From Leptolyngbya sp. SIO1E4 (GTDB lineage Bacteria; Cyanobacteriota; Cyanobacteriia; Phormidesmidales; Phormidesmidaceae): a stretch of 64,000 nt of DNA. Shown here in pieces: positions 1-64,000 of this stretch. Every line of letters starts with the position of its first letter. The stretch's first letter is position 1. A program made the translations under genes and the position numbers. The stretch lies in NCBI GenBank assembly GCA_010672825.2, contig JAAHFU020000003.1:992001-1056000 (forward strand). The letters run 5' to 3'. The notes under the pieces were generated by a model. The model did not search any database. It worked only from the letters and a program-made list of their open reading frames with translations, and was not told the DNA's origin.

Positions 1-1082
1 CTGACATCCATCCAGCCGCCGCGCTGGTGAGACTGATGTGCTAAATCCATCAGCAGTTGAGAATAGACCCCTTCAGCCATTGCTGGGGCGCTGGCCTGTC
101 CTTGCTCAATGCAGGCAACCCAGTGATCCACCGTGCGAATAAACGGGGCTAGCCGACCATCTTCAAAGGTTTTGGGAAAGGCCAGGCGTTCTGGCACCGG
201 CAGTTCTGCCAGGGGGGCTCCTGCTTCGGCACCATACAGCTTAAACCCGTGGACATAGTCTTTAAGATTGTCGCTGCCAAGCACCAGGGTGCCGCGATCG
301 CCATACACTTCCACCCAATGCCCCCGGCCCCCATAGGTCACCGAGCTAATGGTGATCTGGCAGGGAGTTCCATCCAGCAGCTCCAGCATCAGGGTGCAGG
401 TATCGTCAGCATCCACAGGCTTCAGGTCACCCGTCGCCGGGTCTGGACGCTGGGGAATCGCCGTCTTCAGGTTGGCACACAGCCGTTTAGCAGGGCCAAA
501 GAGCCAAGCCAGATAGTCAAAGGTGTGGGAGGCAAAGGCACCGAGGGTGCCCCCCCCTTGGTCTTGACGGGCATACCAGTTCCAGGCCCGCGTGGGGTCT
601 GCCCGCCCTGGCACCATCCAGTCCACCTTGATCAGGCGAGGACTGCCAACATAGCCCTCAGCGAGCAGTTCTGCCAATCGCTGCCAGGCTGGAACAAAGC
701 GAAACTCAAAGTCCATGACAGCAACCCGCTGGTGCTGCTGCGCGAGGAGTTCAATTTTTCTAGCTTCTTCGACCGATAAGGCCGTGGGCTTTTCGAGCAA
801 GATATGCTTGCCTGCCTGCAGGGCCTCTGTTGCCATGGAGAGATGCAAAAAGGGAGGCGTGGCAATGCTAACGGCATCGACATCTGCTAAGGCCAACACC
901 GCTGCCAAGGTGCTGCACCCATGGGGGATATCGTGCTTGGCTGCGATCGCCTGGGCCGTTTCAGCGTCTCGATGATAGACCGCCACAACTTGAGTCCGAT
1001 GGTGAATCTGAAACCCAGGAATATGAACCTTTTGCCCAAAACCAGTGCCCACAACGGCAATGCCAAGGGGGGGCGCAGCCAT
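1..1082 (-). CDS. Gfo/Idh/MocA family NAD(P)-dependent oxidoreductase (3' end outside window)
   Basis: About 360 codons are visible with no stop before the left edge, so the C-terminus is cut by the window. Family members are usually 330-390 aa, so little is missing. The N-terminus carries the Rossmann dinucleotide fingerprint VVGTGFG around residues 10-16, and the family motif EKPTA lies near residues 95-99, where the Lys is expected in the active site. The C-terminal half has the alpha/beta dimerisation fold typical of these enzymes (sugar or inositol dehydrogenases, biliverdin-reductase-like). ATG at 1080-1082 is the natural start. Divergently oriented to the HlyD-type gene, which begins 136 bp away. 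The substrate cannot be told from sequence. Confidence 0.85.
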   Translation of the reverse strand, partial: MAAPPLGIAVVGTGFGQKVHIPGFQIHHRTQVVAVYHRDAETAQAIAAKHDIPHGCSTLAAVLALADVDAVSIATPPFLHLSMATEALQAGKHILLEKPTALSVEEARKIELLAQQHQRVAVMDFEFRFVPAWQRLAELLAEGYVGSPRLIKVDWMVPGRADPTRAWNWYARQDQGGGTLGAFASHTFDYLAWLFGPAKRLCANLKTAIPQRPDPATGDLKPVDADDTCTLMLELLDGTPCQITISSVTYGGRGHWVEVYGDRGTLVLGSDNLKDYVHGFKLYGAEAGAPLAELPVPERLAFPKTFEDGRLAPFIRTVDHWVACIEQGQASAPAMAEGVYSQLLMDLAHQSHQRGGWMDV

Positions 1083-1218
1083 AACAATCTCCTATCGATG
1101 CAATCGGTACCTAACCTTACTGGCTGCGGGCAGCCCATCACAATACCTCCTGAGAACAATTCATCTCGCTATAGTGAGAGCAGATGGCTTTATTTCGAGG
1201 TTTATCCGACATTTGTCC

Positions 1219-2580
1219 ATGCACATTCCGATGGTTGGAAAGGTTCGTCACCCGCTGCCTTGGGTTTTGAGCTTAATGGCCCTGGGCCTAATTGGGGCTG
1301 GGACGATTGCCTTTGTGGTCAACCGAAACCGTGGCCCTGCCTACGACGTTAATGCCCTGACTGTGCCGGTAGAAGCCACAGCCTTAACGGTGCGCATCAC
1401 TGCTAGCGGCACCGTAGAGCCTGTGCAAACGGTGAACCTGAGCCCTAAAGCCTCTGGCATTTTAGAGCAGCTGTTGGTGGAACAAGGGGATCGCGTCACC
1501 CAGGGCCAACTCATCGCCCAGATGGAAAATCGAGATGTGGCAGCTCAACTGCGACAGCGGGAAGCCGCTGTCGCCGAAGCCGAGGCACAGTTGGCCGACG
1601 TCCGTCAGGGGGCTGACCCTGAGGCGATCGCCCAGGCCGAAGCCGCCATGCAGGCAGCGGAGGCCCAGGTGCGGGATGCAGAGGCCCGGCTGGAGCTAGC
1701 CGAGGCACAGCTGACCCGCAATCGCGATCTCCAGCGTCAGGGAGCCATCTCCATTGATGAACTGGATAACTTTGCCCAAACTGCCCGCAGTGCTCAGGCT
1801 ACCCTAGACAGCGCTCAGTTTCAGGCGCGCGAGGCCCGTGAGCGCCTGGCCGATCTGCGCAACGATCCAGATCCGGAAGAGCTGGCCCAGACGGAGGCAC
1901 GGCTGGCCCAGGCGCAGGCACAGCTCCAGGCCACTGAAGTACAGTTTTCAGATACTCAGATTAGGGCCCCCTTTGCCGGCACCATTACCCAAAAATTCGC
2001 CACCGAAGGGGCATTTGTGACACCCACGACCTCGGCCTCCGATGCCTCGTCAGCCACCTCAACGGCCATTGTGGCCCTGGCCAGCGATCTGGAAGTGTTA
2101 GCGGAAGTGCCGGAGGCGGATATCGCCAAAATTTACCCGGGGCAAGCCGTTGAGATTGTGGCGGATGCCTTCCCCGATGAGGTATTTGAGGGGGCGGTGC
2201 GGCTGATTGCCCCCGAGGCGATCGAGCGCCAAAATGTCACGTTATTTCAGGTCAGAGTCGATCTGCGTTCAGGACAGTCAGTGCTGCTGTCTAACATGAA
2301 CGTGACCGTCGCTTTTATCGGTGAAGAGCTGCAAAATGCACTGGTGTTACCGGCCGTGGCCGTGGTTACCCAAAACGGTGAATCGGGGGTATTGGTACAG
2401 GGCGATCGCGATCGCATCCGCTTTAGACCCGTGGTATTGGGATCTCAAGTGGGGGATCAGATCCAAATTTCAGAAGGGTTAGCAGAAGGCGATCGCGTCT
2501 TCATTGATTTGCCCCCCGGTCAAACCTTAGAGAATTTAACGTTTGGCCGAGAGGCTGAAGACATTAACCCTGATCAGTAA
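1219..2580 (+). CDS. HlyD/RND-type efflux periplasmic adaptor (membrane fusion protein)
   Basis: Predicted 453-aa inner-membrane-anchored adaptor of a tripartite efflux system. One N-terminal membrane helix (about residues 10-32) is followed by the first half of a lipoyl-like barrel-sandwich domain (motif GILEQLLVEQGDRVTQGQ, about 78-95). A long Ala/Gln/Glu-rich alpha-helical hairpin covers roughly 105-235. The second lipoyl half starts at IRAPFAGTI, and beta-barrel and membrane-proximal domains reach the C-terminus. The reading frame is open further upstream, but that stretch would overlap the divergent oxidoreductase gene and is not adaptor-like, so ATG 1219 (or the in-frame ATG at 1231) is preferred. 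No ABC or RND transporter gene is adjacent, so the partner is unknown. Confidence 0.85.
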   Translation: MHIPMVGKVRHPLPWVLSLMALGLIGAGTIAFVVNRNRGPAYDVNALTVPVEATALTVRITASGTVEPVQTVNLSPKASGILEQLLVEQGDRVTQGQLIAQMENRDVAAQLRQREAAVAEAEAQLADVRQGADPEAIAQAEAAMQAAEAQVRDAEARLELAEAQLTRNRDLQRQGAISIDELDNFAQTARSAQATLDSAQFQAREARERLADLRNDPDPEELAQTEARLAQAQAQLQATEVQFSDTQIRAPFAGTITQKFATEGAFVTPTTSASDASSATSTAIVALASDLEVLAEVPEADIAKIYPGQAVEIVADAFPDEVFEGAVRLIAPEAIERQNVTLFQVRVDLRSGQSVLLSNMNVTVAFIGEELQNALVLPAVAVVTQNGESGVLVQGDRDRIRFRPVVLGSQVGDQIQISEGLAEGDRVFIDLPPGQTLENLTFGREAEDINPDQ

Positions 2581-2602
2581 TCGAAAGTAGGGGCGATGGT
2601 AT

Positions 2603-2833
2603 TCAGGCAACTGCGACAGCGGCCAGACGCTGAGAGAGAATCTCGCGACGGCCTGTTCCCCCCAACTGACGGTGGGAGCGATGACGGTAGCTGCCTCGAC
2701 TCATCAATTCAGACTGTGCGAACTCTGCTGTAAGCGTTTCCGAGGGGGGCTCTGCTTGGAGGGGGCTTGCTCCGATGCTGCTGCTGGCGATCGCCAGCGT
2801 CATGGCTAATGAACCAACTAAGAGGGTGCGCAT
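2603..2833 (-). CDS. small secreted Arg-rich peptide precursor, PatX-like candidate
   Basis: A 76-aa protein. A clear signal peptide occupies residues 1-27 (MRTLLV start, hydrophobic core, cleavage near PLQA/EPP). The mature part is short and basic and ends with SHRQLGGTGRREILSQRL and a few Ala/Val residues. Known: PatX proteins of filamentous cyanobacteria are secreted precursors carrying an RGSGR/RGTGR-type pentapeptide that inhibits HetR. Seen here: GGTGRRE in the expected C-terminal place, with Gly where the first Arg of the pentapeptide would be. The assignment is an inference; it could be another secreted basic peptide. The reading frame extends further upstream, but the signal peptide fixes the start at the ATG at 2831-2833. 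Divergent from the EI24 gene. Confidence 0.5.
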   Translation of the reverse strand: MRTLLVGSLAMTLAIASSSIGASPLQAEPPSETLTAEFAQSELMSRGSYRHRSHRQLGGTGRREILSQRLAAVAVA

Positions 2834-2962
2834 AAACTGTGATCCCTGGAACACTACACATTTCTCTCTTCTGCGCAAGGGGTAAAAATCCGGAGGGAGA
2901 AACAGGTCACACCTCCACCAACTCAAGGCAAGATGAAATGAAGGTGACAGGAGATCCTCTCC

Positions 2963-3799
2963 ATGATGGAGAAACTTGAAACCAGCCAACGGCTGTGTCC
3001 AAGCGGGGGCGGCCCGCTGGGCTTTTTCGCGGGCTTTAGCTATCCGCTGCGGGCATTCCGCATGTTGCAGCAGCATCCATCACTCCGATCCTTTGTTGTG
3101 GCACCGCTGATCATCAATATCCTGCTGGGTATTGGCCTTTACTCAGGGGGGCTTTGGTGGGGGTTAAAGCTGATCGATGCCTGGACACTCCAGCTGACTG
3201 AGTGGATTAAGCCCGCCTGGTTAGACGCGGTTGTTCAAGTGCTGAGCCCCGTCATTGAAGGGGGCTTGCTGTTGATACTGTTTGTGGTGCTGGGGGTTGT
3301 CCTACTGCAATTTGGCAGCATTTTGGGATCGCCGTTTTATGGGCAGCTTTCTGAAAAACTGGAAATCTTGCGTACCGGAAAATCGGCATCCCTAGAGCCT
3401 ATGGGGGTCGGCGCTATCATGCGAGACCTCTGGCGCGCCATTCTGTTTGAACTGAAGAAATTACTGCTGCTGGCGGGGATCGGGGGCTTGCTATTGTTAG
3501 CTAATTTGATTCCCGGTGTGGGGACCCTCGTAGCCACAGTCGGCGGCCTGGTTTTGGCGGTGGTGCTGCTCTGTCTGGACATGTTTGATGCCCCCCTAGA
3601 GCGCCGCCGACTCAAGTTCCGGCAAAAGGTTGGGATTATTTTTCGGTGTTTACCCGCTAGCGCCAGCTTTGGGCTGATTTGCCTGGGGTTGGTGAGTATT
3701 CCCCTGATGAATCTGCTGGCAATTCCCCTCTGTGTGTCTGCGGGCACCCTGTTTTTCTGCGATCGCATTTTAAGCGTCTCCACCCATCAGCCCTCTTGA
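2963..3799 (+). CDS. EI24 domain-containing membrane protein (CysZ-like fold)
   Basis: 278 aa with four strongly hydrophobic regions (about residues 45-72, 92-122, 165-220 and 232-262), matching the EI24/CysZ family of integral membrane proteins. The N-terminal signature GFFAGFSYPLRAFRML, in which a short amphipathic part precedes the first membrane segment, is common in cyanobacterial members. CysZ in proteobacteria takes up sulfate, but most cyanobacterial EI24 proteins have no demonstrated function and there are no sulfur genes nearby, so transport is only a possibility. ATG 2963 is preceded by AGGAG at 2949-2953. Confidence 0.75.
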   Translation: MMEKLETSQRLCPSGGGPLGFFAGFSYPLRAFRMLQQHPSLRSFVVAPLIINILLGIGLYSGGLWWGLKLIDAWTLQLTEWIKPAWLDAVVQVLSPVIEGGLLLILFVVLGVVLLQFGSILGSPFYGQLSEKLEILRTGKSASLEPMGVGAIMRDLWRAILFELKKLLLLAGIGGLLLLANLIPGVGTLVATVGGLVLAVVLLCLDMFDAPLERRRLKFRQKVGIIFRCLPASASFGLICLGLVSIPLMNLLAIPLCVSAGTLFFCDRILSVSTHQPS

Positions 3800-3878
3800 T
3801 CCCCAGGCAATGGGGTGGGTTAATGGAACTTTAAATGCCGCAATGACCCTAAAGTAAACCTGCAAGCGTTCGCGTTCT

Positions 3879-5477
3879 ATGACCATCGCAATTGATTTTG
3901 GCACCAGCAACACCGTCATCACACGTTGGAATAACGCTACGCAGCAGCCTGAAACGGTATTGCTTCCGGGTCTAGCCCAACAACTGGGCAATAATCCCCC
4001 GCTGATACCGTCTCTGCTGTATGTGAAAGAAGCGACGAGCGGATCGGTGCAGGTGGGGCAAATTGTGCGCGATCGCGGATTAGATGTCACCAGCGATCAG
4101 CGGTTTTATCGCAACTTTAAGCGGGGCATTGGCACCCCCATTCAAGGCTTTTTACCGGAATTAGACGGCCAATCCCTCACCTTTGAACAGATTGGCAGCT
4201 GGTTTTTGGCCCAGGTGATTCAGGCGCTCCAAGCTCAGGAAGGCACCCTGGAGTCTCTGATGTTTACCGTACCGGTAGATAGCTTTGAGGTCTATCGCCA
4301 CTGGTTAGGCCAGACCTGTGAGGCCCTCAATCTAGAACAGGTTCGCATGTTAGATGAACCGACTGCAGCGGCCCTAGGGTACGGCATCCGGCAGGAAGAG
4401 ACCGTTCTGGTGGTTGATTTTGGGGGCGGCACCCTCGATTTTTCCCTGGTGCAGCTAGCGCTCGCCGCTAGCCGTAAACCCCTTGGCTTTATCTTGCGGT
4501 GGGGCAATCAATCTTTGGCCGAATCCTCCTCTCAGAAGGCTCAGCGGGCCAAGGTTCTGGCGAAAGCTGGAGAAAATCTGGGGGGCGCAGATATTGACAA
4601 CTGGCTGGCCGATCATTTCCAGACGCAGCAGGGGGTGGCCCCGACCCCGCTGACCCTACGATTGGTTGAACGCTTGAAAATTCAGCTGTCTAGCCAGCTC
4701 CAAGCCACGGAGAGCTATTTTGACGACGAAACGCTCGATAGCACAACCCTAAGTCTTGACCGCCCAACGTTTGAAGCAATTTTGCAGCAAAATCAGTTCT
4801 TTGACCGATTGGATGGCTGTTTGCAGCAAGTGTTTCAGCAGGCCCGTCGCCAGGGTTTGGGGGCAGAGGATATTGATGCGGTTCTCCTGGTGGGGGGCAC
4901 GGCCCAGATTCCAGCGGTGCAGCAGTGGCTAGCAGGCTATTTCCCCAAATCGAAAATTCGCAGCGATCGCCCCTTTACTGCCGTTGCTGAAGGGGCCCTG
5001 CAAGTTCAGCAGGGCATTGAGTTAAAAGATTTTCTCTATCACAGCTACGGCGTTCGCTATTGGGACCGTCGCAATCGCCGCCATGGCTGGCACCCCTTAA
5101 TTCAAACCGGGCAGCCTTACCCCATGGCTGAGCCGGTCGAACTCACCCTGGGAGCCTCCACGAAACAGCAGCCCAGTATTGAGTTGGTGATTGGCGAGCT
5201 GGGCAATGAAGCCGCACTGACCAGTACGGAAGTGTTTTTTGAAGGCGATCGCTTAGTCACCCGGCAAACTCAAAAAGAGGCCCTGCAGGTACAGCCCCTC
5301 AACGAACAGGGGGCAGGCCGCACCATTGCCAGACTGGAGCCCGCTGGCTCCCCCGGCACCGATCGGGTACGGGTACTGTTTCTCGTCGATCGCGATCGCA
5401 CCCTGCGCATCACCGTTGAAGATATCCTCACCGGCGCCACCCTGATCAGCAATCAGCCGGTCGTGACCCTAAGCTAA
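3879..5477 (+). CDS. Hsp70-family protein (short DnaK-like ATPase)
   Basis: 532 aa, shorter than canonical DnaK (about 630 aa). Actin-like ATPase motifs are present in order: phosphate-1 DFGTSNT at residues 5-11, DEPTAAALGYG around 160-170, phosphate-2 VVDFGGGTLDFS around 178-189, and the adenosine motif VLLVGGTAQIPAV around 335-347. The region after about residue 380 is a reduced substrate-binding-like beta domain without the long helical lid. Such stand-alone Hsp70 paralogues are common in cyanobacteria, and their client range is unknown. No DnaJ or GrpE gene is adjacent. Start ATG 3879 gives the typical MTIAIDFGTSN opening. Confidence 0.85.
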   Translation: MTIAIDFGTSNTVITRWNNATQQPETVLLPGLAQQLGNNPPLIPSLLYVKEATSGSVQVGQIVRDRGLDVTSDQRFYRNFKRGIGTPIQGFLPELDGQSLTFEQIGSWFLAQVIQALQAQEGTLESLMFTVPVDSFEVYRHWLGQTCEALNLEQVRMLDEPTAAALGYGIRQEETVLVVDFGGGTLDFSLVQLALAASRKPLGFILRWGNQSLAESSSQKAQRAKVLAKAGENLGGADIDNWLADHFQTQQGVAPTPLTLRLVERLKIQLSSQLQATESYFDDETLDSTTLSLDRPTFEAILQQNQFFDRLDGCLQQVFQQARRQGLGAEDIDAVLLVGGTAQIPAVQQWLAGYFPKSKIRSDRPFTAVAEGALQVQQGIELKDFLYHSYGVRYWDRRNRRHGWHPLIQTGQPYPMAEPVELTLGASTKQQPSIELVIGELGNEAALTSTEVFFEGDRLVTRQTQKEALQVQPLNEQGAGRTIARLEPAGSPGTDRVRVLFLVDRDRTLRITVEDILTGATLISNQPVVTLS

Positions 5478-5544
5478 GGCAGCAATCATTCTGGAAATCC
5501 TGGAAATACAATGAGAGTAGCCTGACAAGGGGAGGTCAAACCCA

Positions 5545-6210
5545 GTGCCCGTAATTAATGTGGTCAGACTCCCGATTAAGACTATCGACTTGTCTCCCGG
5601 TAGCCACCTGCTAATCCCAGAGGTGACCTGGGAGCAATATGAAGCACTGCTCGAAGATCTGGGGGAAGACCGTCATATTCCGCGCATTAATTACTGTCAG
5701 GGGACGCTAGAACTGATGTCGCCTTTACCCGCCCACGAACGTCCCCATCGCATTATTGCCTACATTGTGACGGCAATTTTGGATGCTCAAGACCGTGACT
5801 GGGAAGACTTTGGGGCAACCACGTTCAAACTCCCGAAAAAGGCTGGCCTCGAACCAGATACCTGCTTTTACATCCACAATGCGGAACGGGTACGCTCCCT
5901 CATGCGCATGGATATGGCGTCTGATCCGCCCCCTGATTTAGCCATTGAAGCTGATGTGACCTCTAAAACCACTTTAGAGGCGTATCAAACCTTGCAAGTG
6001 CCAGAAGTGTGGCTCTACACCAGCGGCAAATTGAGCATTCAGCTTTTACAAGCGGAGGGCTATCAGCCCTCAACCCTTAGCAGGGTTTTCCCCGATTTGC
6101 CACTGTGTGAGCTGATTCCCCAGCGGGTGAACCAGGCATTGCAGGTGGGCACCAGTGCCATGCTCCGTGACCTCAGGCAGTGGCTGCAGACGACAAGCAA
6201 GTCACCCTAA
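5545..6210 (+). CDS. Uma2 family (DUF820) PD-(D/E)XK-like nuclease
   Basis: 221 aa, GTG start at 5545 with GGGGAGG at 5529-5534. The protein has the conserved Uma2 layout: a beta-rich N-terminal part with WEQYEALLEDLGE, a middle FGATTFKLPKKAGLEPD segment, and the acidic core PPPDLAIEADVTSK that corresponds to the E-x-D/E catalytic strand of restriction-endonuclease folds. This family is extremely expanded in cyanobacteria and its biological substrates are not known. A paralogue lies at 21959-22606 and a fragment of a third at 23441-23560. Confidence 0.85.
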   Translation: MPVINVVRLPIKTIDLSPGSHLLIPEVTWEQYEALLEDLGEDRHIPRINYCQGTLELMSPLPAHERPHRIIAYIVTAILDAQDRDWEDFGATTFKLPKKAGLEPDTCFYIHNAERVRSLMRMDMASDPPPDLAIEADVTSKTTLEAYQTLQVPEVWLYTSGKLSIQLLQAEGYQPSTLSRVFPDLPLCELIPQRVNQALQVGTSAMLRDLRQWLQTTSKSP

Positions 6211-6273
6211 CCGTGGCGGTGAATCTGCCCCATACCCAGGCCAGAGGTAGCGGGCAGCCTTTATGCTGAAGCC

Positions 6274-8124
6274 ATGTTGAGACAAACACTGACACGGTGG
6301 GGACACGCCTGCAGGAGAAAATGGCGGACAGTTCAAAATTCCCTGGCTATTTATCGCTATTGCGGACGGGCTATACAGCTCGTCTGGGCAACGGATTGGC
6401 GGCTAACCTTAACCCTGGCCGCCCTGACGCTGGTGGCCGGGCTGTTGCCCGGAGCCGTCGCCTATTTTGGAAAATTGATTGTTGATGCAGTGGTACAGGC
6501 TGCTCAATCTGGCAAGATTGCCGATCGCAACACCACCCTGACGTATCTAGCCATTGAGGCGGGGTTGGTAGCCAGTTTGGCCGGGGCACGGCAGGGGCTA
6601 AGCTTATGCACCTCGCTACTCCGAGTGCTTTTGGGGCAAACGGTCAACGTCCTGATTTTAGAAAAGGCCCAGACCCTGTCTCTCGATTATTTCGAAGATT
6701 CAGAATTCTACGACAAGATGACCCGGGCTCGACGCGAAGCCTCTAGCCGACCGCTGAGTATGGTTAACCGTACCTTTGGCTTGATTCAGAACGGGTTGTC
6801 ACTGCTAACCTATGGCGGGTTGCTGCTGCAATTTTCTGGCTGGACTGTGGCAATTTTAATGGGGGCGACCATTCCAGCCTTTGTGGCCGAAACTCGATTC
6901 GCCGGGGCCGCCTTCCGGTTATTCAAATGGCGATCGCCCGAAACCCGGCAGCAGACATACCTCGAAGTTTTGCTCGGCCGTGAAGATTATGTCAAAGAGG
7001 TGAAGCTCTTTCAGCTTGGCCCCATGCTCCTGCAGCGCTATCAAGCCATTTTCCAGCGTTTGTATGGGGAAGACCGAGACCTGACGGTGCGGCGCAGCGC
7101 TTGGAGCTATGGGCTCGGGCTCATCAGCACCGCAGGATTCTATGGTGCCTATGGCTGGATTGTGCTGGCCGCGATCGCCAATCGCATTTCCCTTGGCGAT
7201 TTAACCATGTATCTCACCGTATTTCGGCAAGGACAGCAGACCTTTGCCTCCGTTTTAAGTGCGATCGGCGGCATGTATGAAGATGGCCTCTATCTGTCGA
7301 ATCTGTATGAGTTTCTAGAGCAGCCCGTCCTGCAGGAAATCGGGTATGCCCGTTCAGGGATTTTACCTGAGGATGGTCTCCGGTTTGAGCGAGTGTCTTT
7401 TACCTACCCCGGTTCAACCCGCGCAGCTCTCTCAGAGGTTTCTTTTCACTTAAAACCGGGCAAAAAGCTGGCGATCGTGGGTGAAAATGGCTCCGGCAAA
7501 ACCACTTTAATTAAGCTACTAACCCGACTGTATACGCCCACGCAAGGGCGTATTTTGCTTGACGGACGAGACCTACGCGAATGGGATATTGACCGATTGC
7601 GACAGCGCATCGGCGTGATTTTCCAAGACTTTGTTCGGTATCAGTTCAAAGTGGGCGAAAACATTGGGGTCGGCAATGTGCACCAACTAGATGCGATCGA
7701 TCAGTGGGAACGAGCAGCACAAAAAGGCACCGCCACCCCGTTCATTCAATCCTTGCCAGAGGGTTTTCAGACCCAACTTGGGCGCTGGTTCAAAGGCGGG
7801 CAAGAACTCTCCGGTGGGCAGTGGCAAAAAATTGCCCTCTCCCGCGCCTTTATGCGCACGGATGCCGACATTTTGGTGCTAGACGAACCGACCTCGGCCA
7901 TGGATGCTGAAGCTGAAACCAAAATTTTTGATCAGTTCCGTGCCGCCACCGAAAATCAAATGGCCATCTTGATCTCCCATCGCTTTTCAACAGTGCGAAG
8001 GGCGGATGAAATTCTGCTTCTCTCTGGCGGCAGGCGGGTAGAGTATGGCACCCATGAAGAACTGCTGGCCCAACGAGGACGGTACGCCCAACTCTTTAAT
8101 ATGCAGGCGGCTGGCTATCGATAG
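6274..8124 (+). CDS. ABC transporter, fused permease and ATP-binding protein (exporter type)
   Basis: 616-aa half-transporter. An N-terminal six-helix transmembrane domain covers about residues 35-330. The nucleotide-binding domain has Walker A GENGSGKTT at 403-411, signature LSGGQ at 512-516, Walker B ILVLDEP with D537/E538 and the H-loop ISHRFS around 569. It would act as a homodimer, since no partner half-transporter is adjacent. Membership in the lipid/peptide/drug exporter group is clear; the cargo is not. The N-terminal 30 residues are unusually basic. Start ATG 6274. Confidence 0.88.
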   Translation: MLRQTLTRWGHACRRKWRTVQNSLAIYRYCGRAIQLVWATDWRLTLTLAALTLVAGLLPGAVAYFGKLIVDAVVQAAQSGKIADRNTTLTYLAIEAGLVASLAGARQGLSLCTSLLRVLLGQTVNVLILEKAQTLSLDYFEDSEFYDKMTRARREASSRPLSMVNRTFGLIQNGLSLLTYGGLLLQFSGWTVAILMGATIPAFVAETRFAGAAFRLFKWRSPETRQQTYLEVLLGREDYVKEVKLFQLGPMLLQRYQAIFQRLYGEDRDLTVRRSAWSYGLGLISTAGFYGAYGWIVLAAIANRISLGDLTMYLTVFRQGQQTFASVLSAIGGMYEDGLYLSNLYEFLEQPVLQEIGYARSGILPEDGLRFERVSFTYPGSTRAALSEVSFHLKPGKKLAIVGENGSGKTTLIKLLTRLYTPTQGRILLDGRDLREWDIDRLRQRIGVIFQDFVRYQFKVGENIGVGNVHQLDAIDQWERAAQKGTATPFIQSLPEGFQTQLGRWFKGGQELSGGQWQKIALSRAFMRTDADILVLDEPTSAMDAEAETKIFDQFRAATENQMAILISHRFSTVRRADEILLLSGGRRVEYGTHEELLAQRGRYAQLFNMQAAGYR

Positions 8125-8175
8125 CGAAAGGCAGAAGGCAGAGGGATGAATGAAAAGCTTGATTAACGGGTAGTT

Positions 8176-8271
8176 TATAGCCTGGTTCAGTTGAGTTCAG
8201 GACATCTGAGTCAAGACAGGGGCTAGGGGTTGGGGGCTTGGGTGTGCTTTATCCGCATGCAAACCGCTATA
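8176..8271. mobile_element. 96-bp MITE-like dispersed repeat, copy A
   Basis: Non-coding element bounded by TATAGC on the left and GCTATA on the right, consistent with short terminal inverted repeats and a TA target site. Related copies of matching length occur at 25639-25734 and, inverted and interrupted, at 30486-30688. Internally it has the strings GGTTCAGTTGAG, TCAAGACAGG and GGGTGTGCTT. It sits between the ABC transporter gene and the next gene, just after a run of AAGGCAG heptamers (8127-8142). It encodes no transposase, so movement would need one acting in trans. Confidence 0.75.
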
Positions 8272-8305
8272 TCCTAATGCTGACCCTGACTTGTTAGGAC
8301 GTGCA

Positions 8306-9082
8306 ATGACCTGGCCTTTATTCCTCGATCTGGCGTTACCTGCCCTGGCCCAGGCTCAAGCGCCTCCAACTCCCTCACCAGAAGTAGAGCTGCTCAAAAA
8401 TCAGCTGGAATTCATCCTGACAATTAACACCGTTTTTTTAGGATTCTTAGGGGTAGTGGGGGGGTTGCTGACCTGGTTTTTCAAAAGCAACCTTGATGAT
8501 GCCAAGGAAATGGCCACTCGCATGGTGCGCCAAGAACTCTCTGATCACATCGAACCTTTGATCAAAGCAGAAGCCAACAACATTCAACGCACCTTCCGCA
8601 CGGAACAAATCATTAGCAACACCGTGGTGGATTATTACATCCCCATCCCGCCCACCCAAGATCCCCTCGAATACCATCTCCTCCAAGGGCGCGGGTTTTT
8701 AGATGTGCGACTGTGGCACCCCGATCGCCCTCCCCAAGGGCACTTCGGCAGCGTGCTAGTCATTGATTTTGTCAACTGCAGCCTGCTCACCTTACCCGAG
8801 TTGATATCTCCAGAGGGTGACGTCAGAAAGGTGGGATATGAAAAGCGTGATCAGCTGGTTAATAACACCATTCAAGGGCTCATTGACCTTAGAATTGGCC
8901 GATCGGTCTTGGTCGTATACGTGCGACCGGGGCAGGGGCGCATTGCAGCGATCGATCAGCTCACGCAAAACTTTCCTGAAGAGGTCAAGTACTATTCGTC
9001 AGCCAACACCCCCGTCGCCCTGATGGGAACCGTGGTGGATTCGGCTTATGTCGCCTACGGCGATCGCCAGTTTGCAGGCTAA
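8306..9082 (+). CDS. uncharacterised single-span membrane protein
   Basis: 258 aa. I do not recognise the family. Visible features: an N-terminal hydrophobic stretch ending in LAQAQA that could be a signal or anchor, a second membrane segment at about residues 39-62 (INTVFLGFLGVVGGLLTWFF), a charged amphipathic helix (DDAKEMATRMVRQEL) likely to form a coiled coil, then a soluble alpha/beta domain. That domain has two strand-like hydrophobic runs, GSVLVIDFVNCSLL and RSVLVVYVRPG, resembling a Rossmann-type or nucleotide-sensing fold. ATG 8306 is chosen over TTG 8291 because AGGAC lies 5 bases upstream of it. Confidence 0.6.
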   Translation: MTWPLFLDLALPALAQAQAPPTPSPEVELLKNQLEFILTINTVFLGFLGVVGGLLTWFFKSNLDDAKEMATRMVRQELSDHIEPLIKAEANNIQRTFRTEQIISNTVVDYYIPIPPTQDPLEYHLLQGRGFLDVRLWHPDRPPQGHFGSVLVIDFVNCSLLTLPELISPEGDVRKVGYEKRDQLVNNTIQGLIDLRIGRSVLVVYVRPGQGRIAAIDQLTQNFPEEVKYYSSANTPVALMGTVVDSAYVAYGDRQFAG

Positions 9083-9221
9083 CGTTTACCCCCTTTTACC
9101 TATCAACACCGAGACCTGATCACCGTTGACATCCGCATAAAGCAAACCCAGTTTCTACCCTCACGATATCTGTGAACACGACATGTCAACGTCTCTACAT
9201 CGCTAGTTCTTCTTCTGACTC

Positions 9222-10694
9222 CTAGTTTCTAGCTTCTGCCTTTTGGTACATTGCCATCTCTTGCTTTGCCTCCGCTGCCATCTGCTGCCGCAACACCCAG
9301 GGTGCAATCACCTCCCCATTCGGACGCCAGTCTCGTAAGCGCATCACTACATTGATGTCTCCCACCCGCACCCAACCTGCATAGTAGGTATCTCCTGGAG
9401 AACGTTCTTGCACGATCGCCAACACTGCTGCCTGTTCTGCCGCTGGCACCCATCGCGAAATCATCTTCGGCAATTCCTCATAGTCCACCCGTTTAAATGT
9501 GGGATGCCGCTCAGTATGGTCTACATACCAACGCGCAAATTTGGGCGGAAACCGCATCAATAGCCACGCCTTTGGCAAATAGAAATTAAAGCCCCACGCC
9601 TCTGCGATCGCCGCTGCCACCTCTGCCGCTGTTGGCAACTCACCGCGATCGCGCATCGCCCTCAGTTCCTTGGGCACCTCTAGATCTCCCCAAGGAAGCA
9701 GCCTGATTTGCTCTGAGACAATGCGATCTAAGCGATAGTTGTGCCAGCCGATTTTGCCATCGGGGTCAACGCCGTAAGCACTGAGATACTTAGCCCGTCG
9801 AGCATAGTGAAAACACACCGGATACACCGTCACGGTGGCAACCTGCTCCTGACGGGCCAACCAATTATCAAACTGGATGATGCCTCCCTCACCGGTACGC
9901 CACAGTTGTTCAATCATGGCTTGATGGGTATCCACTTGCTCCTGCATCTCCGATGACAGGATGTAATCCAAGTGAATAAAGATACGCCGTTCAGGCTCTC
10001 TTTCCCACCAGGAAGTGCCCGGTTGCGACTGGGTTGCCTGCTGCCAAAGCCGATCCAGCAATACACTTAAATTAGGCTGCACAAAAGCGATTTCTTCTAG
10101 GGTTGACAATAACTCCCAGGATTCTGCGGGGGAGAGTCCGGCGCTGTCAGCTGGCCCACTCGCTGCCATCGTTGGAAGGCTTGGCCAATCGGCAGCAGGG
10201 ATACAACCAAACTGGCCTCGACCAGCAATTTTTAGCCAGCCCAGCTCAACCAATGCTTTCAAGTCATCTCGAATGGAGCGGTGTCCAACCGCAAACGGGA
10301 TCATTTCCCCAGCGTCTTGCCAAACCGTTTCGGGCAACCCTGTATGTTGCGCCATCCCCGCTAGCCAAGTCTCCCAATCCAGCGTCGGTTCAGGTTCTAA
10401 AACCAACGTCCGCAGCGATCGCTGACAAATACATCGGCTGCCTCGACACCCTGCCCTCAACGTTTCGACCGAAGCGGCCTCTACTGGGCTATGGCTTGAT
10501 GCAAATAAATGGGCTCTTAAATCGGCATATCGGAAAGGCATCGGCAGGCTCGCTTGCCAAGCAGCTTCACGACCATAGAGCGATCGCAGCAGCCACCAAA
10601 GACGGACTGCCCGCTGCCAGCGACTCGTTAACTGCCCAACGCTGAGGCCATACAAAACAGCCGGTGTTGGTAGATAGTCAAAACTCTCTGACAT
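9222..10694 (-). CDS. WYL-domain transcriptional regulator, TIGR03985-type CRISPR-associated protein
   Basis: 490 aa. The N-terminal half is helical with winged-helix character (RDDLKALVELGWLKIAGRGQFG around residues 160-182). The C-terminal half has the ligand-sensing WYL layout (VYPVCFHYARRAKYLSAYGVD...HNYRLDRI, about 290-330). Known: WYL proteins regulate CRISPR and other defence operons and bind nucleic-acid-like ligands. The TIGR03985 family is, from memory, a cyanobacterial CRISPR-neighbourhood family. It is transcribed divergently from the csx3-cas10 operon across 195 bp, the classic place for a local repressor. ATG at 10692-10694 is chosen because the upstream in-frame stretch is low-complexity heptamer DNA. 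Confidence 0.75.
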   Translation of the reverse strand: MSESFDYLPTPAVLYGLSVGQLTSRWQRAVRLWWLLRSLYGREAAWQASLPMPFRYADLRAHLFASSHSPVEAASVETLRAGCRGSRCICQRSLRTLVLEPEPTLDWETWLAGMAQHTGLPETVWQDAGEMIPFAVGHRSIRDDLKALVELGWLKIAGRGQFGCIPAADWPSLPTMAASGPADSAGLSPAESWELLSTLEEIAFVQPNLSVLLDRLWQQATQSQPGTSWWEREPERRIFIHLDYILSSEMQEQVDTHQAMIEQLWRTGEGGIIQFDNWLARQEQVATVTVYPVCFHYARRAKYLSAYGVDPDGKIGWHNYRLDRIVSEQIRLLPWGDLEVPKELRAMRDRGELPTAAEVAAAIAEAWGFNFYLPKAWLLMRFPPKFARWYVDHTERHPTFKRVDYEELPKMISRWVPAAEQAAVLAIVQERSPGDTYYAGWVRVGDINVVMRLRDWRPNGEVIAPWVLRQQMAAEAKQEMAMYQKAEARN

Positions 10695-10889
10695 TGGAAT
10701 GGCGTATCCTTCTAACGTGGTAAATCTGGGGCTGGATGGGGAGTCAGGAAAGAGAGTTTTGAGTTTTGAATTCACTCGTCGTTCTTCGTTCTTTCCTAGT
10801 TCTCTCTGCCTTCTGCCTTCCGTCTTTTGCGTTGGAAGACCCCTCTTCAAACCCTAGTGTAAGCTGGGGGCGTTCTGATAGCTCTTTGA

Positions 10890-11810
10890 ATGGTGAAAGA
10901 CATCCCTATCAGCAATGTTCATTTGAGTTTGAGTGATTCTCAAGCAATCGGGGAATTGCGCTATCAAATTCTGTCAATCTCGTTGATCAGTCCTGATCGG
11001 TTGATGACGCCGGAGGATTTGCGATCGCTGATGCTTCCGACAGGCATTGACGCTACAGGCGGAGTTGTGATTTCAGGGCGGGCTCCCATCTGGCTCTATA
11101 CCTACCTGGTGCATGAGCTGCATCCCACTGCTTGGGTGGCTTGCTATGACCCTCGGTTGGGAGCCGTGGTGGTGACCACTCATTCTCGCCAAGTTCAAAC
11201 AGGGCAAGTGATTCCGTTGATTTTGTCCCAGGGGCGTCCTCAACTCGGGCCTGCGCTGTTGGTGGTTGGCCCGCCCGATAGTGGCAAGTCCGTGTTGAGT
11301 CATGCCTTGTTCCAGGCGTTGCTCCCGGACTTCCCAGAAGTATTCCTGCAGCGAGCCCAGTGGGATGGTGAAGGCAACTGGATTTTGGAGCTGCCGGACA
11401 CGGCAACTGAGGACGACCGTGAGGCGTTCAAGTTGGCTTACAAAGGAGAACTGACAAAGGCGTTTTATCCCTATCAAGCTCAGGTAATCTTGCAACTCCG
11501 TCGCCAGAAACCGTTGGTAATTGTCGATGTCGGGGGTCGGGTGCAACCGCAGAAATTACCGGTGTTAGAAGCCTGCTCTCATTACCTCATCATTAGCTCT
11601 CAACCAGATGAGGTTAAGAAATGGCACGAATTTTGTAGAGACCGGGGAAATCTTCGGTGTGTCGCAGTTGTGGCGAGTACCTTAGACAAGATCGAAATGA
11701 TCCATCGGCGAGAGCCTTTCCTGGAGATGACTTGTGGGCCTTGGGTTTCAGGGGCATTTAATAGGGTGCCAGAGGTGTTGTTAGGTGAGGTGCGATCGCT
11801 TTTAACGTAA
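10890..11810 (+). CDS. csx3: Csx3 ring-nuclease domain fused to a P-loop ATPase/kinase-like domain
   Basis: 306 aa, first gene of the plus-strand CRISPR operon. Residues 1-115 match Csx3: the segment GRAPIWLYTYLVHELHPTAW is followed by VACYDPRLGAVVV. His78, Asp87 and Arg89 have the H-x8-D-x-R arrangement that I recall for the catalytic residues of the Archaeoglobus Csx3 (Crn3) enzyme, which degrades cyclic tetra-adenylate. Residues 120-306 form a second domain with Walker A GPPDSGKS at 127-134 and a probable Walker B PLVIVDVGG around 207-215. Such Csx3-NTPase fusions occur in cyanobacteria, and the role of the NTPase half is unknown. It probably terminates type III signalling. ATG 10890 follows a GC-poor promoter-like stretch. 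Confidence 0.82.
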   Translation: MVKDIPISNVHLSLSDSQAIGELRYQILSISLISPDRLMTPEDLRSLMLPTGIDATGGVVISGRAPIWLYTYLVHELHPTAWVACYDPRLGAVVVTTHSRQVQTGQVIPLILSQGRPQLGPALLVVGPPDSGKSVLSHALFQALLPDFPEVFLQRAQWDGEGNWILELPDTATEDDREAFKLAYKGELTKAFYPYQAQVILQLRRQKPLVIVDVGGRVQPQKLPVLEACSHYLIISSQPDEVKKWHEFCRDRGNLRCVAVVASTLDKIEMIHRREPFLEMTCGPWVSGAFNRVPEVLLGEVRSLLT

Positions 11811-11887
11811 TTTTTATTCGATTAGTTACATATGCCAACCAACTCCCAAGCTAGGGAGATTACACAATTACATCTACAGCTAAAGAT

Positions 11888-14245
11888 ATGACGAACGGAG
11901 AAACGAAACCCCCTACCTCCAGTCAAGCAAGTAAAACAATTTCAATTGGCCTTGCCTGGTGCCTTGCCTGGGGAAGTGACGAAAAACCTCAAGTAGACAT
12001 CGCAGTTTTGCAGCAGATGCGAGAAGCGCTTCAAGTGGGTAAGCAAGTCCCGGAAAAAGTGCGATCGTATGTCGAGCAAGTTCAGAAACTCGACAAATTA
12101 GATTATCCCAAAACCTTGGAAGCGCTGAAAACGCTGCAGGCTGACAATCAGACTCTCTGGAATGCCAAGATTGGCCTTGCCTATGGTGGGGCGACCAAGA
12201 TTAAGCAGTATGTGTTTGAAGCCCCAAAGCTTCAAGACATTCGAGGTGCATCGGCGCTGCTGGATCGCATCAACCTCATTGATTTGCCTGCCTTTTTTCA
12301 TGGAGAAGAATCAGAACGCTTTGAACAGTGTCAGCAGTTTCCAGAGTATTGCCAACAGGTTAGAGATGACTGGTTAGAACTGGAACAAAACTTCCAAGGG
12401 CTTTCTCAAGCATTAATTCCCGAATTGATCATCTACTCGACAGGCGGCAATATCTTGGCATTTTGTCCGGTTGCCTATGTTCAGGTTCTGGCTGATGCCA
12501 TTGAGAAACGCTACACCCACGAGACCTTAATTGCCAACTCCTGTGCTGTTGGTCAACCCTTTCGTTTTCTAGAACTGAAATTTGGATTACTGAAAAATCC
12601 TATTGACCAAACACCCTGGCTGGAGTGGTATCGAGAAAATGCCAATCACTACCTGGTAGAAGCTAGCTTTGGCAAAGCCACCGAGAATTTGACAAATCAA
12701 TTCAAGGAACGCAAGAGCTTCAATGAACTGGTGCGTCAGCTAGCGGTGCGATTTAATCAACGACGCAGTGGTGACGATCGCTTTTCTAGTGAACGCTCTA
12801 GCCGCCGCTATCCTCCCATGTTTGAGGCCCACCCTTACGGGCGACGGGATACTAACGAGAAACGGTCAGCGGTTCGTCAAATTGACTCCCTCCCTAATCA
12901 ACCCTGGTTCTCGGATGTAGAAGCTCGCAAACGAATCTCTGGGCAAAAGGCAAAGCGAGACAATCAGAATACTTCCTGGTATGACGCTAATACAAGACAT
13001 TGGCTTGGTTGGGAGCCTGGAGAATTTCAAAGCTGGGTGACTCGGTATGAGCGCTTTCTAGGCAAACATCCAGCTCTATCGGCACAATACAATCCTCAAA
13101 ATCGGCAATTACAAGAGAATAAGAAAGAAGCGCGATCGCTGCGGGAAATCGGCAACGCGAGCCAGGGCTTTGTGGCTTATATCTATGCCGATGGCAACAG
13201 TATGGGTCAATACATCCAAACCATTAAAACGGCTGAAGCATATAAAGCATTCAGTGAAGCCGTTTCAATTGCCACCGAGCATGCTGTTTATTACGCGCTT
13301 GCAGAGCATCTTGCACCCCATCGGTTACATGGCCTTGAGGATCCAGACAATAAACATCGTAATGGTGATTGGATTCATCCCTTTGAGATTCTGACTATTG
13401 GTGGGGATGACGTGATGCTGATGGTGCCAGCGAACAAAGCATTGGCGATCGCAAAAACTCTGAGCGAGCAATTTGAAAACTTGTTGATGGCACAGAATTC
13501 TGAGTTCAGTGAACCACAGCAATTTTCTCGGGAGTCCTTAAAAGTCATTCACCGATATCATCCTGCAAATGCCGCCAAACCGATTGCCTGCCAACTTAGC
13601 ATGTCAGCTGGGGTTCTCATCACCGCCCAAGATACGCCGATCTACTACGCCGAAGACCTAACAAACCAGCTACTCAAGTCTGCTAAAAAACATGCCAAAA
13701 AACTGAAAAAAGAGTACGGCTACTTGGGTGGCACGATTGATTTCTTGGTGATGAAAGCAGTCACCATGTTGTCCTCGCAAGTGAGTGAGTTCAGAAAATC
13801 AGGGTTGGAGTTCGGGGAGAGACCCAAGTTAAAGCTCTACAGTGCTCCCTACACGCTACATGAGATAGGGGGATTGCTGGAAACAGCGGAAGCGCTCAAG
13901 CAGGCAGAATTTCCGCGATCGCAACTTTATCAGATTCGTGACTTACTACAACGCGGCAAGCGTACCGCTATGCTCAACTATCGTTACTTTTGGTCGCGGC
14001 TGAGTAACAAGGACGCCAAGGCAGAGCTCAAGGAAAAATTTGAAGATGCCTGGTGCCAGGCCAAAACAAACGACGGCAACTTGGTGCCTTGGAGCTTTGT
14101 AACCCCAACCGAAGAAGAACGTCGAAGCCCTGATTACGTCCCAACCTACGAGACGATTTGGCGGGAATTGATTGACCTGTATCCCTTCATTGATGAGGTA
14201 ACAGCTCGCTCCGAGTCAGAAACTTCAGCCTCTTTGGAGGTGTAG
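11888..14245 (+). CDS. cas10: Cas10, large subunit of type III CRISPR complex, HD domain absent
   Basis: 785 aa. The cyclase/palm motif GGDD is intact at residues 505-508 within EILTIGGDDVMLMV, preceded by YIYADGNSMGQYI, the other conserved palm strand. The Cas10 N-terminal palm-like region is visible as KIKQYVFEAPKLQDIRGASA (about 106-125). No HD nuclease pair is present in the first 100 residues, and the protein starts almost directly with the N-terminal palm. Expected role: target-RNA-stimulated synthesis of cyclic oligoadenylates, without single-stranded DNA cutting. Residues 280-400 are Arg-rich and variable. It is followed two bases later by the first RAMP gene. Confidence 0.9.
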   Translation: MTNGETKPPTSSQASKTISIGLAWCLAWGSDEKPQVDIAVLQQMREALQVGKQVPEKVRSYVEQVQKLDKLDYPKTLEALKTLQADNQTLWNAKIGLAYGGATKIKQYVFEAPKLQDIRGASALLDRINLIDLPAFFHGEESERFEQCQQFPEYCQQVRDDWLELEQNFQGLSQALIPELIIYSTGGNILAFCPVAYVQVLADAIEKRYTHETLIANSCAVGQPFRFLELKFGLLKNPIDQTPWLEWYRENANHYLVEASFGKATENLTNQFKERKSFNELVRQLAVRFNQRRSGDDRFSSERSSRRYPPMFEAHPYGRRDTNEKRSAVRQIDSLPNQPWFSDVEARKRISGQKAKRDNQNTSWYDANTRHWLGWEPGEFQSWVTRYERFLGKHPALSAQYNPQNRQLQENKKEARSLREIGNASQGFVAYIYADGNSMGQYIQTIKTAEAYKAFSEAVSIATEHAVYYALAEHLAPHRLHGLEDPDNKHRNGDWIHPFEILTIGGDDVMLMVPANKALAIAKTLSEQFENLLMAQNSEFSEPQQFSRESLKVIHRYHPANAAKPIACQLSMSAGVLITAQDTPIYYAEDLTNQLLKSAKKHAKKLKKEYGYLGGTIDFLVMKAVTMLSSQVSEFRKSGLEFGERPKLKLYSAPYTLHEIGGLLETAEALKQAEFPRSQLYQIRDLLQRGKRTAMLNYRYFWSRLSNKDAKAELKEKFEDAWCQAKTNDGNLVPWSFVTPTEEERRSPDYVPTYETIWRELIDLYPFIDEVTARSESETSASLEV

Positions 14246-14247
14246 TC

Positions 14248-14979
14248 ATGATTCAACTACAGAACCTAACACAGCAGACGGATAGTCTGCAGCTCACGGC
14301 CTTGATCGACAGCGCTCTGTGTGTCGGGGCTGGCGGCTCGTCTGGTTCTTTGGCCGATAAACCCATTATCCGTAATGGCCAGGGGCAGCTTTTGATTCCT
14401 GGTTCGCAGCTCAAGGGACGCCTACGCCATGAATGTGAGAAGTTAGCCCGGGGTTTACGCTGGCCTATCTGTGAATCCCCAGTTCCCCAAACCATGTGTC
14501 CCCAGATTGGGTTACCAGACGATTCGCTCTTTAGGCGAGATAGGTATCGTATTGAGAAATTCTTTATCGATGGCCGCCAACAGCATCACTGCTTGATTTG
14601 TCAGATCTTCGGTAACCCGTCTCTTGCTTCCCGCATCGTGGTCGATGACTTGATTTGTGAGGTAGAGCCTGCAAACCTTCCAGAGGTTTTACGTCCAGGG
14701 GTAACACTCAATCGTCGCCGTAGAACGGCTGAAGATCAAAAGCTCTACTTTTTAGAGACCTCTCCCGTTAATGTGCAGCTGCCCTTCACAGGCTATATCC
14801 ATTGGGAGCCAGACTGTCCTCCCTATGCCAAACCACTGGTGCTGGCAGCCTTGCATCATATTCATGCCTTAGGGGGTAGTAAATCGGCTGGGTTAGGCTG
14901 GTTGCGATGGCAGCTGCCTAACGAGACCACCATCGAAGACAGTGTTTGGAACTTACTGATGGAGGGTAGCGCCTCATGA
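14248..14979 (+). CDS. cas7: Cas7-like RAMP subunit (Csm3 family), Cys-rich
   Basis: 243 aa. RAMP hallmarks: LLIPGSQLKGRLRHE at about 48-62 and the C-terminal glycine-rich loop LGGSKSAGLGW. Asp37 in the ADKPIIRN motif is at the position of the Csm3 catalytic Asp that cuts target RNA, so this subunit is probably an active backbone nuclease. Cys63, Cys75, Cys84, Cys115 and Cys118 (CLIC) suggest a structural zinc site. GGAGGTG at 14236-14242 is the ribosome binding site, inside the end of cas10. The gene overlaps the next one by four bases (ATGA), showing translational coupling. Confidence 0.85.
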   Translation: MIQLQNLTQQTDSLQLTALIDSALCVGAGGSSGSLADKPIIRNGQGQLLIPGSQLKGRLRHECEKLARGLRWPICESPVPQTMCPQIGLPDDSLFRRDRYRIEKFFIDGRQQHHCLICQIFGNPSLASRIVVDDLICEVEPANLPEVLRPGVTLNRRRRTAEDQKLYFLETSPVNVQLPFTGYIHWEPDCPPYAKPLVLAALHHIHALGGSKSAGLGWLRWQLPNETTIEDSVWNLLMEGSAS

Positions 14980-16202
14980 CCACACTTCAACTGACAATTA
15001 CGGCGCTCTCTCCCTTGGCAATTGGTCGCCAAAAGCCAGGAGGCTCCATTAGCGAAGCCCAGCGCTACATTCCAGGCTCCGTGATTCGGGGGGCGATCGC
15101 GGGCAGAATGCTGCGCCAAGCCTCTACAGATGAAACGGCAAATCTGGAGCAACCCGATGGCGACTTTCAGCAATTATTTACCGCAGAGGATGCGGCGATT
15201 TTTAGCAATGCCTATCCTACAGCGGTAGAGCAATCAGCCCAGGTCTTACCAGCTACTGCTGTCAGCTCTAAAACAAATCCTGGATTTCGCTCGGAGAAAG
15301 AAACCAATGGTGGGGTATTCGATACCTTAATTGACGCCTTTTGTTCTGAAGGCTATGGCTATCCCTACGAACCCAGCAGTTTAGTGGGCGATCGAGTGGA
15401 GCCTTACCGGCAGTTCTATACCGTGGCGAATGAGCAGTATCAAAGCCATCGGGTTGATACCCGTCTGTTGACCCGTGTGGGTATCAATCGACGACGAGCA
15501 ACGGCGCAAGAGCAGGTGCTCTACAGCATTGAGGTAATCAATGAAACGCAGGGAAAGCAGAAGCAACCCACTGTCTTTAGCAGCACCATTTCTCTAGAGG
15601 ATGACAATCTGGCGAATCAGTTAGTTATCTATCTGGAGCAGCAGCCTTGGCGATTGGGCGGTTCCACTTCGCGGGGGTTAGGCAAGGTTGAGATCCAAGC
15701 GGTCGTAAAGGCGAAAGACACTTCAATCGAGGCTCGAATTGAAGGGTTTAATCAAGCTTTGAGAGACCGCTGGCAGATTTGGGGAGATGTTTTTGGCCCC
15801 CCTCAAAGTCCTTTGCCAGAAGACAGGAAATGGCAGTTCTTTACGCTTGACCTGCAGGCGGATGCCATTCTAATGGAGCAATGGCGGCGCACGACGGTAA
15901 TTTCCCCTGAAATGCTTTGTCAGATGACGGGGATAGCAGATCCCCAACTCCAGCTTCATGCAGTTTATAGCAGTTACGATTATCGCTCGGGATGGAATGC
16001 TGCTTGGGGATTGATGAAGGACGTGGAATTGTTGACTAATCAAGGAGCTGTCTATTTATTCAGTACACCCCAGCTGGAACAGTGGTTACCTCAGTTGCAG
16101 CAACTGGAAATCACAGGCATTGGCGAGCGTACCTTAGAAGGGTTTGGACAGGTGCAGGTGTGTAATGAGTTTCATCAAGTGTTTCGGGAGGCAGCTGTAT
16201 GA
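14976..16202 (+). CDS. csx10: Csx10 (Cas5-type RAMP of subtype III-D)
   Basis: 408 aa, larger than Cas7 RAMPs and with two RAMP-like halves. The N-terminal half opens with TITALSPLAIGRQKPGGSI, then YIPGSVIRGAIAGRML. A middle segment VLPATAVSSKTNPGF corresponds to the Csx10 'TA-x-S-x-K' region, although the Cys usually seen there is Ser here. A glycine-rich loop LGGSTSRGLGKVE lies near 228-240 and a second, GIGERTLEGFGQV, is at the C-terminus. Csx10 caps the crRNA 5' handle in III-D complexes, and its presence is the main reason for calling the subtype III-D. It overlaps both neighbouring genes by four bases. Confidence 0.8.
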   Translation: MTTLQLTITALSPLAIGRQKPGGSISEAQRYIPGSVIRGAIAGRMLRQASTDETANLEQPDGDFQQLFTAEDAAIFSNAYPTAVEQSAQVLPATAVSSKTNPGFRSEKETNGGVFDTLIDAFCSEGYGYPYEPSSLVGDRVEPYRQFYTVANEQYQSHRVDTRLLTRVGINRRRATAQEQVLYSIEVINETQGKQKQPTVFSSTISLEDDNLANQLVIYLEQQPWRLGGSTSRGLGKVEIQAVVKAKDTSIEARIEGFNQALRDRWQIWGDVFGPPQSPLPEDRKWQFFTLDLQADAILMEQWRRTTVISPEMLCQMTGIADPQLQLHAVYSSYDYRSGWNAAWGLMKDVELLTNQGAVYLFSTPQLEQWLPQLQQLEITGIGERTLEGFGQVQVCNEFHQVFREAAV

Positions 16203-16633
16203 CGTTTAGCTCTGAACAACAGCGCGACTTGAAAGTTCAGCGCGGCATTCGCCAAGCAGAAGATAAGTTGGTGCAATTGATTCAAGATGCCTTGGATAAC
16301 TGCGAATATCCTAAAGAGGGACGGAATAAGCTGGAAGAATCCCAGTTTCGTAATCTGGTCAGGGTGTCAGACACGACCGCTAGTCCTGAAGTTGTGAAGA
16401 ATTTTTTGCGGTATCAGGTAGGGCGAGAGCCCAAGTGGGGACGTGGCGATAAGTCCCTAGCTGAGCGCATCATTGTGGATATTGACAGTCAGTTGAAGAC
16501 AACTGCCCAGGCCATTGCTCAAGCGGCTGGTGGCCAAGATATTCCCGATATCCAGATGGAGCTGATTCGCCGCTATCTAGGGTATGGTTCCCGCTATTTG
16601 AAGTATCTCAATTTCAAAAACGAAAACAACTAG
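16199..16633 (+). CDS. cas11: small alpha-helical subunit, Csm2-like (Cas11) candidate
   Basis: 144 aa, predicted all-helical and charged. The segments LEESQFRNLVRV (about 43-54) and VVKNFLRYQVGRE (about 63-75) resemble the two conserved helices of Csm2 (S-x-x-R-N-L and a K/R-Y-x-x-GRE stretch). It sits between csx10 and the next Cas7 RAMP, where small subunits are commonly encoded, and starts in an ATGA overlap with csx10. Cas11 subunits line the inner filament of the complex and hold the crRNA-target duplex. The assignment rests on size, helicity, position and this weak motif likeness. Confidence 0.6.
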   Translation: MTFSSEQQRDLKVQRGIRQAEDKLVQLIQDALDNCEYPKEGRNKLEESQFRNLVRVSDTTASPEVVKNFLRYQVGREPKWGRGDKSLAERIIVDIDSQLKTTAQAIAQAAGGQDIPDIQMELIRRYLGYGSRYLKYLNFKNENN

Positions 16634-16647
16634 TCCCTCAAAATTTT

Positions 16648-17535
16648 ATGTTTGATGTTTTTAAGAGCCGCTTAGAAATTAGCGGCATTCTCACGACTGT
16701 CACCGCTTTACGGATTTCCCAAGGCCGCTCAACGGAACCCATCGGTTCAGATTTGCCAGTGGTCAAAGATTCTTTAGGGAAGCCCTTAATTCCAGGGTCG
16801 AGCTTCAAAGGAGCCTTGCGATCTCGCCTCGAGAGCTTCTTACGTGGGATCTTAGGCAGCGAACGCAAACTCGTTGCTAATCCCGCGATTGAAGAAGAAT
16901 GGTCTCTAACGGCCAGTGAAATCAATCTCATCAAAGAGCGATCCTCGAATGATGCTGCATTCACTGCAGCAATTGTCGCAGAAACTGACTTGGTTTCAAG
17001 GCTATTTGGCTCACCATGGATATCCAGCAAATTCCAAGTTCGGGATCTCACTGTACTGCCCGACACCTGGTTTGGACAGTATCAAGAACGGGACGGTGTT
17101 TCCATTGATCGTGATACGGAAACCGCTGCCGACGGCAAACTCTACGATTTTCAAGTGGTTCCAGCTGGAACCCCGTTTGAATTCAAGGCAGTGGTTGAGA
17201 ATGCTGAAGACTGGGAGCTAGGTCTGCTGATGATTGGCCTCCACCAGTTTGAAAGCGAACAGATTCCTCTTGGTGGCGGGCGATCTCGGGGCTTGGGCGT
17301 GGTCAAGCTCAACATTGGCGATGTGTGGTGGGTGGACTATCCCGAAGAGCAACCTGAGGAGTTATTGACTTACCTCCAACGTCTGGTAGGGGGTGACAAA
17401 GACCATTACAAACTTACTCCCGACTCCTTCAATGCCTATAAAGCAGACTGGACAACTGCCTTAGTCAGCTATTTAAGACAGCAAACATCTACGGGTAGCG
17501 AGGATACAAGCGTCGAGGAGGGTAGCCATGCATAA
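16648..17535 (+). CDS. cas7: Cas7-like RAMP subunit (Csm3 family)
   Basis: 295 aa. Typical Csm3 architecture: SGILTTVTALRISQG, then GSDLPVVKDSLGKPLIPG and SSFKGALRSRLE, an LFGSPWISSKFQVRDL strand, EERDGVSIDR-type thumb region (RDGVSIDRDTETAADGKLYD), and the C-terminal glycine loop LGGGRSRGLGVV. Asp35 occupies the catalytic position of Csm3 in the G-x-D-x-P-V pattern, so target-RNA cutting is likely retained. Starts 14 bases after the small subunit and overlaps the next RAMP gene by eight bases. Confidence 0.87.
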   Translation: MFDVFKSRLEISGILTTVTALRISQGRSTEPIGSDLPVVKDSLGKPLIPGSSFKGALRSRLESFLRGILGSERKLVANPAIEEEWSLTASEINLIKERSSNDAAFTAAIVAETDLVSRLFGSPWISSKFQVRDLTVLPDTWFGQYQERDGVSIDRDTETAADGKLYDFQVVPAGTPFEFKAVVENAEDWELGLLMIGLHQFESEQIPLGGGRSRGLGVVKLNIGDVWWVDYPEEQPEELLTYLQRLVGGDKDHYKLTPDSFNAYKADWTTALVSYLRQQTSTGSEDTSVEEGSHA

Positions 17536-18481
17536 GCGATTTGTGAATCACTGCACCATTGAGTTCACCCTTTCCCCTTGCGGCCCCATTTTGATCAAGT
17601 CAGGAAAAGAAGGGGCTGACCCCACCAAACCTCAGATGGAGTTTGTCGAAACTTACCACCAAGGTGGTCGCTCCATTTATCTGCCCGGCAGTTCTCTAAA
17701 AGGTGCCTTGCGCGCCCATGCCGAGCGAATTATCAGAACTGTAGGCAGAGATCGCCGCCCCACTGATCCTAGTCATCTCTGGGCCAGCAATCCACTCGAT
17801 TTGAATAGCTATCAATATTTGGACGATATTGAGGATACTCGTGATATCTATCGCCTATCCTCGTTTACCGATCAGATGTTTGGCAGCGTCTCTATTGCCA
17901 GTCGAGTGCGGATCGAGGATGCCTATCCGGTTGATCGAGCCCAGCTCAAGATTGAGGAGCGCAACGGAGTGGCTATTGATCGAGTCTTTGGTTCCGTAGC
18001 CGTCGGCCCTTTCGATTATCAGGTCTGTACCGCTGGAGCATTCCGAACCAAAATTCATCTGAAGAATTTTACACTGGCTCAATTGGGTCTTTTGGGTTTG
18101 GTATTGCGAGACTTGGATGATGGCTGGTTTGGTTTGGGCTTTGCAAAGTCTCGTGGCATGGGCCTGGTATCCGTCAGTCTCAAGTCTGCCGTAGTGCAAT
18201 ATCCCGGCTGCGTGTTAGAGGCCGACCAGATTAAAGCACTTGGTTTAGAAAACCCCCCCTGGTCCAAGACCAGTTTGCTGGGGGCTGGGGTGTTCTTAGA
18301 CCCAGCAGAAGCTAGGCACTATGGCTTTCCTGAGAATGATAAACAAGAAACACCTGTTGCTGCTCAGCCGATGGATTTAGGTTTTGGGGTTCAACTCACC
18401 TGGTCAGGACAAACTCAGGTTGAAGATTTGTTTACCCGTTCAGTTAAGTCTTGGAGTCGCTTGCTGGGGGTGGCTGCATGA
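17528..18481 (+). CDS. cas7: Cas7-like RAMP subunit
   Basis: 317 aa. RAMP features: IEFTLSPCGPILIKSG at the N-terminus, IYLPGSSLKGALRAHAE (about 50-66), MFGSVSIASRVRIEDA, the thumb-like ERNGVAIDRVFG, and glycine loop GLGFAKSRGMGLV. Asp31 in KEGADPTKPQ is a candidate catalytic Asp. It has a longer C-terminal extension (about residues 240-317) than the previous RAMP. Its ATG lies eight bases before the end of the preceding gene, and its own stop overlaps the next ATG, so the operon is tightly coupled. Confidence 0.83.
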   Translation: MHKRFVNHCTIEFTLSPCGPILIKSGKEGADPTKPQMEFVETYHQGGRSIYLPGSSLKGALRAHAERIIRTVGRDRRPTDPSHLWASNPLDLNSYQYLDDIEDTRDIYRLSSFTDQMFGSVSIASRVRIEDAYPVDRAQLKIEERNGVAIDRVFGSVAVGPFDYQVCTAGAFRTKIHLKNFTLAQLGLLGLVLRDLDDGWFGLGFAKSRGMGLVSVSLKSAVVQYPGCVLEADQIKALGLENPPWSKTSLLGAGVFLDPAEARHYGFPENDKQETPVAAQPMDLGFGVQLTWSGQTQVEDLFTRSVKSWSRLLGVAA

Positions 18482-18909
18482 GTTTTGTTGGCACCCAAAT
18501 CGTAGAAACCCCTGAGGCTCTTAAAGTTCTCTTGAATCAAGTTCAGGGAGAAAAACGCTGCTTTTTTCTACGCTGGCCTCATAAAGTCAGTGGTTTGTGC
18601 CGTAATCTGCCGGGCGATTTCCCGAGCCCGGAGGGGCAAGTATTTACCAGCGATCGCGAAATACGCTGGAAGAAGCACAGGCATGGCTACAGCGTTCTAG
18701 TGCTAAGTCAAACGGATGCCGTCGAAGGCTTTGACCCAATCAAACCGAATACGGAATGGGAAACCTGCGATCGCGAGGCTCATGTGTACCCTCCCACTGA
18801 GACCCGTTTTCCTAAGGGCATTGCCAGCGATGGTATCAACATTGGCCAACGATATTTTCGCGATAAAAAAACAGCAATGGTTCACTTTATCGCCTCAGTG
18901 GCGAAATAA
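18478..18909 (+). CDS. small III-D accessory protein, Csx19-like candidate
   Basis: 143 aa. ATG 18478 overlaps the previous stop codon (ATGA). The frame is open nine codons further upstream, but that part is shadowed by the preceding gene. The central segment VFTSDREIRWKKHRHGYSVL followed by VLSQ resembles the 'tag-x-E-x-R-W' strand pair of Csx19 (TIGR03984), a protein usually encoded among the RAMP genes of III-D loci. The rest (PTETRFPKGIASDGINIGQR) is polar and not diagnostic. Function unknown. The name is tentative, and another RAMP-associated family is possible. Confidence 0.5.
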   Translation: MSFVGTQIVETPEALKVLLNQVQGEKRCFFLRWPHKVSGLCRNLPGDFPSPEGQVFTSDREIRWKKHRHGYSVLVLSQTDAVEGFDPIKPNTEWETCDREAHVYPPTETRFPKGIASDGINIGQRYFRDKKTAMVHFIASVAK

Positions 18910-18914
18910 AGCTT

Positions 18915-20012
18915 ATGTCAAAGTCAAAACCGATTAAAAAATCGTCTCAATCCCAGAAGCCTAGTCCTCCTAAGAAGCGGGTTGGGGCAAAGCTTGGGGC
19001 TTCACACCAGCCGAACCCGATTCCAGATACGCAGGACAAGCCCTATGGCCTAGTACCCTTAACAACTCAGGGAATTGACCGCCAAATCCCCGTAGGGCAA
19101 GACAAATTCAAACATGATCGCTTCAGTGGCAAGCTTCACTTGGCATTAACAGTTCAGACGGCCTCGTTTGTGGCCTCGGGCGTTGTGGCGATGGGGCGGG
19201 ATGTGGATCTCAAAGCAGATCTGATCAAAACAGCCGTGCATCAGAAGAACCAGCTGATTATTCCTGGCAGTTCCTTAAAAGGCGTGGTGCGATCAACCTA
19301 TGAAGCTCTGACCCGCAGCTGCCTTTGCAAAACTAAAGCAAAGCGAGACGAAATACCTAAAGGTCATGGGGAATGCAAAATTCAGAAAGATAAGATTGAG
19401 GTCTGTCCAGCCTGCCGGGTGTTTGGAGCCATGGGCTGGCAGGGGTTAGTCGCTTTCCCAGATGCTGTAGGACAAAAGGTCAGCACCAGTGTAGGGTTCA
19501 TGCCGTCGCTCTACAGGCCCAGAACTGAGAATCCTATGTATCAGAACGATGGCAAAGTGTCAGGGCGCAAGTTTTACTATCACGCCGTCAAGGCCGTGAA
19601 TGCGGGAGAGCAGCGAGGTATTCCTGTGCAACAGGCCGGGCAAGCGTATGTTTTCAAAACGGCGCTGCAATTTAAGAACCTGACGGAGGCGGAGTTGGGG
19701 ACGCTGTTGGTCATTTTGGGACAGGATAGCGACTATCCGATGGCCCTCAAGGTGGGCGGAGGCAAGCCCATTGGCATGGGAAGTATGGTAGTGACGGTCG
19801 AAGCCTTGGAGAAGCCGGGTAATCTCAAAAGCCGCTACACCCATTATGTGCTGCCGGACTCCGATCACTTAACTGACGAGCCGCTAAAGCGCTTTATGCA
19901 AACTGCGATCGTCGCCGCCCATCAAACCCTAATTGAGGAATATCAGCTCAAGGAACTGGCCAGAATCCTGGCGTGGCCGACTCAACGTCCTGCACCGGAG
20001 GGAATGTACTAA
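18915..20012 (+). CDS. cas7: Cas7-like RAMP subunit with basic N-terminal tail and Cys cluster
   Basis: 365 aa. The first 40 residues are a disordered Lys/Pro/Ser-rich tail (KKSSQSQKPSPPKKR). The RAMP core follows: LHLALTVQTASFVASG, LIIPGSSLKGVVRSTYEAL (about 114-132), a Cys cluster C136, C138, C154, C164 and C167 likely to bind zinc, VFGAMGWQGLVAFPDA, and the glycine loop VGGGKPIGMGSMVV near 285-298. The equivalent of the Csm3 catalytic Asp is not obvious, since the loop reads GRDVDLKADLIK. Possibly the terminal or capping RAMP of the filament, binding target RNA with its basic tail. Begins five bases after the previous stop. Confidence 0.8.
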   Translation: MSKSKPIKKSSQSQKPSPPKKRVGAKLGASHQPNPIPDTQDKPYGLVPLTTQGIDRQIPVGQDKFKHDRFSGKLHLALTVQTASFVASGVVAMGRDVDLKADLIKTAVHQKNQLIIPGSSLKGVVRSTYEALTRSCLCKTKAKRDEIPKGHGECKIQKDKIEVCPACRVFGAMGWQGLVAFPDAVGQKVSTSVGFMPSLYRPRTENPMYQNDGKVSGRKFYYHAVKAVNAGEQRGIPVQQAGQAYVFKTALQFKNLTEAELGTLLVILGQDSDYPMALKVGGGKPIGMGSMVVTVEALEKPGNLKSRYTHYVLPDSDHLTDEPLKRFMQTAIVAAHQTLIEEYQLKELARILAWPTQRPAPEGMY

Positions 20013-20014
20013 CG

Positions 20015-20644
20015 ATGTCAACGGAAATAGCCCCTCTGGAACTGACAGAAGTGCAATGGCAAGTAGCGGAAGCGATCGCCCGTAAGCTGGTCATTGAAAG
20101 AACGGATGTGAACGAGCTGCGGAAAACCCTAAGCTATCTCCGAGAGTATGTAGACCGAGAGAATGCGGGCAAGGCGTTTTTTGATTACCTGAAAACGCTG
20201 GTACGTAGGGGAGATCAGATTGGCCACAGTAAGAAAACTGTTGAGTATTACAAAAGCCTGGATAGCATTTGTAGTGAGTATTTGAAGGATTATCAGGACA
20301 AAGCTCCTCAGATACTAATGATTCTGGGGTGGGCGACTCGACTGGTGAAGTATTACGACAAAGGAGTTCCGACTGGGGAGATTCAGCCCATTACAGTAAT
20401 GTCTGAGCGCGAAGCAGCAATCCAAGCCGTGACTCAAGCGAATACGTTTGAAGTGGGGCAAGAAATCGAGGCAACTGTTGCTGCCATCAAGAAAAGTAAA
20501 GTAACCTATGAAATCTTGGGAACGATTCGATTAACACAAAAGGAACCAAAGCTGGCGAGTAAATTAACAGAGGGCCAGACAGTTTCTGTTTATATTGCAG
20601 ATTTGAAGAATGACGGCTCAATTAAACGAATAAAAGGAATTTAG
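20015..20644 (+). CDS. uncharacterised CRISPR-operon protein, helical N-domain plus OB/S1-like C-domain
   Basis: 209 aa. I do not recognise the family. Residues 1-130 look all-helical with conserved-looking aromatic and charged pairs (KAFFDYLKTLVRRG, KKTVEYYKSLDSI, ILGWATRLVKYY). Residues 145-209 are beta-rich with an S1/OB-like opening FEVGQEIEATVAAIKKSKV and closing GQTVSVYIADLKNDG, suggesting nucleic-acid binding. ATG 20015 (GGAGGGA at 19998-20004, directly after the RAMP stop codon) is chosen over an upstream start that would lie inside the RAMP gene. The helical half could be a second small-subunit-like fold. Its position between the complex genes and the TIR-SAVED effector suggests a role in the same system. 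Confidence 0.65.
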   Translation: MSTEIAPLELTEVQWQVAEAIARKLVIERTDVNELRKTLSYLREYVDRENAGKAFFDYLKTLVRRGDQIGHSKKTVEYYKSLDSICSEYLKDYQDKAPQILMILGWATRLVKYYDKGVPTGEIQPITVMSEREAAIQAVTQANTFEVGQEIEATVAAIKKSKVTYEILGTIRLTQKEPKLASKLTEGQTVSVYIADLKNDGSIKRIKGI

Positions 20645-20653
20645 TAAATAAGC

Positions 20654-21922
20654 ATGAACACTGTGCAAACCAGACCACCTTTTGTCTCCACTTTCCTGTC
20701 CCATTCCTCAGACGACAGTGAGCTAGTTGAAAAAGTGGCGAAGCGGCTTGGGCGTCGCGGTGTCTTGGCTTGGCTCGATAAAAAAGAGTTACTTGAAATG
20801 GGACCTTTGGATGTCGCTCTCAAAAGAGCTGTTCAACAACAGGCGACTCTGACCATTTTTCTCTCTGAAGCCTCATCAAATTCTGAATGGTGCAAAGATG
20901 AGCTTAAGTGGGCGATTGAAGCACAAAAAGGAAGTGAGCACATACTACCTGTGTATCTAGGTGATCCACTTCAGCTAATTAGAAAACATGATTTGCTTCG
21001 GACTCGTTTTCTCGACGCTTTTGGCAAAGTAAATCAGTTGGGCTATTGGTGCCAGCAAAACCCGACTTCCCCGAATCCAGATGCTATTGCCGAAAAAATT
21101 GCGGCTACGGCTTACAAGCGGTTAATTCCGGAATCATGGTCTGAAGTTGTGATCGTCCTCGATCAGCGAGGCAGTGGACAACGGCGAGGGTTTCCTCCAA
21201 TGCCAGATAACATTGCTCGCTTGAATGCTCCGACCTTGATTTTCCGACCTAGCCTTGACCCGCGTCAGAAAGGAGAACTTCTCACTGATTCAGACTGGGA
21301 CGATATGGCTACAACTATGACCGGATCGTTGTCAAACGCTCTTGGTACACTGCGTCGTGATTTTTGCAAGGTAATCGTCCTCAGTAATGCTCAAACAGGT
21401 TTGGCCTGGGCAGTCGGCAAGCATTTTGATAGGACTGATAACGTAGAACTTTATGGTTATGACAGACTCGGGAATCTGGTTACTAATGAAGGACAAGAGA
21501 GATTAAAACTGCTACCTGGCGGAAATCCTGACCGTGCCCAATTGGTCAATAGTGAAACAAATCGCTTAAATGAAACTCAACCAGAGGTCGCATTGGGTAT
21601 TGGGAACATAGATTATGCGCATGATGCACATCAAGCAGTGCCGCATCTCCCTTTGCTTTGGATAGAAACTAGCAAGATTGAAAACTCAGAGCAAGCTATG
21701 CAATTAGCCAAAGATATTGTTGCAACTTGCAAACGCCTGTACCGCGAGCATAGTGTTCGTGAGCTAGCTTTGTTTTGGGCAACCGCTAACCACGTATCCC
21801 TGCTTGCCGCAGCTAATCTGACGGCACAGCATGCTTTGCCTAAGATTAAATACATGGAGAGAGACCACTATCAAGGAAAGTATGTCCACTTGCCCATGCC
21901 AGGAGATGCACCATTGTCTTAG
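20654..21922 (+). CDS. TIR-SAVED effector protein
   Basis: 422 aa. Residues 10-155 form a TIR domain: strand A motif FVSTFLSHSSDDSELVEKV, WLDKKELLEMG (BB-loop region), and TIFLSEASSNSEWCKDEL, where Glu83 is at the place of the NADase catalytic Glu. Residues 160-422 fit a SAVED domain, a cyclic-oligonucleotide sensor: VVIVLDQRGSG, paired strands LPLLWIETSK and a C-terminal LALFWATANHVSLLAAAN followed by IKYMERDHYQGKY. Known: TIR-SAVED proteins assemble on a cyclic oligoadenylate and degrade NAD+ (described for CBASS, and listed among type III effectors). It starts nine bases after the previous gene, at the end of the Cas10 operon, so it is the likely toxic output of this system. Confidence 0.8.
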   Translation: MNTVQTRPPFVSTFLSHSSDDSELVEKVAKRLGRRGVLAWLDKKELLEMGPLDVALKRAVQQQATLTIFLSEASSNSEWCKDELKWAIEAQKGSEHILPVYLGDPLQLIRKHDLLRTRFLDAFGKVNQLGYWCQQNPTSPNPDAIAEKIAATAYKRLIPESWSEVVIVLDQRGSGQRRGFPPMPDNIARLNAPTLIFRPSLDPRQKGELLTDSDWDDMATTMTGSLSNALGTLRRDFCKVIVLSNAQTGLAWAVGKHFDRTDNVELYGYDRLGNLVTNEGQERLKLLPGGNPDRAQLVNSETNRLNETQPEVALGIGNIDYAHDAHQAVPHLPLLWIETSKIENSEQAMQLAKDIVATCKRLYREHSVRELALFWATANHVSLLAAANLTAQHALPKIKYMERDHYQGKYVHLPMPGDAPLS

Positions 21923-21958
21923 CATTTCAAACTACAGGAAACTATAGATCGCTCATCC

Positions 21959-22606
21959 TCAATCTACCTGTGCCTTCACCCATTGCCTCACCGCGCGTCG
22001 CAAGGCCAGCCTGCCCCGATCGCGATAGTTCTCAATAAGCTGAGGCAGTGCTTGTACCGCTAGTTGCGGAAACACTTGACTGCGTTCAGCCGGTAAATAG
22101 TGATCATCTTGCAAGAGATAGACGGTCAGAGTGCCATTGTCATAGCACCACAGCTCAGGGACTCCCAACCGAGCGTAGATAGGAAAGCGGTTCAGTGATT
22201 TGCTTGTGATGTCAATCTCTAGCGCTAAATCAGGCGGTGGGTCGTGACTCAGGTCAAAATTGAGTTTGCCCCGGATGCGAGCCTCGTTTTGAAAGTAAAA
22301 GCAGTTGTCAGGTTCTAGTCCTGCTTGCTTAACGTGTTGCCGCCAAGTCGTAGAGCCGTAGCTTTCGTAGTCCTGTTCCAAAACTTCGGCGATGTCTTCA
22401 ATCGCAATACTAATCGATTGTTTGAAATATTCGTGTTCGGGGAGAGGAGCCATGATTTCTAACAGGCCATTATCGTAAGCGATGCGAGTGCTGCGATGCT
22501 CTCCCAACTCCTCCAAAATGGCCTCAAACTCGGACCAGCTCACATCATGAAGGAGCAAGCTTTGGCCGGGTGGTATGTCTAATTGTTGAAGCTGCAGGGT
22601 TACCAT
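21959..22606 (-). CDS. Uma2 family (DUF820) PD-(D/E)XK-like nuclease
   Basis: 215 aa, convergent with the TIR-SAVED gene (36 bp between stops). Conserved features: SWSEFEAILEELGEHRSTRI, ending in YDNGLLEIMAPLPEHE, YGSTTWRQHVKQAGLEPDNC and the acidic core DPPPDLALEIDITSK with the probable metal-binding Glu/Asp. The C-terminus FPQLAVQALPQLIENYRDRG is closely matched by the fragment at 23441-23560, showing a local paralogue or duplication. The role is unknown; cyanobacterial genomes hold dozens of copies. Confidence 0.85.
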   Translation of the reverse strand: MVTLQLQQLDIPPGQSLLLHDVSWSEFEAILEELGEHRSTRIAYDNGLLEIMAPLPEHEYFKQSISIAIEDIAEVLEQDYESYGSTTWRQHVKQAGLEPDNCFYFQNEARIRGKLNFDLSHDPPPDLALEIDITSKSLNRFPIYARLGVPELWCYDNGTLTVYLLQDDHYLPAERSQVFPQLAVQALPQLIENYRDRGRLALRRAVRQWVKAQVD

Positions 22607-22823
22607 TCGTTTGCAACACGATATTACTTGCTGAGGTGGTCTACCAGTTCATCCGCGATCGCCACAACCAAACGACTATGAATCGCTGACCACAGGGCGG
22701 GGTTCTCAAGGTAGGGTCCATACCCGGAAACAGCGATCCCATATCTGTGCCTCCGGCAAATGCGATTTCTATCATTATGCTGACTAGAATGTCTTTATGC
22801 TTGAAGTGGTCTAGAGGTTGATC

Positions 22824-23444
22824 ATGTCGTTTAGTGGATTCAAGAGCCTGAGCGAGACTCTGAAAGAATTTGAAGTGGTCTACACCGAAGCCAACTTCAT
22901 TAAGAGCATTCCGTTTGGAATCTCCGACTACTTCCGGCAAGACCTGCAACTGATGATGGATGAAGCGGTTGTCGATAACTCCGAGTACGCCATTTGCGAA
23001 AACTTGGTCTATCCCATCCTTAAAGAAGTGTGGAAGCAGTACCGGCGCAACTTCATTCTCTGGAGTCACGAGTTTCTCAACTGTGATGCTCAGCTCTCTG
23101 GCTTTCCGGAATACATTTTGGCACGGCGATCGCCCCTGGGCAAAATCGTCTTCGACAAGCCCTACTTTGTCCTGGTAGAAGCCAAGCAAGACAACTTCGA
23201 TGCGGCTTGGGGACAATGTTTAGCGGAAATGATTGCCGCTCAGCGGTTGAACGATCTGCCTGACCTAGTGATATATGGCATTACCTCCAATGGCGATCGC
23301 TGGCAGTTTGGCAAATTAGAGCACGCACAGTTCACCCTCAACAAGACCTTCTACACCATTCAAGAACTGGATACTCTTTTTGCGGTCCTCAATTACATCT
23401 TTCAGCAATGCGAGAACCAGTTGAATGCCCTCATTGCAGCTTAA
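22824..23444 (+). CDS. PD-(D/E)XK-like hypothetical protein of cyanobacteria
   Basis: 206 aa. I recognise this as a widespread cyanobacterial family of unknown function. The core FDKPYFVLVEAKQDNF (about residues 112-127) has the strand-E-x-K pattern of restriction-endonuclease folds, preceded by SGFPEYILARRSPLGKIVF. Start ATG 22824 (TTG 22818 is an alternative) with AGAGG just upstream. Its 3' end overlaps the Uma2 fragment on the other strand by four bases. Lies in the variable stretch between the effector operon and the array; involvement in defence is a guess. Confidence 0.65.
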   Translation: MSFSGFKSLSETLKEFEVVYTEANFIKSIPFGISDYFRQDLQLMMDEAVVDNSEYAICENLVYPILKEVWKQYRRNFILWSHEFLNCDAQLSGFPEYILARRSPLGKIVFDKPYFVLVEAKQDNFDAAWGQCLAEMIAAQRLNDLPDLVIYGITSNGDRWQFGKLEHAQFTLNKTFYTIQELDTLFAVLNYIFQQCENQLNALIAA

Positions 23445-23560
23445 TTTTCCTTTGACGATTTCACCCAAGCTCTGACCGCACGTCGCCAGGCTAACCGCCC
23501 GTGATCGCGATTTTCCTCAATCAACTTTGGCAATTCCTGCACCTTGAGGATCGGAAACAC
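23441..23560 (-). pseudogene. C-terminal fragment of a Uma2-family gene
   Basis: The minus strand encodes VFPILKVQELPKLIEENRDH followed by an Arg/Ala-rich tail and a stop. It aligns residue for residue with the end of the intact Uma2 protein at 21959-22606. Upstream of this (toward higher coordinates) the homology stops abruptly and is replaced by TPR-coding DNA on the opposite strand. Only about 39 of some 215 codons remain, with no start or active site. Confidence 0.75.
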
Positions 23561-23563
23561 CAG

Positions 23564-23716
23564 GCTTTGCTGGGAAATTTGGCTGTAGCTTACCAATTTT
23601 TGGCTCAGCCTGAAACGGCTATCCACTATGCTCAGAAGCATTTGGCGATCGCGTTAGAGATTGGCGATCGTGCTGGAGAGGTGTGTGCTCGTTTGGGTTT
23701 GACTAATCCCTTCTAA
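23564..23716 (+). pseudogene. TPR-protein fragment
   Basis: The plus strand encodes ALLGNLAVAYQFLAQPETAI followed by HYAQKHLAIALEIGDRAGE, one and a half classic tetratricopeptide repeats (G-N-L-x-x-A-Y, then A-I-x-x-A-x-x-x-L-x-I-A). It ends shortly afterwards at a stop. No start codon or further repeats belong to it. The fragment abuts the Uma2 fragment directly, so this is a deletion or recombination junction between two unrelated genes. Confidence 0.7.
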
Positions 23717-23747
23717 TCAGAAGGCGGAGAAAAGGGTGAAAAGAACT

Positions 23748-24113
23748 TCAGGATGGAGGTTGGGAGTGGTTGGCTTTTACGTTTTTGATGAGTGTAACGA
23801 AGATGGCGATGAGTTCCTGAGTCTCTTGAGAAAGTGGTTCTAGACGATCGGGTTTGATAATCACGGCTTCGCTCAGAAGGTCGAGCCAATAGGCGGTTTC
23901 TTCTAATTCTTGCAGTCCGCCATTGAGCTTACTGACAAATTCGGCGGTGGATCTGGCACGGTGGGCTTCTCGGTAGTGGGCACCCACAGACGTGCCACTG
24001 CGGAGGATTTGTTTGCCAAGTACTTGAGCAACTGTGGTTTTGGGTAGAGCGGAGTAAAGGCGAATAATCCGAAGGGCGAAGGCTTTGGTGCGTTCCTTCA
24101 AGTCAGCAGGCAT
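23748..24113 (-). CDS. four-helix bundle protein (S23 / 23S rRNA intervening-sequence family)
   Basis: 121 aa. Family signature: LKERTKAFALRIIRLYSALP, QILRSGTSVGAHYREAHRA and LQELEETAYWLDLL, corresponding to the four amphipathic helices. First noticed as ORFs in rRNA intervening sequences, members occur as lone genes, often near mobile or variable regions; the molecular role is unknown. ATG at 24111-24113. Its 3' flank (23715-23747) carries AAGGCGG-type heptamers. Confidence 0.85.
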   Translation of the reverse strand: MPADLKERTKAFALRIIRLYSALPKTTVAQVLGKQILRSGTSVGAHYREAHRARSTAEFVSKLNGGLQELEETAYWLDLLSEAVIIKPDRLEPLSQETQELIAIFVTLIKNVKANHSQPPS

Positions 24114-24135
24114 TGAAGTTAGGAGTCCTGATTTT

Positions 24136-24525
24136 ATTGAAGGATTCCCGGTGCAAAAGGCAGAAATCAGAAGGCGGAGAAAAGGCAGAAATCAGAAGGC
24201 AGAAGGCGGAGGAAAGGCAGAAGGCAGAAGACAAAAGGCAGAACGAACATTGGGATGGTCAGCTCAGCTTCTGAAACACTCAATCATACTGAAGCCTTAC
24301 CGATTTCCCTTTCATCCTTCATCCTTCTGATTTCTGATTTGGTTAAGGTTTCCGTCCCCGGTACAAAAGGCAGAAATCAGAAGGCGGAGGAAAGGCAGAA
24401 AGCAGAAGGCAGAAAGCAGAACGAATATTGGGTTAGTTAGTTCAGGTTCTGAAAGACTCAGCCATATCGAAGTCTTACCGATAACCCTTTCATCCTTCAT
24501 CCTTCTGATTTCTGATTTGATTAAG
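24136..24525. repeat. two tandem, diverged copies of the array-flanking (trailer) unit
   Basis: Gene-free stretch. Unit 1 (about 24143-24347) and unit 2 (about 24348-24525) share, in order: a CCCCGGTRC-like junction, CAAAAGGCAGAAATCAGAAG, runs of AAGGCAG heptamers, AACGAAYATTGGG, a TTCTGAAA block, and CATCCTTCATCCTTCTGATT just before the next repeat-like sequence. At 24348-24359 there is a 12-base stub of the CRISPR repeat (GTTTCCGTCCCC), and a more decayed one at about 24143-24150. So the block next to the terminal repeat was duplicated together with part of a repeat, and the repeat has since decayed. Confidence 0.7.
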
Positions 24526-25089
24526 GTTTCCGTCCCCTTGCGGGAAATTGGTTGGGAAACGTTTGAAGAGCACGCTGGGCTAGACACCTATTACCAGGTT
24601 TCCGTCCCCTTGCGGGGAATTGGTTGGGAAAGATCTAATCCCAATTGGGATTTATTCGATGACAATCAACTCTTGTTTCCGTCCCCTTGCGGGGAATTGG
24701 TTGGGAAAGAAAGTTACGATCCCGACAAAGACCCCAACAAGCCTGTTGGAAGTTTCCGTCCCCTTGTGGGGAATTGGTTGGGAAAGGTGGTCAGTGTGAA
24801 TTCACTTTTGCACTTGATTTGAAAAATGTTTCCGTCCCCTTGCGGGGAATTGGTTAGGAAAGCAGATTGTAACGTGCGGCATTACCCATCAAACAGTTGA
24901 ATGTTTCCGTCCCCTTGCGGGGAATTGGTTGGGAAAGTCTGCTTAGAAATTCATTATCTGCCAGGGGCTGAATCCGCGAGTTTCCGTCCCCTTGCGGGGA
25001 ATTGGTTGGAAAAGCCTCCAAATGGCCAATCGGAGTGTGCGGATTTACGAGTATGTTTCCGTCCCCTTGCGGGGAATTGGTTGGGAAAG
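24526..25089 (-). CRISPR. CRISPR array, 8 repeats of 35 bp and 7 spacers
   Basis: Repeats at 24526-24560, 24598-24632, 24675-24709, 24752-24786, 24828-24862, 24903-24937, 24980-25014 and 25055-25089. On the plus strand each begins GTTTCCGTCCCC, has TTGC between CCCC and GGGG, and ends GGTTGGGAAAG. Spacers are 37-42 bp. Read on the minus strand, the stem CCCC-GCAA-GGGG is followed by ACGGAAAC, a typical 8-base crRNA handle, so transcription is most likely leftward from a leader next to cas2. The 24526 repeat has two changes (one in the stem, one at the last base), as expected for the leader-distal end. Single changes occur at 24752, 24828 and 24980. Confidence 0.95.
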
Positions 25090-25338
25090 ACTACGGATCA
25101 GAGCCCTTACTAGATAAGCGTTTCAACCAGGCCAATCTCCATAGGTCGAGAATACCACAGAAATTGACCGTTGAAGCAGCCTAAAAAAGACAAGATAGAC
25201 GCCTGAAACCCCTGTGGGGCAAGGCACCTCCATAGGTCAACGAAGTTATGCGGTTTTCAAGGTTCGGGTGACCTATGGAGGCCGACTCAATCTGCCACCA
25301 AAATACCTTAAGCTGTCAAAAAGATCGGATTGCCTACA
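25090..25338 (-). promoter_or_regulatory. CRISPR leader region with repeated CCTATGGAG boxes
   Basis: 249 bp between cas2 and the leader-proximal repeat. A perfect 13-bp inverted repeat has arms at 25227-25239 (CCTCCATAGGTCA) and 25269-25281 (TGACCTATGGAGG), separated by 29 bp. A third copy of the box (CTCCATAGGTC) lies at 25137-25147. Between them, at 25211-25220, is a small stem of CCCC and GGGG resembling a decayed repeat stem. The boxes could be regulator sites or integration-factor sites. The leader role is inferred from orientation. Confidence 0.55.
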
Positions 25339-25614
25339 TTAAACGATATAAAAATCAGGGGGAGGCTGAGGCAGTGGACTGCCTAGCGTCAGCGTCTTAG
25401 GCAGAGCATCAGAAGAAATCCAGTAAAAGCGGACATTATCTTCCTCTAATTTGATGCGCCCCTGCACTTTTTGATGGAGAGTCTTCATTTCAGCCAAACT
25501 CAAAAAACACTCAAAGACACTCTTCTGTACCCGCCGACCATAACCCTCTAAAAAAGAAGCCAGCTTGGTTCGGCGTTTATCGTCAGGAATGTCGTAGACG
25601 ACAAGCACCAACAT
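25339..25614 (-). CDS. cas2: Cas2 endoribonuclease-fold adaptation protein
   Basis: 91 aa, the normal Cas2 length. It opens with MLVLVVYDIPDDKRRTKLAS, where Asp8 of the V-Y-D-I motif is the conserved metal-binding residue. Then come GYGRRVQKSVFECFLSLAEM and VRFYWISSDA. Cas2 dimers bridge two Cas1 dimers in the spacer integrase. The frame is open upstream to 25938, but that part is a mobile-element copy plus an RT fragment, so ATG 25612-25614 (GGAAG at 25622-25626) is the real start. No cas1 is present in the window. The coding region looks intact. Confidence 0.92.
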   Translation of the reverse strand: MLVLVVYDIPDDKRRTKLASFLEGYGRRVQKSVFECFLSLAEMKTLHQKVQGRIKLEEDNVRFYWISSDALPKTLTLGSPLPQPPPDFYIV

Positions 25615-25638
25615 TAGTTCAGCTTCCGATAAGCCACA

Positions 25639-25734
25639 TATGGTCTTGTTCAGTTGAGTCCAGTACATCTGGGTCAAGACAGGGTCTGGGGTTTGGGGTC
25701 TAGGGTGTGCTTGATTAGCCTGCGTACTGCTATA
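25639..25734. mobile_element. 96-bp MITE-like dispersed repeat, copy B, inserted in the cas adaptation module
   Basis: Same element as 8176-8271 and the outer part of 30486-30688: TCTTGTTCAGTTGAGTCCAG on the left, GGGTCTAGGGTGTGCTT toward the right, and GCTATA at the right end (the left end is changed to TATGGT). It lies 24 bases upstream of the cas2 start and exactly at the point where the reverse transcriptase frame loses homology, so it marks the boundary of a deletion or insertion that removed the RT-Cas1 coding region. Its own sequence happens to be read through in frame with cas2. Confidence 0.75.
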
Positions 25735-25938
25735 AGTGCCGTTTGCCAACAGCGCCCGCTTGTACCGCCGAATCTGGAGTTGAATCACGCGCCGATAGGA
25801 AACTAACGTCTGAATATCCGGATGGGATACTTGGAGGGTTTCGCTCTCTACCCCAGCACAGCCTTGGTTAGCAGCAACTTTCCGCCAAGCCGTGTGAAAG
25901 TTTTCAGCGGATAGAAACGTCACCAAAGGCTGATTCAT
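25735..25938 (-). pseudogene. N-terminal fragment of a reverse transcriptase, probably of an RT-Cas1 fusion
   Basis: 68 codons starting at ATG 25936-25938. Segments FLSAENFHTAWRKVAANQGC, AGVESETL and YKRALLANGTY match the first conserved region of group-II-intron-like reverse transcriptases (N-L-x-x-A-W-x-K-V, N-x-G-x-x-G-V-D, L-x-x-G-T-Y). The frame loses RT likeness at GTY, where the 96-bp element begins; the YxDD region and any Cas1 domain are absent. Position between cas6 and cas2 points to the cyanobacterial cas6 / RT-cas1 / cas2 arrangement. A group II intron remnant is the alternative. Confidence 0.75.
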
Positions 25939-25970
25939 CGGGGCTGAACCGGGTGCAGGTTATCCCTATT

Positions 25971-25996
25971 AAGACATCCCCTTTAAAAGGGGTCTT
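25971..25996. repeat. inverted repeat between cas6 and the RT remnant
   Basis: Arms around CCCCTTTAAAAGGGG with flanking AAGAC and GTCTT form a hairpin. It could be a weak transcription terminator after cas6 or a processing site. There is no clear U-run on the minus strand, so the role is unsettled. Confidence 0.35.
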
Positions 25997-26029
25997 CCAA
26001 ATCAGTCTGATTTCTGCCTTTTCTTGCCT

Positions 26030-27145
26030 TTAGCCGTCCCTCAGCGATCGCCGCGCCAACTTCCCATAGCTCTTCACCGTCTCGTAAGGCATTTCTAAAT
26101 CGGCTGCGATGTCCTGCAGCGAATCTCCCAATTCTCGCCGGGCCACGATTGTGGCCCAGGTCTCAGCGGTGTTCTGAGCCCGGTTGCCGCCTGTGCGTTT
26201 GCGCTGTTCTCGAAACACCGTGGTTAATTCCTCAATGCGCTCTGCGAGCAACCCCTGGGCCGAAGGCACTTCTATGGCTTGAGTTTGCTTCAGGTGCCAG
26301 CCTGTGATGGTTTCGCCTAAGCCAAAGGTCGTTTTATGGCCAGTGCCGCAGTAGGGTGCCAGCCGCCCCAGGGTAAAAAACAGACGATGAAACTCTGGAT
26401 TTTCCCGGGCTTTGCGATCCAGACTGTAGGCGATCGCCCCGGTAAAGCCGGTTACCGACCCACGCTTACCCGCTGCCACCTTGACCGACTGCAGCTGATG
26501 GCGCTGAATCACCACATGGTCATCAACCCAATCTAGAAAGGCATCTTGGGCGATCGGCTCGTCTGAAAAATCATTCCAACGACGCAAATAGCTGTGAAAG
26601 ACATTGCGGGGCCAGGGCAAGGGCAGGTGGTGCCCCTTGCGGCGAAAACTGGTGGGGCTCAGGAAGCTGAGGCTGAGGGTGTTTCCGGTCGAGGGGGCAG
26701 CGGCCAGATCAGCGTAGGTGGTCGCTGGGAGCACAACCCGCACCTGCTGAATCGTCAGCGGTACCGCTTTGAGCACTACGGCTTCGGGTAACTGTGGCAG
26801 CCAAGCGGCCAGCCCAGCGATCGTTCGTGGGGAAAAGCCCTGCACCTGCCAGCGATAAACCTTGCCCTTCTGAAGCTGCAGCGTGCGACTATGGGCAACA
26901 AACTGCCCGCTCAAGCCGGTGATGGCAAACGGCTTCTCTGATTCGCCATCGTGCAAATAGGCTGACAGCGCTGGATCAATCTGTTGCATCTGCTGTAGAA
27001 ACCAGGCATGAAGCCCAATAGTGTATTGCGGATACAGTTCGTAGTCGCGCGCGGGCAGCAGTGAAAATTCCAGCCCTACGAGTTCAGTCTCTTGGGGCCA
27101 ACTGACAGCAGTGAACGGGGCAGACTTTTTAGACCGGGTAACCAT
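26030..27145 (-). CDS. cas6: Cas6 crRNA-processing endoribonuclease with C-terminal helix-turn-helix
   Basis: 371 aa. The N-terminal ferredoxin-like half contains GLHAWFLQQM, with His46 at the usual place of the catalytic His. The C-terminal half has the Cas6 glycine-rich loop GTGHKTTFGLGETI at 267-280, preceded by RLAPYC. Residues 328-371 (TWATIVARRELGDSLQDIA, then DLEMPYETVKSYGKLARRSL) form an added helix-turn-helix resembling a sigma-region-4 or LuxR-like unit, joined by a charged linker (RIEELTTVFREQRKRTGG). It would cut the array transcript 8 bases before each spacer. First gene of the minus-strand module; ATG 27145. Confidence 0.9.
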   Translation of the reverse strand: MVTRSKKSAPFTAVSWPQETELVGLEFSLLPARDYELYPQYTIGLHAWFLQQMQQIDPALSAYLHDGESEKPFAITGLSGQFVAHSRTLQLQKGKVYRWQVQGFSPRTIAGLAAWLPQLPEAVVLKAVPLTIQQVRVVLPATTYADLAAAPSTGNTLSLSFLSPTSFRRKGHHLPLPWPRNVFHSYLRRWNDFSDEPIAQDAFLDWVDDHVVIQRHQLQSVKVAAGKRGSVTGFTGAIAYSLDRKARENPEFHRLFFTLGRLAPYCGTGHKTTFGLGETITGWHLKQTQAIEVPSAQGLLAERIEELTTVFREQRKRTGGNRAQNTAETWATIVARRELGDSLQDIAADLEMPYETVKSYGKLARRSLRDG

Positions 27146-27301
27146 GGCAGGGCAATTGACATCGGCTTCAGAGTGCCTTAAGCCTAGCTTTAATCCCCCA
27201 AAGTGGAATCTGGAACTGCGATAACAGCCAGCCCCGTTTGCAAACTACCTGACAGGCTGATACCCCAGCTTTCTGAGGGGGTGCCTTTCAGGGGGTGGAA
27301 A

Positions 27302-27373
27302 TGGGCGATACTGGGTTCGAACCAGTGACCTCTTCCGTGTGAAGGAAGCGCGCTACCACTGTGCTAATCGCCC
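27302..27373 (-). tRNA. tRNA-Val(CAC)
   Basis: 72-nt cloverleaf on the minus strand. Acceptor stem GGGCGAT pairs with ATCGCCC, with discriminator A. Anticodon stem CTTCC/GGAAG with loop TTCACAC places anticodon CAC (valine, codon GUG). The T arm ACTGG-TTCGAAC-CCAGT is perfect. The D stem has one A-C mismatch. CCA is not encoded. It lies just beyond cas6, so it could be an island edge or integration point, but no attachment repeat was seen. Confidence 0.93.
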
Positions 27374-27456
27374 GTGGTGTTAGACCATAACACGTTCAGT
27401 TAGCAAAGTATAGCGTTTGTAACGCGATACCCTGCAGTGCCATGGTCAACTCTCGG

Positions 27457-27933
27457 TTAGCCAATATTGGCGTAGGGATCGATATACCCCTGGGCATCTT
27501 TTAAGTGGGTCTGTACAAGGGCTTGAAAGTCTTGTCGGCGGATTTCGGTGCCCTGGGTAAGCTTGCCGGGGGTATCAAAAAAGATGAGGCTATCCAGGCT
27601 TTTGAGCGCCAGCATTTGAAACAGGATATGGGTAACCGGCGTTGGGATAGCCATCAGCTGAGGGTCTTTGACCGATTGAGGCCCCGCTGCCGCATCTTGC
27701 AGCGTCGGGAAGGCATAGATAACGTTTTTGCGGACATTGGGTTGCCGACGATTCGACAGGGCCGTCATCACCCAGCCTTGGTTGAGCGTTTGCAAAACAT
27801 AATAGGTCTTGTGCTTTAGACGGCCCGCTATCGACTGCAGCACCGGTGCGATCGCTTCAACCGCCTTGCCGGTGACGCCATCATCCGGAGCCTCTTGAAT
27901 TAACGTTTGAATTTGTTGCTCAAGCTCGTCCAT
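27457..27933 (-). CDS. conserved cyanobacterial protein of unknown function
   Basis: 158 aa, no signal peptide or membrane segment. The N-terminal 45 residues are helical (LEQQIQTLIQEAPDDG, AIAPVLQSIAGRLKH). The rest is alpha/beta with TYYVLQTLNQGWVMTALSNR, then NVIYAFPTLQDA and SLDSLIFFDTPG. The layout recalls small cyanobacterial hypothetical proteins, and I can give no function. Ends in YIDPYANIG. Divergent from hetZ across 263 bp. Confidence 0.7.
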   Translation of the reverse strand: MDELEQQIQTLIQEAPDDGVTGKAVEAIAPVLQSIAGRLKHKTYYVLQTLNQGWVMTALSNRRQPNVRKNVIYAFPTLQDAAAGPQSVKDPQLMAIPTPVTHILFQMLALKSLDSLIFFDTPGKLTQGTEIRRQDFQALVQTHLKDAQGYIDPYANIG

Positions 27934-28196
27934 AACCTTCTACAAAGTATTAGCGTAATATCTTTACAAAATTAGAATTTGTTGCTGCCGCAAATGGGGT
28001 TCTACAGGAAGCAGTGACTATCCATCTTAGCCTTGGATTGTGAGAGATTCACCGCTTGAAGAATGATTGTCTGGCTCCCATGTAGCCATTACCACCCGAT
28101 GAAGAATCCAAGTACCTGTCACCATAAGAGTGACTCACTCAAAAGTTCCTGTGCTAGTGTTTTAACGATCACCACTCGGGGTAGTTCTTCCAGAGC

Positions 28197-29306
28197 GTGG
28201 AAGCACTTTCAGACAGACTATACGAAGAACTGAGGCGAACAACACAGGCCTCTAGGCGGGGCTGTCGAGATACGGCTGAACGCTTGAGTGCTGAGGTACA
28301 GCGGATTTGTGCCCAAAGTCAGCGCATTCAAGCAACGGGAGAAGTTGAGACGTGGGCCGTCACCTTAGCCAATCATCGCCTAGGGCAGTGCACCAAATAC
28401 TATCGACTCGGGTCACGACAGGGCCGTGTAGAATTACACAGCACTTTAAGTGCGATCGTGTATCGCTACATTGCCCCGCCCCAAGCTCAGGCCAGTTACC
28501 AGGCGCGCCTCACCTTAATTGAAGATTTTCTCCAGAGCTTCTATTTAGAATCTCTTAGCGCTTTTCGGCGAGAAAATGAAACGGCTTCTGATTTTCAGCC
28601 TCGCACCCTGTTGGAGCTGGCTGAATACATGGCGTTTACTGAGCGGTATGGGAAGCGACGCATTCCTTTACCGGGGCGGCGCAGCCAGCAGCTGATTATT
28701 CTTAGGGCCCAAACATTTGCTAAGCAGCAGCCTCCAGAGGCCACAGTTGATATTGAGCAGGCAACAGAAGGTAGCGGAACAGATGCCGACGACCTCCGAG
28801 ATTTGCTGCCTTATCATCGACTCCGGGAAGAACTGGTTGTCCAGCAGGAGGAACTGCCCGAAGAGGTTCTACGCAACCGGGTTGTTGAGGCACTGCTGAG
28901 CTACCTCAAGGAGCGAAATCAAGAAGATTGTGCCGATTACTTTACGCTCCGACTGCTGGATCTGCCCACGGCTGAGATTGAAGCGATCTTGAACCTCACG
29001 CCGCGCCAGCGAGACTATTTACAGCAGCGGTTTAAGTATCACCTGATTCGATTTGCCCTTTCGCACCATTGGGAGCTAGTTCACGAATGGCTAGAGGCGG
29101 ATCTAGAGCGCAACTTAGGACTTACCCCACAGCAATGGGAAACCTTACATCAGTCCATTAGTGATAAGCAGGGTAAACTTTTGCATCTCAAACAACAGGG
29201 CATCGCAGATGCTGCCATTACTAAAACGTTGGGGCTGACACCGACTCAATTGCAAAAGCAGTGGTCTAAGCTACTGGAGCAGGCATGGGAAATTCGTAAT
29301 CTTTGA
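28197..29306 (+). CDS. hetZ: HetZ-type cell-patterning regulator
   Basis: 369 aa. I recognise the highly conserved HetZ blocks: GRVELHSTLSAIVYRYI, YQARLTLIEDFLQSFYLE, LLELAEYMAFTERYGKRRIP, LPGRRSQQLIILRAQTF, and the C-terminal TPRQRDYLQQRFKYHLIRFA with a likely DNA-binding helix-turn-helix. Known: HetZ is needed for heterocyst differentiation in Anabaena, acts with HetR, and is conserved in most filamentous cyanobacteria including species without heterocysts. Start GTG 28197 is the first possible, because an in-frame TAG lies at 28182. The protein is slightly shorter than the ~400-aa Anabaena form at the N-terminus. 31 bp separate it from the next gene. Confidence 0.85.
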   Translation: MEALSDRLYEELRRTTQASRRGCRDTAERLSAEVQRICAQSQRIQATGEVETWAVTLANHRLGQCTKYYRLGSRQGRVELHSTLSAIVYRYIAPPQAQASYQARLTLIEDFLQSFYLESLSAFRRENETASDFQPRTLLELAEYMAFTERYGKRRIPLPGRRSQQLIILRAQTFAKQQPPEATVDIEQATEGSGTDADDLRDLLPYHRLREELVVQQEELPEEVLRNRVVEALLSYLKERNQEDCADYFTLRLLDLPTAEIEAILNLTPRQRDYLQQRFKYHLIRFALSHHWELVHEWLEADLERNLGLTPQQWETLHQSISDKQGKLLHLKQQGIADAAITKTLGLTPTQLQKQWSKLLEQAWEIRNL

Positions 29307-29337
29307 CTTGAATTGTCCGGAAGGGGGCAGGCCAACT

Positions 29338-30375
29338 ATGAAAAGAGACACAGATACGATTCGGAGCTTCCTTATTGGACTCCTTGAACACTTTAGCCGG
29401 ACAGTCTCTTCACCATCAGGGAAGGTTGCCGACTTAAATGAGACACCCTCGCAAGTAAACCCTTCGTCCGAACCATTAGGGACATCCTCTAATAACCGGA
29501 ATGATTCCCTCACACCTCCGGTGAACGAATCACCTTCGTCAACCTTCAGCAACGATTTGTCAATTGAAATGCCCCCTTTATCCGAATTGGGAGAGATGCC
29601 TGCCGTGCAAGACCATCTTCAAACTGTATTAAAACGTCGTCTCCAGATTGAAATCGACCAAAACCCCCCCCTGTTCCCCTGGGAATCTGATCTGCAGGAG
29701 TATCCGGTCGAACTCTCGACCGCGGCTTCTTACCTGTGGCTAGCCCAGTTGCGATCGCTGCAGTTGCCAACGGCCCTTCCTGAAGACATCTTGTCTAGTT
29801 TACTGAGCCGTTGCCAAGAGCTGATCGCAGAGACTTTGCAGCCCGGGATTCAACTGGTTAAAGCCGTTGAAAACTTATTTCCTGATCAGCCTCAGGTCAT
29901 GAATCAGATCGCGGGGTTAGTCCTTGCAGAGGCCACAGTACGAAGTACTGCAACCCGTGATGCTGAGGCTTTAAAGGCCGCCTTCCCAGAAGGCTATGGC
30001 GGTGCCAATCCTCAGCAGCAAGTCACCCTGGCCATGTTGGCCGCGAAAGACATTCTGGATGCTTTGACGATTACCTTGACCTCTGAGCGGCCGACAGCCC
30101 AGCGCGAATGGCTCACCACTGAGGGGACGGTAACGTTGACGGCCCGTCATCTTACGGGAACCCCCAATCAGCTGAGCCTCTCGGTTGAGTTGCCTCAGGC
30201 CAGCCAGCTCAGTTTGCCAAGCTTGGGGCAAACTGTAACCCAAAACCGTCCAGGAAAGCTGATGCTGACATTGCCCGATCCTCAAGCGGGGGTTGTGTAT
30301 CCCCTAGAGATTCGCTTCAGCGATCGCGATTCAGCCCCCTTAACCTTTGCCGTCTGCTGGATGGAAAATCCCTAG
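29338..30375 (+). CDS. patU: PatU-like protein downstream of hetZ
   Basis: 345 aa. Known: hetZ is followed by patU (split into patU5 and patU3 in Anabaena) in filamentous cyanobacteria. Seen: a Ser/Pro/Asn-rich low-complexity stretch (about residues 20-80), then LQTVLKRRLQIEIDQNPPLF followed by PWESDLQEYP, a helical middle domain, and a beta-rich C-terminus (GTVTLTARHLTGTPNQLSLS). ATG 29338 is used, with AAGGGGGCAG at 29321-29330; TTG 29308 is a weaker alternative. The name rests on position plus the PPLFPWE block. PatU3 modulates HetZ/HetR patterning in Anabaena. Confidence 0.7.
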   Translation: MKRDTDTIRSFLIGLLEHFSRTVSSPSGKVADLNETPSQVNPSSEPLGTSSNNRNDSLTPPVNESPSSTFSNDLSIEMPPLSELGEMPAVQDHLQTVLKRRLQIEIDQNPPLFPWESDLQEYPVELSTAASYLWLAQLRSLQLPTALPEDILSSLLSRCQELIAETLQPGIQLVKAVENLFPDQPQVMNQIAGLVLAEATVRSTATRDAEALKAAFPEGYGGANPQQQVTLAMLAAKDILDALTITLTSERPTAQREWLTTEGTVTLTARHLTGTPNQLSLSVELPQASQLSLPSLGQTVTQNRPGKLMLTLPDPQAGVVYPLEIRFSDRDSAPLTFAVCWMENP

Positions 30376-30414
30376 TCGAGACAGGCTCATAGCTTTTTCA
30401 GTCGATTAATCTTT

Positions 30415-30453
30415 AACCGCCTTCTCTGATCAGAACCCAGAGAAGGCGGTTTT
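30415..30453 (+). terminator. Rho-independent terminator of hetZ-patU
   Basis: A 14-bp stem, AACCGCCTTCTCTG (30415-30428) against CAGAGAAGGCGGTT (30438-30451), with a 9-nt loop and a TTTT run at 30450-30453, 40 bp after the patU stop. Confidence 0.88.
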
Positions 30454-30485
30454 CGTGGTGTCCATAGAGCCCAATGGCTCTGACT

Positions 30486-30688
30486 TATAGCGGTTTGCAT
30501 GCGGATAATACCAGTTCTCGCTGCTAAAGCTACATGATCAGACCCCTCCCAGCCTCCCCTTGGCAAGGGGAGGTGCCGCAGGCGGTGGGGTAGCGATGTT
30601 GGAGAATTGGTATAAAGCACACCCTAGACCCCAAACCCTAGACCCTGTCTTGACCCAGATGTACTGGACTCAACTGAACAAGGCTATA
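30486..30688. mobile_element. MITE-like dispersed repeat, copy C (inverted, interrupted)
   Basis: Reverse-complement copy of the element at 8176-8271: TATAGCGGTTTGCATGCGGA at the left end and CTCAACTGAACAAGGCTATA at the right. The halves are separated by a second, different element (30508-30612) inserted at a TA dinucleotide. Removing the insert and one TA restores a continuous 96-bp copy. Confidence 0.78.
30508..30612. mobile_element. second MITE-like element nested in copy C
   Basis: About 105 bp bounded by near-perfect inverted ends, ATACCAGTTCTC on the left and GAGAATTGGTA on the right, and flanked by TA on both sides, as expected for insertion by a Tc1/mariner-IS630 type transposase. 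Internally it carries CCTCCCCTTGGCAAGGGGAG, a perfect hairpin, followed by GTGCCGCAGGCGGTGGGG, a sequence I recall as very widely dispersed in cyanobacterial genomes. No coding capacity. Confidence 0.75.
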
Positions 30689-31053
30689 TATTGCACCTGA
30701 AGTGCCGGTTAGGACAGTCAGATTTTCTGGAATCCTTATACAGAAAGGTTTTGGTTTCTGCCTTCTCCTAAGAAACACAATCTAATCGATGCTCAAAACC
30801 TGAGATTGTCGCCAGATAGACGACAATTGTGTTTCTTCCATCTCTAACGGGCAGCGTCAGCGCTCGTTAATAGCTGCCTTCTGCCTTCTGATTTCTGCCT
30901 TTTGCTATCGGTGACTGCTGAGAAAGAACATCCTCTACTCGCTGGGGCAGTTCAGCCAGACTCCAAGACTCACAACCGATGAATAACAGCAAAACCTGCC
31001 TGTACCGGCATTTTGCCCGCGAGCAATCCCCTTAAGCCCTAATGGACGAGGGT
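30689..31053. repeat. gene-free stretch with a cruciform-type repeat and heptamer runs
   Basis: 365 bp without a gene. It holds 12-bp inverted arms AAGAAACACAAT (30770-30781) and ATTGTGTTTCTT (30826-30837), with an inner pair ATTGTCG/CGACAAT (30805-30811, 30821-30827). At 30872-30906 is a run of the dispersed CTGCCTT heptamer family. Nothing else was recognised. Confidence 0.55.
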
Positions 31054-32076
31054 TTACTTAGTTCTCAGCGGTATTTTTAGCTGGTAAGCGCCGCTCCGGC
31101 TCCCAAACAGGTGCGCATAGACATAGGTCATTTCGCAGCCTAAAAAGAATACCTGGCAACTCAAAAAGATCCATAGCATCAAAATCATGACGCTACCCAC
31201 AACACCGTAAGATAAGAACTGTTCTCCAACCCGAATAATACTGTTACTGGCTAAATGTTGAAGTAGCATAAAGAGCGCTGTAGTTGCCAGCCCTCCCAGC
31301 CAAACATCTTTCCAAAAAATGCGCGTAGAAGGCAACACCTTAAAAAGCAGCATAATAACGCAAAAAATCAACAGATATGAAGTGCTGACCTGTAAGGTTC
31401 TTAACACTAAGGAATCGTCAATTTCAACAAACCAAAAAACACTTTCCAAGTTGCCGACAGCATCAATAATGATCTTGATTACGATATTAGAAATTAAGGA
31501 AATATAAATCAAAGCAGAGGTGCTAAAGACCAAAACAAAGGCTAGAAATCGGTTTCTCATAAAGGTTTTTGCCGCAGACCTGACGCCTTTTTGGTTTTGC
31601 CTACCCTGATCGACTTGCCAAATTTTGTTCATCGAGCGTGTCAGCGCACCAAATACGCCACTGGCGGTAAAGCATAGCAGCAGGAAACTAATAATCCCGG
31701 CCTCTAAGCTATTACGATTTAGGTTTGAAACCGTGTTCTCAACTAAATTAAACGCCTCAGGTGGCAGGCTGCTGTGGGCAAAAGACAAGATCTGATCAGA
31801 GGCAGACAAGATTTGATCAGAGTCTTGACTAGCTGGTCCAATCAACGCACCAAAGACACTCAGCCCAACCAAAACAATCGGAAACAGTGAAAACAGCGCA
31901 TAGTACGATAGGGCTGCCCCCATCTCGAGGCAGTCGTCACGCTGCCACTTCATGACCGTCTGAATGATCAGCACCGCAGGCCTAGACCTAAATAGCTTGA
32001 TCGCAGGTGCTTTTTTCAGATCTTTAAACACAGGCTCAAACCGCCTTAGTGGTCGATTGGTTCTGATCGTACCCAT
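31054..32076 (-). CDS. YihY/BrkB-family inner-membrane protein
   Basis: 340 aa. Six hydrophobic segments (about residues 58-85, 125-150, 170-195, 215-240, 250-275, 280-310) and the family signature MGAALSYYALFSLFPIVLVG near the first helix, then FGALTRSMNKIWQVDQG. Known: family formerly annotated as 'ribonuclease BN', now regarded as membrane proteins of unknown transport role. The N-terminal 40 residues are basic and cytoplasmic. ATG 32074-32076. Stands alone between repeats and the kinase cluster. Confidence 0.85.
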   Translation of the reverse strand: MGTIRTNRPLRRFEPVFKDLKKAPAIKLFRSRPAVLIIQTVMKWQRDDCLEMGAALSYYALFSLFPIVLVGLSVFGALIGPASQDSDQILSASDQILSFAHSSLPPEAFNLVENTVSNLNRNSLEAGIISFLLLCFTASGVFGALTRSMNKIWQVDQGRQNQKGVRSAAKTFMRNRFLAFVLVFSTSALIYISLISNIVIKIIIDAVGNLESVFWFVEIDDSLVLRTLQVSTSYLLIFCVIMLLFKVLPSTRIFWKDVWLGGLATTALFMLLQHLASNSIIRVGEQFLSYGVVGSVMILMLWIFLSCQVFFLGCEMTYVYAHLFGSRSGAYQLKIPLRTK

Positions 32077-32694
32077 ATTTTCCTATGCTTTCCAAAAGCT
32101 GACTCCCTTTGAGAGCGTAGAGAATTGTAGACAGTTATGGAGTCAGGTTCAACCGCAATGCGCGTAGCAGTGACCGTCACACCCGTATATCAAGTTCAGG
32201 ATATCGCCTGGAGACCGTAACTTGGACGCGCCTAAAGGCACGATTCTGGACACTGGGGATCGTAGGCGTGCAGGATTCAGGAACTCGGGTAGAATGCCAT
32301 TTTAGCTCTGCCGATGAGGGCTGGTAGACCCGCTCGGTCAAAACCCTTCAGATCAGCAGATTCCAGGATTTTCATCCGGGCAGCCTTGGTGCGCCCATTA
32401 AGGCCACTCGCAGCTCTGATAAGCTACTCTGCAGTTGATAGTTTCCCTGATAGAAGAAGCGCGTAAGATAGACTCTGATTAACCTAATGCTTTTTATAGA
32501 GATACAAAATTTTATGCCCCTATGGGTATTTTAAGGCGTAGCAAAATGAATTTGAAAAGTCATTTCCCTATTCAGGGTTCCTATGATGTTAATAGTTCAT
32601 GATGTCGACAGGGTTCTCTTGCATTTCTCCTCAGACTTGTTTATCACGAAAGAAATTAAAGAAAGAATCGATACAGTAGACCCCTGATGAATTT
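32077..32694. other. 618-bp gene-free region upstream of the first giant kinase
   Basis: No open frame, RNA gene or repeat was recognised. The right half (about 32480-32690) is AT-rich and promoter-like, ending shortly before the kinase start at 32695. The left half is GC-richer, with no visible coding bias. Confidence 0.4.
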
Positions 32695-35600
32695 ATGGCC
32701 TCTTCTGCTGCGGCTCTCTCCTCGCTAGACATTAAGCCTGCCATTGTTCGGGAGCCTCTGATTGTTTCACCCGATACAAGGGTAATAGATGCGATCGCCC
32801 AAATGAGCGATGAGGGTCGCCAGACGGTTTATCTAGACGTATCTGCTTGCCCTCCTTCTGACGGCAACGCTGCAGCTAACCCGCTCTTAGAAGCCCGATC
32901 AAGCTGCGTGGTCGTGGTGGAAAATGAACGGGTGGTCGGCCTTCTAACTGAGCGAGACGTGGTGCGCCTGAGCGCCCAGGGACAGGCCCTGACGGGGTTA
33001 ATCATGCGGCAGGTGATGGCACACCCAGTGGTGACCCTACAGGAATCGGCCTGCACCGATTTATCATCTGTTATTGACCTGCTTCAGCAGCAGCACATTC
33101 GCCATTTACCCGTGGTAGATGAGCAAGACCGTCTGGTGGGGGTGGTCACCCTTGAAAGTCTGCTGGCAACCGCTAGGCAACAGGCCACGACTTATACACA
33201 GTTGCAGACAGAACTCAGGGAATGCAGGCAAGCGGAAGCCCTGCTGCGAGAGAGCGAACAGCGCTACGTCACGCTAGTGGAAGCAGCCCCGGTGGGGATT
33301 TTTCGCACGGATGCCGCGGGGCATTGTATCTATGTCAGTGATCACTGGTGTCAGCTGGCTGGCCTGTCCTCAGAAGCCGCCCTCGGAGAAGGATGGCAAC
33401 AGGGGCTGCACCCGGATGATCGCGCCCGCGTTATGGCTGCCTGGTCTCACGCAATCCAGGCAGGTTACCCTTTTCAACTCGAATATCGCTTCCAACGCCC
33501 TGATGGAGGGGTGACGTGGGTGCGGGGGCAATCCGTGACAGCTGAACAGGATATCAGCGGGCAAGTCGTGGGATATGTGGGCACCATTACCGACATTACT
33601 GATCTCAAACAGATAGAGCTCGCTTTACAGCAAAGTGGCGCTCAAAGCCGAGCCATCTTAGCGGCCATTCCAGACTTCATGTTTCGCGTGGGGGCAAATG
33701 GCGTCTTTCGTGAGTTCATTACCCCACGTCCAGAATTTGATGCAGTCTCCCCTGAGATTGATCCGACTGGGCAATCCTTGACAGATGTCTTGCCTGCAGA
33801 GATTGCCGAGCAACATTTCTACTACTTGCAAAAAGCCTTACAGACAGGGGAATTGCAGGTTTATGAGCACAAAATTTCGGTGGGCGATCGCCGACAGGAT
33901 GAGGAAGTTCGGATTATCAAAAGCGGCCCGGATGAAGTCTTGTTCATGATTCGCGATATCAGCGATCGCAAGCGGACTGAGCTGGCCCTGCAAGAACTCA
34001 ACCAGTCCTTGGAACTCAAGGTAGAAGAACGCACGGCTGAACTTCGGACAAAAGAAGTTCAGATCCGAACCATGGTCGAGGCTGTTCCAGATTTGCTCTT
34101 GCGGGTGACGCAAGCGGGGCTCTGCTTGGACTACATTCAATCTCGGAATCGTCATCAGCCCGGGGAGTTTCTCCCCATCCAGAATCACCTTTCAGAAGTC
34201 CTGCCCTCGGCCTTATTACAACAGCAGCTTGACCGCATCCAAACGGCGATCGCCACCGGTACCCTGCAAGTCTATGAGCACACCTTCGAGAAACAGGGGC
34301 GCCAGATCTATGAAGAAGTTCGCATTGGCGCCATTAGCTCAGCCGAAGCTCTCATCATTGTGCGGGATATTACAGAGCGTAAGGAAGCCGAGATTGCCTT
34401 ACAGACCAAAACCGAAGAGTTAGATCGGTTCTTCTCATTAGCTTTAGATTTACTCTGCATTGCCACCACTGATGGCTATTTCCTCCGCCTTAATAGCCAG
34501 TGGGAAACCACCCTGGGCTATCCGCTCTCCACATTAGTTGGCAGCCGCTTTATCGATTATGTGCATCCCGATGATACCGAGAGCACTCTAGCGGAGATAG
34601 CCCGACTGCAAGCAGGTAAAGAGATACTGAATTTCGTCAACCGCTACCGCTGCCGTGATGGCTCGTATCGGTGGATTGAATGGCGCGCGGCTCCAAGTGG
34701 CAACCTTATCTATGCTGCTGCCAGAGATATCACCGATCGTAAGCAGGTAGAAGAAGATCTCCACGAGATGTCTAATCGGCTAAACCTGGCAGTCGAGGCA
34801 GCGGGCATCGGCATTTGGGATTGGGATATTACCCGCAACATCGTGACCTGGGATGACCGCATGTATGAGCTCTATGGCATACAGCCAGACCAATTTACCC
34901 ATGCTTATGATGGCTGGCTGTATAGCGTTCATCCGGACGATCGGGCGACGGCAGCAAACGCGATTCAGCAGGCCTTAAGCGGTGAAGAAAATTACGATAT
35001 CACGTTTCAAGTGATTCATCCGGACGGCTCAGTTCGCTTTATTAAAGCCAATGCCCTAGTGCAGCGCAATGATCAAGGCGAGCCACAGCGGATGATTGGC
35101 TCTAATTATGACGTCACAGCTTCCAAACAGGCTGAAGCCGCCATGAAGCGGCAACTGATGACGATTGAGGCCGCCATTGATGGCATTGCCATCTTGCAAG
35201 GAGAGACATACCTCTATGCCAACCAGGCCCATCTCAGGTTATTTGGCTACGAACATCCTGAAGACCTCATCGGTAATTCCTGGAAATCCCTGTATCCCAT
35301 TGAGGAGATGGATCGCATTGAGCGTCAAATCTTGCCCCTGCTGGAGCGCGATCGCGCCTGGCAAGGGGAGGCGATCGCCAAGCGCCAAGATGGCTCCATC
35401 TTCGCTGAAGAACTCTCGCTAACGCTGTCAGAGGATGGGCTATTGATTAGTGTCTGTCGTGATATTAGCGATCGCAAACGAGCTGAAGCAGCCCTGCAGG
35501 CAAGTGAAAACCGGTATCGGGCAATTTTTAATCAGGTTGCAGTGGGCATTAACCAGATTGATGTCTCTGGGCAGTTTATTAGCACTAACCCAGCCTTTTG

Positions 35601-38292
35601 CGACATGCTGGGCTACACCCAAGCAGAACTCCTGCAAATGAACTATCGGGATGTCACGCATCCTGAAGACATCGCCAGACATCGCACCCAATACAATCAA
35701 CTCGTTGAGGGCCAAACGTCCTTTTCTCTGTATGAAAAGCGCTATCGCCACAAAGACGGACACTATCTTTGGACCCAAGCAGCCATTTCTATCCTGTGCG
35801 ATCACGAAGGCACGCCCCTTTCAGATGTGGCGGTTGTCGTCAATATTGACGCGCGCAAAAAAGCCGAGCAAGAACTCACCAAACTCTCGCGGATTGCCAG
35901 TCAAACCAGTGAGGGCGTCATTATTACCAATGCAGCCGGTCGGACAGAGTGGGTGAATGCGGGCTTTACCCGGCTCACCGGCTACACCTTGTCAGATTTG
36001 CGCGGTCGCAAGCCCGGCAGAGCCTTACAAGGCCCCGAAACAGATCCTGTCGTCGTGGCACAGATGCAAACTGCCCTCAAACAGCGGCAAGGCTTTCATG
36101 TAGAAATCCTCAATTATCACAAAGACGGACACCCCTATTGGATTGATATTCGCTGCAACCCTCTGTTCAATGAGGCAGGCGTCTTGCAAGGGTATATGGC
36201 CATTGAAAGCGATATTACAGAAAAGAAACACGCGGCCACCCAACTCGGTCGCCAGCAGGCGATGTTAGAAGCCATGAGCCATCTAGGTCGCATTGGTGCC
36301 TGGGAAGTCGATCAGGTGAACCAGAGAATCTACTGGTCTTCCATGACGCGAGCCATTCATGAGGTGCCGCCCGATTTTGAACCGGATATGGAAGCCTCGA
36401 TTAATTTTTATAAAGAGGGCGAGAGCCGTACCAAGATTACTCAAGCGGTTCAGGCAGGTATTACCCAAGGCACCCCCTGGCACTTGGAAGTTCAGATGGT
36501 GACCGCTAAAGGTAACGAAATTTGGGTGGCCGCCAGTGGACAGGCTGAATTTAAAGAGGGGGTTTGCGTCCGGCTGTTTGGTTCGTTTCAGGATATCTCC
36601 GATCGCAAACGAACCGAGCAAGAACTAATTCAAGCCAAAGAAGTTGCCGAAGCCGCCGCCCGTGCTAAAAGCAATTTTCTCGCCACCATGAGCCATGAAA
36701 TTCGCACCCCCATGAATGGCGTGATCGGCATGCTGAACCTATTGCAAGACACTGAATTAAACTCCGAGCAATGGTCGCAAACGAATATTGCCAAATCCAG
36801 TGCGGAATCTCTACTCACCCTGCTGAACGACATTCTGGACTTCTCCAAAGTGGATGCAGGCAAACTGGAACTTGAAATTTTAGAATTTGATTTACACCAA
36901 CACCTGGCGGACTTTACCAAGACCCTGGCCTTTAAAGCGCAACAAAAAGACCTGGAGCTGGTGCTAGATCTACGCGGTCTAGATCGCTCTAGGGTCAAGG
37001 GCGATCCGGGGCGGCTGCAGCAGATTTTCACCAACCTGGTGAGCAACGCCATCAAGTTTACCGAGCACGGGGAAGTGGTCATTCGCTGTACATTGCAGGC
37101 AGCGGGCGATCGCCTGTTGCTGCAGGGCTCCGTCAGCGACACGGGTATTGGTATTTCCCCCGAAAAACTCGAAAGTTTGTTTGATCCCTTTACCCAAGGA
37201 GATGTCAGCACGACTCGCAAATACGGGGGCACGGGGTTAGGGCTGGCCATTACCTATAATCTCTGCCAGTTAATGGGGGGCAGCATTCGCGTACGCAGCG
37301 AGGTGGGCCAAGGCAGTCACTTTGAATTCACCGTGATGCTGCAGCCCAGCGAACTGGCCCCAGCAGATTTCCCCCAGGAAGATCTGCAAGGCTGCAGATT
37401 CCTGGTCGTTGACGATAATGCTACGAATCGCGCGGTCTTGCGCAGCCAGCTAGAAGGGTGGGGGGCACAAGTGATAGAAGCCGCCGATGGCCCCAAGGCA
37501 TGGGCACTGTGTGAAGCACAGATCTCCCCCGGCAATCCCTCCAGTCAACCGCCCTTTGATGGAGCCCTGTTAGATCTGCAGATGCCGGGTATGGATGGGG
37601 CAGAACTCGCCCAACGACTCAAAGCGGATGGGCGCTTTCAGACCATGCCCTTGATAATGATGACCTCCATCGGCAGCCCCGCAAACGCGGATCGGTTAAG
37701 AAATTTACACTGTGAAGCTTCATGTACCAAACCCATCATTCCCTTAGAACTGCTGCATGCTCTCGCGATCGTACGAGGTAGCCCTTCCCCCTTATCCTCC
37801 CCCTTATCCTCCCCCTTATCGGTGAGATCGCAGGCAGTCTCTGTTCCGAATCAGAGAGATGGCCAGGCTGCCTCAGCGATGCCTCGCTGGCCAAAACACA
37901 CCCGCTTGCTGCTGGTGGAAGATCATAAAGTCAATCAGATGGTCATCAAGGGCTTGCTCAAAAAATTGGGGCTGCAGGTCACAATTGCAGTCAACGGCAG
38001 GGAAGCCCTGCGGGTTCTCGATCAAGCCCCACACAATCACCCCTATACCCTGATCTTCATGGACTGCTTGATGCCAGAAATGGATGGGTATGAAGCGAGC
38101 CGTCAGATTCGCCAGGGGGAAGCGGGTGAACACCACCGACACATCACCATCATTGCGATGACGGCCAACGCTTTGAAAGGCGACAAAGCCCAATGCTTAG
38201 CCGCGGGTATGAATGATTACTTAACAAAACCCATTAACCCAACCCTTCTGACTGAGATGCTGGAGAGATGGCTGTCTCGATCAGCCCCATGA
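32695..38292 (+). CDS. giant hybrid sensor histidine kinase: CBS pair, nine PAS domains, HisKA-HATPase, two receivers
   Basis: 1865 aa, no membrane segment, so a soluble sensor. Order: CBS pair (about 15-165; [20 protein letters not shown]), nine PAS/PAC units (about 185-1315, each ending in a D-I-x-D/E-R-K-like PAC signature), HisKA with phospho-His1334 in [16 protein letters not shown], HATPase ([20 protein letters not shown]), receiver 1 with Asp1627 in [11 protein letters not shown], and receiver 2 with Asp1790 in [11 protein letters not shown]. The receiver linker has a 12-bp tandem DNA repeat (37787-37820) giving [15 protein letters not shown] domains suggest adenine-nucleotide sensing; PAS domains may bind haem, flavin or small ligands. 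Paralogous to the next two kinases. Confidence 0.9.
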
Positions 38293-38504
38293 TCCCCCAT
38301 TGTCTAAAAATTCTCTGGCAAGAGACGTGCCCCAGACCAAACCGTTGATAACTCATCAAAAATGTCTGTTTATAGAGAAGAAGCCCCGTAAGATGATGTG
38401 TGCTGGCCTACTATGCAGGGTGCATTTGATCGCTCAACGACGGCAGCTTGTCATGCCAGGATCGCCCAACCCTGTATAAATCAACCCTAGGATGGACAGA
38501 TGTC

Positions 38505-41500
38505 ATGCCTCCTAAAATTTCCCTTCGTGTATTACTGGCTGTTCAGTTTGCAGCTCAAGTGGTGGGTATCGTGGGGTTGGTGGGCTATCTGTCCTATCGC
38601 AGTGGTCAGCAGGCGGTGCAAGGCTTGGCAACGCAGCTAACAGACTCTACTGCAAATCGGGTGAACGATCGCCTGGAAGACTTTTTAAGCAATGCTCAAA
38701 ACATCCTAGCGCTGAACCAACAAGCCCTAACCAGCTCACGATTGGATATCCAGAATTTTGACCAGTCAAGGGATTATTTTATTGAAACCTCAAGGTTGTA
38801 TGACGAATTCACGTCGATGGGGTTTAGCAATGACACCGGTGAGGTTATTGCCGCTGGCTGGGATAAACACGGCATCTTCACCTTGGCAGGTTCTCGAGTC
38901 TTCGGGGAAACGATCAAAAGCCGCTCAACAGACCACTACATCTACCGGTTAGATGCGCAAGGGGTTCCTAACGAACTCATCCAGACGATTCCCGACTACG
39001 ATCCGCGTCAGATTATTTGGTATCGAACAGCAGTTGCATCGGGAGAGCAAACCTGGAGCCCGATCTTCCCTTTTGCCCTGGCACCCTTTGCCTCCATATT
39101 GGCCGTCTCCCCACACTATGACAGGGGTCAGTTGCAAGGGGTTGCCTTCGTCACGATCTTGCTAGACGATATCAGCCAGTTTCTGAGCACCTTAGATTTT
39201 TCACCCAACGGGCAGGTCTTTGTTGTGGAGCGATCCGGGGCTTTGGTGGCAACATCCAGCCTGGAGCAGGGGTACGTGTCTGCAGAAATCGACGGTCAGC
39301 GTACATTAACCCGCGTCAACGCCACCCAAAGTCAGGACGCTCTAACCCAGGCAACGATGAAAGCCCTGGTACAACAGGGGGAGTCCCTGAGCACCCTGGA
39401 TCAGCTGTCCTTTCAATTTTCAGACGAGTTGCCCCCGGCCCAGAACATGGCCGATCAAGAGACTGGCTTACAGGGTCGCCAGCACTATTTTGCCAATGTG
39501 TCTTCCTATCAAGATTCCTATGGGCTGGATTGGCTGATTGTGACGGTGGTGCCTGAATCCGACTTTATGGGGGCCATTCATGCCAATGTGCACCGCACCG
39601 TTTGGCTATGCGGATTAGCCCTAATTGGGGCCGTCGGCAGTGGCCTGTGGACCTCTCGGCGGATTACGCGATCGCTGTCTCGGCTCACCCAAGCGACTCA
39701 AGCGTTTGCCCTGGGCAAGGGGATTCAACCGCTAAAAACGACGCGCATTCGAGAAGTTGCCACCCTCTCTGAATCGTTTTGGCAAATGGTGGAATCTCGA
39801 CGTCAAGCCGCCCAGCTACGCCAGACCTATGAACAAGATTTAGAGCAGCAGGTCACTGAAAAAACGGCTGCATTGCGTAAAAGCACAGCCCAGCTGCAGG
39901 CAGCCCAGCGTCTTGCCCAGGTCGGAAGCTGGGAGTTACAGGTAGACACCCGGCAAGTGACCTGGTCGAAAGAGCTATTCCGCATTGCTGGACGCACTCC
40001 CAACCCATCAGCTTTAAATGCCGGGGACATTCGGGAAATTGTGCACCCCGACGATCGAGAAAGGCTGCATCAGGCTGTGGAAGCCGCGATCACCCATGGA
40101 ACTCCCTACGAAGTAAACCATCGCATTACCCGCCCCGACGGTGAAATTCGCCATGTGGTGAGTCGAGGAGAAGCTATCTACGATGATCACGGTCAGATCG
40201 TCAAGCTGGCGGGCACAGCGGCAGACATCAGCGATTTGAAGCAAACCGAAGCTCACCTGCGAGAGAGCAAACAGCGCTATGCGTCCCTAGCTGCCGCCGC
40301 ACCGGTGGGGATTTTTCGCCACGACGCTGCCGATAACTGCATCTACGTCAACGATCGCTATTGTCAAATCACCGGACTCGCCCCAGAAGCAGCAATGGGC
40401 AAGGAATGGCAACAGGGGCTTTACCCAGATGATCGGGAGCGCGTTGTCACCGAATGGGCGCAATCCATTCAAGAGAATCGTGCCTTCCGGCTTAAATATC
40501 GCTATCAACGCCCCGATCAGGAAGTGCGGTGGGTCTATACACAATCCATCGTGGAAAAGGACGCTAACGGGCAAGTCATTGGATATGTGGGCACCATTAC
40601 TGACATTACCGAACTGAAACAGGCGGAAGAAGACCTGCGTCTGTACGAACGCATTGTCTCTGCCACCGCCGACGGCATCTCGCTGGTCGATAGCCACTAT
40701 ATTTATCAGGCTGTCAATCAGACCTATCGGAATAGAACGGGCCAAGCCTACCATGAGCTGGTGGGCCATTCCGTCAGCGCGGTAAATGGAGAAGCGATTT
40801 TTCAAACACAGATTAAACCCAAGCTTGATCAGTGTTTGGCTGGCAAGGTGATTCAGTATGAAGACTGGTTTGAGTATGCCAATGTCGGCAGACGATTCGT
40901 CAGCGTAAACTACACCCCCTATCGCGAAGAGGATGGCACCATTTCGGGGGTTATTGTTAGCACCCGCGACATCACAGAATACAAGCAGCTAGAACTGGCG
41001 CTACAGGCCTCTAAGCAAAAGCTCAGCGTGATTCTCGACAGTGCGATCGCCTCCATCGTGAGCTGCCGTATGTTTGCCAACAACACCTGGCAATACGACT
41101 ACTGGTCAACGGGCTGTGAAGCCGTGTTCGGCTATACAGCAGCCGAATTTATGGCTGACCCTCAGCTGTGGTGGTCACGCATTCCCAGCGAAGATCAGCA
41201 GTCGGTGATTATGCCGTTGTTCGCCAAAGTGTATGCCGAAAAAAAACATAGTCGCGAGTATCGGTTTTATGACAAAACCGGCACCTTGCGATGGATTTCG
41301 AGTAATTTAGTCTCTCGGCGAGACGAAGCTAATGACTGTTGGGCGGTCACCATCGTCGAATTCGACATCACTGATCGCAAACATGTTGAACTAGCCCTCC
41401 AGCAGACAACCCAACAGCTGCAGGCCTTTTTAGATAATGCCCCTGCCTTTATTGTTCTCGTAGATATAGAAGGGCGGTATTTGCAAGTTAACCCTGCCTG

Positions 41501-43802
41501 TGCCGATTTGATAGGGCTTCCTGAAGCTAGCATTGTGGGCAAAACGTTTGCCGATTTTTTTGATGCCTCCACTGTCCAGCGCTTTAGATCATGGATTCAA
41601 ATCGTGGTGGATACCCAGCGGCCCCTACAGGTAGAAGATGAAATCACGATTGACGGCGTCACCCGAACATTTCAGTCGATTCTTTTCCCAGTCAGTAATG
41701 CTGAAGAGGAACCGACTACTTTTTGGGCGATCACAACAGATATTACCGATCGCAAACAAGCCGAAGAGGCCCTGCGACAAAGTGAAGAACGCTGGTCTCT
41801 AGCAGTGTCAGGCGCTAATGATGGCATTTGGGACCATAACCTGCTGACGAACGAGCATTTTCTCTCCCTCCGCTGCCTAGAAATCGTAGGCTATACCTAT
41901 GAGGAGGTAGACACCTTTGACAAATGGTTTGCCTGTATTCATCCGGACGATCAGCCCATTCTGCAAGCCACAGTTCAAAGCTATCTCAATAAGGAAACCC
42001 ATAGCTATGCGTGTGAATATCGCATGCGCTGTCGGGATGGTCACTACAAATGGCTATTCGCCAGAGGCATGGCCGTCTGGGATGACGCTGGAACGCCCAT
42101 CCGCATGACCGGCTCCCTCACCGACATCACGCTGCGTAAACAAGCGGAGCTAGAACTGCAGCAGGCAAAAGAAGCGGCTGAAGTTGCAGCCCAAGCCAAA
42201 AGCGATTTTCTAGCTCGCATGAGCCATGAAATCCGCACACCGATGAACGGGGTCATGGGAATGTTAAGCCTCCTGCAGGCATCAGAACTCGACACAGAAC
42301 AGCACTCTCACGTTGACCTAGCCCAATCTAGCGCCGAATCCTTACTCACTCTGCTCGACGACATTCTCGATTTCTCTAAAGTGGATGCGGGCAAGCTAGA
42401 TCTGGAAATGATCGAGTTTGACTTGCGCCAACAGCTGGGAGATTTTGCCAAGACCATGGCCTTAAAGGCCCAGGAAAAAGGCCTAGAACTCGTGCTAGAT
42501 CTGCGCGGTGTTGAGTCCTCCAGGGTCAAAGGCGATCCGAGACGCCTGCGGCAAATCTTTACTAACCTGGTGGGCAACGCGATCAAATTTACGACGCATG
42601 GAGAAATCGTGATTCAGTGCCGCCTCGAAGCCCAGGCAAATAGGCTGATATTCAGGGGGTCGGTAAGCGATACGGGCATTGGCATTCCACCCAATAAGCT
42701 GGCCGGTTTGTTTGATCCCTTTACCCAAGCCGATGCCAGCACGACCCGCAAGTATGGCGGTACGGGTTTGGGGCTCGCCATCACTAAAACCCTTTGTGAG
42801 TTAATGGGCGGCCAGATTCAGGTACACAGTGAATTAGACCAAGGCAGTGACTTTAAATTCACCATCAATCTGCACCCTAGCGAGCAGACTCAATCCACAA
42901 TGCCCCCCTTAGGGTTGCCCGCCTTAAAACTGCTCGTGGTAGACGATAATGCCACCAACCGAAAAGTGTTGTGCAGTCAATTGCAAAGCTGGGGCATGCA
43001 GGTAATGGAAGCGGTTGATGGCCCCAGCGCCCTGGCGCTATGTGAGGCTCAGTTAACCCAGCACAACGCCTCCAATTCAAATCCCTTTGACATGGTTCTG
43101 TTGGATGTCCAGATGCCCGGAATGGGGGGAGTCGAGTTGGGGCATCGTTTGAAAGCCCATGCCCGCTTTCGTACCATGCCACGGGTCATGATGACCCCCA
43201 TTAACAACCGGGAAGAGGCTCAGCGTTGCACGGAGCTAGGCTTCAGTGCCTGCTGCACCAAGCCGGTAACCCCATCGGATTTGTGGAATGTGCTGTCAGC
43301 ATTTAAGCCGCCTGGGGGTGACTGCCTCGCCACGTCTGGGGGCAGTCAGCCAGCTGCGATCGTGCTGAACCAACACACCCATCATCAGGCACCTACAGCG
43401 CCTCAGCGCTGGTCGGCGCAAAGCCGTTTGCTGTTAGTAGAAGACCATAGGGTTAATCAGATAGTGGCCCAAGGCTTACTCAAGAAACTGGGGCTGACAG
43501 TGGAAATCGCCCCCAATGGCCAAGAAGCCCTACAAATGCTCAAGCAAGCCCCGTCCAGTCATCCTTACACTTTGGTATTAATGGACTGCCTGATGCCCGT
43601 CATAGATGGGTATGAAGCGAGTCGTCAGATTCGAGCGGGGGCAGCAGGGGAGCATCATCGTTATGTCATCATCGTGGCTATGACAGCCAACGCCATGAAA
43701 GGAGACAAAGCCAAATGCCTCGCCGCTGGCATGGATGATTATCTGGCAAAGCCCATTAATCCAGAAGTTTTGACTGAAATGCTGGAAAAATGGCTGATAT
43801 AA
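38505..43802 (+). CDS. giant membrane hybrid histidine kinase: Cache-like sensor, HAMP, six PAS, HisKA-HATPase, two receivers
   Basis: 1765 aa. Membrane helix at about 10-30, extracytoplasmic Cache-type sensor (about 35-360; contains [20 protein letters not shown]), second helix near 366-384 ([13 protein letters not shown]), HAMP-like linker, coiled coil, then six PAS units (about 455-1215). Catalytic part: His1241 in [16 protein letters not shown], then HATPase with GTGLGLAIT. Receivers: Asp1534 ([11 protein letters not shown]) and Asp1694 ([11 protein letters not shown]). ATG 38505 is used because the signal-anchor begins there; upstream TTG 38448 would add 19 non-anchor residues. The stand-alone HPt gene begins 50 bp after the stop. 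Confidence 0.9.
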
Positions 43803-43852
43803 CAGAAAGATGACTCGGAGACATCGTTCGGAGATATAGTCTGGAGGTAGGA

Positions 43853-44203
43853 GTGGTTAGTCATGAAACAGCGCCGGTTTTTGATAAGTCAGCTCTGCTA
43901 GGATGTGTGGGAGGTGATGAGGAAATTGCCGCGGAGGTTTGTCAAGCTTTCCTTGACGATTTCCCAAACGATATTCAGGTACTGAGAGCGTGCACGCAAG
44001 CCGGAGATTCGGAAGATCTTGCCTGTAGAGCCCATGGTATCAAGGGTGCTGCTGCTAATTTGGGTGCTGAAGCCTTGAGGAAAGTCGCCTTCGAGACTGA
44101 GAAGGCCGCTAAGGCTGGGGACATGAACGCAGCCTTGAGTCACATCGCAGAATTGGAGATCCAATTTGCTCAGCTGAAAGCGGCGATCGAGCAGTGGCTA
44201 TAA
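43853..44203 (+). CDS. HPt phosphotransfer protein
   Basis: 116 aa, a single histidine phosphotransfer domain: four-helix bundle with phospho-His61 in CRAHGIKGAAANLGAEAL, the standard H-x-x-K-G-x-x-x-x-L/I-G pattern. GTG start at 43853 preceded by GGAGGTAGGAG. It lies immediately after a hybrid kinase with two receivers and no own HPt, so it probably completes a His-Asp-His phosphorelay for that kinase, the preceding one or both. The final response regulator is not certain. Confidence 0.88.
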   Translation: MVSHETAPVFDKSALLGCVGGDEEIAAEVCQAFLDDFPNDIQVLRACTQAGDSEDLACRAHGIKGAAANLGAEALRKVAFETEKAAKAGDMNAALSHIAELEIQFAQLKAAIEQWL

Positions 44204-44380
44204 ATCGCCTAGGAACCCAATCTTGAGCACAGGCACTGTGGGAGAGCCATCCGCACAGTTGATGTCTGCTGGCAGAAATGACGGTACAGTCTTAACAGAT
44301 AGACAAGGTTTTCTTAGCTCTAAAACCTCGGATTCCCTTGTTTTTGAGGGAATATTGAAAACAAACTCTCCGCGATCCCA

Positions 44381-47300
44381 ATGTTCACTCGCACCACGGC
44401 TCTCTCCCTGGTAGAACTGAAATCTTCAATTGTCCGGGAGCCTCTGACGGTTTCACCTGATGTGAGGGTCATTGATGCGATCGCTCAAATGAGCAGCGTC
44501 AGAGCCTACCGTGACTTCACGCAAACAGAAAATACCCCCCTGGATGACCTGCATTTAGAGGTTCGATCAAGCTGCGTGGTGGTTGTGGACGCGGAACAGG
44601 TGGTCGGAATTTTAACCACCCAGGATGTGGTGCGTCTGAGCGCCCAGCAACAGCCTCTTGATCGCTTAGTGATGCGGCAGGTGATGGCTCATCCGGTGGT
44701 CACCTTGCGCGAATCTGAGTTTACCCATTTGTTATCTGCCATCGACTTACTGCAACAGCACCGCATTCACCATTTGCCCATTGTGGATGAGCAAGCTCGC
44801 CTGGTGGGGTTAGTCACCCAAGCCAGCGTGCGGCAAGCTGCCACCCACCAACACTTACAGAAGGAGTTGAATAAACGGCAACATATTGAAGCCCTACTTC
44901 TAGAAAGTGAACAGCGGTATGCCTCTTTGATCGCAGCCGCTCCAGTCGGGATTTTTCGCAGCGATGCCATGGGCCGCTGCACCTATGTCAACGATCATTA
45001 CTGTCAGATTACTGGACTCACCCTAGAAAGTGTGTTCGGAGACGGATGGCAACAGGGGTTACACCCAGAAGATCGCGCCTGGGTCATTGCGGCGTGGTCT
45101 CAAGCAGTCCGGGCAGAACGCTCCTTTCAACTCGAACATCGCTATCTGCATCCCGATGGGGGCATCCGGTGGGTCTACACCCAATCAATGGCTGAACGGG
45201 ATGCCGCAGGGCGAGTCGTTGGCTATGTCGGCACACTCATCGACATTAGTGAGAGAGCGCGACTCGAAGCAGAACGCAAGCAAGCCGAAGCCGCCCTCAG
45301 GGAAAGCGAAACCCGCTGGCAGTTTGCGTTGGAAGGGGCTGGAGATGGGGTCTGGGATTGGAACACCCAGACCAATACCGTGTTCTTTTCGCCGCAATGG
45401 AAAGCCATGCTGGGGTATGCCGACCACGAAGTAGGCAATCACCTGGAGGACTGGGATGACCGGGCGCATCCTGAGGATAAAGCCCAGTGTTATGTCGACC
45501 TGAACAAACATATCAGCGGCGAGACTCCCATCTATCAGAATGAACATCGGGTTCGATGCAAAGACGGCAGCTATAAATGGATTCTGGCCCGTGGCAAGGT
45601 CATTGAATGGTCTCCCGATGGTAAGCCGCTGAGGATAATTGGCACCCATACAGATATCAGCGATCGCAAACGAGCCGAAGCTGCCCTCAGGCAGAGCGAA
45701 TTAACCAACCGCATCATCATTGAAACCATCCCCGACCTGCTGATACAGATGGACTGGCAAGGGAATTACAGCCGCATGCTAGGAGGCAGCGGCGTTCGCG
45801 TCAAATATCCGTCTGCGTCGTCTACGAAACCAGAAGTCCATGACGTCTTACCCCCTCCCCTAGCCGAGCAGCGACTCTATTACACGAACCAAGCCCTTGA
45901 GAGTGGCCGCTTACAGATTTACGAGCAAAATTTCGACGTCGACGGCGAACAGCGCTGCGAAGAGGTTCGCATTGCTCCCCTCAATGAGCAAGAGGTGTTG
46001 GTGATTATTCGAGATATCACCGAGCGGAAAAAAGCCGAACGACAGCTACAAAACCTAATCTCAGGAACCGCTGCGACAACCGGACAGAACTTTTTCCCGG
46101 CATTAGTCAGCCACATTGTAGACGCCTTAAATGTCTCCCACGCCCTGGTAACTGAACAGGTAGGCGACAAGCTGCGCACCTTAGGATTTTGGGCCAACGA
46201 CGCTCTACGCCCCACCTATACCTATAATCTGCGTCAAACCCCTTGTGAACGGGTATTACAAGCGGGGGAATTTTACTGCGAATGTTCGGTTCAGCAGATG
46301 TTCCCTGAGGATTTAGACCTCGTCGAGATGGAGGCAGAGAGCTATCTAGGTGTGGCCTTACATGATGCCCAGGGCAAGGTCATTGGTCATCTATGCATCC
46401 TCAATAAGCAACCCATCCGGGACCCACAACGAGCAGAACAAATTCTGCAAGTCTTTGCTGCCCGAGCCGCCGCTGAGCTAGAGCGGCAACGGACGAGGAC
46501 ATCGTTAGAACAACTCAACCAAGCCCTAGAAGCCAAAGTCGAAGAACGCACCATCGCCCTCCAAGAGCGAGAAGCCCGTTATCGAGCCTTGGTGGACGTC
46601 ATCCCTGATCTCCTCATCCGCCTGCATGCCGATGGCACTTACCTCGACGTGATATCGGGCAGCGGGGTTAAGCTATTCGACCCAGAGCGAATTAAAGCAG
46701 GCGTCAACATTTATGATGTGACGTCTTTCGAACATGCACACCAGCGGATGGTCTATGCTCGACAAGCCCTGCGAACCCGAGAGGTTCAGTTTTATGAATA
46801 TGAGGTCATCCTGGATGGTGAACTTCGTTTCGAGGAAGCACGGATTGTTGCTATCCAAGCGGAAGAAGTTCTGGTCATTGTTCGAGACATCACCGATCGC
46901 AAAGCCGCTGAGAAAGCCCTACGAGAGTCTCAACAATTTCTGCAAACGGTACTCGATACGTTCCCGCTTTCCGTCTTTTGGAAAGATAGAAACTTAATTT
47001 ATCAAGGCTGTAACCGCAACTTTATGAGGGATGCAGGGCTGACATCGGTTACAGATATCATCGGCAAGACAGACTATGACTTGCCCTGGAGGGCCGCAGA
47101 AGCTGAGGCGTATCGGGCTGGTGATCGAGACGTGATGGACGCTGTCATTACCAAGATTGGGATTGTTGAAACCCAACTGCAGGCAGATGGAAACCAGGTC
47201 TGGCTAGAAACCAATAAATTGCCGCTTCATAACCTGAGGGGTGAGGTTGTGGGTGTTTTGGGAACGTATCAGGACATTACTGACCGGAAACAAGCCGAAG

Positions 47301-48757
47301 CTCAAATTCGCTCCCTCCTCAATCGAACTCAATTATTAAATCGGATTAGCTCTGAAATTCGTGATTCGCTGGATCTAGATATCATCTTACAAACATCGGT
47401 CAATGCCATCTTTTCTGAATTATCGGCCGATATTTGTACCTTTGCATGGCATCAAGAAGATGACAATATCAACCTGTGGGAAGTGATCAAAGAGCAAAAA
47501 ATTCCTGACTTGCCCAGTTGGATAGGGTCCTATCAACTTGATCAGTTTCCTGAACTTTTAAACCATATTCTGGAAGATCGCGTTTATCGAGTAGATAGGT
47601 TAGAAACGCTCGGTGACAGGCGCCTCAAAGCCGCACTTGCAGCCGTCAACATTGAGGCCTATCTTTGCTTACCCATTCACACCGTTGGGGGTAAGGTTGG
47701 CAGTCTGCAGCTAGGTCGCATTTCTAATGAACACCCCTGGCAGGATGAAGAGATTAAGCTTTTGCAGGATATTGGCAATCAAGTCGCGATCGCCATCTAC
47801 CAAGCACAACTCTATGAAGAATCCCAAGCCAAAACCAAAAAACTGCGGCAGTCTTACCAAGAACTCAAGGGAGCCCAATTACAGTTAATTCAGTCGGAAA
47901 AAATGTCTAGCCTGGGGCAGCTAGTGGCAGGCATTGCCCATGAAATCAACAACCCGATGAGTTTTATTTATGGCAATTTAACTCTGGCATCAGACTATGC
48001 TGAGGATCTTGCAAATTTAATTCGTATCTATCAAGAAAATTACCCGAATCCACCGCAGGCAATCTCTGATTTCACTCGCCAGGCTGATATCGGCTACACC
48101 TTAGATGATTTCCCCAAGCTGCTGGCTTCCATGGAAACGGGTGCAACCCGTATTCGGGACATTGTTCAATCGTTGCGGACGTTCTCTCGGTTAGATCAGT
48201 CAAACTACAAAGCCGTCGATATCCATGAAAATATCGACAATACCCTGGTGATTTTACAAAATCGCTTGAATGGTCGGGCCGGTAAACCCGAGATTCAGGT
48301 GATCAAGAATTATGGTGAGCTACCCCTGATTGAGTGCTATAGCGGCTTGCTCAACCAGGTGATTATGAATTTGCTCGTCAATGCCATTGATGCCATTGAG
48401 GAGAAGCAGGTCAATGCAGCATCAGGTTACTCGGGATATATTGCCATTACTACGGCAACCGTTTCAGACGGTAAAATCAACATCTCAATTCAGGACAATG
48501 GCACTGGTATTCTGCCCGAAACCCAGGCCAAGATTTTTAATCCCTTTTTCACAACTAAACCCACGGGGGTCGGCACGGGCATGGGCTTGTCCATCAGTTA
48601 CCAAATCGTAACCGGCGATCACCAGGGGTGGCTCTCTTGCCATTCAGTCCCTGGAGAAGGCACTGAGTTTGTCATTGAGCTATGGCAGTCAATCCCCTAT
48701 GGCTCCACAAAAGCAGCCTCTAGTCAGGGCGAGGCGGATGACTCTAACGTGACATAG
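44381..48757 (+). CDS. giant soluble sensor histidine kinase: CBS pair, five PAS, two GAF, HisKA-HATPase, no receiver
   Basis: 1458 aa. The N-terminal CBS pair and first PAS are close paralogues of the 32695 gene (for example SIVREPLTVSPDVRVIDAIA; long identical DNA stretches). Order: CBS pair (10-165), PAS x3, GAF-like (about 555-705; ESYLGVALHDAQGKVIGHLC), PAS x2, a second GAF (about 985-1140), a short coiled coil, HisKA with His1187 in VAGIAHEINNPMSFIYGNL, and HATPase (MNLLVNAIDAIEE; GTGMGLSIS). The kinase core belongs to a different subgroup (NtrB/HPK4-like, IAHEINNP) from the other two, so a domain swap is likely. Its 3' end overlaps the convergent cupin gene by 34 bp. Confidence 0.88.
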   Translation: MFTRTTALSLVELKSSIVREPLTVSPDVRVIDAIAQMSSVRAYRDFTQTENTPLDDLHLEVRSSCVVVVDAEQVVGILTTQDVVRLSAQQQPLDRLVMRQVMAHPVVTLRESEFTHLLSAIDLLQQHRIHHLPIVDEQARLVGLVTQASVRQAATHQHLQKELNKRQHIEALLLESEQRYASLIAAAPVGIFRSDAMGRCTYVNDHYCQITGLTLESVFGDGWQQGLHPEDRAWVIAAWSQAVRAERSFQLEHRYLHPDGGIRWVYTQSMAERDAAGRVVGYVGTLIDISERARLEAERKQAEAALRESETRWQFALEGAGDGVWDWNTQTNTVFFSPQWKAMLGYADHEVGNHLEDWDDRAHPEDKAQCYVDLNKHISGETPIYQNEHRVRCKDGSYKWILARGKVIEWSPDGKPLRIIGTHTDISDRKRAEAALRQSELTNRIIIETIPDLLIQMDWQGNYSRMLGGSGVRVKYPSASSTKPEVHDVLPPPLAEQRLYYTNQALESGRLQIYEQNFDVDGEQRCEEVRIAPLNEQEVLVIIRDITERKKAERQLQNLISGTAATTGQNFFPALVSHIVDALNVSHALVTEQVGDKLRTLGFWANDALRPTYTYNLRQTPCERVLQAGEFYCECSVQQMFPEDLDLVEMEAESYLGVALHDAQGKVIGHLCILNKQPIRDPQRAEQILQVFAARAAAELERQRTRTSLEQLNQALEAKVEERTIALQEREARYRALVDVIPDLLIRLHADGTYLDVISGSGVKLFDPERIKAGVNIYDVTSFEHAHQRMVYARQALRTREVQFYEYEVILDGELRFEEARIVAIQAEEVLVIVRDITDRKAAEKALRESQQFLQTVLDTFPLSVFWKDRNLIYQGCNRNFMRDAGLTSVTDIIGKTDYDLPWRAAEAEAYRAGDRDVMDAVITKIGIVETQLQADGNQVWLETNKLPLHNLRGEVVGVLGTYQDITDRKQAEAQIRSLLNRTQLLNRISSEIRDSLDLDIILQTSVNAIFSELSADICTFAWHQEDDNINLWEVIKEQKIPDLPSWIGSYQLDQFPELLNHILEDRVYRVDRLETLGDRRLKAALAAVNIEAYLCLPIHTVGGKVGSLQLGRISNEHPWQDEEIKLLQDIGNQVAIAIYQAQLYEESQAKTKKLRQSYQELKGAQLQLIQSEKMSSLGQLVAGIAHEINNPMSFIYGNLTLASDYAEDLANLIRIYQENYPNPPQAISDFTRQADIGYTLDDFPKLLASMETGATRIRDIVQSLRTFSRLDQSNYKAVDIHENIDNTLVILQNRLNGRAGKPEIQVIKNYGELPLIECYSGLLNQVIMNLLVNAIDAIEEKQVNAASGYSGYIAITTATVSDGKINISIQDNGTGILPETQAKIFNPFFTTKPTGVGTGMGLSISYQIVTGDHQGWLSCHSVPGEGTEFVIELWQSIPYGSTKAASSQGEADDSNVT

Positions 48758-49209
48758 TCTCGGCGATCGCCCACCCGATACATGCGTTTGCCCTGCTTAG
48801 GATAATCACACACGTCGTAGTCGAGATTAGTGCCCCCCATGAGATACACCAGATCCTCGGTAAAAGGATTGTGCATGCTGTGGGCCAAACTGTCTGGCGG
48901 AAACCCCATAAAGTCACCGGGTTTCACCTCAAACGTTTCGGTGCCGATTTCAGCAATGCCTCGTCCTGACAGGATGTAAATGAACTCTTCTTCTCCTCGA
49001 TGACGGTGATACTCTGTGGAGTCATGTCCTGAGGCAACTCGCACCAGATGCACACCCAAGTGAAGACAGCCCGTCGCCGTTGCTAAAGACTTGGTATGGC
49101 GAATCGCATTCGAATTCAACGGATGGATAAAGACCTGCTCTGGCAAATCAGCGATGGCTTCGGCAGGGATCAGCGGGTGGGGGAAAGAAGAATTCGGGGG
49201 TGCAGACAT
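48724..49209 (-). CDS. cupin-domain protein
   Basis: 161 aa. Cupin motif 1 is HDSTEYHRHRGEEEFIYILS followed by G, giving His/His/Glu metal ligands. Motif 2 is PGDFMGFPPDSLAHSM, with the fourth ligand His. Single-domain bicupin-like fold typical of small sugar- or metabolite-binding enzymes; the C-terminal VCDYPKQGKRMYRVGDRRDY recalls a group of uncharacterised cupins. ATG 49207-49209 is preferred over the in-frame TTG 49224. The substrate is not predictable. Confidence 0.82.
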   Translation of the reverse strand: MSAPPNSSFPHPLIPAEAIADLPEQVFIHPLNSNAIRHTKSLATATGCLHLGVHLVRVASGHDSTEYHRHRGEEEFIYILSGRGIAEIGTETFEVKPGDFMGFPPDSLAHSMHNPFTEDLVYLMGGTNLDYDVCDYPKQGKRMYRVGDRRDYVTLESSASP

Positions 49210-49679
49210 AGATTGCAACGGCAAGTCAGACGGTTTATGGTGAAAGGCTATTTTTATCGCTTTGGCTAGCAGGCCATCGGCACGGTCAAGTTGTCGAATG
49301 CTTACACGATGGGCTTTTTGGCTTCACCACAGTCGCAAGCTTTGCAACTATTTGCAACGACTGGAATACTTCCAAACTTTGAAGTGGCACAGTGAGACCT
49401 CAAAGATGAAGCTTCGGTAAAGTAACATCTACTCTCATAAAGGACAAGTGAAGAAGCCTGGGATTTATGCCAGCTACAGATGCAGTTTATAGGACTCTTA
49501 GAGTTTTGTCGTGACGATTGAGACAATTTAAATGTGTCTAGGATCGGTCATTTTGAATTCCCGTTATTGAAAGTTGCGTCGATGAAATTGCTGTGTTCCC
49601 GATTCAATCGACATCTGATTTACCGCGAGCTGTGGAGTGTCGGACAGCCCTAGTGACGTATCTAATAAGGTGAGATTTG
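49210..49679. other. 470-bp gene-free region, promoter area of the OmpR-type regulator
   Basis: No convincing coding region. A 74-codon minus-strand frame (49302-49526) lacks protein-like composition. The last 20 bp contain AATAAGGTGAG, a plausible ribosome binding site for the next gene. Confidence 0.4.
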
Positions 49680-50354
49680 ATGTATCGAATCTTAGTCATA
49701 GAAGACGATTCTCGTATTGCCACATTTATTCAGAAGGCGTTAAATGCCGAGGATTTTACCGCTGAGATTGCTCCCAGTGGCCATGCAGCACTCACAAAGG
49801 CGTTAGGGGGTAATTTTGATCTGCTCATTCTCGAACTAGATTTGCCTGATCAAGATGGATTGCAAGTCATCGAAGCGCTCCGGGGTCAGGGCGAAACCGT
49901 TCCTATCATCATTCTTACGGCGCGAGATGACATTCATGATAAGGTTGCCGGGCTGGAAAGGGGCGCAGATGATTACATGACTAAACCCTTTCGCTTTGAA
50001 GAATTGCTGGCCAGAACGAAAGCACGTCTAAGACGCCCCCCTCATATTGCCACTGCTCCTTATGAAAAGGCCTTATGCGTGGCTAATGTGGAGCTTAACT
50101 TGCGCACCCGCCGAGTGCGTGTCGGAAATCGGGTGATTAGCTTACCGGCCCGTGAGTTTACGCTCGCAGAAACCTTCTTACGACATCCGGGGCAGGTACT
50201 GAGCCGTGAACAGCTGCTAGACCGAATTTGGGGTTATGACTATAGCCCTGGTTCGAACGTTGTAGATGTCTATGTTGGCTATTTGCGCAAAAAGTTGGGG
50301 AGAGGGCTCATTGAAACTGTTCGGGGAATGGGATATCGCCTCCGGACCGAATAA
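49680..50354 (+). CDS. OmpR/PhoB-family response regulator with Glu at the phospho-acceptor position
   Basis: 224 aa. Receiver (1-118): acidic pair E8-D9-D10 in VIEDDS, T/A switch region IILTAR, and Lys in MTKPF. The strand that should carry the acceptor Asp reads FDLLILELDLPDQDG, with Glu52 where FDLLILDLxLP normally has Asp; Asp54 is two residues on. Winged-helix DNA-binding domain (about 130-222): LSREQLLDRIWGYDYSPGSN, VVDVYVGYLRKKLG and IETVRGMGYRL. D-to-E changes often mimic phosphorylation, so it may be constitutively active. ATG 49680 (TTG 49677 directly before). No cognate kinase of the EnvZ type is adjacent. Confidence 0.88.
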   Translation: MYRILVIEDDSRIATFIQKALNAEDFTAEIAPSGHAALTKALGGNFDLLILELDLPDQDGLQVIEALRGQGETVPIIILTARDDIHDKVAGLERGADDYMTKPFRFEELLARTKARLRRPPHIATAPYEKALCVANVELNLRTRRVRVGNRVISLPAREFTLAETFLRHPGQVLSREQLLDRIWGYDYSPGSNVVDVYVGYLRKKLGRGLIETVRGMGYRLRTE

Positions 50355-50647
50355 GGCAACCCTACCCCAAATCCGTTTCATATACTCTTTTCAAGAGATC
50401 TGTTAGGGTGCGTAACGCCAAGGGCGAGGTTGCATCCACAGCAGAGCCAACCCACCGCCAGCGGTCAATGGTGTCAGGAAAAGGGTCTGAAGAATTCAGA
50501 TTTCGTCTCCCCTGTTCCATCGCACGTGTTCTCCAGAGAGCGGGGGCGATCGCATTGAGGTTGAGACACCTGGCCAGCTGAACAGTTCTTGCAGAGGGCG
50601 GTTCATTCTGCCTTTCGCTCTCAATACAGCCCTAAATATCGCCCCCG

Positions 50648-53059
50648 CTATCCACCCGTTGCAGATTGCAAGGGTGCCGGATTACCGACCAGCACAAATG
50701 CGGCCCATGCTAAAGGATTAGCATGGGCTTCCATTGTTTGTAACATGGCCTGTCGGAGTGCTTGAGCCTTATTTTGCCCCTGCTGCAAGCCTGTGTAGAA
50801 TGTCGCCATGAGCTCAGCCGTGGGGGCATCTGGCACGGCCCAGAGAGAAACCACGGTGCTGTTGGCCCCTGCTGCGATCAACGATCGCGAGAGTCCAACC
50901 ACGCCATCTCCCGTCACTTCTCCTAAGCCAGTGTCACAGGCACTCAGCACGACGAGTTGGGCATTGAGGGAAAGCTGAGCAATCTCGCGTGCCGTTAGTA
51001 ACCCATCGGCAGTTTCCGAGGGGGCCAGGGCGATCGCGCCAGGAACCGGGATGCGATCGCGAGTGTCCACATAATCCAACAGGCCGTGGGTGGCAAGGTG
51101 AATGACATCCGCGTGCTGCATTTGGGGCACAATGGCAGATTCGCTGGCAGCGCTGCCAGTGATGGCTTCAGTTTGCAAAAGACGGGCGATCGCCTGAGCT
51201 TCGGCTTCTGCCCCAGGCAAGGGTTGTAAAGGGGGCGAGGGCTGATCGGCCACCCTCGTTAGGGCAGGCATTGCCGGATTCCCAATAACTAGGGGGGTCA
51301 GGGTAGCGGGGTCAGGATTGGCCAGCAGCGTCAAGTCAAGGAGCTGAATTGCCGGAGCCGTCAGCAGCGTATGATGCTCGATTAGGTAACGCTCCTCGGC
51401 ATCTTGCAGAGCTGCAAAGGGCACATAAAACAAAGATTCATGGGGAATCAGAACAACTAGCGCTTCTGGATCGGTGGGCAAAACATCGGCAATGGGGGCA
51501 ATCAAGTGTTGATAGATTTCCTGGAGTTGGGGCGTTGCCGACGGAGCAGCCGTTGCTTGGACACCCAACCCGCGCGTTCGCCCTAAGGCTCCCAGGGCGG
51601 ATCGACTCTGTTGCACCTGGTCGTCCAGGCTGAGTTCAGAGCCCTCCAGTGAGACCTGACGAAATGTAATTTCTCCCGCAGGCGAAACGACCCAAACAAA
51701 AAGCTGCCCCGCCTCGCCCCGTTGCCGTCCCTGCACGGTGAACTCATCTTTGGGCACAATGGCATACTCGACCAGGGTGGCATTCAGGGTGCGGGCCACC
51801 TGTTGAATCTGGTCAATGGTGAGGGGCGATAGCTGGGTCGCCTCGCCTGCAACCAGCTCCACAAAGGCCCTGGCTCGACCCTGTTCTGATGTTTCCAGGG
51901 CAGCAGCATAGTTGCCTTGAGCCACCTGAACTTGCATCAGCAAATTGTAGGTATAGATTTGGGTGTCAAAGACATTGACCTTATCGGCATCTCCTAACCC
52001 TTGCCGAAGCCTGGTTAATAACCTGACGGACTCCTGCAGGGCCATTTCAGCGGCTGGGAGATGTTCTGCCGTCAACTGGGCATGGGCGAGGTTATTCAGC
52101 GCGTTGGCCAGCAGTAAAGGATCTTCTAGGGTGCGGGCGATCGCGATACTGTGTTGGTGAGTCGTCAGGGAGGCGTCTATGTCCTCCAGATCTTCGTAAG
52201 CAACCCCCAGGTTGGTCAGCACCCTTGCCTGCAGAGAAGGATTATTGGTCTGCTCTGCCAGGGTCAGACTTTCTTTGAAATAGGCGATCGCCTGCTGAAA
52301 TGCGCCCAACTGCTGATAAGCGCCGCCCAAATTATTGAGCCCATAGGCGGCAGATCCCAAATTGCCAATGTCGCGGGCCAGGGCAATACCGACCTGGTAT
52401 TGGTCGATCGCGCGCCGATATTCGCCCCGTAAACCGTAGAGCCCCCCTAAATTCATCAGGGCAGTGGCTTCTAGAGACGGGGCATCGATACGGCGAGCCA
52501 TCGTTAGGCTGGTTTCCTGGGCCGTAATCGCCGAATCATAATCCCCTAAAGCTTCATAAGCATTCCCGAGTAGACCGAAGAGTTGAGCTTCCACCGCAGG
52601 CGTCCCCTGAGCCTGGATAATGGTCAACGCCTGCTCATAGGTGGCAACCGCGTCAGCATATCGCCCCGATGCTTGATAGGCAATCCCCAGGTTGCCAAGC
52701 GCTTGGGCTTCTAGTTCGCGATCGTTGAGTTGATGCGCCAGGGCCGCACTTTCTTGGCTGTAGGCGATCGCATCGCGATAGCGTCCTAACGACTGGGTCG
52801 CTGCCGCCAGCGCATTGAGGGTAATAGCGATGTTTTGCTGCGCATCTGCGGCTCGGTAGCCCTCTAGGGCGGCCTGCCAGGCAGCGATGGCAGCTTCGTA
52901 ATCGTTGGTTTGAAAGGCAGCTAGCCCAGCCTGAAAGTGAGCGCTGGCTGGGAGCTGAGAAATTGCCTGGGCGATCGTGGGCGTCGTCACCGTCACCGAG
53001 ACCCTTTCCACGGTACCGACAGAGTCTAAGCTCAAGACCAATAGGGTTGGCAGCAACAT
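50648..53059 (-). CDS. TPR-CHAT protein (caspase-like peptidase domain), exported
   Basis: 803 aa. A signal-peptide-like N-terminus (MLLPTLLVLSLDS) is followed by about eight tetratricopeptide repeats at 40-350 (for example ALGNLGIAYQASGRYADAVA). The C-terminal CHAT domain spans about 500-795. Caspase-type dyad: His658 in HLATHG and Cys708 in LSACDTGLG. The end PLAWAAFVLVGNP is characteristic. CHAT-TPR proteins are very common in cyanobacteria beside haemagglutinin-type exoproteins; some act as proteases in defence or cell death, but most are unstudied. Starts 24 bp after the exoprotein gene, in the same direction, so probably one operon. Confidence 0.88.
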   Translation of the reverse strand: MLLPTLLVLSLDSVGTVERVSVTVTTPTIAQAISQLPASAHFQAGLAAFQTNDYEAAIAAWQAALEGYRAADAQQNIAITLNALAAATQSLGRYRDAIAYSQESAALAHQLNDRELEAQALGNLGIAYQASGRYADAVATYEQALTIIQAQGTPAVEAQLFGLLGNAYEALGDYDSAITAQETSLTMARRIDAPSLEATALMNLGGLYGLRGEYRRAIDQYQVGIALARDIGNLGSAAYGLNNLGGAYQQLGAFQQAIAYFKESLTLAEQTNNPSLQARVLTNLGVAYEDLEDIDASLTTHQHSIAIARTLEDPLLLANALNNLAHAQLTAEHLPAAEMALQESVRLLTRLRQGLGDADKVNVFDTQIYTYNLLMQVQVAQGNYAAALETSEQGRARAFVELVAGEATQLSPLTIDQIQQVARTLNATLVEYAIVPKDEFTVQGRQRGEAGQLFVWVVSPAGEITFRQVSLEGSELSLDDQVQQSRSALGALGRTRGLGVQATAAPSATPQLQEIYQHLIAPIADVLPTDPEALVVLIPHESLFYVPFAALQDAEERYLIEHHTLLTAPAIQLLDLTLLANPDPATLTPLVIGNPAMPALTRVADQPSPPLQPLPGAEAEAQAIARLLQTEAITGSAASESAIVPQMQHADVIHLATHGLLDYVDTRDRIPVPGAIALAPSETADGLLTAREIAQLSLNAQLVVLSACDTGLGEVTGDGVVGLSRSLIAAGANSTVVSLWAVPDAPTAELMATFYTGLQQGQNKAQALRQAMLQTMEAHANPLAWAAFVLVGNPAPLQSATGG

Positions 53060-53083
53060 CAGAGAATTCCGCGACTGAGCATA

Positions 53084-55765
53084 CTATTCTGTTCCGGGCT
53101 GTTCGTTGTCTAGCGGCTCACAGGTGGCCAGAATCTCAACCGTCTCGGATGAAATATTCACGACCTCAGCTGTGCAGGGGGTCTCTGAAGTCTCATTGGC
53201 ATTGACCACAGTCGCCTCCGCTTCAGCCGTTGTTTCAGCAGCAGGATCCGCATCAGATAGCTGTTCCAGGCTGGTTGTGTTTACCTCAATTGAGTCTGGG
53301 GAATCTGTAGGAAGATCTCCCCCCGGTGAGCTGGGGGTGCCAGGGGGATCTACCACAGGAACCCCGTCAATCGGCACGAACGGCTGATTCTGAAAGGAGG
53401 TCACCAGGGTGGCATCCCCTGCTCCCCGCAAAATGGCCCCGGTCGTACCACTGGCACTATCTGAAAAGGTGCCCGCAGGAAACAGCGTCGTAAACCCAGT
53501 GAAAAACGCATCGGGGACCGTGGGATCAATATCGATAGTGTGGTCGTCATTGGGACCCGCGACAAATTGAATGTCAGGGTTGGCCCCCGAGCCTTGGATC
53601 GTAATATTGCCGTCACTAAAGGTGTTAGCTTGCCCTCCATGGCGGATTACAATGCCGCCACCGCCTGCATCAGGGTTCACCAAAATACTCGTGGGAATAG
53701 TGATGAATACCTGATCTGCTGTATCCACCAGACCCGCATCGATCAAAGGTTGTGGATCACCTCGCATTAAGAAATCAATTAGCGCTGCATCCGTCGAGGA
53801 ATCTAGGGTGATGCGCACAAACAAATCAAAGCTATCTCTAGCCTGAAACCGCCTCGCTGCATTCACTTCCAGCCCACCCCCCCCGGCTGTAATCGTATCG
53901 ACAATAATGTCGCCACTGGTAGCGGTGAGTTCTACCCGACTGGCATTGGAAAACCCTCCGCCTGCCCGAATCCGCCTAGCTTGAATACTGCTGCCTGTAA
54001 TCGTAACGTCGCCGCTGCCCAGCCCAACTGAATCCCCTAGGGTATTCACATCACCGATGTTAATGGCTCCGATCGCGTTTAAGGTCACATCTCCCCCTCG
54101 ATCAGAAGGCTCAGACGTATTGATTGCGCCTGTGGTGATGGTGTTGGCTGTGATGGTGAACGATCGCTGGGGAGCCACAATGGCATCCTCAGTATCTGCC
54201 ACCATAAAGGCCCCTCCTGCCTCAAATGTAATGCTGCCGGGTGTCACGGGGTCAGTGTTGAACGTGAGTTCATTATCGGCTAAGTCTTCCAGGGTGATGT
54301 TATTGCTGGCGCGAATGGCTAGGTCAATATTACCTGGGGAATTCTCCAGTTCCGATTCATAAAGAATGGTGGGAATCGGATCGGCAGCCGAAAAGTTGAA
54401 CTCGGTGAGCAGAAAGGCGCTGCCATCGGAATCATCCCCGTCCTGGGTGCCGTTGCGAATGGTAATATCCGTCGGATCGAGCAACAACGTTCCTACCTGA
54501 CCGTAAGGGGCTGGAGCCGTGGCCGTGCCCCGGAAAACCAGAGCCTGCTGCCCAGACACTTCGATAAAGCCTCCGTCACCAGAGACTGCCCCCCCAGCAG
54601 CCTCAATGTCTCCATAAAAGACTGTCGTACCGTCTGACCAAAGGATCACCCGACCCCCATTGCCATCGCTGCCACCATTCACCGTCAGGGTAGAGTCTTC
54701 GCTGACGTAGGTCAGGGTTGATCCGGGTAGTGTGGGTTGTCCCTGATAGTCACCCCCCACCCGCACGGTGCCACCTCCATATTCACCTGAGGCATCGACC
54801 AAAACCCCGAGCAATCCGACACGATCGCCCACCACTGCGACATCCCCGCCGACTGTACCCGAGACATCCAGCATCCCAGTGGCGATAGCCGCTCCAGGAA
54901 TATCGGCAATCTCAACATCACGATTAACCAGCGTGATGGCTCCTTCTGGCCCCACGACTAACCCCGTCGCAGTTTCCATCTCTCCACCGGTTAACAAGTC
55001 GGGCAATGACAGGGGGGTAAACGCCGCAGTTGGGCTAGCTGATTCCGGCAAGGTTTCAAGTTCCAAACTCAGCACCATATCAGGGTAGCTAACACGCACC
55101 CAGTTTTCACCCGGCACCGCAGCAATGAGGATGTCTCCACCTGGAGCCGTCAGGGTACCGGTAGAGATCACCTGCCCGCCAACAAGGGTGATGGATTCCC
55201 CAGGGGAAACGCGAAGGTTGGCAGCATTGACAATCGCCCCCGGATTGTCAGTCGCAAAGACAAATCCGGTGGGGGTGCCGATTAGCTGGGTATAGTCATC
55301 GCTGCCAACCGCATTGAAGATGCCCTCCGCAAACGAAATACCGCTGGCGGTGGTAGCCGCAAAGGACCCAGAGAGATCTAACTGCGCATTCTCGCCAATG
55401 AGAATGCCCGCAGGGTTCACGAGGTAGAGATCAGCAGAGCTACCGGTCACTCGCAGCAGCCCGTCAATAAAAGAAACGTCCCCTCCAATCACTCGCCCTA
55501 GAATAGCCTGCACCTCTGGCTGTGATAGGAATGTGGCGGTTTGTGCCGAGGACAGACCAAACGCTTCAAAGGAGTGAAACAACGATTGGCCATCTGCTGA
55601 TGTCAACCCGCCAGTGATATTGAATTCATTCCCTGATTGCACGACCTGGGTCTGGCTGCCTGTTTCTGCGGTGATCGAGTCGGCTAATGTCCGAGTGCTT
55701 GCAAGGAGCAACAGGACACTGCTTCCGCCTAAGATCGCAAGCCCAGTCAATGATTCAAGTTTCAT
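53084..55765 (-). CDS. filamentous-haemagglutinin-type exoprotein (two-partner secretion)
   Basis: 893 aa. Signal peptide (residues 1-28, MKLESLTGLAILGG...). The TPS domain at about 30-270 has NITGG, LFHSFEAFGL, and the signature LVNPAGILIGENAQLDLSGS, which directs export through an outer-membrane TpsB pore. The rest is a beta-helix rich in GDVTI, GSITF and GGGVV-like turns. The C-terminal 100 residues are Pro/Ser/Thr/Glu-rich and acidic, with four Cys in the last 30. No TpsB gene is in the window. Likely a surface or secreted adhesin-like protein. Confidence 0.87.
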   Translation of the reverse strand: MKLESLTGLAILGGSSVLLLLASTRTLADSITAETGSQTQVVQSGNEFNITGGLTSADGQSLFHSFEAFGLSSAQTATFLSQPEVQAILGRVIGGDVSFIDGLLRVTGSSADLYLVNPAGILIGENAQLDLSGSFAATTASGISFAEGIFNAVGSDDYTQLIGTPTGFVFATDNPGAIVNAANLRVSPGESITLVGGQVISTGTLTAPGGDILIAAVPGENWVRVSYPDMVLSLELETLPESASPTAAFTPLSLPDLLTGGEMETATGLVVGPEGAITLVNRDVEIADIPGAAIATGMLDVSGTVGGDVAVVGDRVGLLGVLVDASGEYGGGTVRVGGDYQGQPTLPGSTLTYVSEDSTLTVNGGSDGNGGRVILWSDGTTVFYGDIEAAGGAVSGDGGFIEVSGQQALVFRGTATAPAPYGQVGTLLLDPTDITIRNGTQDGDDSDGSAFLLTEFNFSAADPIPTILYESELENSPGNIDLAIRASNNITLEDLADNELTFNTDPVTPGSITFEAGGAFMVADTEDAIVAPQRSFTITANTITTGAINTSEPSDRGGDVTLNAIGAINIGDVNTLGDSVGLGSGDVTITGSSIQARRIRAGGGFSNASRVELTATSGDIIVDTITAGGGGLEVNAARRFQARDSFDLFVRITLDSSTDAALIDFLMRGDPQPLIDAGLVDTADQVFITIPTSILVNPDAGGGGIVIRHGGQANTFSDGNITIQGSGANPDIQFVAGPNDDHTIDIDPTVPDAFFTGFTTLFPAGTFSDSASGTTGAILRGAGDATLVTSFQNQPFVPIDGVPVVDPPGTPSSPGGDLPTDSPDSIEVNTTSLEQLSDADPAAETTAEAEATVVNANETSETPCTAEVVNISSETVEILATCEPLDNEQPGTE

Positions 55766-55822
55766 AGCGATGGGGGGCTAAAGAATATGACGCATTTCCT
55801 ATATACAAGACAGTTCGCATAA

Positions 55823-55838
55823 GTTCGGGAAACCGCAC
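55823..55838 (+). promoter_or_regulatory. K-box upstream of groES
   Basis: GTTCGG-GAAA-CCGCAC fits exactly the cyanobacterial K-box consensus I recall (GTTCGG, NNAN, CCNNAC), a positive light/heat-responsive element of groESL1. It lies 39 bp upstream of the CIRCE. A plausible -35 (TTGCGA, 55850-55855) and -10 (TAAATT, 55873-55878) follow it with 17-bp spacing. Confidence 0.75.
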
Positions 55839-55876
55839 ACTTGCGGCTGTTGCGATCGCCCCGATGGAATCATAAA

Positions 55877-55903
55877 TTAGCACTCGGAGTGTGAGAGTGC
55901 TAA
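55877..55903 (+). promoter_or_regulatory. CIRCE operator (HrcA site) of groES-groEL1
   Basis: Perfect CIRCE: TTAGCACTC, 9-bp spacer, GAGTGCTAA. HrcA binding here would repress transcription at normal temperature. It overlaps the predicted transcription start region of groES. Confidence 0.95.
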
Positions 55904-55989
55904 AACGTGGAAGCACTCATTTTTTATGTCTTTCCGTTCTAGGAAATCACATCTCTCACATCGGTGTTAGCAATTCTGGAGAACTTGTA

Positions 55990-56301
55990 ATGGCTGCTGT
56001 AACTCTAAGTGCGTCTAGTGTGACTCCCCTCGGCGATCGGGTCTTGATTAAGGTCAGCGCATCTGAAGAGACCACGGCTGGCGGCATTTTGCTACCTGAC
56101 ACGGCCAAAGAGAAGCCTCAAGTCGGCGAAATCACTTCAGTTGGCCCAGGTAAGCGTAGCGATGATGGTAGCCGTCAAGCCCCTGAAGTCAAAGTTGGTG
56201 ACAAGGTGCTGTATTCCAAGTACGCAGGCACCGACATCAAGCTGGGCAGTGATGAGTACGTACTGCTGTCGGAGAAAGACATTCTGGCAACGCTGGTTTA
56301 G
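55990..56301 (+). CDS. groES: co-chaperonin GroES
   Basis: 103 aa, the normal GroES length. Motifs: [11 protein letters not shown] at the start of the beta barrel, mobile loop [19 protein letters not shown], roof hairpin, and [20 protein letters not shown] at the end. Seven subunits cap the GroEL folding chamber. ATG 55990; the longer in-frame extension covers the CIRCE and is non-coding. Forms an operon with groEL 120 bp downstream, under CIRCE and K-box control. Confidence 0.96.
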
Positions 56302-56367
56302 ACCCCTTCAACAGTCAGGCAATGGGGGAGACATCGGCTCTGTAAGCTGCCCCAAACTGGCTGCTGA

Positions 56368-58053
<1,686 letters not shown>

Positions 58054-58100
58054 GGCGATGCCCTGTTGTCAGTAACCTAAAACGCCTTTCTAGAGAGTTG

Positions 58101-58135
58101 AAGTGCTGTTCATGAAACATGAGCAGCACTTTTTT
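58101..58135 (+). terminator. Rho-independent terminator after groEL1
   Basis: Stem AAGTGCTGTTCATG / CATGAGCAGCACTT (one bulge-type mismatch) with an AAA loop, followed by TTTTT, 48 bp after the groEL1 stop. Confidence 0.85.
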
Positions 58136-58188
58136 CATATGTTTACCGTCGAACCCTGTATCCTCCAGGCATTCAACCCCTATGGCAT

Positions 58189-58734
58189 TCAACCCTTGCT
58201 TGAAGTAGACTGCCTCGAATCCATATAGAGCTTAATGTGCTTATGGACAGATGATGACCGGGGCTGAACATATAGCCCCATTTTCAGCAAAGCTGTAATG
58301 AAGGTCTTCTGGTCATAGTGCAAAATATCCATGAGATCTAAAGTTTTACGGAGATTAGCTGCAGCGCTACTAATCAGAGTATCTTGGTTGATGCGGGGCA
58401 ATAGATCCACAGCCCCCTGAGTCATTGCCCATTGCCGTTCAGCAGCAAGAATTCGAGACTGAGCACCGTTGATCAACAAAATCTTGATGCCAGGGCAGCT
58501 TTGCTGACACCATCGACATAAATGAAACGGCTGCAGATGATGTAAGCGCGTATCAATCACGAGTAAATCTGGCAGACTACCCCGCTGATTTAAGATCTTA
58601 AGGGTGTGTGACAGCGGAACATCTGGCGATTCCCAAATGACGGAGAGGTTTTGCGATCGCAAGATTGTCGACCAAATTTTGCCTTGTAACCCATTAGGAA
58701 AGACAACGACCACAAATTTTTCCTGCGCTTCCAT
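58189..58734 (-). CDS. receiver-like protein (stand-alone, divergent)
   Basis: 181 aa. Residues 5-125 have receiver-type alternating strands: FVVVVFPNGLQGKIW, LPDLLVIDTRLHHLQPF (Asp in the phospho-acceptor place) and IKILLINGAQSRIL. The usual acidic pair after the first strand is missing and the Lys of the last strand is not clear, so phosphorylation is doubtful. The C-terminal 55 residues are helical and basic (NLRKTLDLMDILHYDQKT), with no DNA-binding motif. Possibly a pseudo-receiver adaptor. Confidence 0.6.
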   Translation of the reverse strand: MEAQEKFVVVVFPNGLQGKIWSTILRSQNLSVIWESPDVPLSHTLKILNQRGSLPDLLVIDTRLHHLQPFHLCRWCQQSCPGIKILLINGAQSRILAAERQWAMTQGAVDLLPRINQDTLISSAAANLRKTLDLMDILHYDQKTFITALLKMGLYVQPRSSSVHKHIKLYMDSRQSTSSKG

Positions 58735-59275
58735 GCAGTAGTACCCATGCAGACTCTAAAATGACAGCAAATTATCTATCTCCTCAGTTGACCCTGAGAA
58801 GGTGTTGGTCTTAGTACAGCAACCGATAAAAACCGTTGCCGAGTGCTCATTGTGCATATGGCTAAACGAAATCTCAAGGGTTTTAGAGCCCCAAACACGG
58901 AACCATTACATCCTTAGATTGTGGAGATTGCCGAGAGCGCTGAGTATCTAAAATAGCACCTGTATCCAGCCAACCTACACTGAGGAGCGCTTACAGATGC
59001 CCAGATGTCTCAAGGTTGGCGGAGTCAGCCAGGCGTAAGACCATCCCAACGCCGACGATTTTCAGTATCAATAGCCTCTCAGACCTGTTACAAGACCGTC
59101 AAGTAGTCTGCAGACAGATCAAGAGCGTCTACACCGGTTGACGTTGGGGTAATTGCATGTGTTGTCGAGATGATGGGCGGTTCCATTGTCCTGAGTTGTA
59201 CCCAACCAGGCATTGCTCTATCAGAGCCATCGGATACGTTTATGCTGAGCTACTCGATAAATTTATACCGATTGC
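58735..59275. other. 541-bp gene-free region
   Basis: Lies upstream of the receiver-like gene and downstream of the lysozyme gene (both minus strand). No RNA gene, repeat or protein-like frame was recognised; short frames have no conserved-looking content. Confidence 0.4.
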
Positions 59276-60520
59276 TCATAGCCCCAGTTTCACCCAGGTC
59301 TGAGCCCCCACAATACCATCTGCATGGAGATGATTGTGGGCTTGAAACTGCTTGACTGCCCAGTCTGTTCCAGGTCCAAAAATGCTATCAACCGTGACAG
59401 GTACACCGGAGCGGGTCAAGGTCTTTTGCAGCCAGTTCACATCTTCCCCATTCAAGTGGGGCAGCTTCAGGTAGAGGGTACGGGCATTTAAGATTCTGCT
59501 GGTATGGCTGCCCACAATGCCATCTATCAGAAGTCCAGCCCGTCGCTGAAACGCTTCTACAGCAGCCTGAGTGCCAGGCCCGAAAACCCCGTCTGCCTCT
59601 AAACCAGCCCCTTGCCGATTTAATGCTTCCTGAAGGGCTGTGACATCCTCTCCACTCATGTAAGGATCCGCCAGATAGAGCGATCGCTGCAGCAGACGCG
59701 ATCGGGTTTTATCATTGACAACCCCATCCACCAGCAGTCCGTTCAACCGTTGGAACCACTCCACTGCCTGCTGGGTTGCAGAACCAAATACCCCATCGAT
59801 CGTTAAGGGAGCACCCGCTCGCGCGAGCGCTTCTTGAATCAACCGCACGTCTTCTCCCGTTAGGGGAGGATCATTTAAATACAGCAATCGAGGAGAGGCT
59901 GACGTTGTCGGAGAACCCGTTCCCACTGGTTTCTGTGTAATCGCCGCCACGTACTGTATGGCCTGATCACTGAGTTGAGCACTTTGGCTGTAAGTGCGGG
60001 CAGCCTCTGATAAATAGGTTGTCCCCGCTGAACTCAGGTCTACTCCAGCAGTAGCCGAGAGAAAAACCTGTGCCTCTGTCAGGCGGCGACGCAGTAGCCC
60101 TTCCTCAACATTACTGCCAGGATTACGATACAGCGTCAACGCATATTCAAGGCGAGCCCAGTCCCCGTCTCTCACAACTCCCGTCAGAGTCTGGAAACCA
60201 TTAGAGCCATAAAATCCAGCCCCCAGATTATATGCAAAACTGAGCAAGGCACCCGCTTGGGAGTCATTCAACGTAGGCCAGCGAGGAATCCTCTGTACCG
60301 CAGGCAGGAAGTCGCGCTCTAACTGCCACACCAAAAGTTCATCGGCCTCTGTTTGGGTGATGTGCTCACCCAGGTAAAACGGTGAACCATCTTTGCGCCG
60401 GGTGCTGCCCCACCCAATGGTATAAGGTTCGGCCCCACTTAAAGGGTCAGGATACGCCTCTAGATGGCAACCCTCAAACTGTTTGATTAACGCCACCCCT
60501 GGCATTGGGATTTCAGCCAT
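59276..60520 (-). CDS. GH24 lysozyme with three peptidoglycan-binding repeats
   Basis: 414 aa. Residues 1-160 are a T4-type lysozyme: IKQFEGCHLEAYPDP then YTIGWGSTRR, with catalytic Glu16 and Asp25 and Thr34 fitting the E-D-T triad, plus LLSFAYNLGAG and LLRRRLTEAQVF. Residues about 215-414 contain three copies of a PG_binding_1-like unit (LTGEDVRLIQEAL...VDGVFGSATQQAVEWFQ; similar at 295-350 and 365-412). It cleaves peptidoglycan; no signal peptide or holin is visible. ATG 60518-60520 starts at the lysozyme domain. Prophage origin is possible, but no other phage genes are near. Confidence 0.88.
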   Translation of the reverse strand: MAEIPMPGVALIKQFEGCHLEAYPDPLSGAEPYTIGWGSTRRKDGSPFYLGEHITQTEADELLVWQLERDFLPAVQRIPRWPTLNDSQAGALLSFAYNLGAGFYGSNGFQTLTGVVRDGDWARLEYALTLYRNPGSNVEEGLLRRRLTEAQVFLSATAGVDLSSAGTTYLSEAARTYSQSAQLSDQAIQYVAAITQKPVGTGSPTTSASPRLLYLNDPPLTGEDVRLIQEALARAGAPLTIDGVFGSATQQAVEWFQRLNGLLVDGVVNDKTRSRLLQRSLYLADPYMSGEDVTALQEALNRQGAGLEADGVFGPGTQAAVEAFQRRAGLLIDGIVGSHTSRILNARTLYLKLPHLNGEDVNWLQKTLTRSGVPVTVDSIFGPGTDWAVKQFQAHNHLHADGIVGAQTWVKLGL

Positions 60521-60652
60521 AGCTATCTTCCCTGAACAAACCCGATCACAGCACCTTTGACAGGATACCGGGTCAGCTGCCTCGTAGTAAGATCCATGCC
60601 TGTACACACCACTAGCGTAGCTCCAGGGGCCACATCCAGCATCCCTAACAGA

Positions 60653-60682
60653 ACAGGGCATCCGCGATCGCGGATGCCCTGT
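60653..60682. repeat. 30-bp perfect palindrome centred on a HIP1 octamer
   Basis: ACAGGGCATCCGCGA followed by its exact reverse complement; the centre is GCGATCGC. It lies 38 bp after the groEL2 stop codon, so on the minus strand it may act as a terminator hairpin, although the following U-run is poor. Confidence 0.7.
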
Positions 60683-60720
60683 CTTCAGGTTACTGCAATG
60701 ACACAGTAAGGCGAGTGGGT

Positions 60721-62455
<1,735 letters not shown>

Positions 62456-62842
62456 CCCAGTCAGAATATCGTTTAGTCCCCCCCTCCATAAGTCGCAATA
62501 ACCGACCCTGACTCCCTTTCTACAGCGCCCCAGAAAGGAGGGTAAGCAGCATCCTGTAGACGTCTCCCCTGGATCTTCGAAAGCCTTCATATCTATGCCC
62601 TAGCCCTATGCATTCGAGAAAGTTTTTTCTATGTGCCCTATCTGTTACAGTGCAAGCCTAGGGAGTGCTTAAATGGTGATTATCCCCACCGAAGGAAGAA
62701 GCCGATGGCGAGAAAGCCAATGGGGAGGAAGCCGATGGGATAAATGCATCACTCAATGCATCACTCTAAGAGGGTGGTTTGATGCTCTCTAAAGTTGAAA
62801 AATAATAAAGAATGTAGATCTTTCAGGCTCATCTTCACAGCC
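62456..62842. repeat. gene-free region with 15-bp tandem repeats
   Basis: Shared upstream region of groEL2 and the methyltransferase. Three imperfect 15-bp units at 62698-62712, 62713-62727 and 62728-62742 (GAAGCCGATGGCGAG and variants) are followed by two copies of AATGCATCACTC (62743-62766). Confidence 0.6.
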
Positions 62843-63478
62843 ATGGCAACTGTTTTAAGAAGTCTTAGCTATCGCTATCAGTGGTTATACGATCTCATCT
62901 CCCGTACCGCTGCTTTGGGCGTTGGAGGCGAGGAACAGTTTCGCCAGTTACCCTTGCAGGGTCTCAAGCTTGACAAAGAAACCGAAGTGCTAGACCTGTG
63001 CTGTGGCAGCGGTCAAGCCACTCAATCCCTAAGTCGCCGCTCTGATCACGTGACCGGCTTAGATGCCTCTCCCTTGTCTTTACGGCGAGCCTGTACAAAT
63101 GTGCCCGAGGCAACCTTTGTAGAAGGCTGGGCCGAAGCCATGCCCTTTGCAGACAATCACTTCGATATTGTGCACACGAGCGTGGCAATGCATGAAATGC
63201 GTCCTGAGCAGCGACAGGCTATCTTTCAAGAAGCTCTACGCGTGCTGAAACCCGGTGGCATCTTTACACTCATTGACTTTCATGCCCCCCAAAATCCAAT
63301 GTATTGGCCGGGGCTAGCGATTTTTCTGTGGTTATTTGAAACAGAAACCTCTTGGCAGATGATCCAGACAGATCTGGTTGAGAAACTGAAGGAGCAAGGC
63401 TTCCAGTTGAAGGTAATGTCCTTGAAGGCCGGAGGTAGCCTGCAAGTTATCCAGGCAATGAAGCCTTCAACCTCATGA
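62843..63478 (+). CDS. class I SAM-dependent methyltransferase
   Basis: 211 aa. SAM-binding motif I is VLDLCCGSGQATQSL (about residues 32-46), motif II acidic residue in VTGLDASP, then WAEAMPFADNHFDIVHTSVA and LRVLKPGGIFTLIDFH, the standard Ubie/Methyltransf_11 layout. ATG 62843 is chosen; 16 upstream in-frame codons from 62795 look non-protein-like. The substrate is unknown: small molecule, lipid or quinone are all possible. Confidence 0.82.
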   Translation: MATVLRSLSYRYQWLYDLISRTAALGVGGEEQFRQLPLQGLKLDKETEVLDLCCGSGQATQSLSRRSDHVTGLDASPLSLRRACTNVPEATFVEGWAEAMPFADNHFDIVHTSVAMHEMRPEQRQAIFQEALRVLKPGGIFTLIDFHAPQNPMYWPGLAIFLWLFETETSWQMIQTDLVEKLKEQGFQLKVMSLKAGGSLQVIQAMKPSTS

Positions 63479-63544
63479 AAACAATTTGCGGCCCTAGGCA
63501 GTGCTCTATACCTCTGCCTCTGCGTTTACAGGCGGGGCCTTCAT

Positions 63545-63988
63545 CTACGGCGTATTTGCCCAGATATTGCGCACAGCCTCTGCGATTCGAGTCAGGTCTT
63601 CATCTAGTAGCGGGGGCCACTCTACCCCCGATTGCTGCCCTTGTAAATAAAGTCGCCGACTTTCATAGGTCAATACGAAAAAGGCATGCCCCAAAGGTCG
63701 CTCAATGCTGGGTTCATCCCTTAGCCCTGGGGCCAGTGTTTTGAGCGCTAGCAGTATTGATGTCACTTGCCCCGGTACGGGGGCCACTCCCTGACGTAAA
63801 CAGTCAATAAAAGGAGTTTGCCCTGGAACCGGCAAAACAGTTTGCGCCAATAAAAAGCGATGAGCAGTTGCGAAATCCATAGCTGCTAGAAACCCATGAA
63901 GTAGACGATATCGTTGCTGTTGAGATTGGGTCAACTCCGGGCACCCTAAAGCCAAATCATCAACCATATTTAGGCTGCTGAAAGGCAT
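63545..63988 (-). CDS. hypothetical cyanobacterial protein (5' end may lie outside window)
   Basis: 147 aa from ATG 63988, but the frame stays open to the window edge, so the true start may be further upstream. Helical, with LTQSQQQRYRLLHGFLAAMD, then FATAHRFLLAQTVLPVPG, a Pro-rich middle and a C-terminal LTRIAEAVRNIWANTP. No motif or signal peptide was recognised. Convergent with the methyltransferase gene. Confidence 0.6.
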   Translation of the reverse strand: MPFSSLNMVDDLALGCPELTQSQQQRYRLLHGFLAAMDFATAHRFLLAQTVLPVPGQTPFIDCLRQGVAPVPGQVTSILLALKTLAPGLRDEPSIERPLGHAFFVLTYESRRLYLQGQQSGVEWPPLLDEDLTRIAEAVRNIWANTP

Positions 63989-64000
63989 TACGAAAATTTC

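What the first reader, a model, noticed from the sequence alone, without database searches (positions are those of the whole stretch)
25339..26029. Adaptation module broken: RT-Cas1 cut to a 68-codon stub at a 96-bp MITE-like element, cas2 intact
Seen: RT motifs end at L-x-x-G-T-Y exactly where the dispersed element (25639-25734) begins. On the other side only 24 bases separate the element from cas2. Those 24 bases read, in another frame, VAYRKLN followed by TAA overlapping the cas2 ATG (TAATG), as expected for the last codons of a cas1 gene. Inference: an element-associated deletion removed the RT-cas1 body, leaving cas6, cas2 and the array. The array would be frozen unless another cas1 in the genome acts in trans.
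Basis: partly seen in the sequence, partly recalled or inferred. Interest (0 to 1): 0.75.

Follow-up and report, generated by a model that had tools for sequence, protein, structure and literature searches.

The report
Broken spacer-capture gene beside CRISPR array
A cyanobacterial CRISPR immune locus has lost almost all of its memory-capturing gene (RT-Cas1) to a large internal deletion, and a small mobile element landed separately near the gene's end, so its memory bank is probably frozen; this is a clean natural example of decay, not a new kind of system.

Summary
The place and cause of the break were wrong. The "68-codon RT stub" is a chimera: codons 1-35 are the RT start; from codon 36/37 on it is the Cas1 C-terminus (86% identical over 28 aa to Leptolyngbya SIOISBB). 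The deletion junction is at window ~25833/25834, about 100 bp from the element; ~650 codons (~1.95 kb) are missing, in frame. "LANGTY" is Cas1 tail, not an RT motif. The 96-bp element is a separate plain insertion (net 94 bp) seven codons before the cas1 stop; it shifts the frame so that stub, element and cas2 form one 199-aa ORF. The genome's only other Cas1 is a type I Cas4-Cas1 with its own, different array. III-D effector genes, cas6, cas2 and CRISPR leader look intact; 4 of 8 repeats carry substitutions. Most likely the locus can still interfere but no longer acquires. Left open: an apparently separate lineage (genome G003) has the same junction within a codon or so.

The parts
25834..25938 (-). 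RT-Cas1 remnant 1: codons 1-35 of the RT N-terminus (MNQPLVTFLSAENFHTAWRKVAANQGCAGVESETL)
   Evidence: tblastn to RT-Cas1 of L095, 69% over 36 aa, 8e-14; aligned to L114/L115
25831..25834 (-). Deletion junction (codon 36, CAA, could belong to either side); L115 residues ~36-685 of 725 missing
25732..25833 (-). RT-Cas1 remnant 2: Cas1 C-terminal codons up to ...LLANGTY
   Evidence: tblastn 85.7% over 28 aa to the RT-Cas1 C-terminus of L095, 1e-12
25638..25731 (.). Net 94-bp insertion of the 96-bp MITE-like element (with target duplication 25639-25734), ends TATAGC...GCTATA in the consensus
   Evidence: 44 genomic matches; copies aligned with flanks; length
25614..25637 (-). Last seven cas1 codons VAYRKLN and stop TAA, overlapping the cas2 ATG, in the original cas1 frame
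25339..25614 (-). cas2, 91 aa, intact; also in frame behind the stub and element (199-aa ORF 25339-25938)
25090..25338 (-). CRISPR leader between cas2 and array; two GACCTATGGAG motifs 91 bp apart, shared with relatives
24526..25089 (-). CRISPR array, 8 repeats of 35 nt, 7 spacers; 4 of 8 repeats perfect
26030..27145 (-). cas6
   Evidence: PF10040 1.9e-21; TIGR01877 above cut-off
11888..21922 (+). Type III-D effector operon: Cas10, Csm3-like, Csx10, Cas11 (Csm2), three more Cas7-like, Csx19, Csx21, TIR-SAVED
   Evidence: PADLOC

Best explanation
A decayed RT-Cas1/Cas2 adaptation module beside a type III-D CRISPR effector operon in a filamentous cyanobacterium. Two separate lesions hit RT-cas1, in an order not known: (1) an in-frame deletion of about 1.95 kb joined codon ~35 of the RT part to the last ~40 codons of Cas1, removing the RT and Cas1 cores; (2) a 96-bp MITE-like element inserted, as a plain insertion, seven codons before the cas1 stop. 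The net 94 bp shift the frame by one, so the stub runs through the element into cas2 (199-aa ORF), while cas2 keeps its own ATG. Shown: the two remnants, the insertion, the missing body, the lack of another RT-Cas1 in the assembly, readable cas2, leader, cas6 and effector genes. Inferred: interference with the seven stored spacers still works, new spacers are no longer added, and the array erodes by point mutation.
For: Remnants map 1.9 kb apart in L095; L115 keeps the intact 725-aa gene followed by cas2. The window groups with full-length genes L114 (99/96) and L115 (96/86). The element is multi-copy, and its flanks join to a normal Cas1 tail. The only other Cas1 is a type I Cas4-Cas1 with a different repeat; the III-D repeat occurs only in the window. 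The RT aspartate of GVD, D in 26 of 26 other rows, is E here: a sign of relaxed constraint. 4 of 8 repeats are substituted. The leader is conserved.
Against: Freezing is not directly shown: several loci with a broken Cas1 have perfect repeats (L120 22 of 22, L123 21 of 21, L099 24 of 24), so repeat decay does not track Cas1 loss in general, and the leader-proximal repeat of the window is perfect. In-trans acquisition by the type I integrase was not tested. The two remnants still show low dN (window-L114 N part dN 0.18, dS 0.53), so the deletion may be young or the stub may be constrained.
Confidence: 0.88

Rival explanations
1. One reading: the element itself caused the deletion, and the stub is pure RT up to the element.
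For: Element and loss lie in the same gene; the string LANGTY resembles the RT motif GTYRP.
Against: Residues 36-63 are Cas1 C-terminus (86%, 1e-12); the junction is about 100 bp from the element; the element's flanks are contiguous in relatives.
Confidence: 0.03
2. The in-frame RT-start/Cas1-tail mini-gene, or its fusion to Cas2, is kept for a function such as translational coupling to cas2 or binding of Cas2.
For: In frame in the window; nearly the same junction in G003 in an apparently separate lineage, in frame without its insert; L123 also has an in-frame internal deletion (318-aa ORF).
Against: In both the window and G003 a mobile element interrupts it; the RT GVD motif is altered in the window; the open fusion needs no selection (consensus element open in 1 of 6 frames, window copy in 2 of 6); other broken loci are out of frame (L109, L120).
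Confidence: 0.05
3. The deletion is an assembly error.
For: The element is short and multi-copy; reads were not available.
Against: The junction is in sequence found once in the genome, and the missing body is not found elsewhere in 12 contigs rated 99.99% complete.
Confidence: 0.03
4. The array still grows, with Cas1 supplied in trans by the type I Cas4-Cas1.
For: The leader, cas2 and the first repeat are intact.
Against: Different repeat and its own Cas2 in the type I locus; already the second repeat from the leader is substituted. Not tested directly.
Confidence: 0.06

Closest known systems
RT-Cas1/Cas2 adaptation modules of type III CRISPR-Cas (PMC5513706 and PMC5541045, passages read)
   Same: Gene order RT-cas1, cas2, leader, array; homologous RT N-terminus, Cas1 tail and Cas2; module and effectors of different origin, as those papers' swapping of modules would allow
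   Different: RT and Cas1 cores are deleted; an element interrupts the cas1 tail; cas2 lies in frame behind the stub
Type III-D and other CRISPR loci without an adaptation module, e.g. type VII with substituted repeats (PMC12669027, PMC5541045, passages read)
   Same: No working Cas1; array with substituted repeats
   Different: Here the remains of the module (two cas1 pieces, cas2, leader) are still readable
Truncated RT-Cas1 of genome G003 (L096)
   Same: RT codons 1-36 and Cas1 from L115 residue 686 on, cas2 of 91 aa, III-D effector genes adjacent
   Different: About 300-bp IS200/605-like insert at the junction; another branch of the tree; 16 of 19 repeats perfect

Membership tests
RT-Cas1 (functional protein) | RT N-terminus and Cas1 C-terminus homologous to RT-Cas1 fusions | tested here: met
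RT-Cas1 (functional protein) | RT and Cas1 cores present | tested here: not met
   L115 residues ~36-685 of 725 missing; Pfam and NCBIfam find Cas2 only in the 199-aa ORF and nothing in the 68 codons
Cas2 | Full-length Cas2 domain | tested here: met
Type III-D effector module | Cas10, Csx10, Cas11, Cas7 set, Csx19 | tested here: met
   PADLOC models
MITE | Short, multi-copy, inverted ends, target duplication, no coding capacity of its own | tested here: met
   96 bp, 44 matches, ends TATAGC/GCTATA, TA-type duplication read from the alignment
MITE | Relation to a full-length transposon of the genome | not tested
   no parent element was sought
Frozen CRISPR array | No integrase that serves the array | tested here: inconclusive
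   No RT-Cas1 left; type I Cas4-Cas1 present, its action on this array unknown
Frozen CRISPR array | No spacer gain between related isolates | not testable with these tools
   No other genome of the genus among the 63 of the family held

The most novel reading that the evidence does not exclude
RT-Cas1 has been cut to a short in-frame 'RT start plus Cas1 tail' peptide at nearly the same codons in two separate module lineages (window and G003), because the peptide or its translational link to cas2 is kept when acquisition is lost; in the window it has gone on to become an N-terminal extension of Cas2.
Probability: 0.05. Interest if true: 0.7.

Novelty: new member of a known kind. Interest (0 to 1): 0.35.

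Why it matters
It is a natural RT-Cas1 knockout that leaves leader, repeats, cas2, cas6 and effector genes readable, so it shows how a type III-D locus loses its adaptation arm and offers a comparison for what RT-Cas1 alone contributes. It also corrects a trap: the Cas1 tail LLANGTY mimics the RT motif GTY. The near-identical junction in a second genome could be a deletion hotspot, which is testable with more genomes.

Tried and rejected
Microhomology as cause of the deletion: in 12 relatives with both sites readable (some with RT and Cas1 as separate frames) the longest exact run at the junction is 2-3 bp, and 22-71% of other in-frame pairs reach that. Not supported; the window's own ancestral sequence is unknown.

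Common descent of the window and G003 junctions: in a tree of RT N-terminus + Cas1 tail + Cas2 (26 rows) the window joins L114 (99/96) and L115 (96/86), both with a full-length gene (L114 with one frameshift). The AU test rejects window+G003 (p 0.006; 0.0046 with two element-derived residues masked), but not without L114 (p 0.11), nor on 47 rows without the RT part (p 0.072). Separate origin is likely, not proven.

Selection on cas2 after cas1 loss: 11 of 12 broken loci keep a 91-aa cas2, but the loci were found through Cas2, and cas1 is a far larger target; no conclusion.

Repeat decay as proof of freezing: of 36 loci given to, 32 had an array; the window's 4 of 8 perfect repeats is the lowest share except L204 (mixed repeat types), yet broken loci L099, L120 and L123 have perfect repeats only. 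Some arrays there may belong to other systems, and L108 was labelled there as having Cas1 although its Cas1 is interrupted. Kept as weak support.

Protospacers: the array region gave no match in 50,697 phage records; 10 of 72,556 plasmid records matched at 60-80% identity, which I read as arrays with similar repeats.

Literature: listings showed no title on such a deletion; passages only were read of PMC5513706, PMC5541045 and PMC12669027. That is no proof that it is not in print.

Full report
WHAT IS THERE. On the minus strand, window 25938-25339 is one 199-aa open frame. Its last 91 residues are Cas2. Residues 1-36 match the RT-Cas1 N-terminus of Leptolyngbya SIOISBB (L095/L114; 69%, 8e-14); residues 36-63 match the C-terminus of the same gene, just before its cas2 (86%, 1e-12). 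In that genome the two matches lie 1.9 kb apart. Against the intact 725-aa gene of Kaiparowitsia (L115) residues ~36-685 are missing, in frame. The Cas1 model covers residues 394-719 of L115, so only the last ~40 residues of Cas1 remain, and of the RT only the first 35.

THE ELEMENT. It has 44 matches at E<=1 in the own genome, with only 40 of 554 first-look candidates scored. Copies aligned with flanks share TATAGC...GCTATA ends and a TA-type target duplication, as I read the alignment. In the window it sits between ...LLANGTY and VAYRKLN*, which together make a normal RT-Cas1 tail (L115 ...LMGDAPYEAFRKVN, L116 ...LLEGVPYEAFRKVN, L114 ...LTEKTSYKPYRKMK). The net insertion is 94 bp (25638-25731). 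That shifts the frame by one and puts the stub in the cas2 frame. The consensus element is free of stops in 1 of 6 frames, the window copy in 2 of 6, so the open fusion needs no special cause. Nothing is missing at the element; the deletion lies about 100 bp away. The order of the two events is not known.

IS THERE A REPLACEMENT? The own genome (8.22 Mb, 12 contigs, rated 99.99% complete) has one Cas1 match, a 555-aa Cas4-Cas1 that scores best as type I-MYXAN, with its own Cas2 and an array of another repeat, 51 copies in the stretch L198. The two RT genes found lie on other contigs and not beside Cas1. The III-D repeat, at up to 3 mismatches, occurs only in the window, 8 times. Service in trans by the type I integrase is unlikely but was not tested.

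WHAT STILL LOOKS INTACT. cas6; a III-D effector operon with Cas10, Csx10, Cas11, Csx19, Csx21 and a TIR-SAVED protein; cas2; and a ~250-bp leader that aligns with those of L115, L116 and L107. The array's polarity is inferred from L115, where the 11 repeats next to cas2 are perfect and those at the far end are not. In the window 4 of 8 repeats are perfect; the leader-proximal one is perfect, the second is not. A 2025 classification paper reads substituted repeats of type VII arrays in the same way, as a sign that new spacers are seldom added (PMC12669027, passage). Against this as a general rule, broken loci L099, L120 and L123 have perfect repeats only.

MODULE AND EFFECTORS. The adaptation remnants join L114 and L115. 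The effector protein 18915-20012 is closest to G007 and G050 (66% each), and the Cas2 module of G007 that I read (L109) lies in another branch; that of G050 was not in the tree. This fits the published view that RT-Cas1 modules move among type III systems (PMC5513706, passages).

HOW COMMON IS SUCH DECAY? One search took 53 sources and printed 52 cas2 rows (L146 and L147 fell under its threshold; L109 gave two). My tally of that table: in 33 rows the Cas1 body is whole (10 of them as one fused RT-Cas1 frame: L094, L097, L102, L113, L115, L117, L118, L126, L133, L136); in 12 it is not (window, L096, L099, L101, L108 interrupted by ~1.1 kb, second row of L109, L112, L120, L123, L130, L137, L204); 6 are cut by a contig end (L104, first row of L109, L111, L119, L125, L144); L121 is unclear. 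In 11 of the 12 the cas2 frame is 91 aa; L130 has an early stop. The loci were found through Cas2, which biases this. L114's gene is of full length with one frameshift, possibly a sequencing error.

AN OPEN PUZZLE. In G003 (L096) RT-Cas1 is cut to nearly the same ends (L115 residues 1-36 and 686-725)...GVDKETLT, then ~300 bp whose right end (...TTTTGGTCA) recurs at 5 other places of that genome, then ...ISHPDVQ.... By its ends I take the insert for an IS200/605-type remnant (from recall, not from a database). Without it the frame would be open, with about one residue more than in the window. A further genome (G010, L240) has an isolated RT start that ends at GVDGET. Yet window and G003 do not group in the trees. 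The AU test rejects them as one clade with p 0.006 and 0.0046, but not once L114 is left out (p 0.11) or without the RT part (p 0.072). Microhomology in present relatives does not explain it. A deletion hotspot, chance, or a kept mini-gene remain; I put the last at 5%.

VERDICT. An ordinary kind of event, decay of a CRISPR adaptation module, caught in an unusually readable state.

Noticed in passing
window 20654-21922 (+): TIR-SAVED effector (PADLOC SAVED5--SAVED_TIR 4e-59) directly behind Csx21 of the III-D operon.
   Followed up: partly
window 25090-25338 (-): Leader with two GACCTATGGAG-type motifs 91 bp apart; the CCTATGG core is spaced 91 bp in 5 of 5 loci compared (window, L114, L115, L116, L107). 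Possibly a site for a leader-binding factor.
   Followed up: partly
L137 3560-4027: In this genome the last ~50 codons of Cas1 are joined almost directly to CRISPR repeats: an array lies against the cas1 tail.
   Followed up: no
L239 about 1480-1600 and L240 about 1490-1590 (genomes G043, G010): Isolated RT-Cas1 N-terminal fragments; the one in L240 ends at GVDGET, close to the window's junction.
   Followed up: partly
L033 29-2992 (G000 C6): RT gene between two genes that look like formylglycine-generating-enzyme-type proteins: perhaps a diversity-generating retroelement (by recall).
   Followed up: no
window 30612-30689 and 8176-8271: Further copies of the MITE-like element in the window (95% over 78 bp, 81% over 96 bp).
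   Followed up: partly
window 24193-24537: 178-bp tandem duplication at the far end of the array that includes the first 12 bases of a repeat.
   Followed up: no
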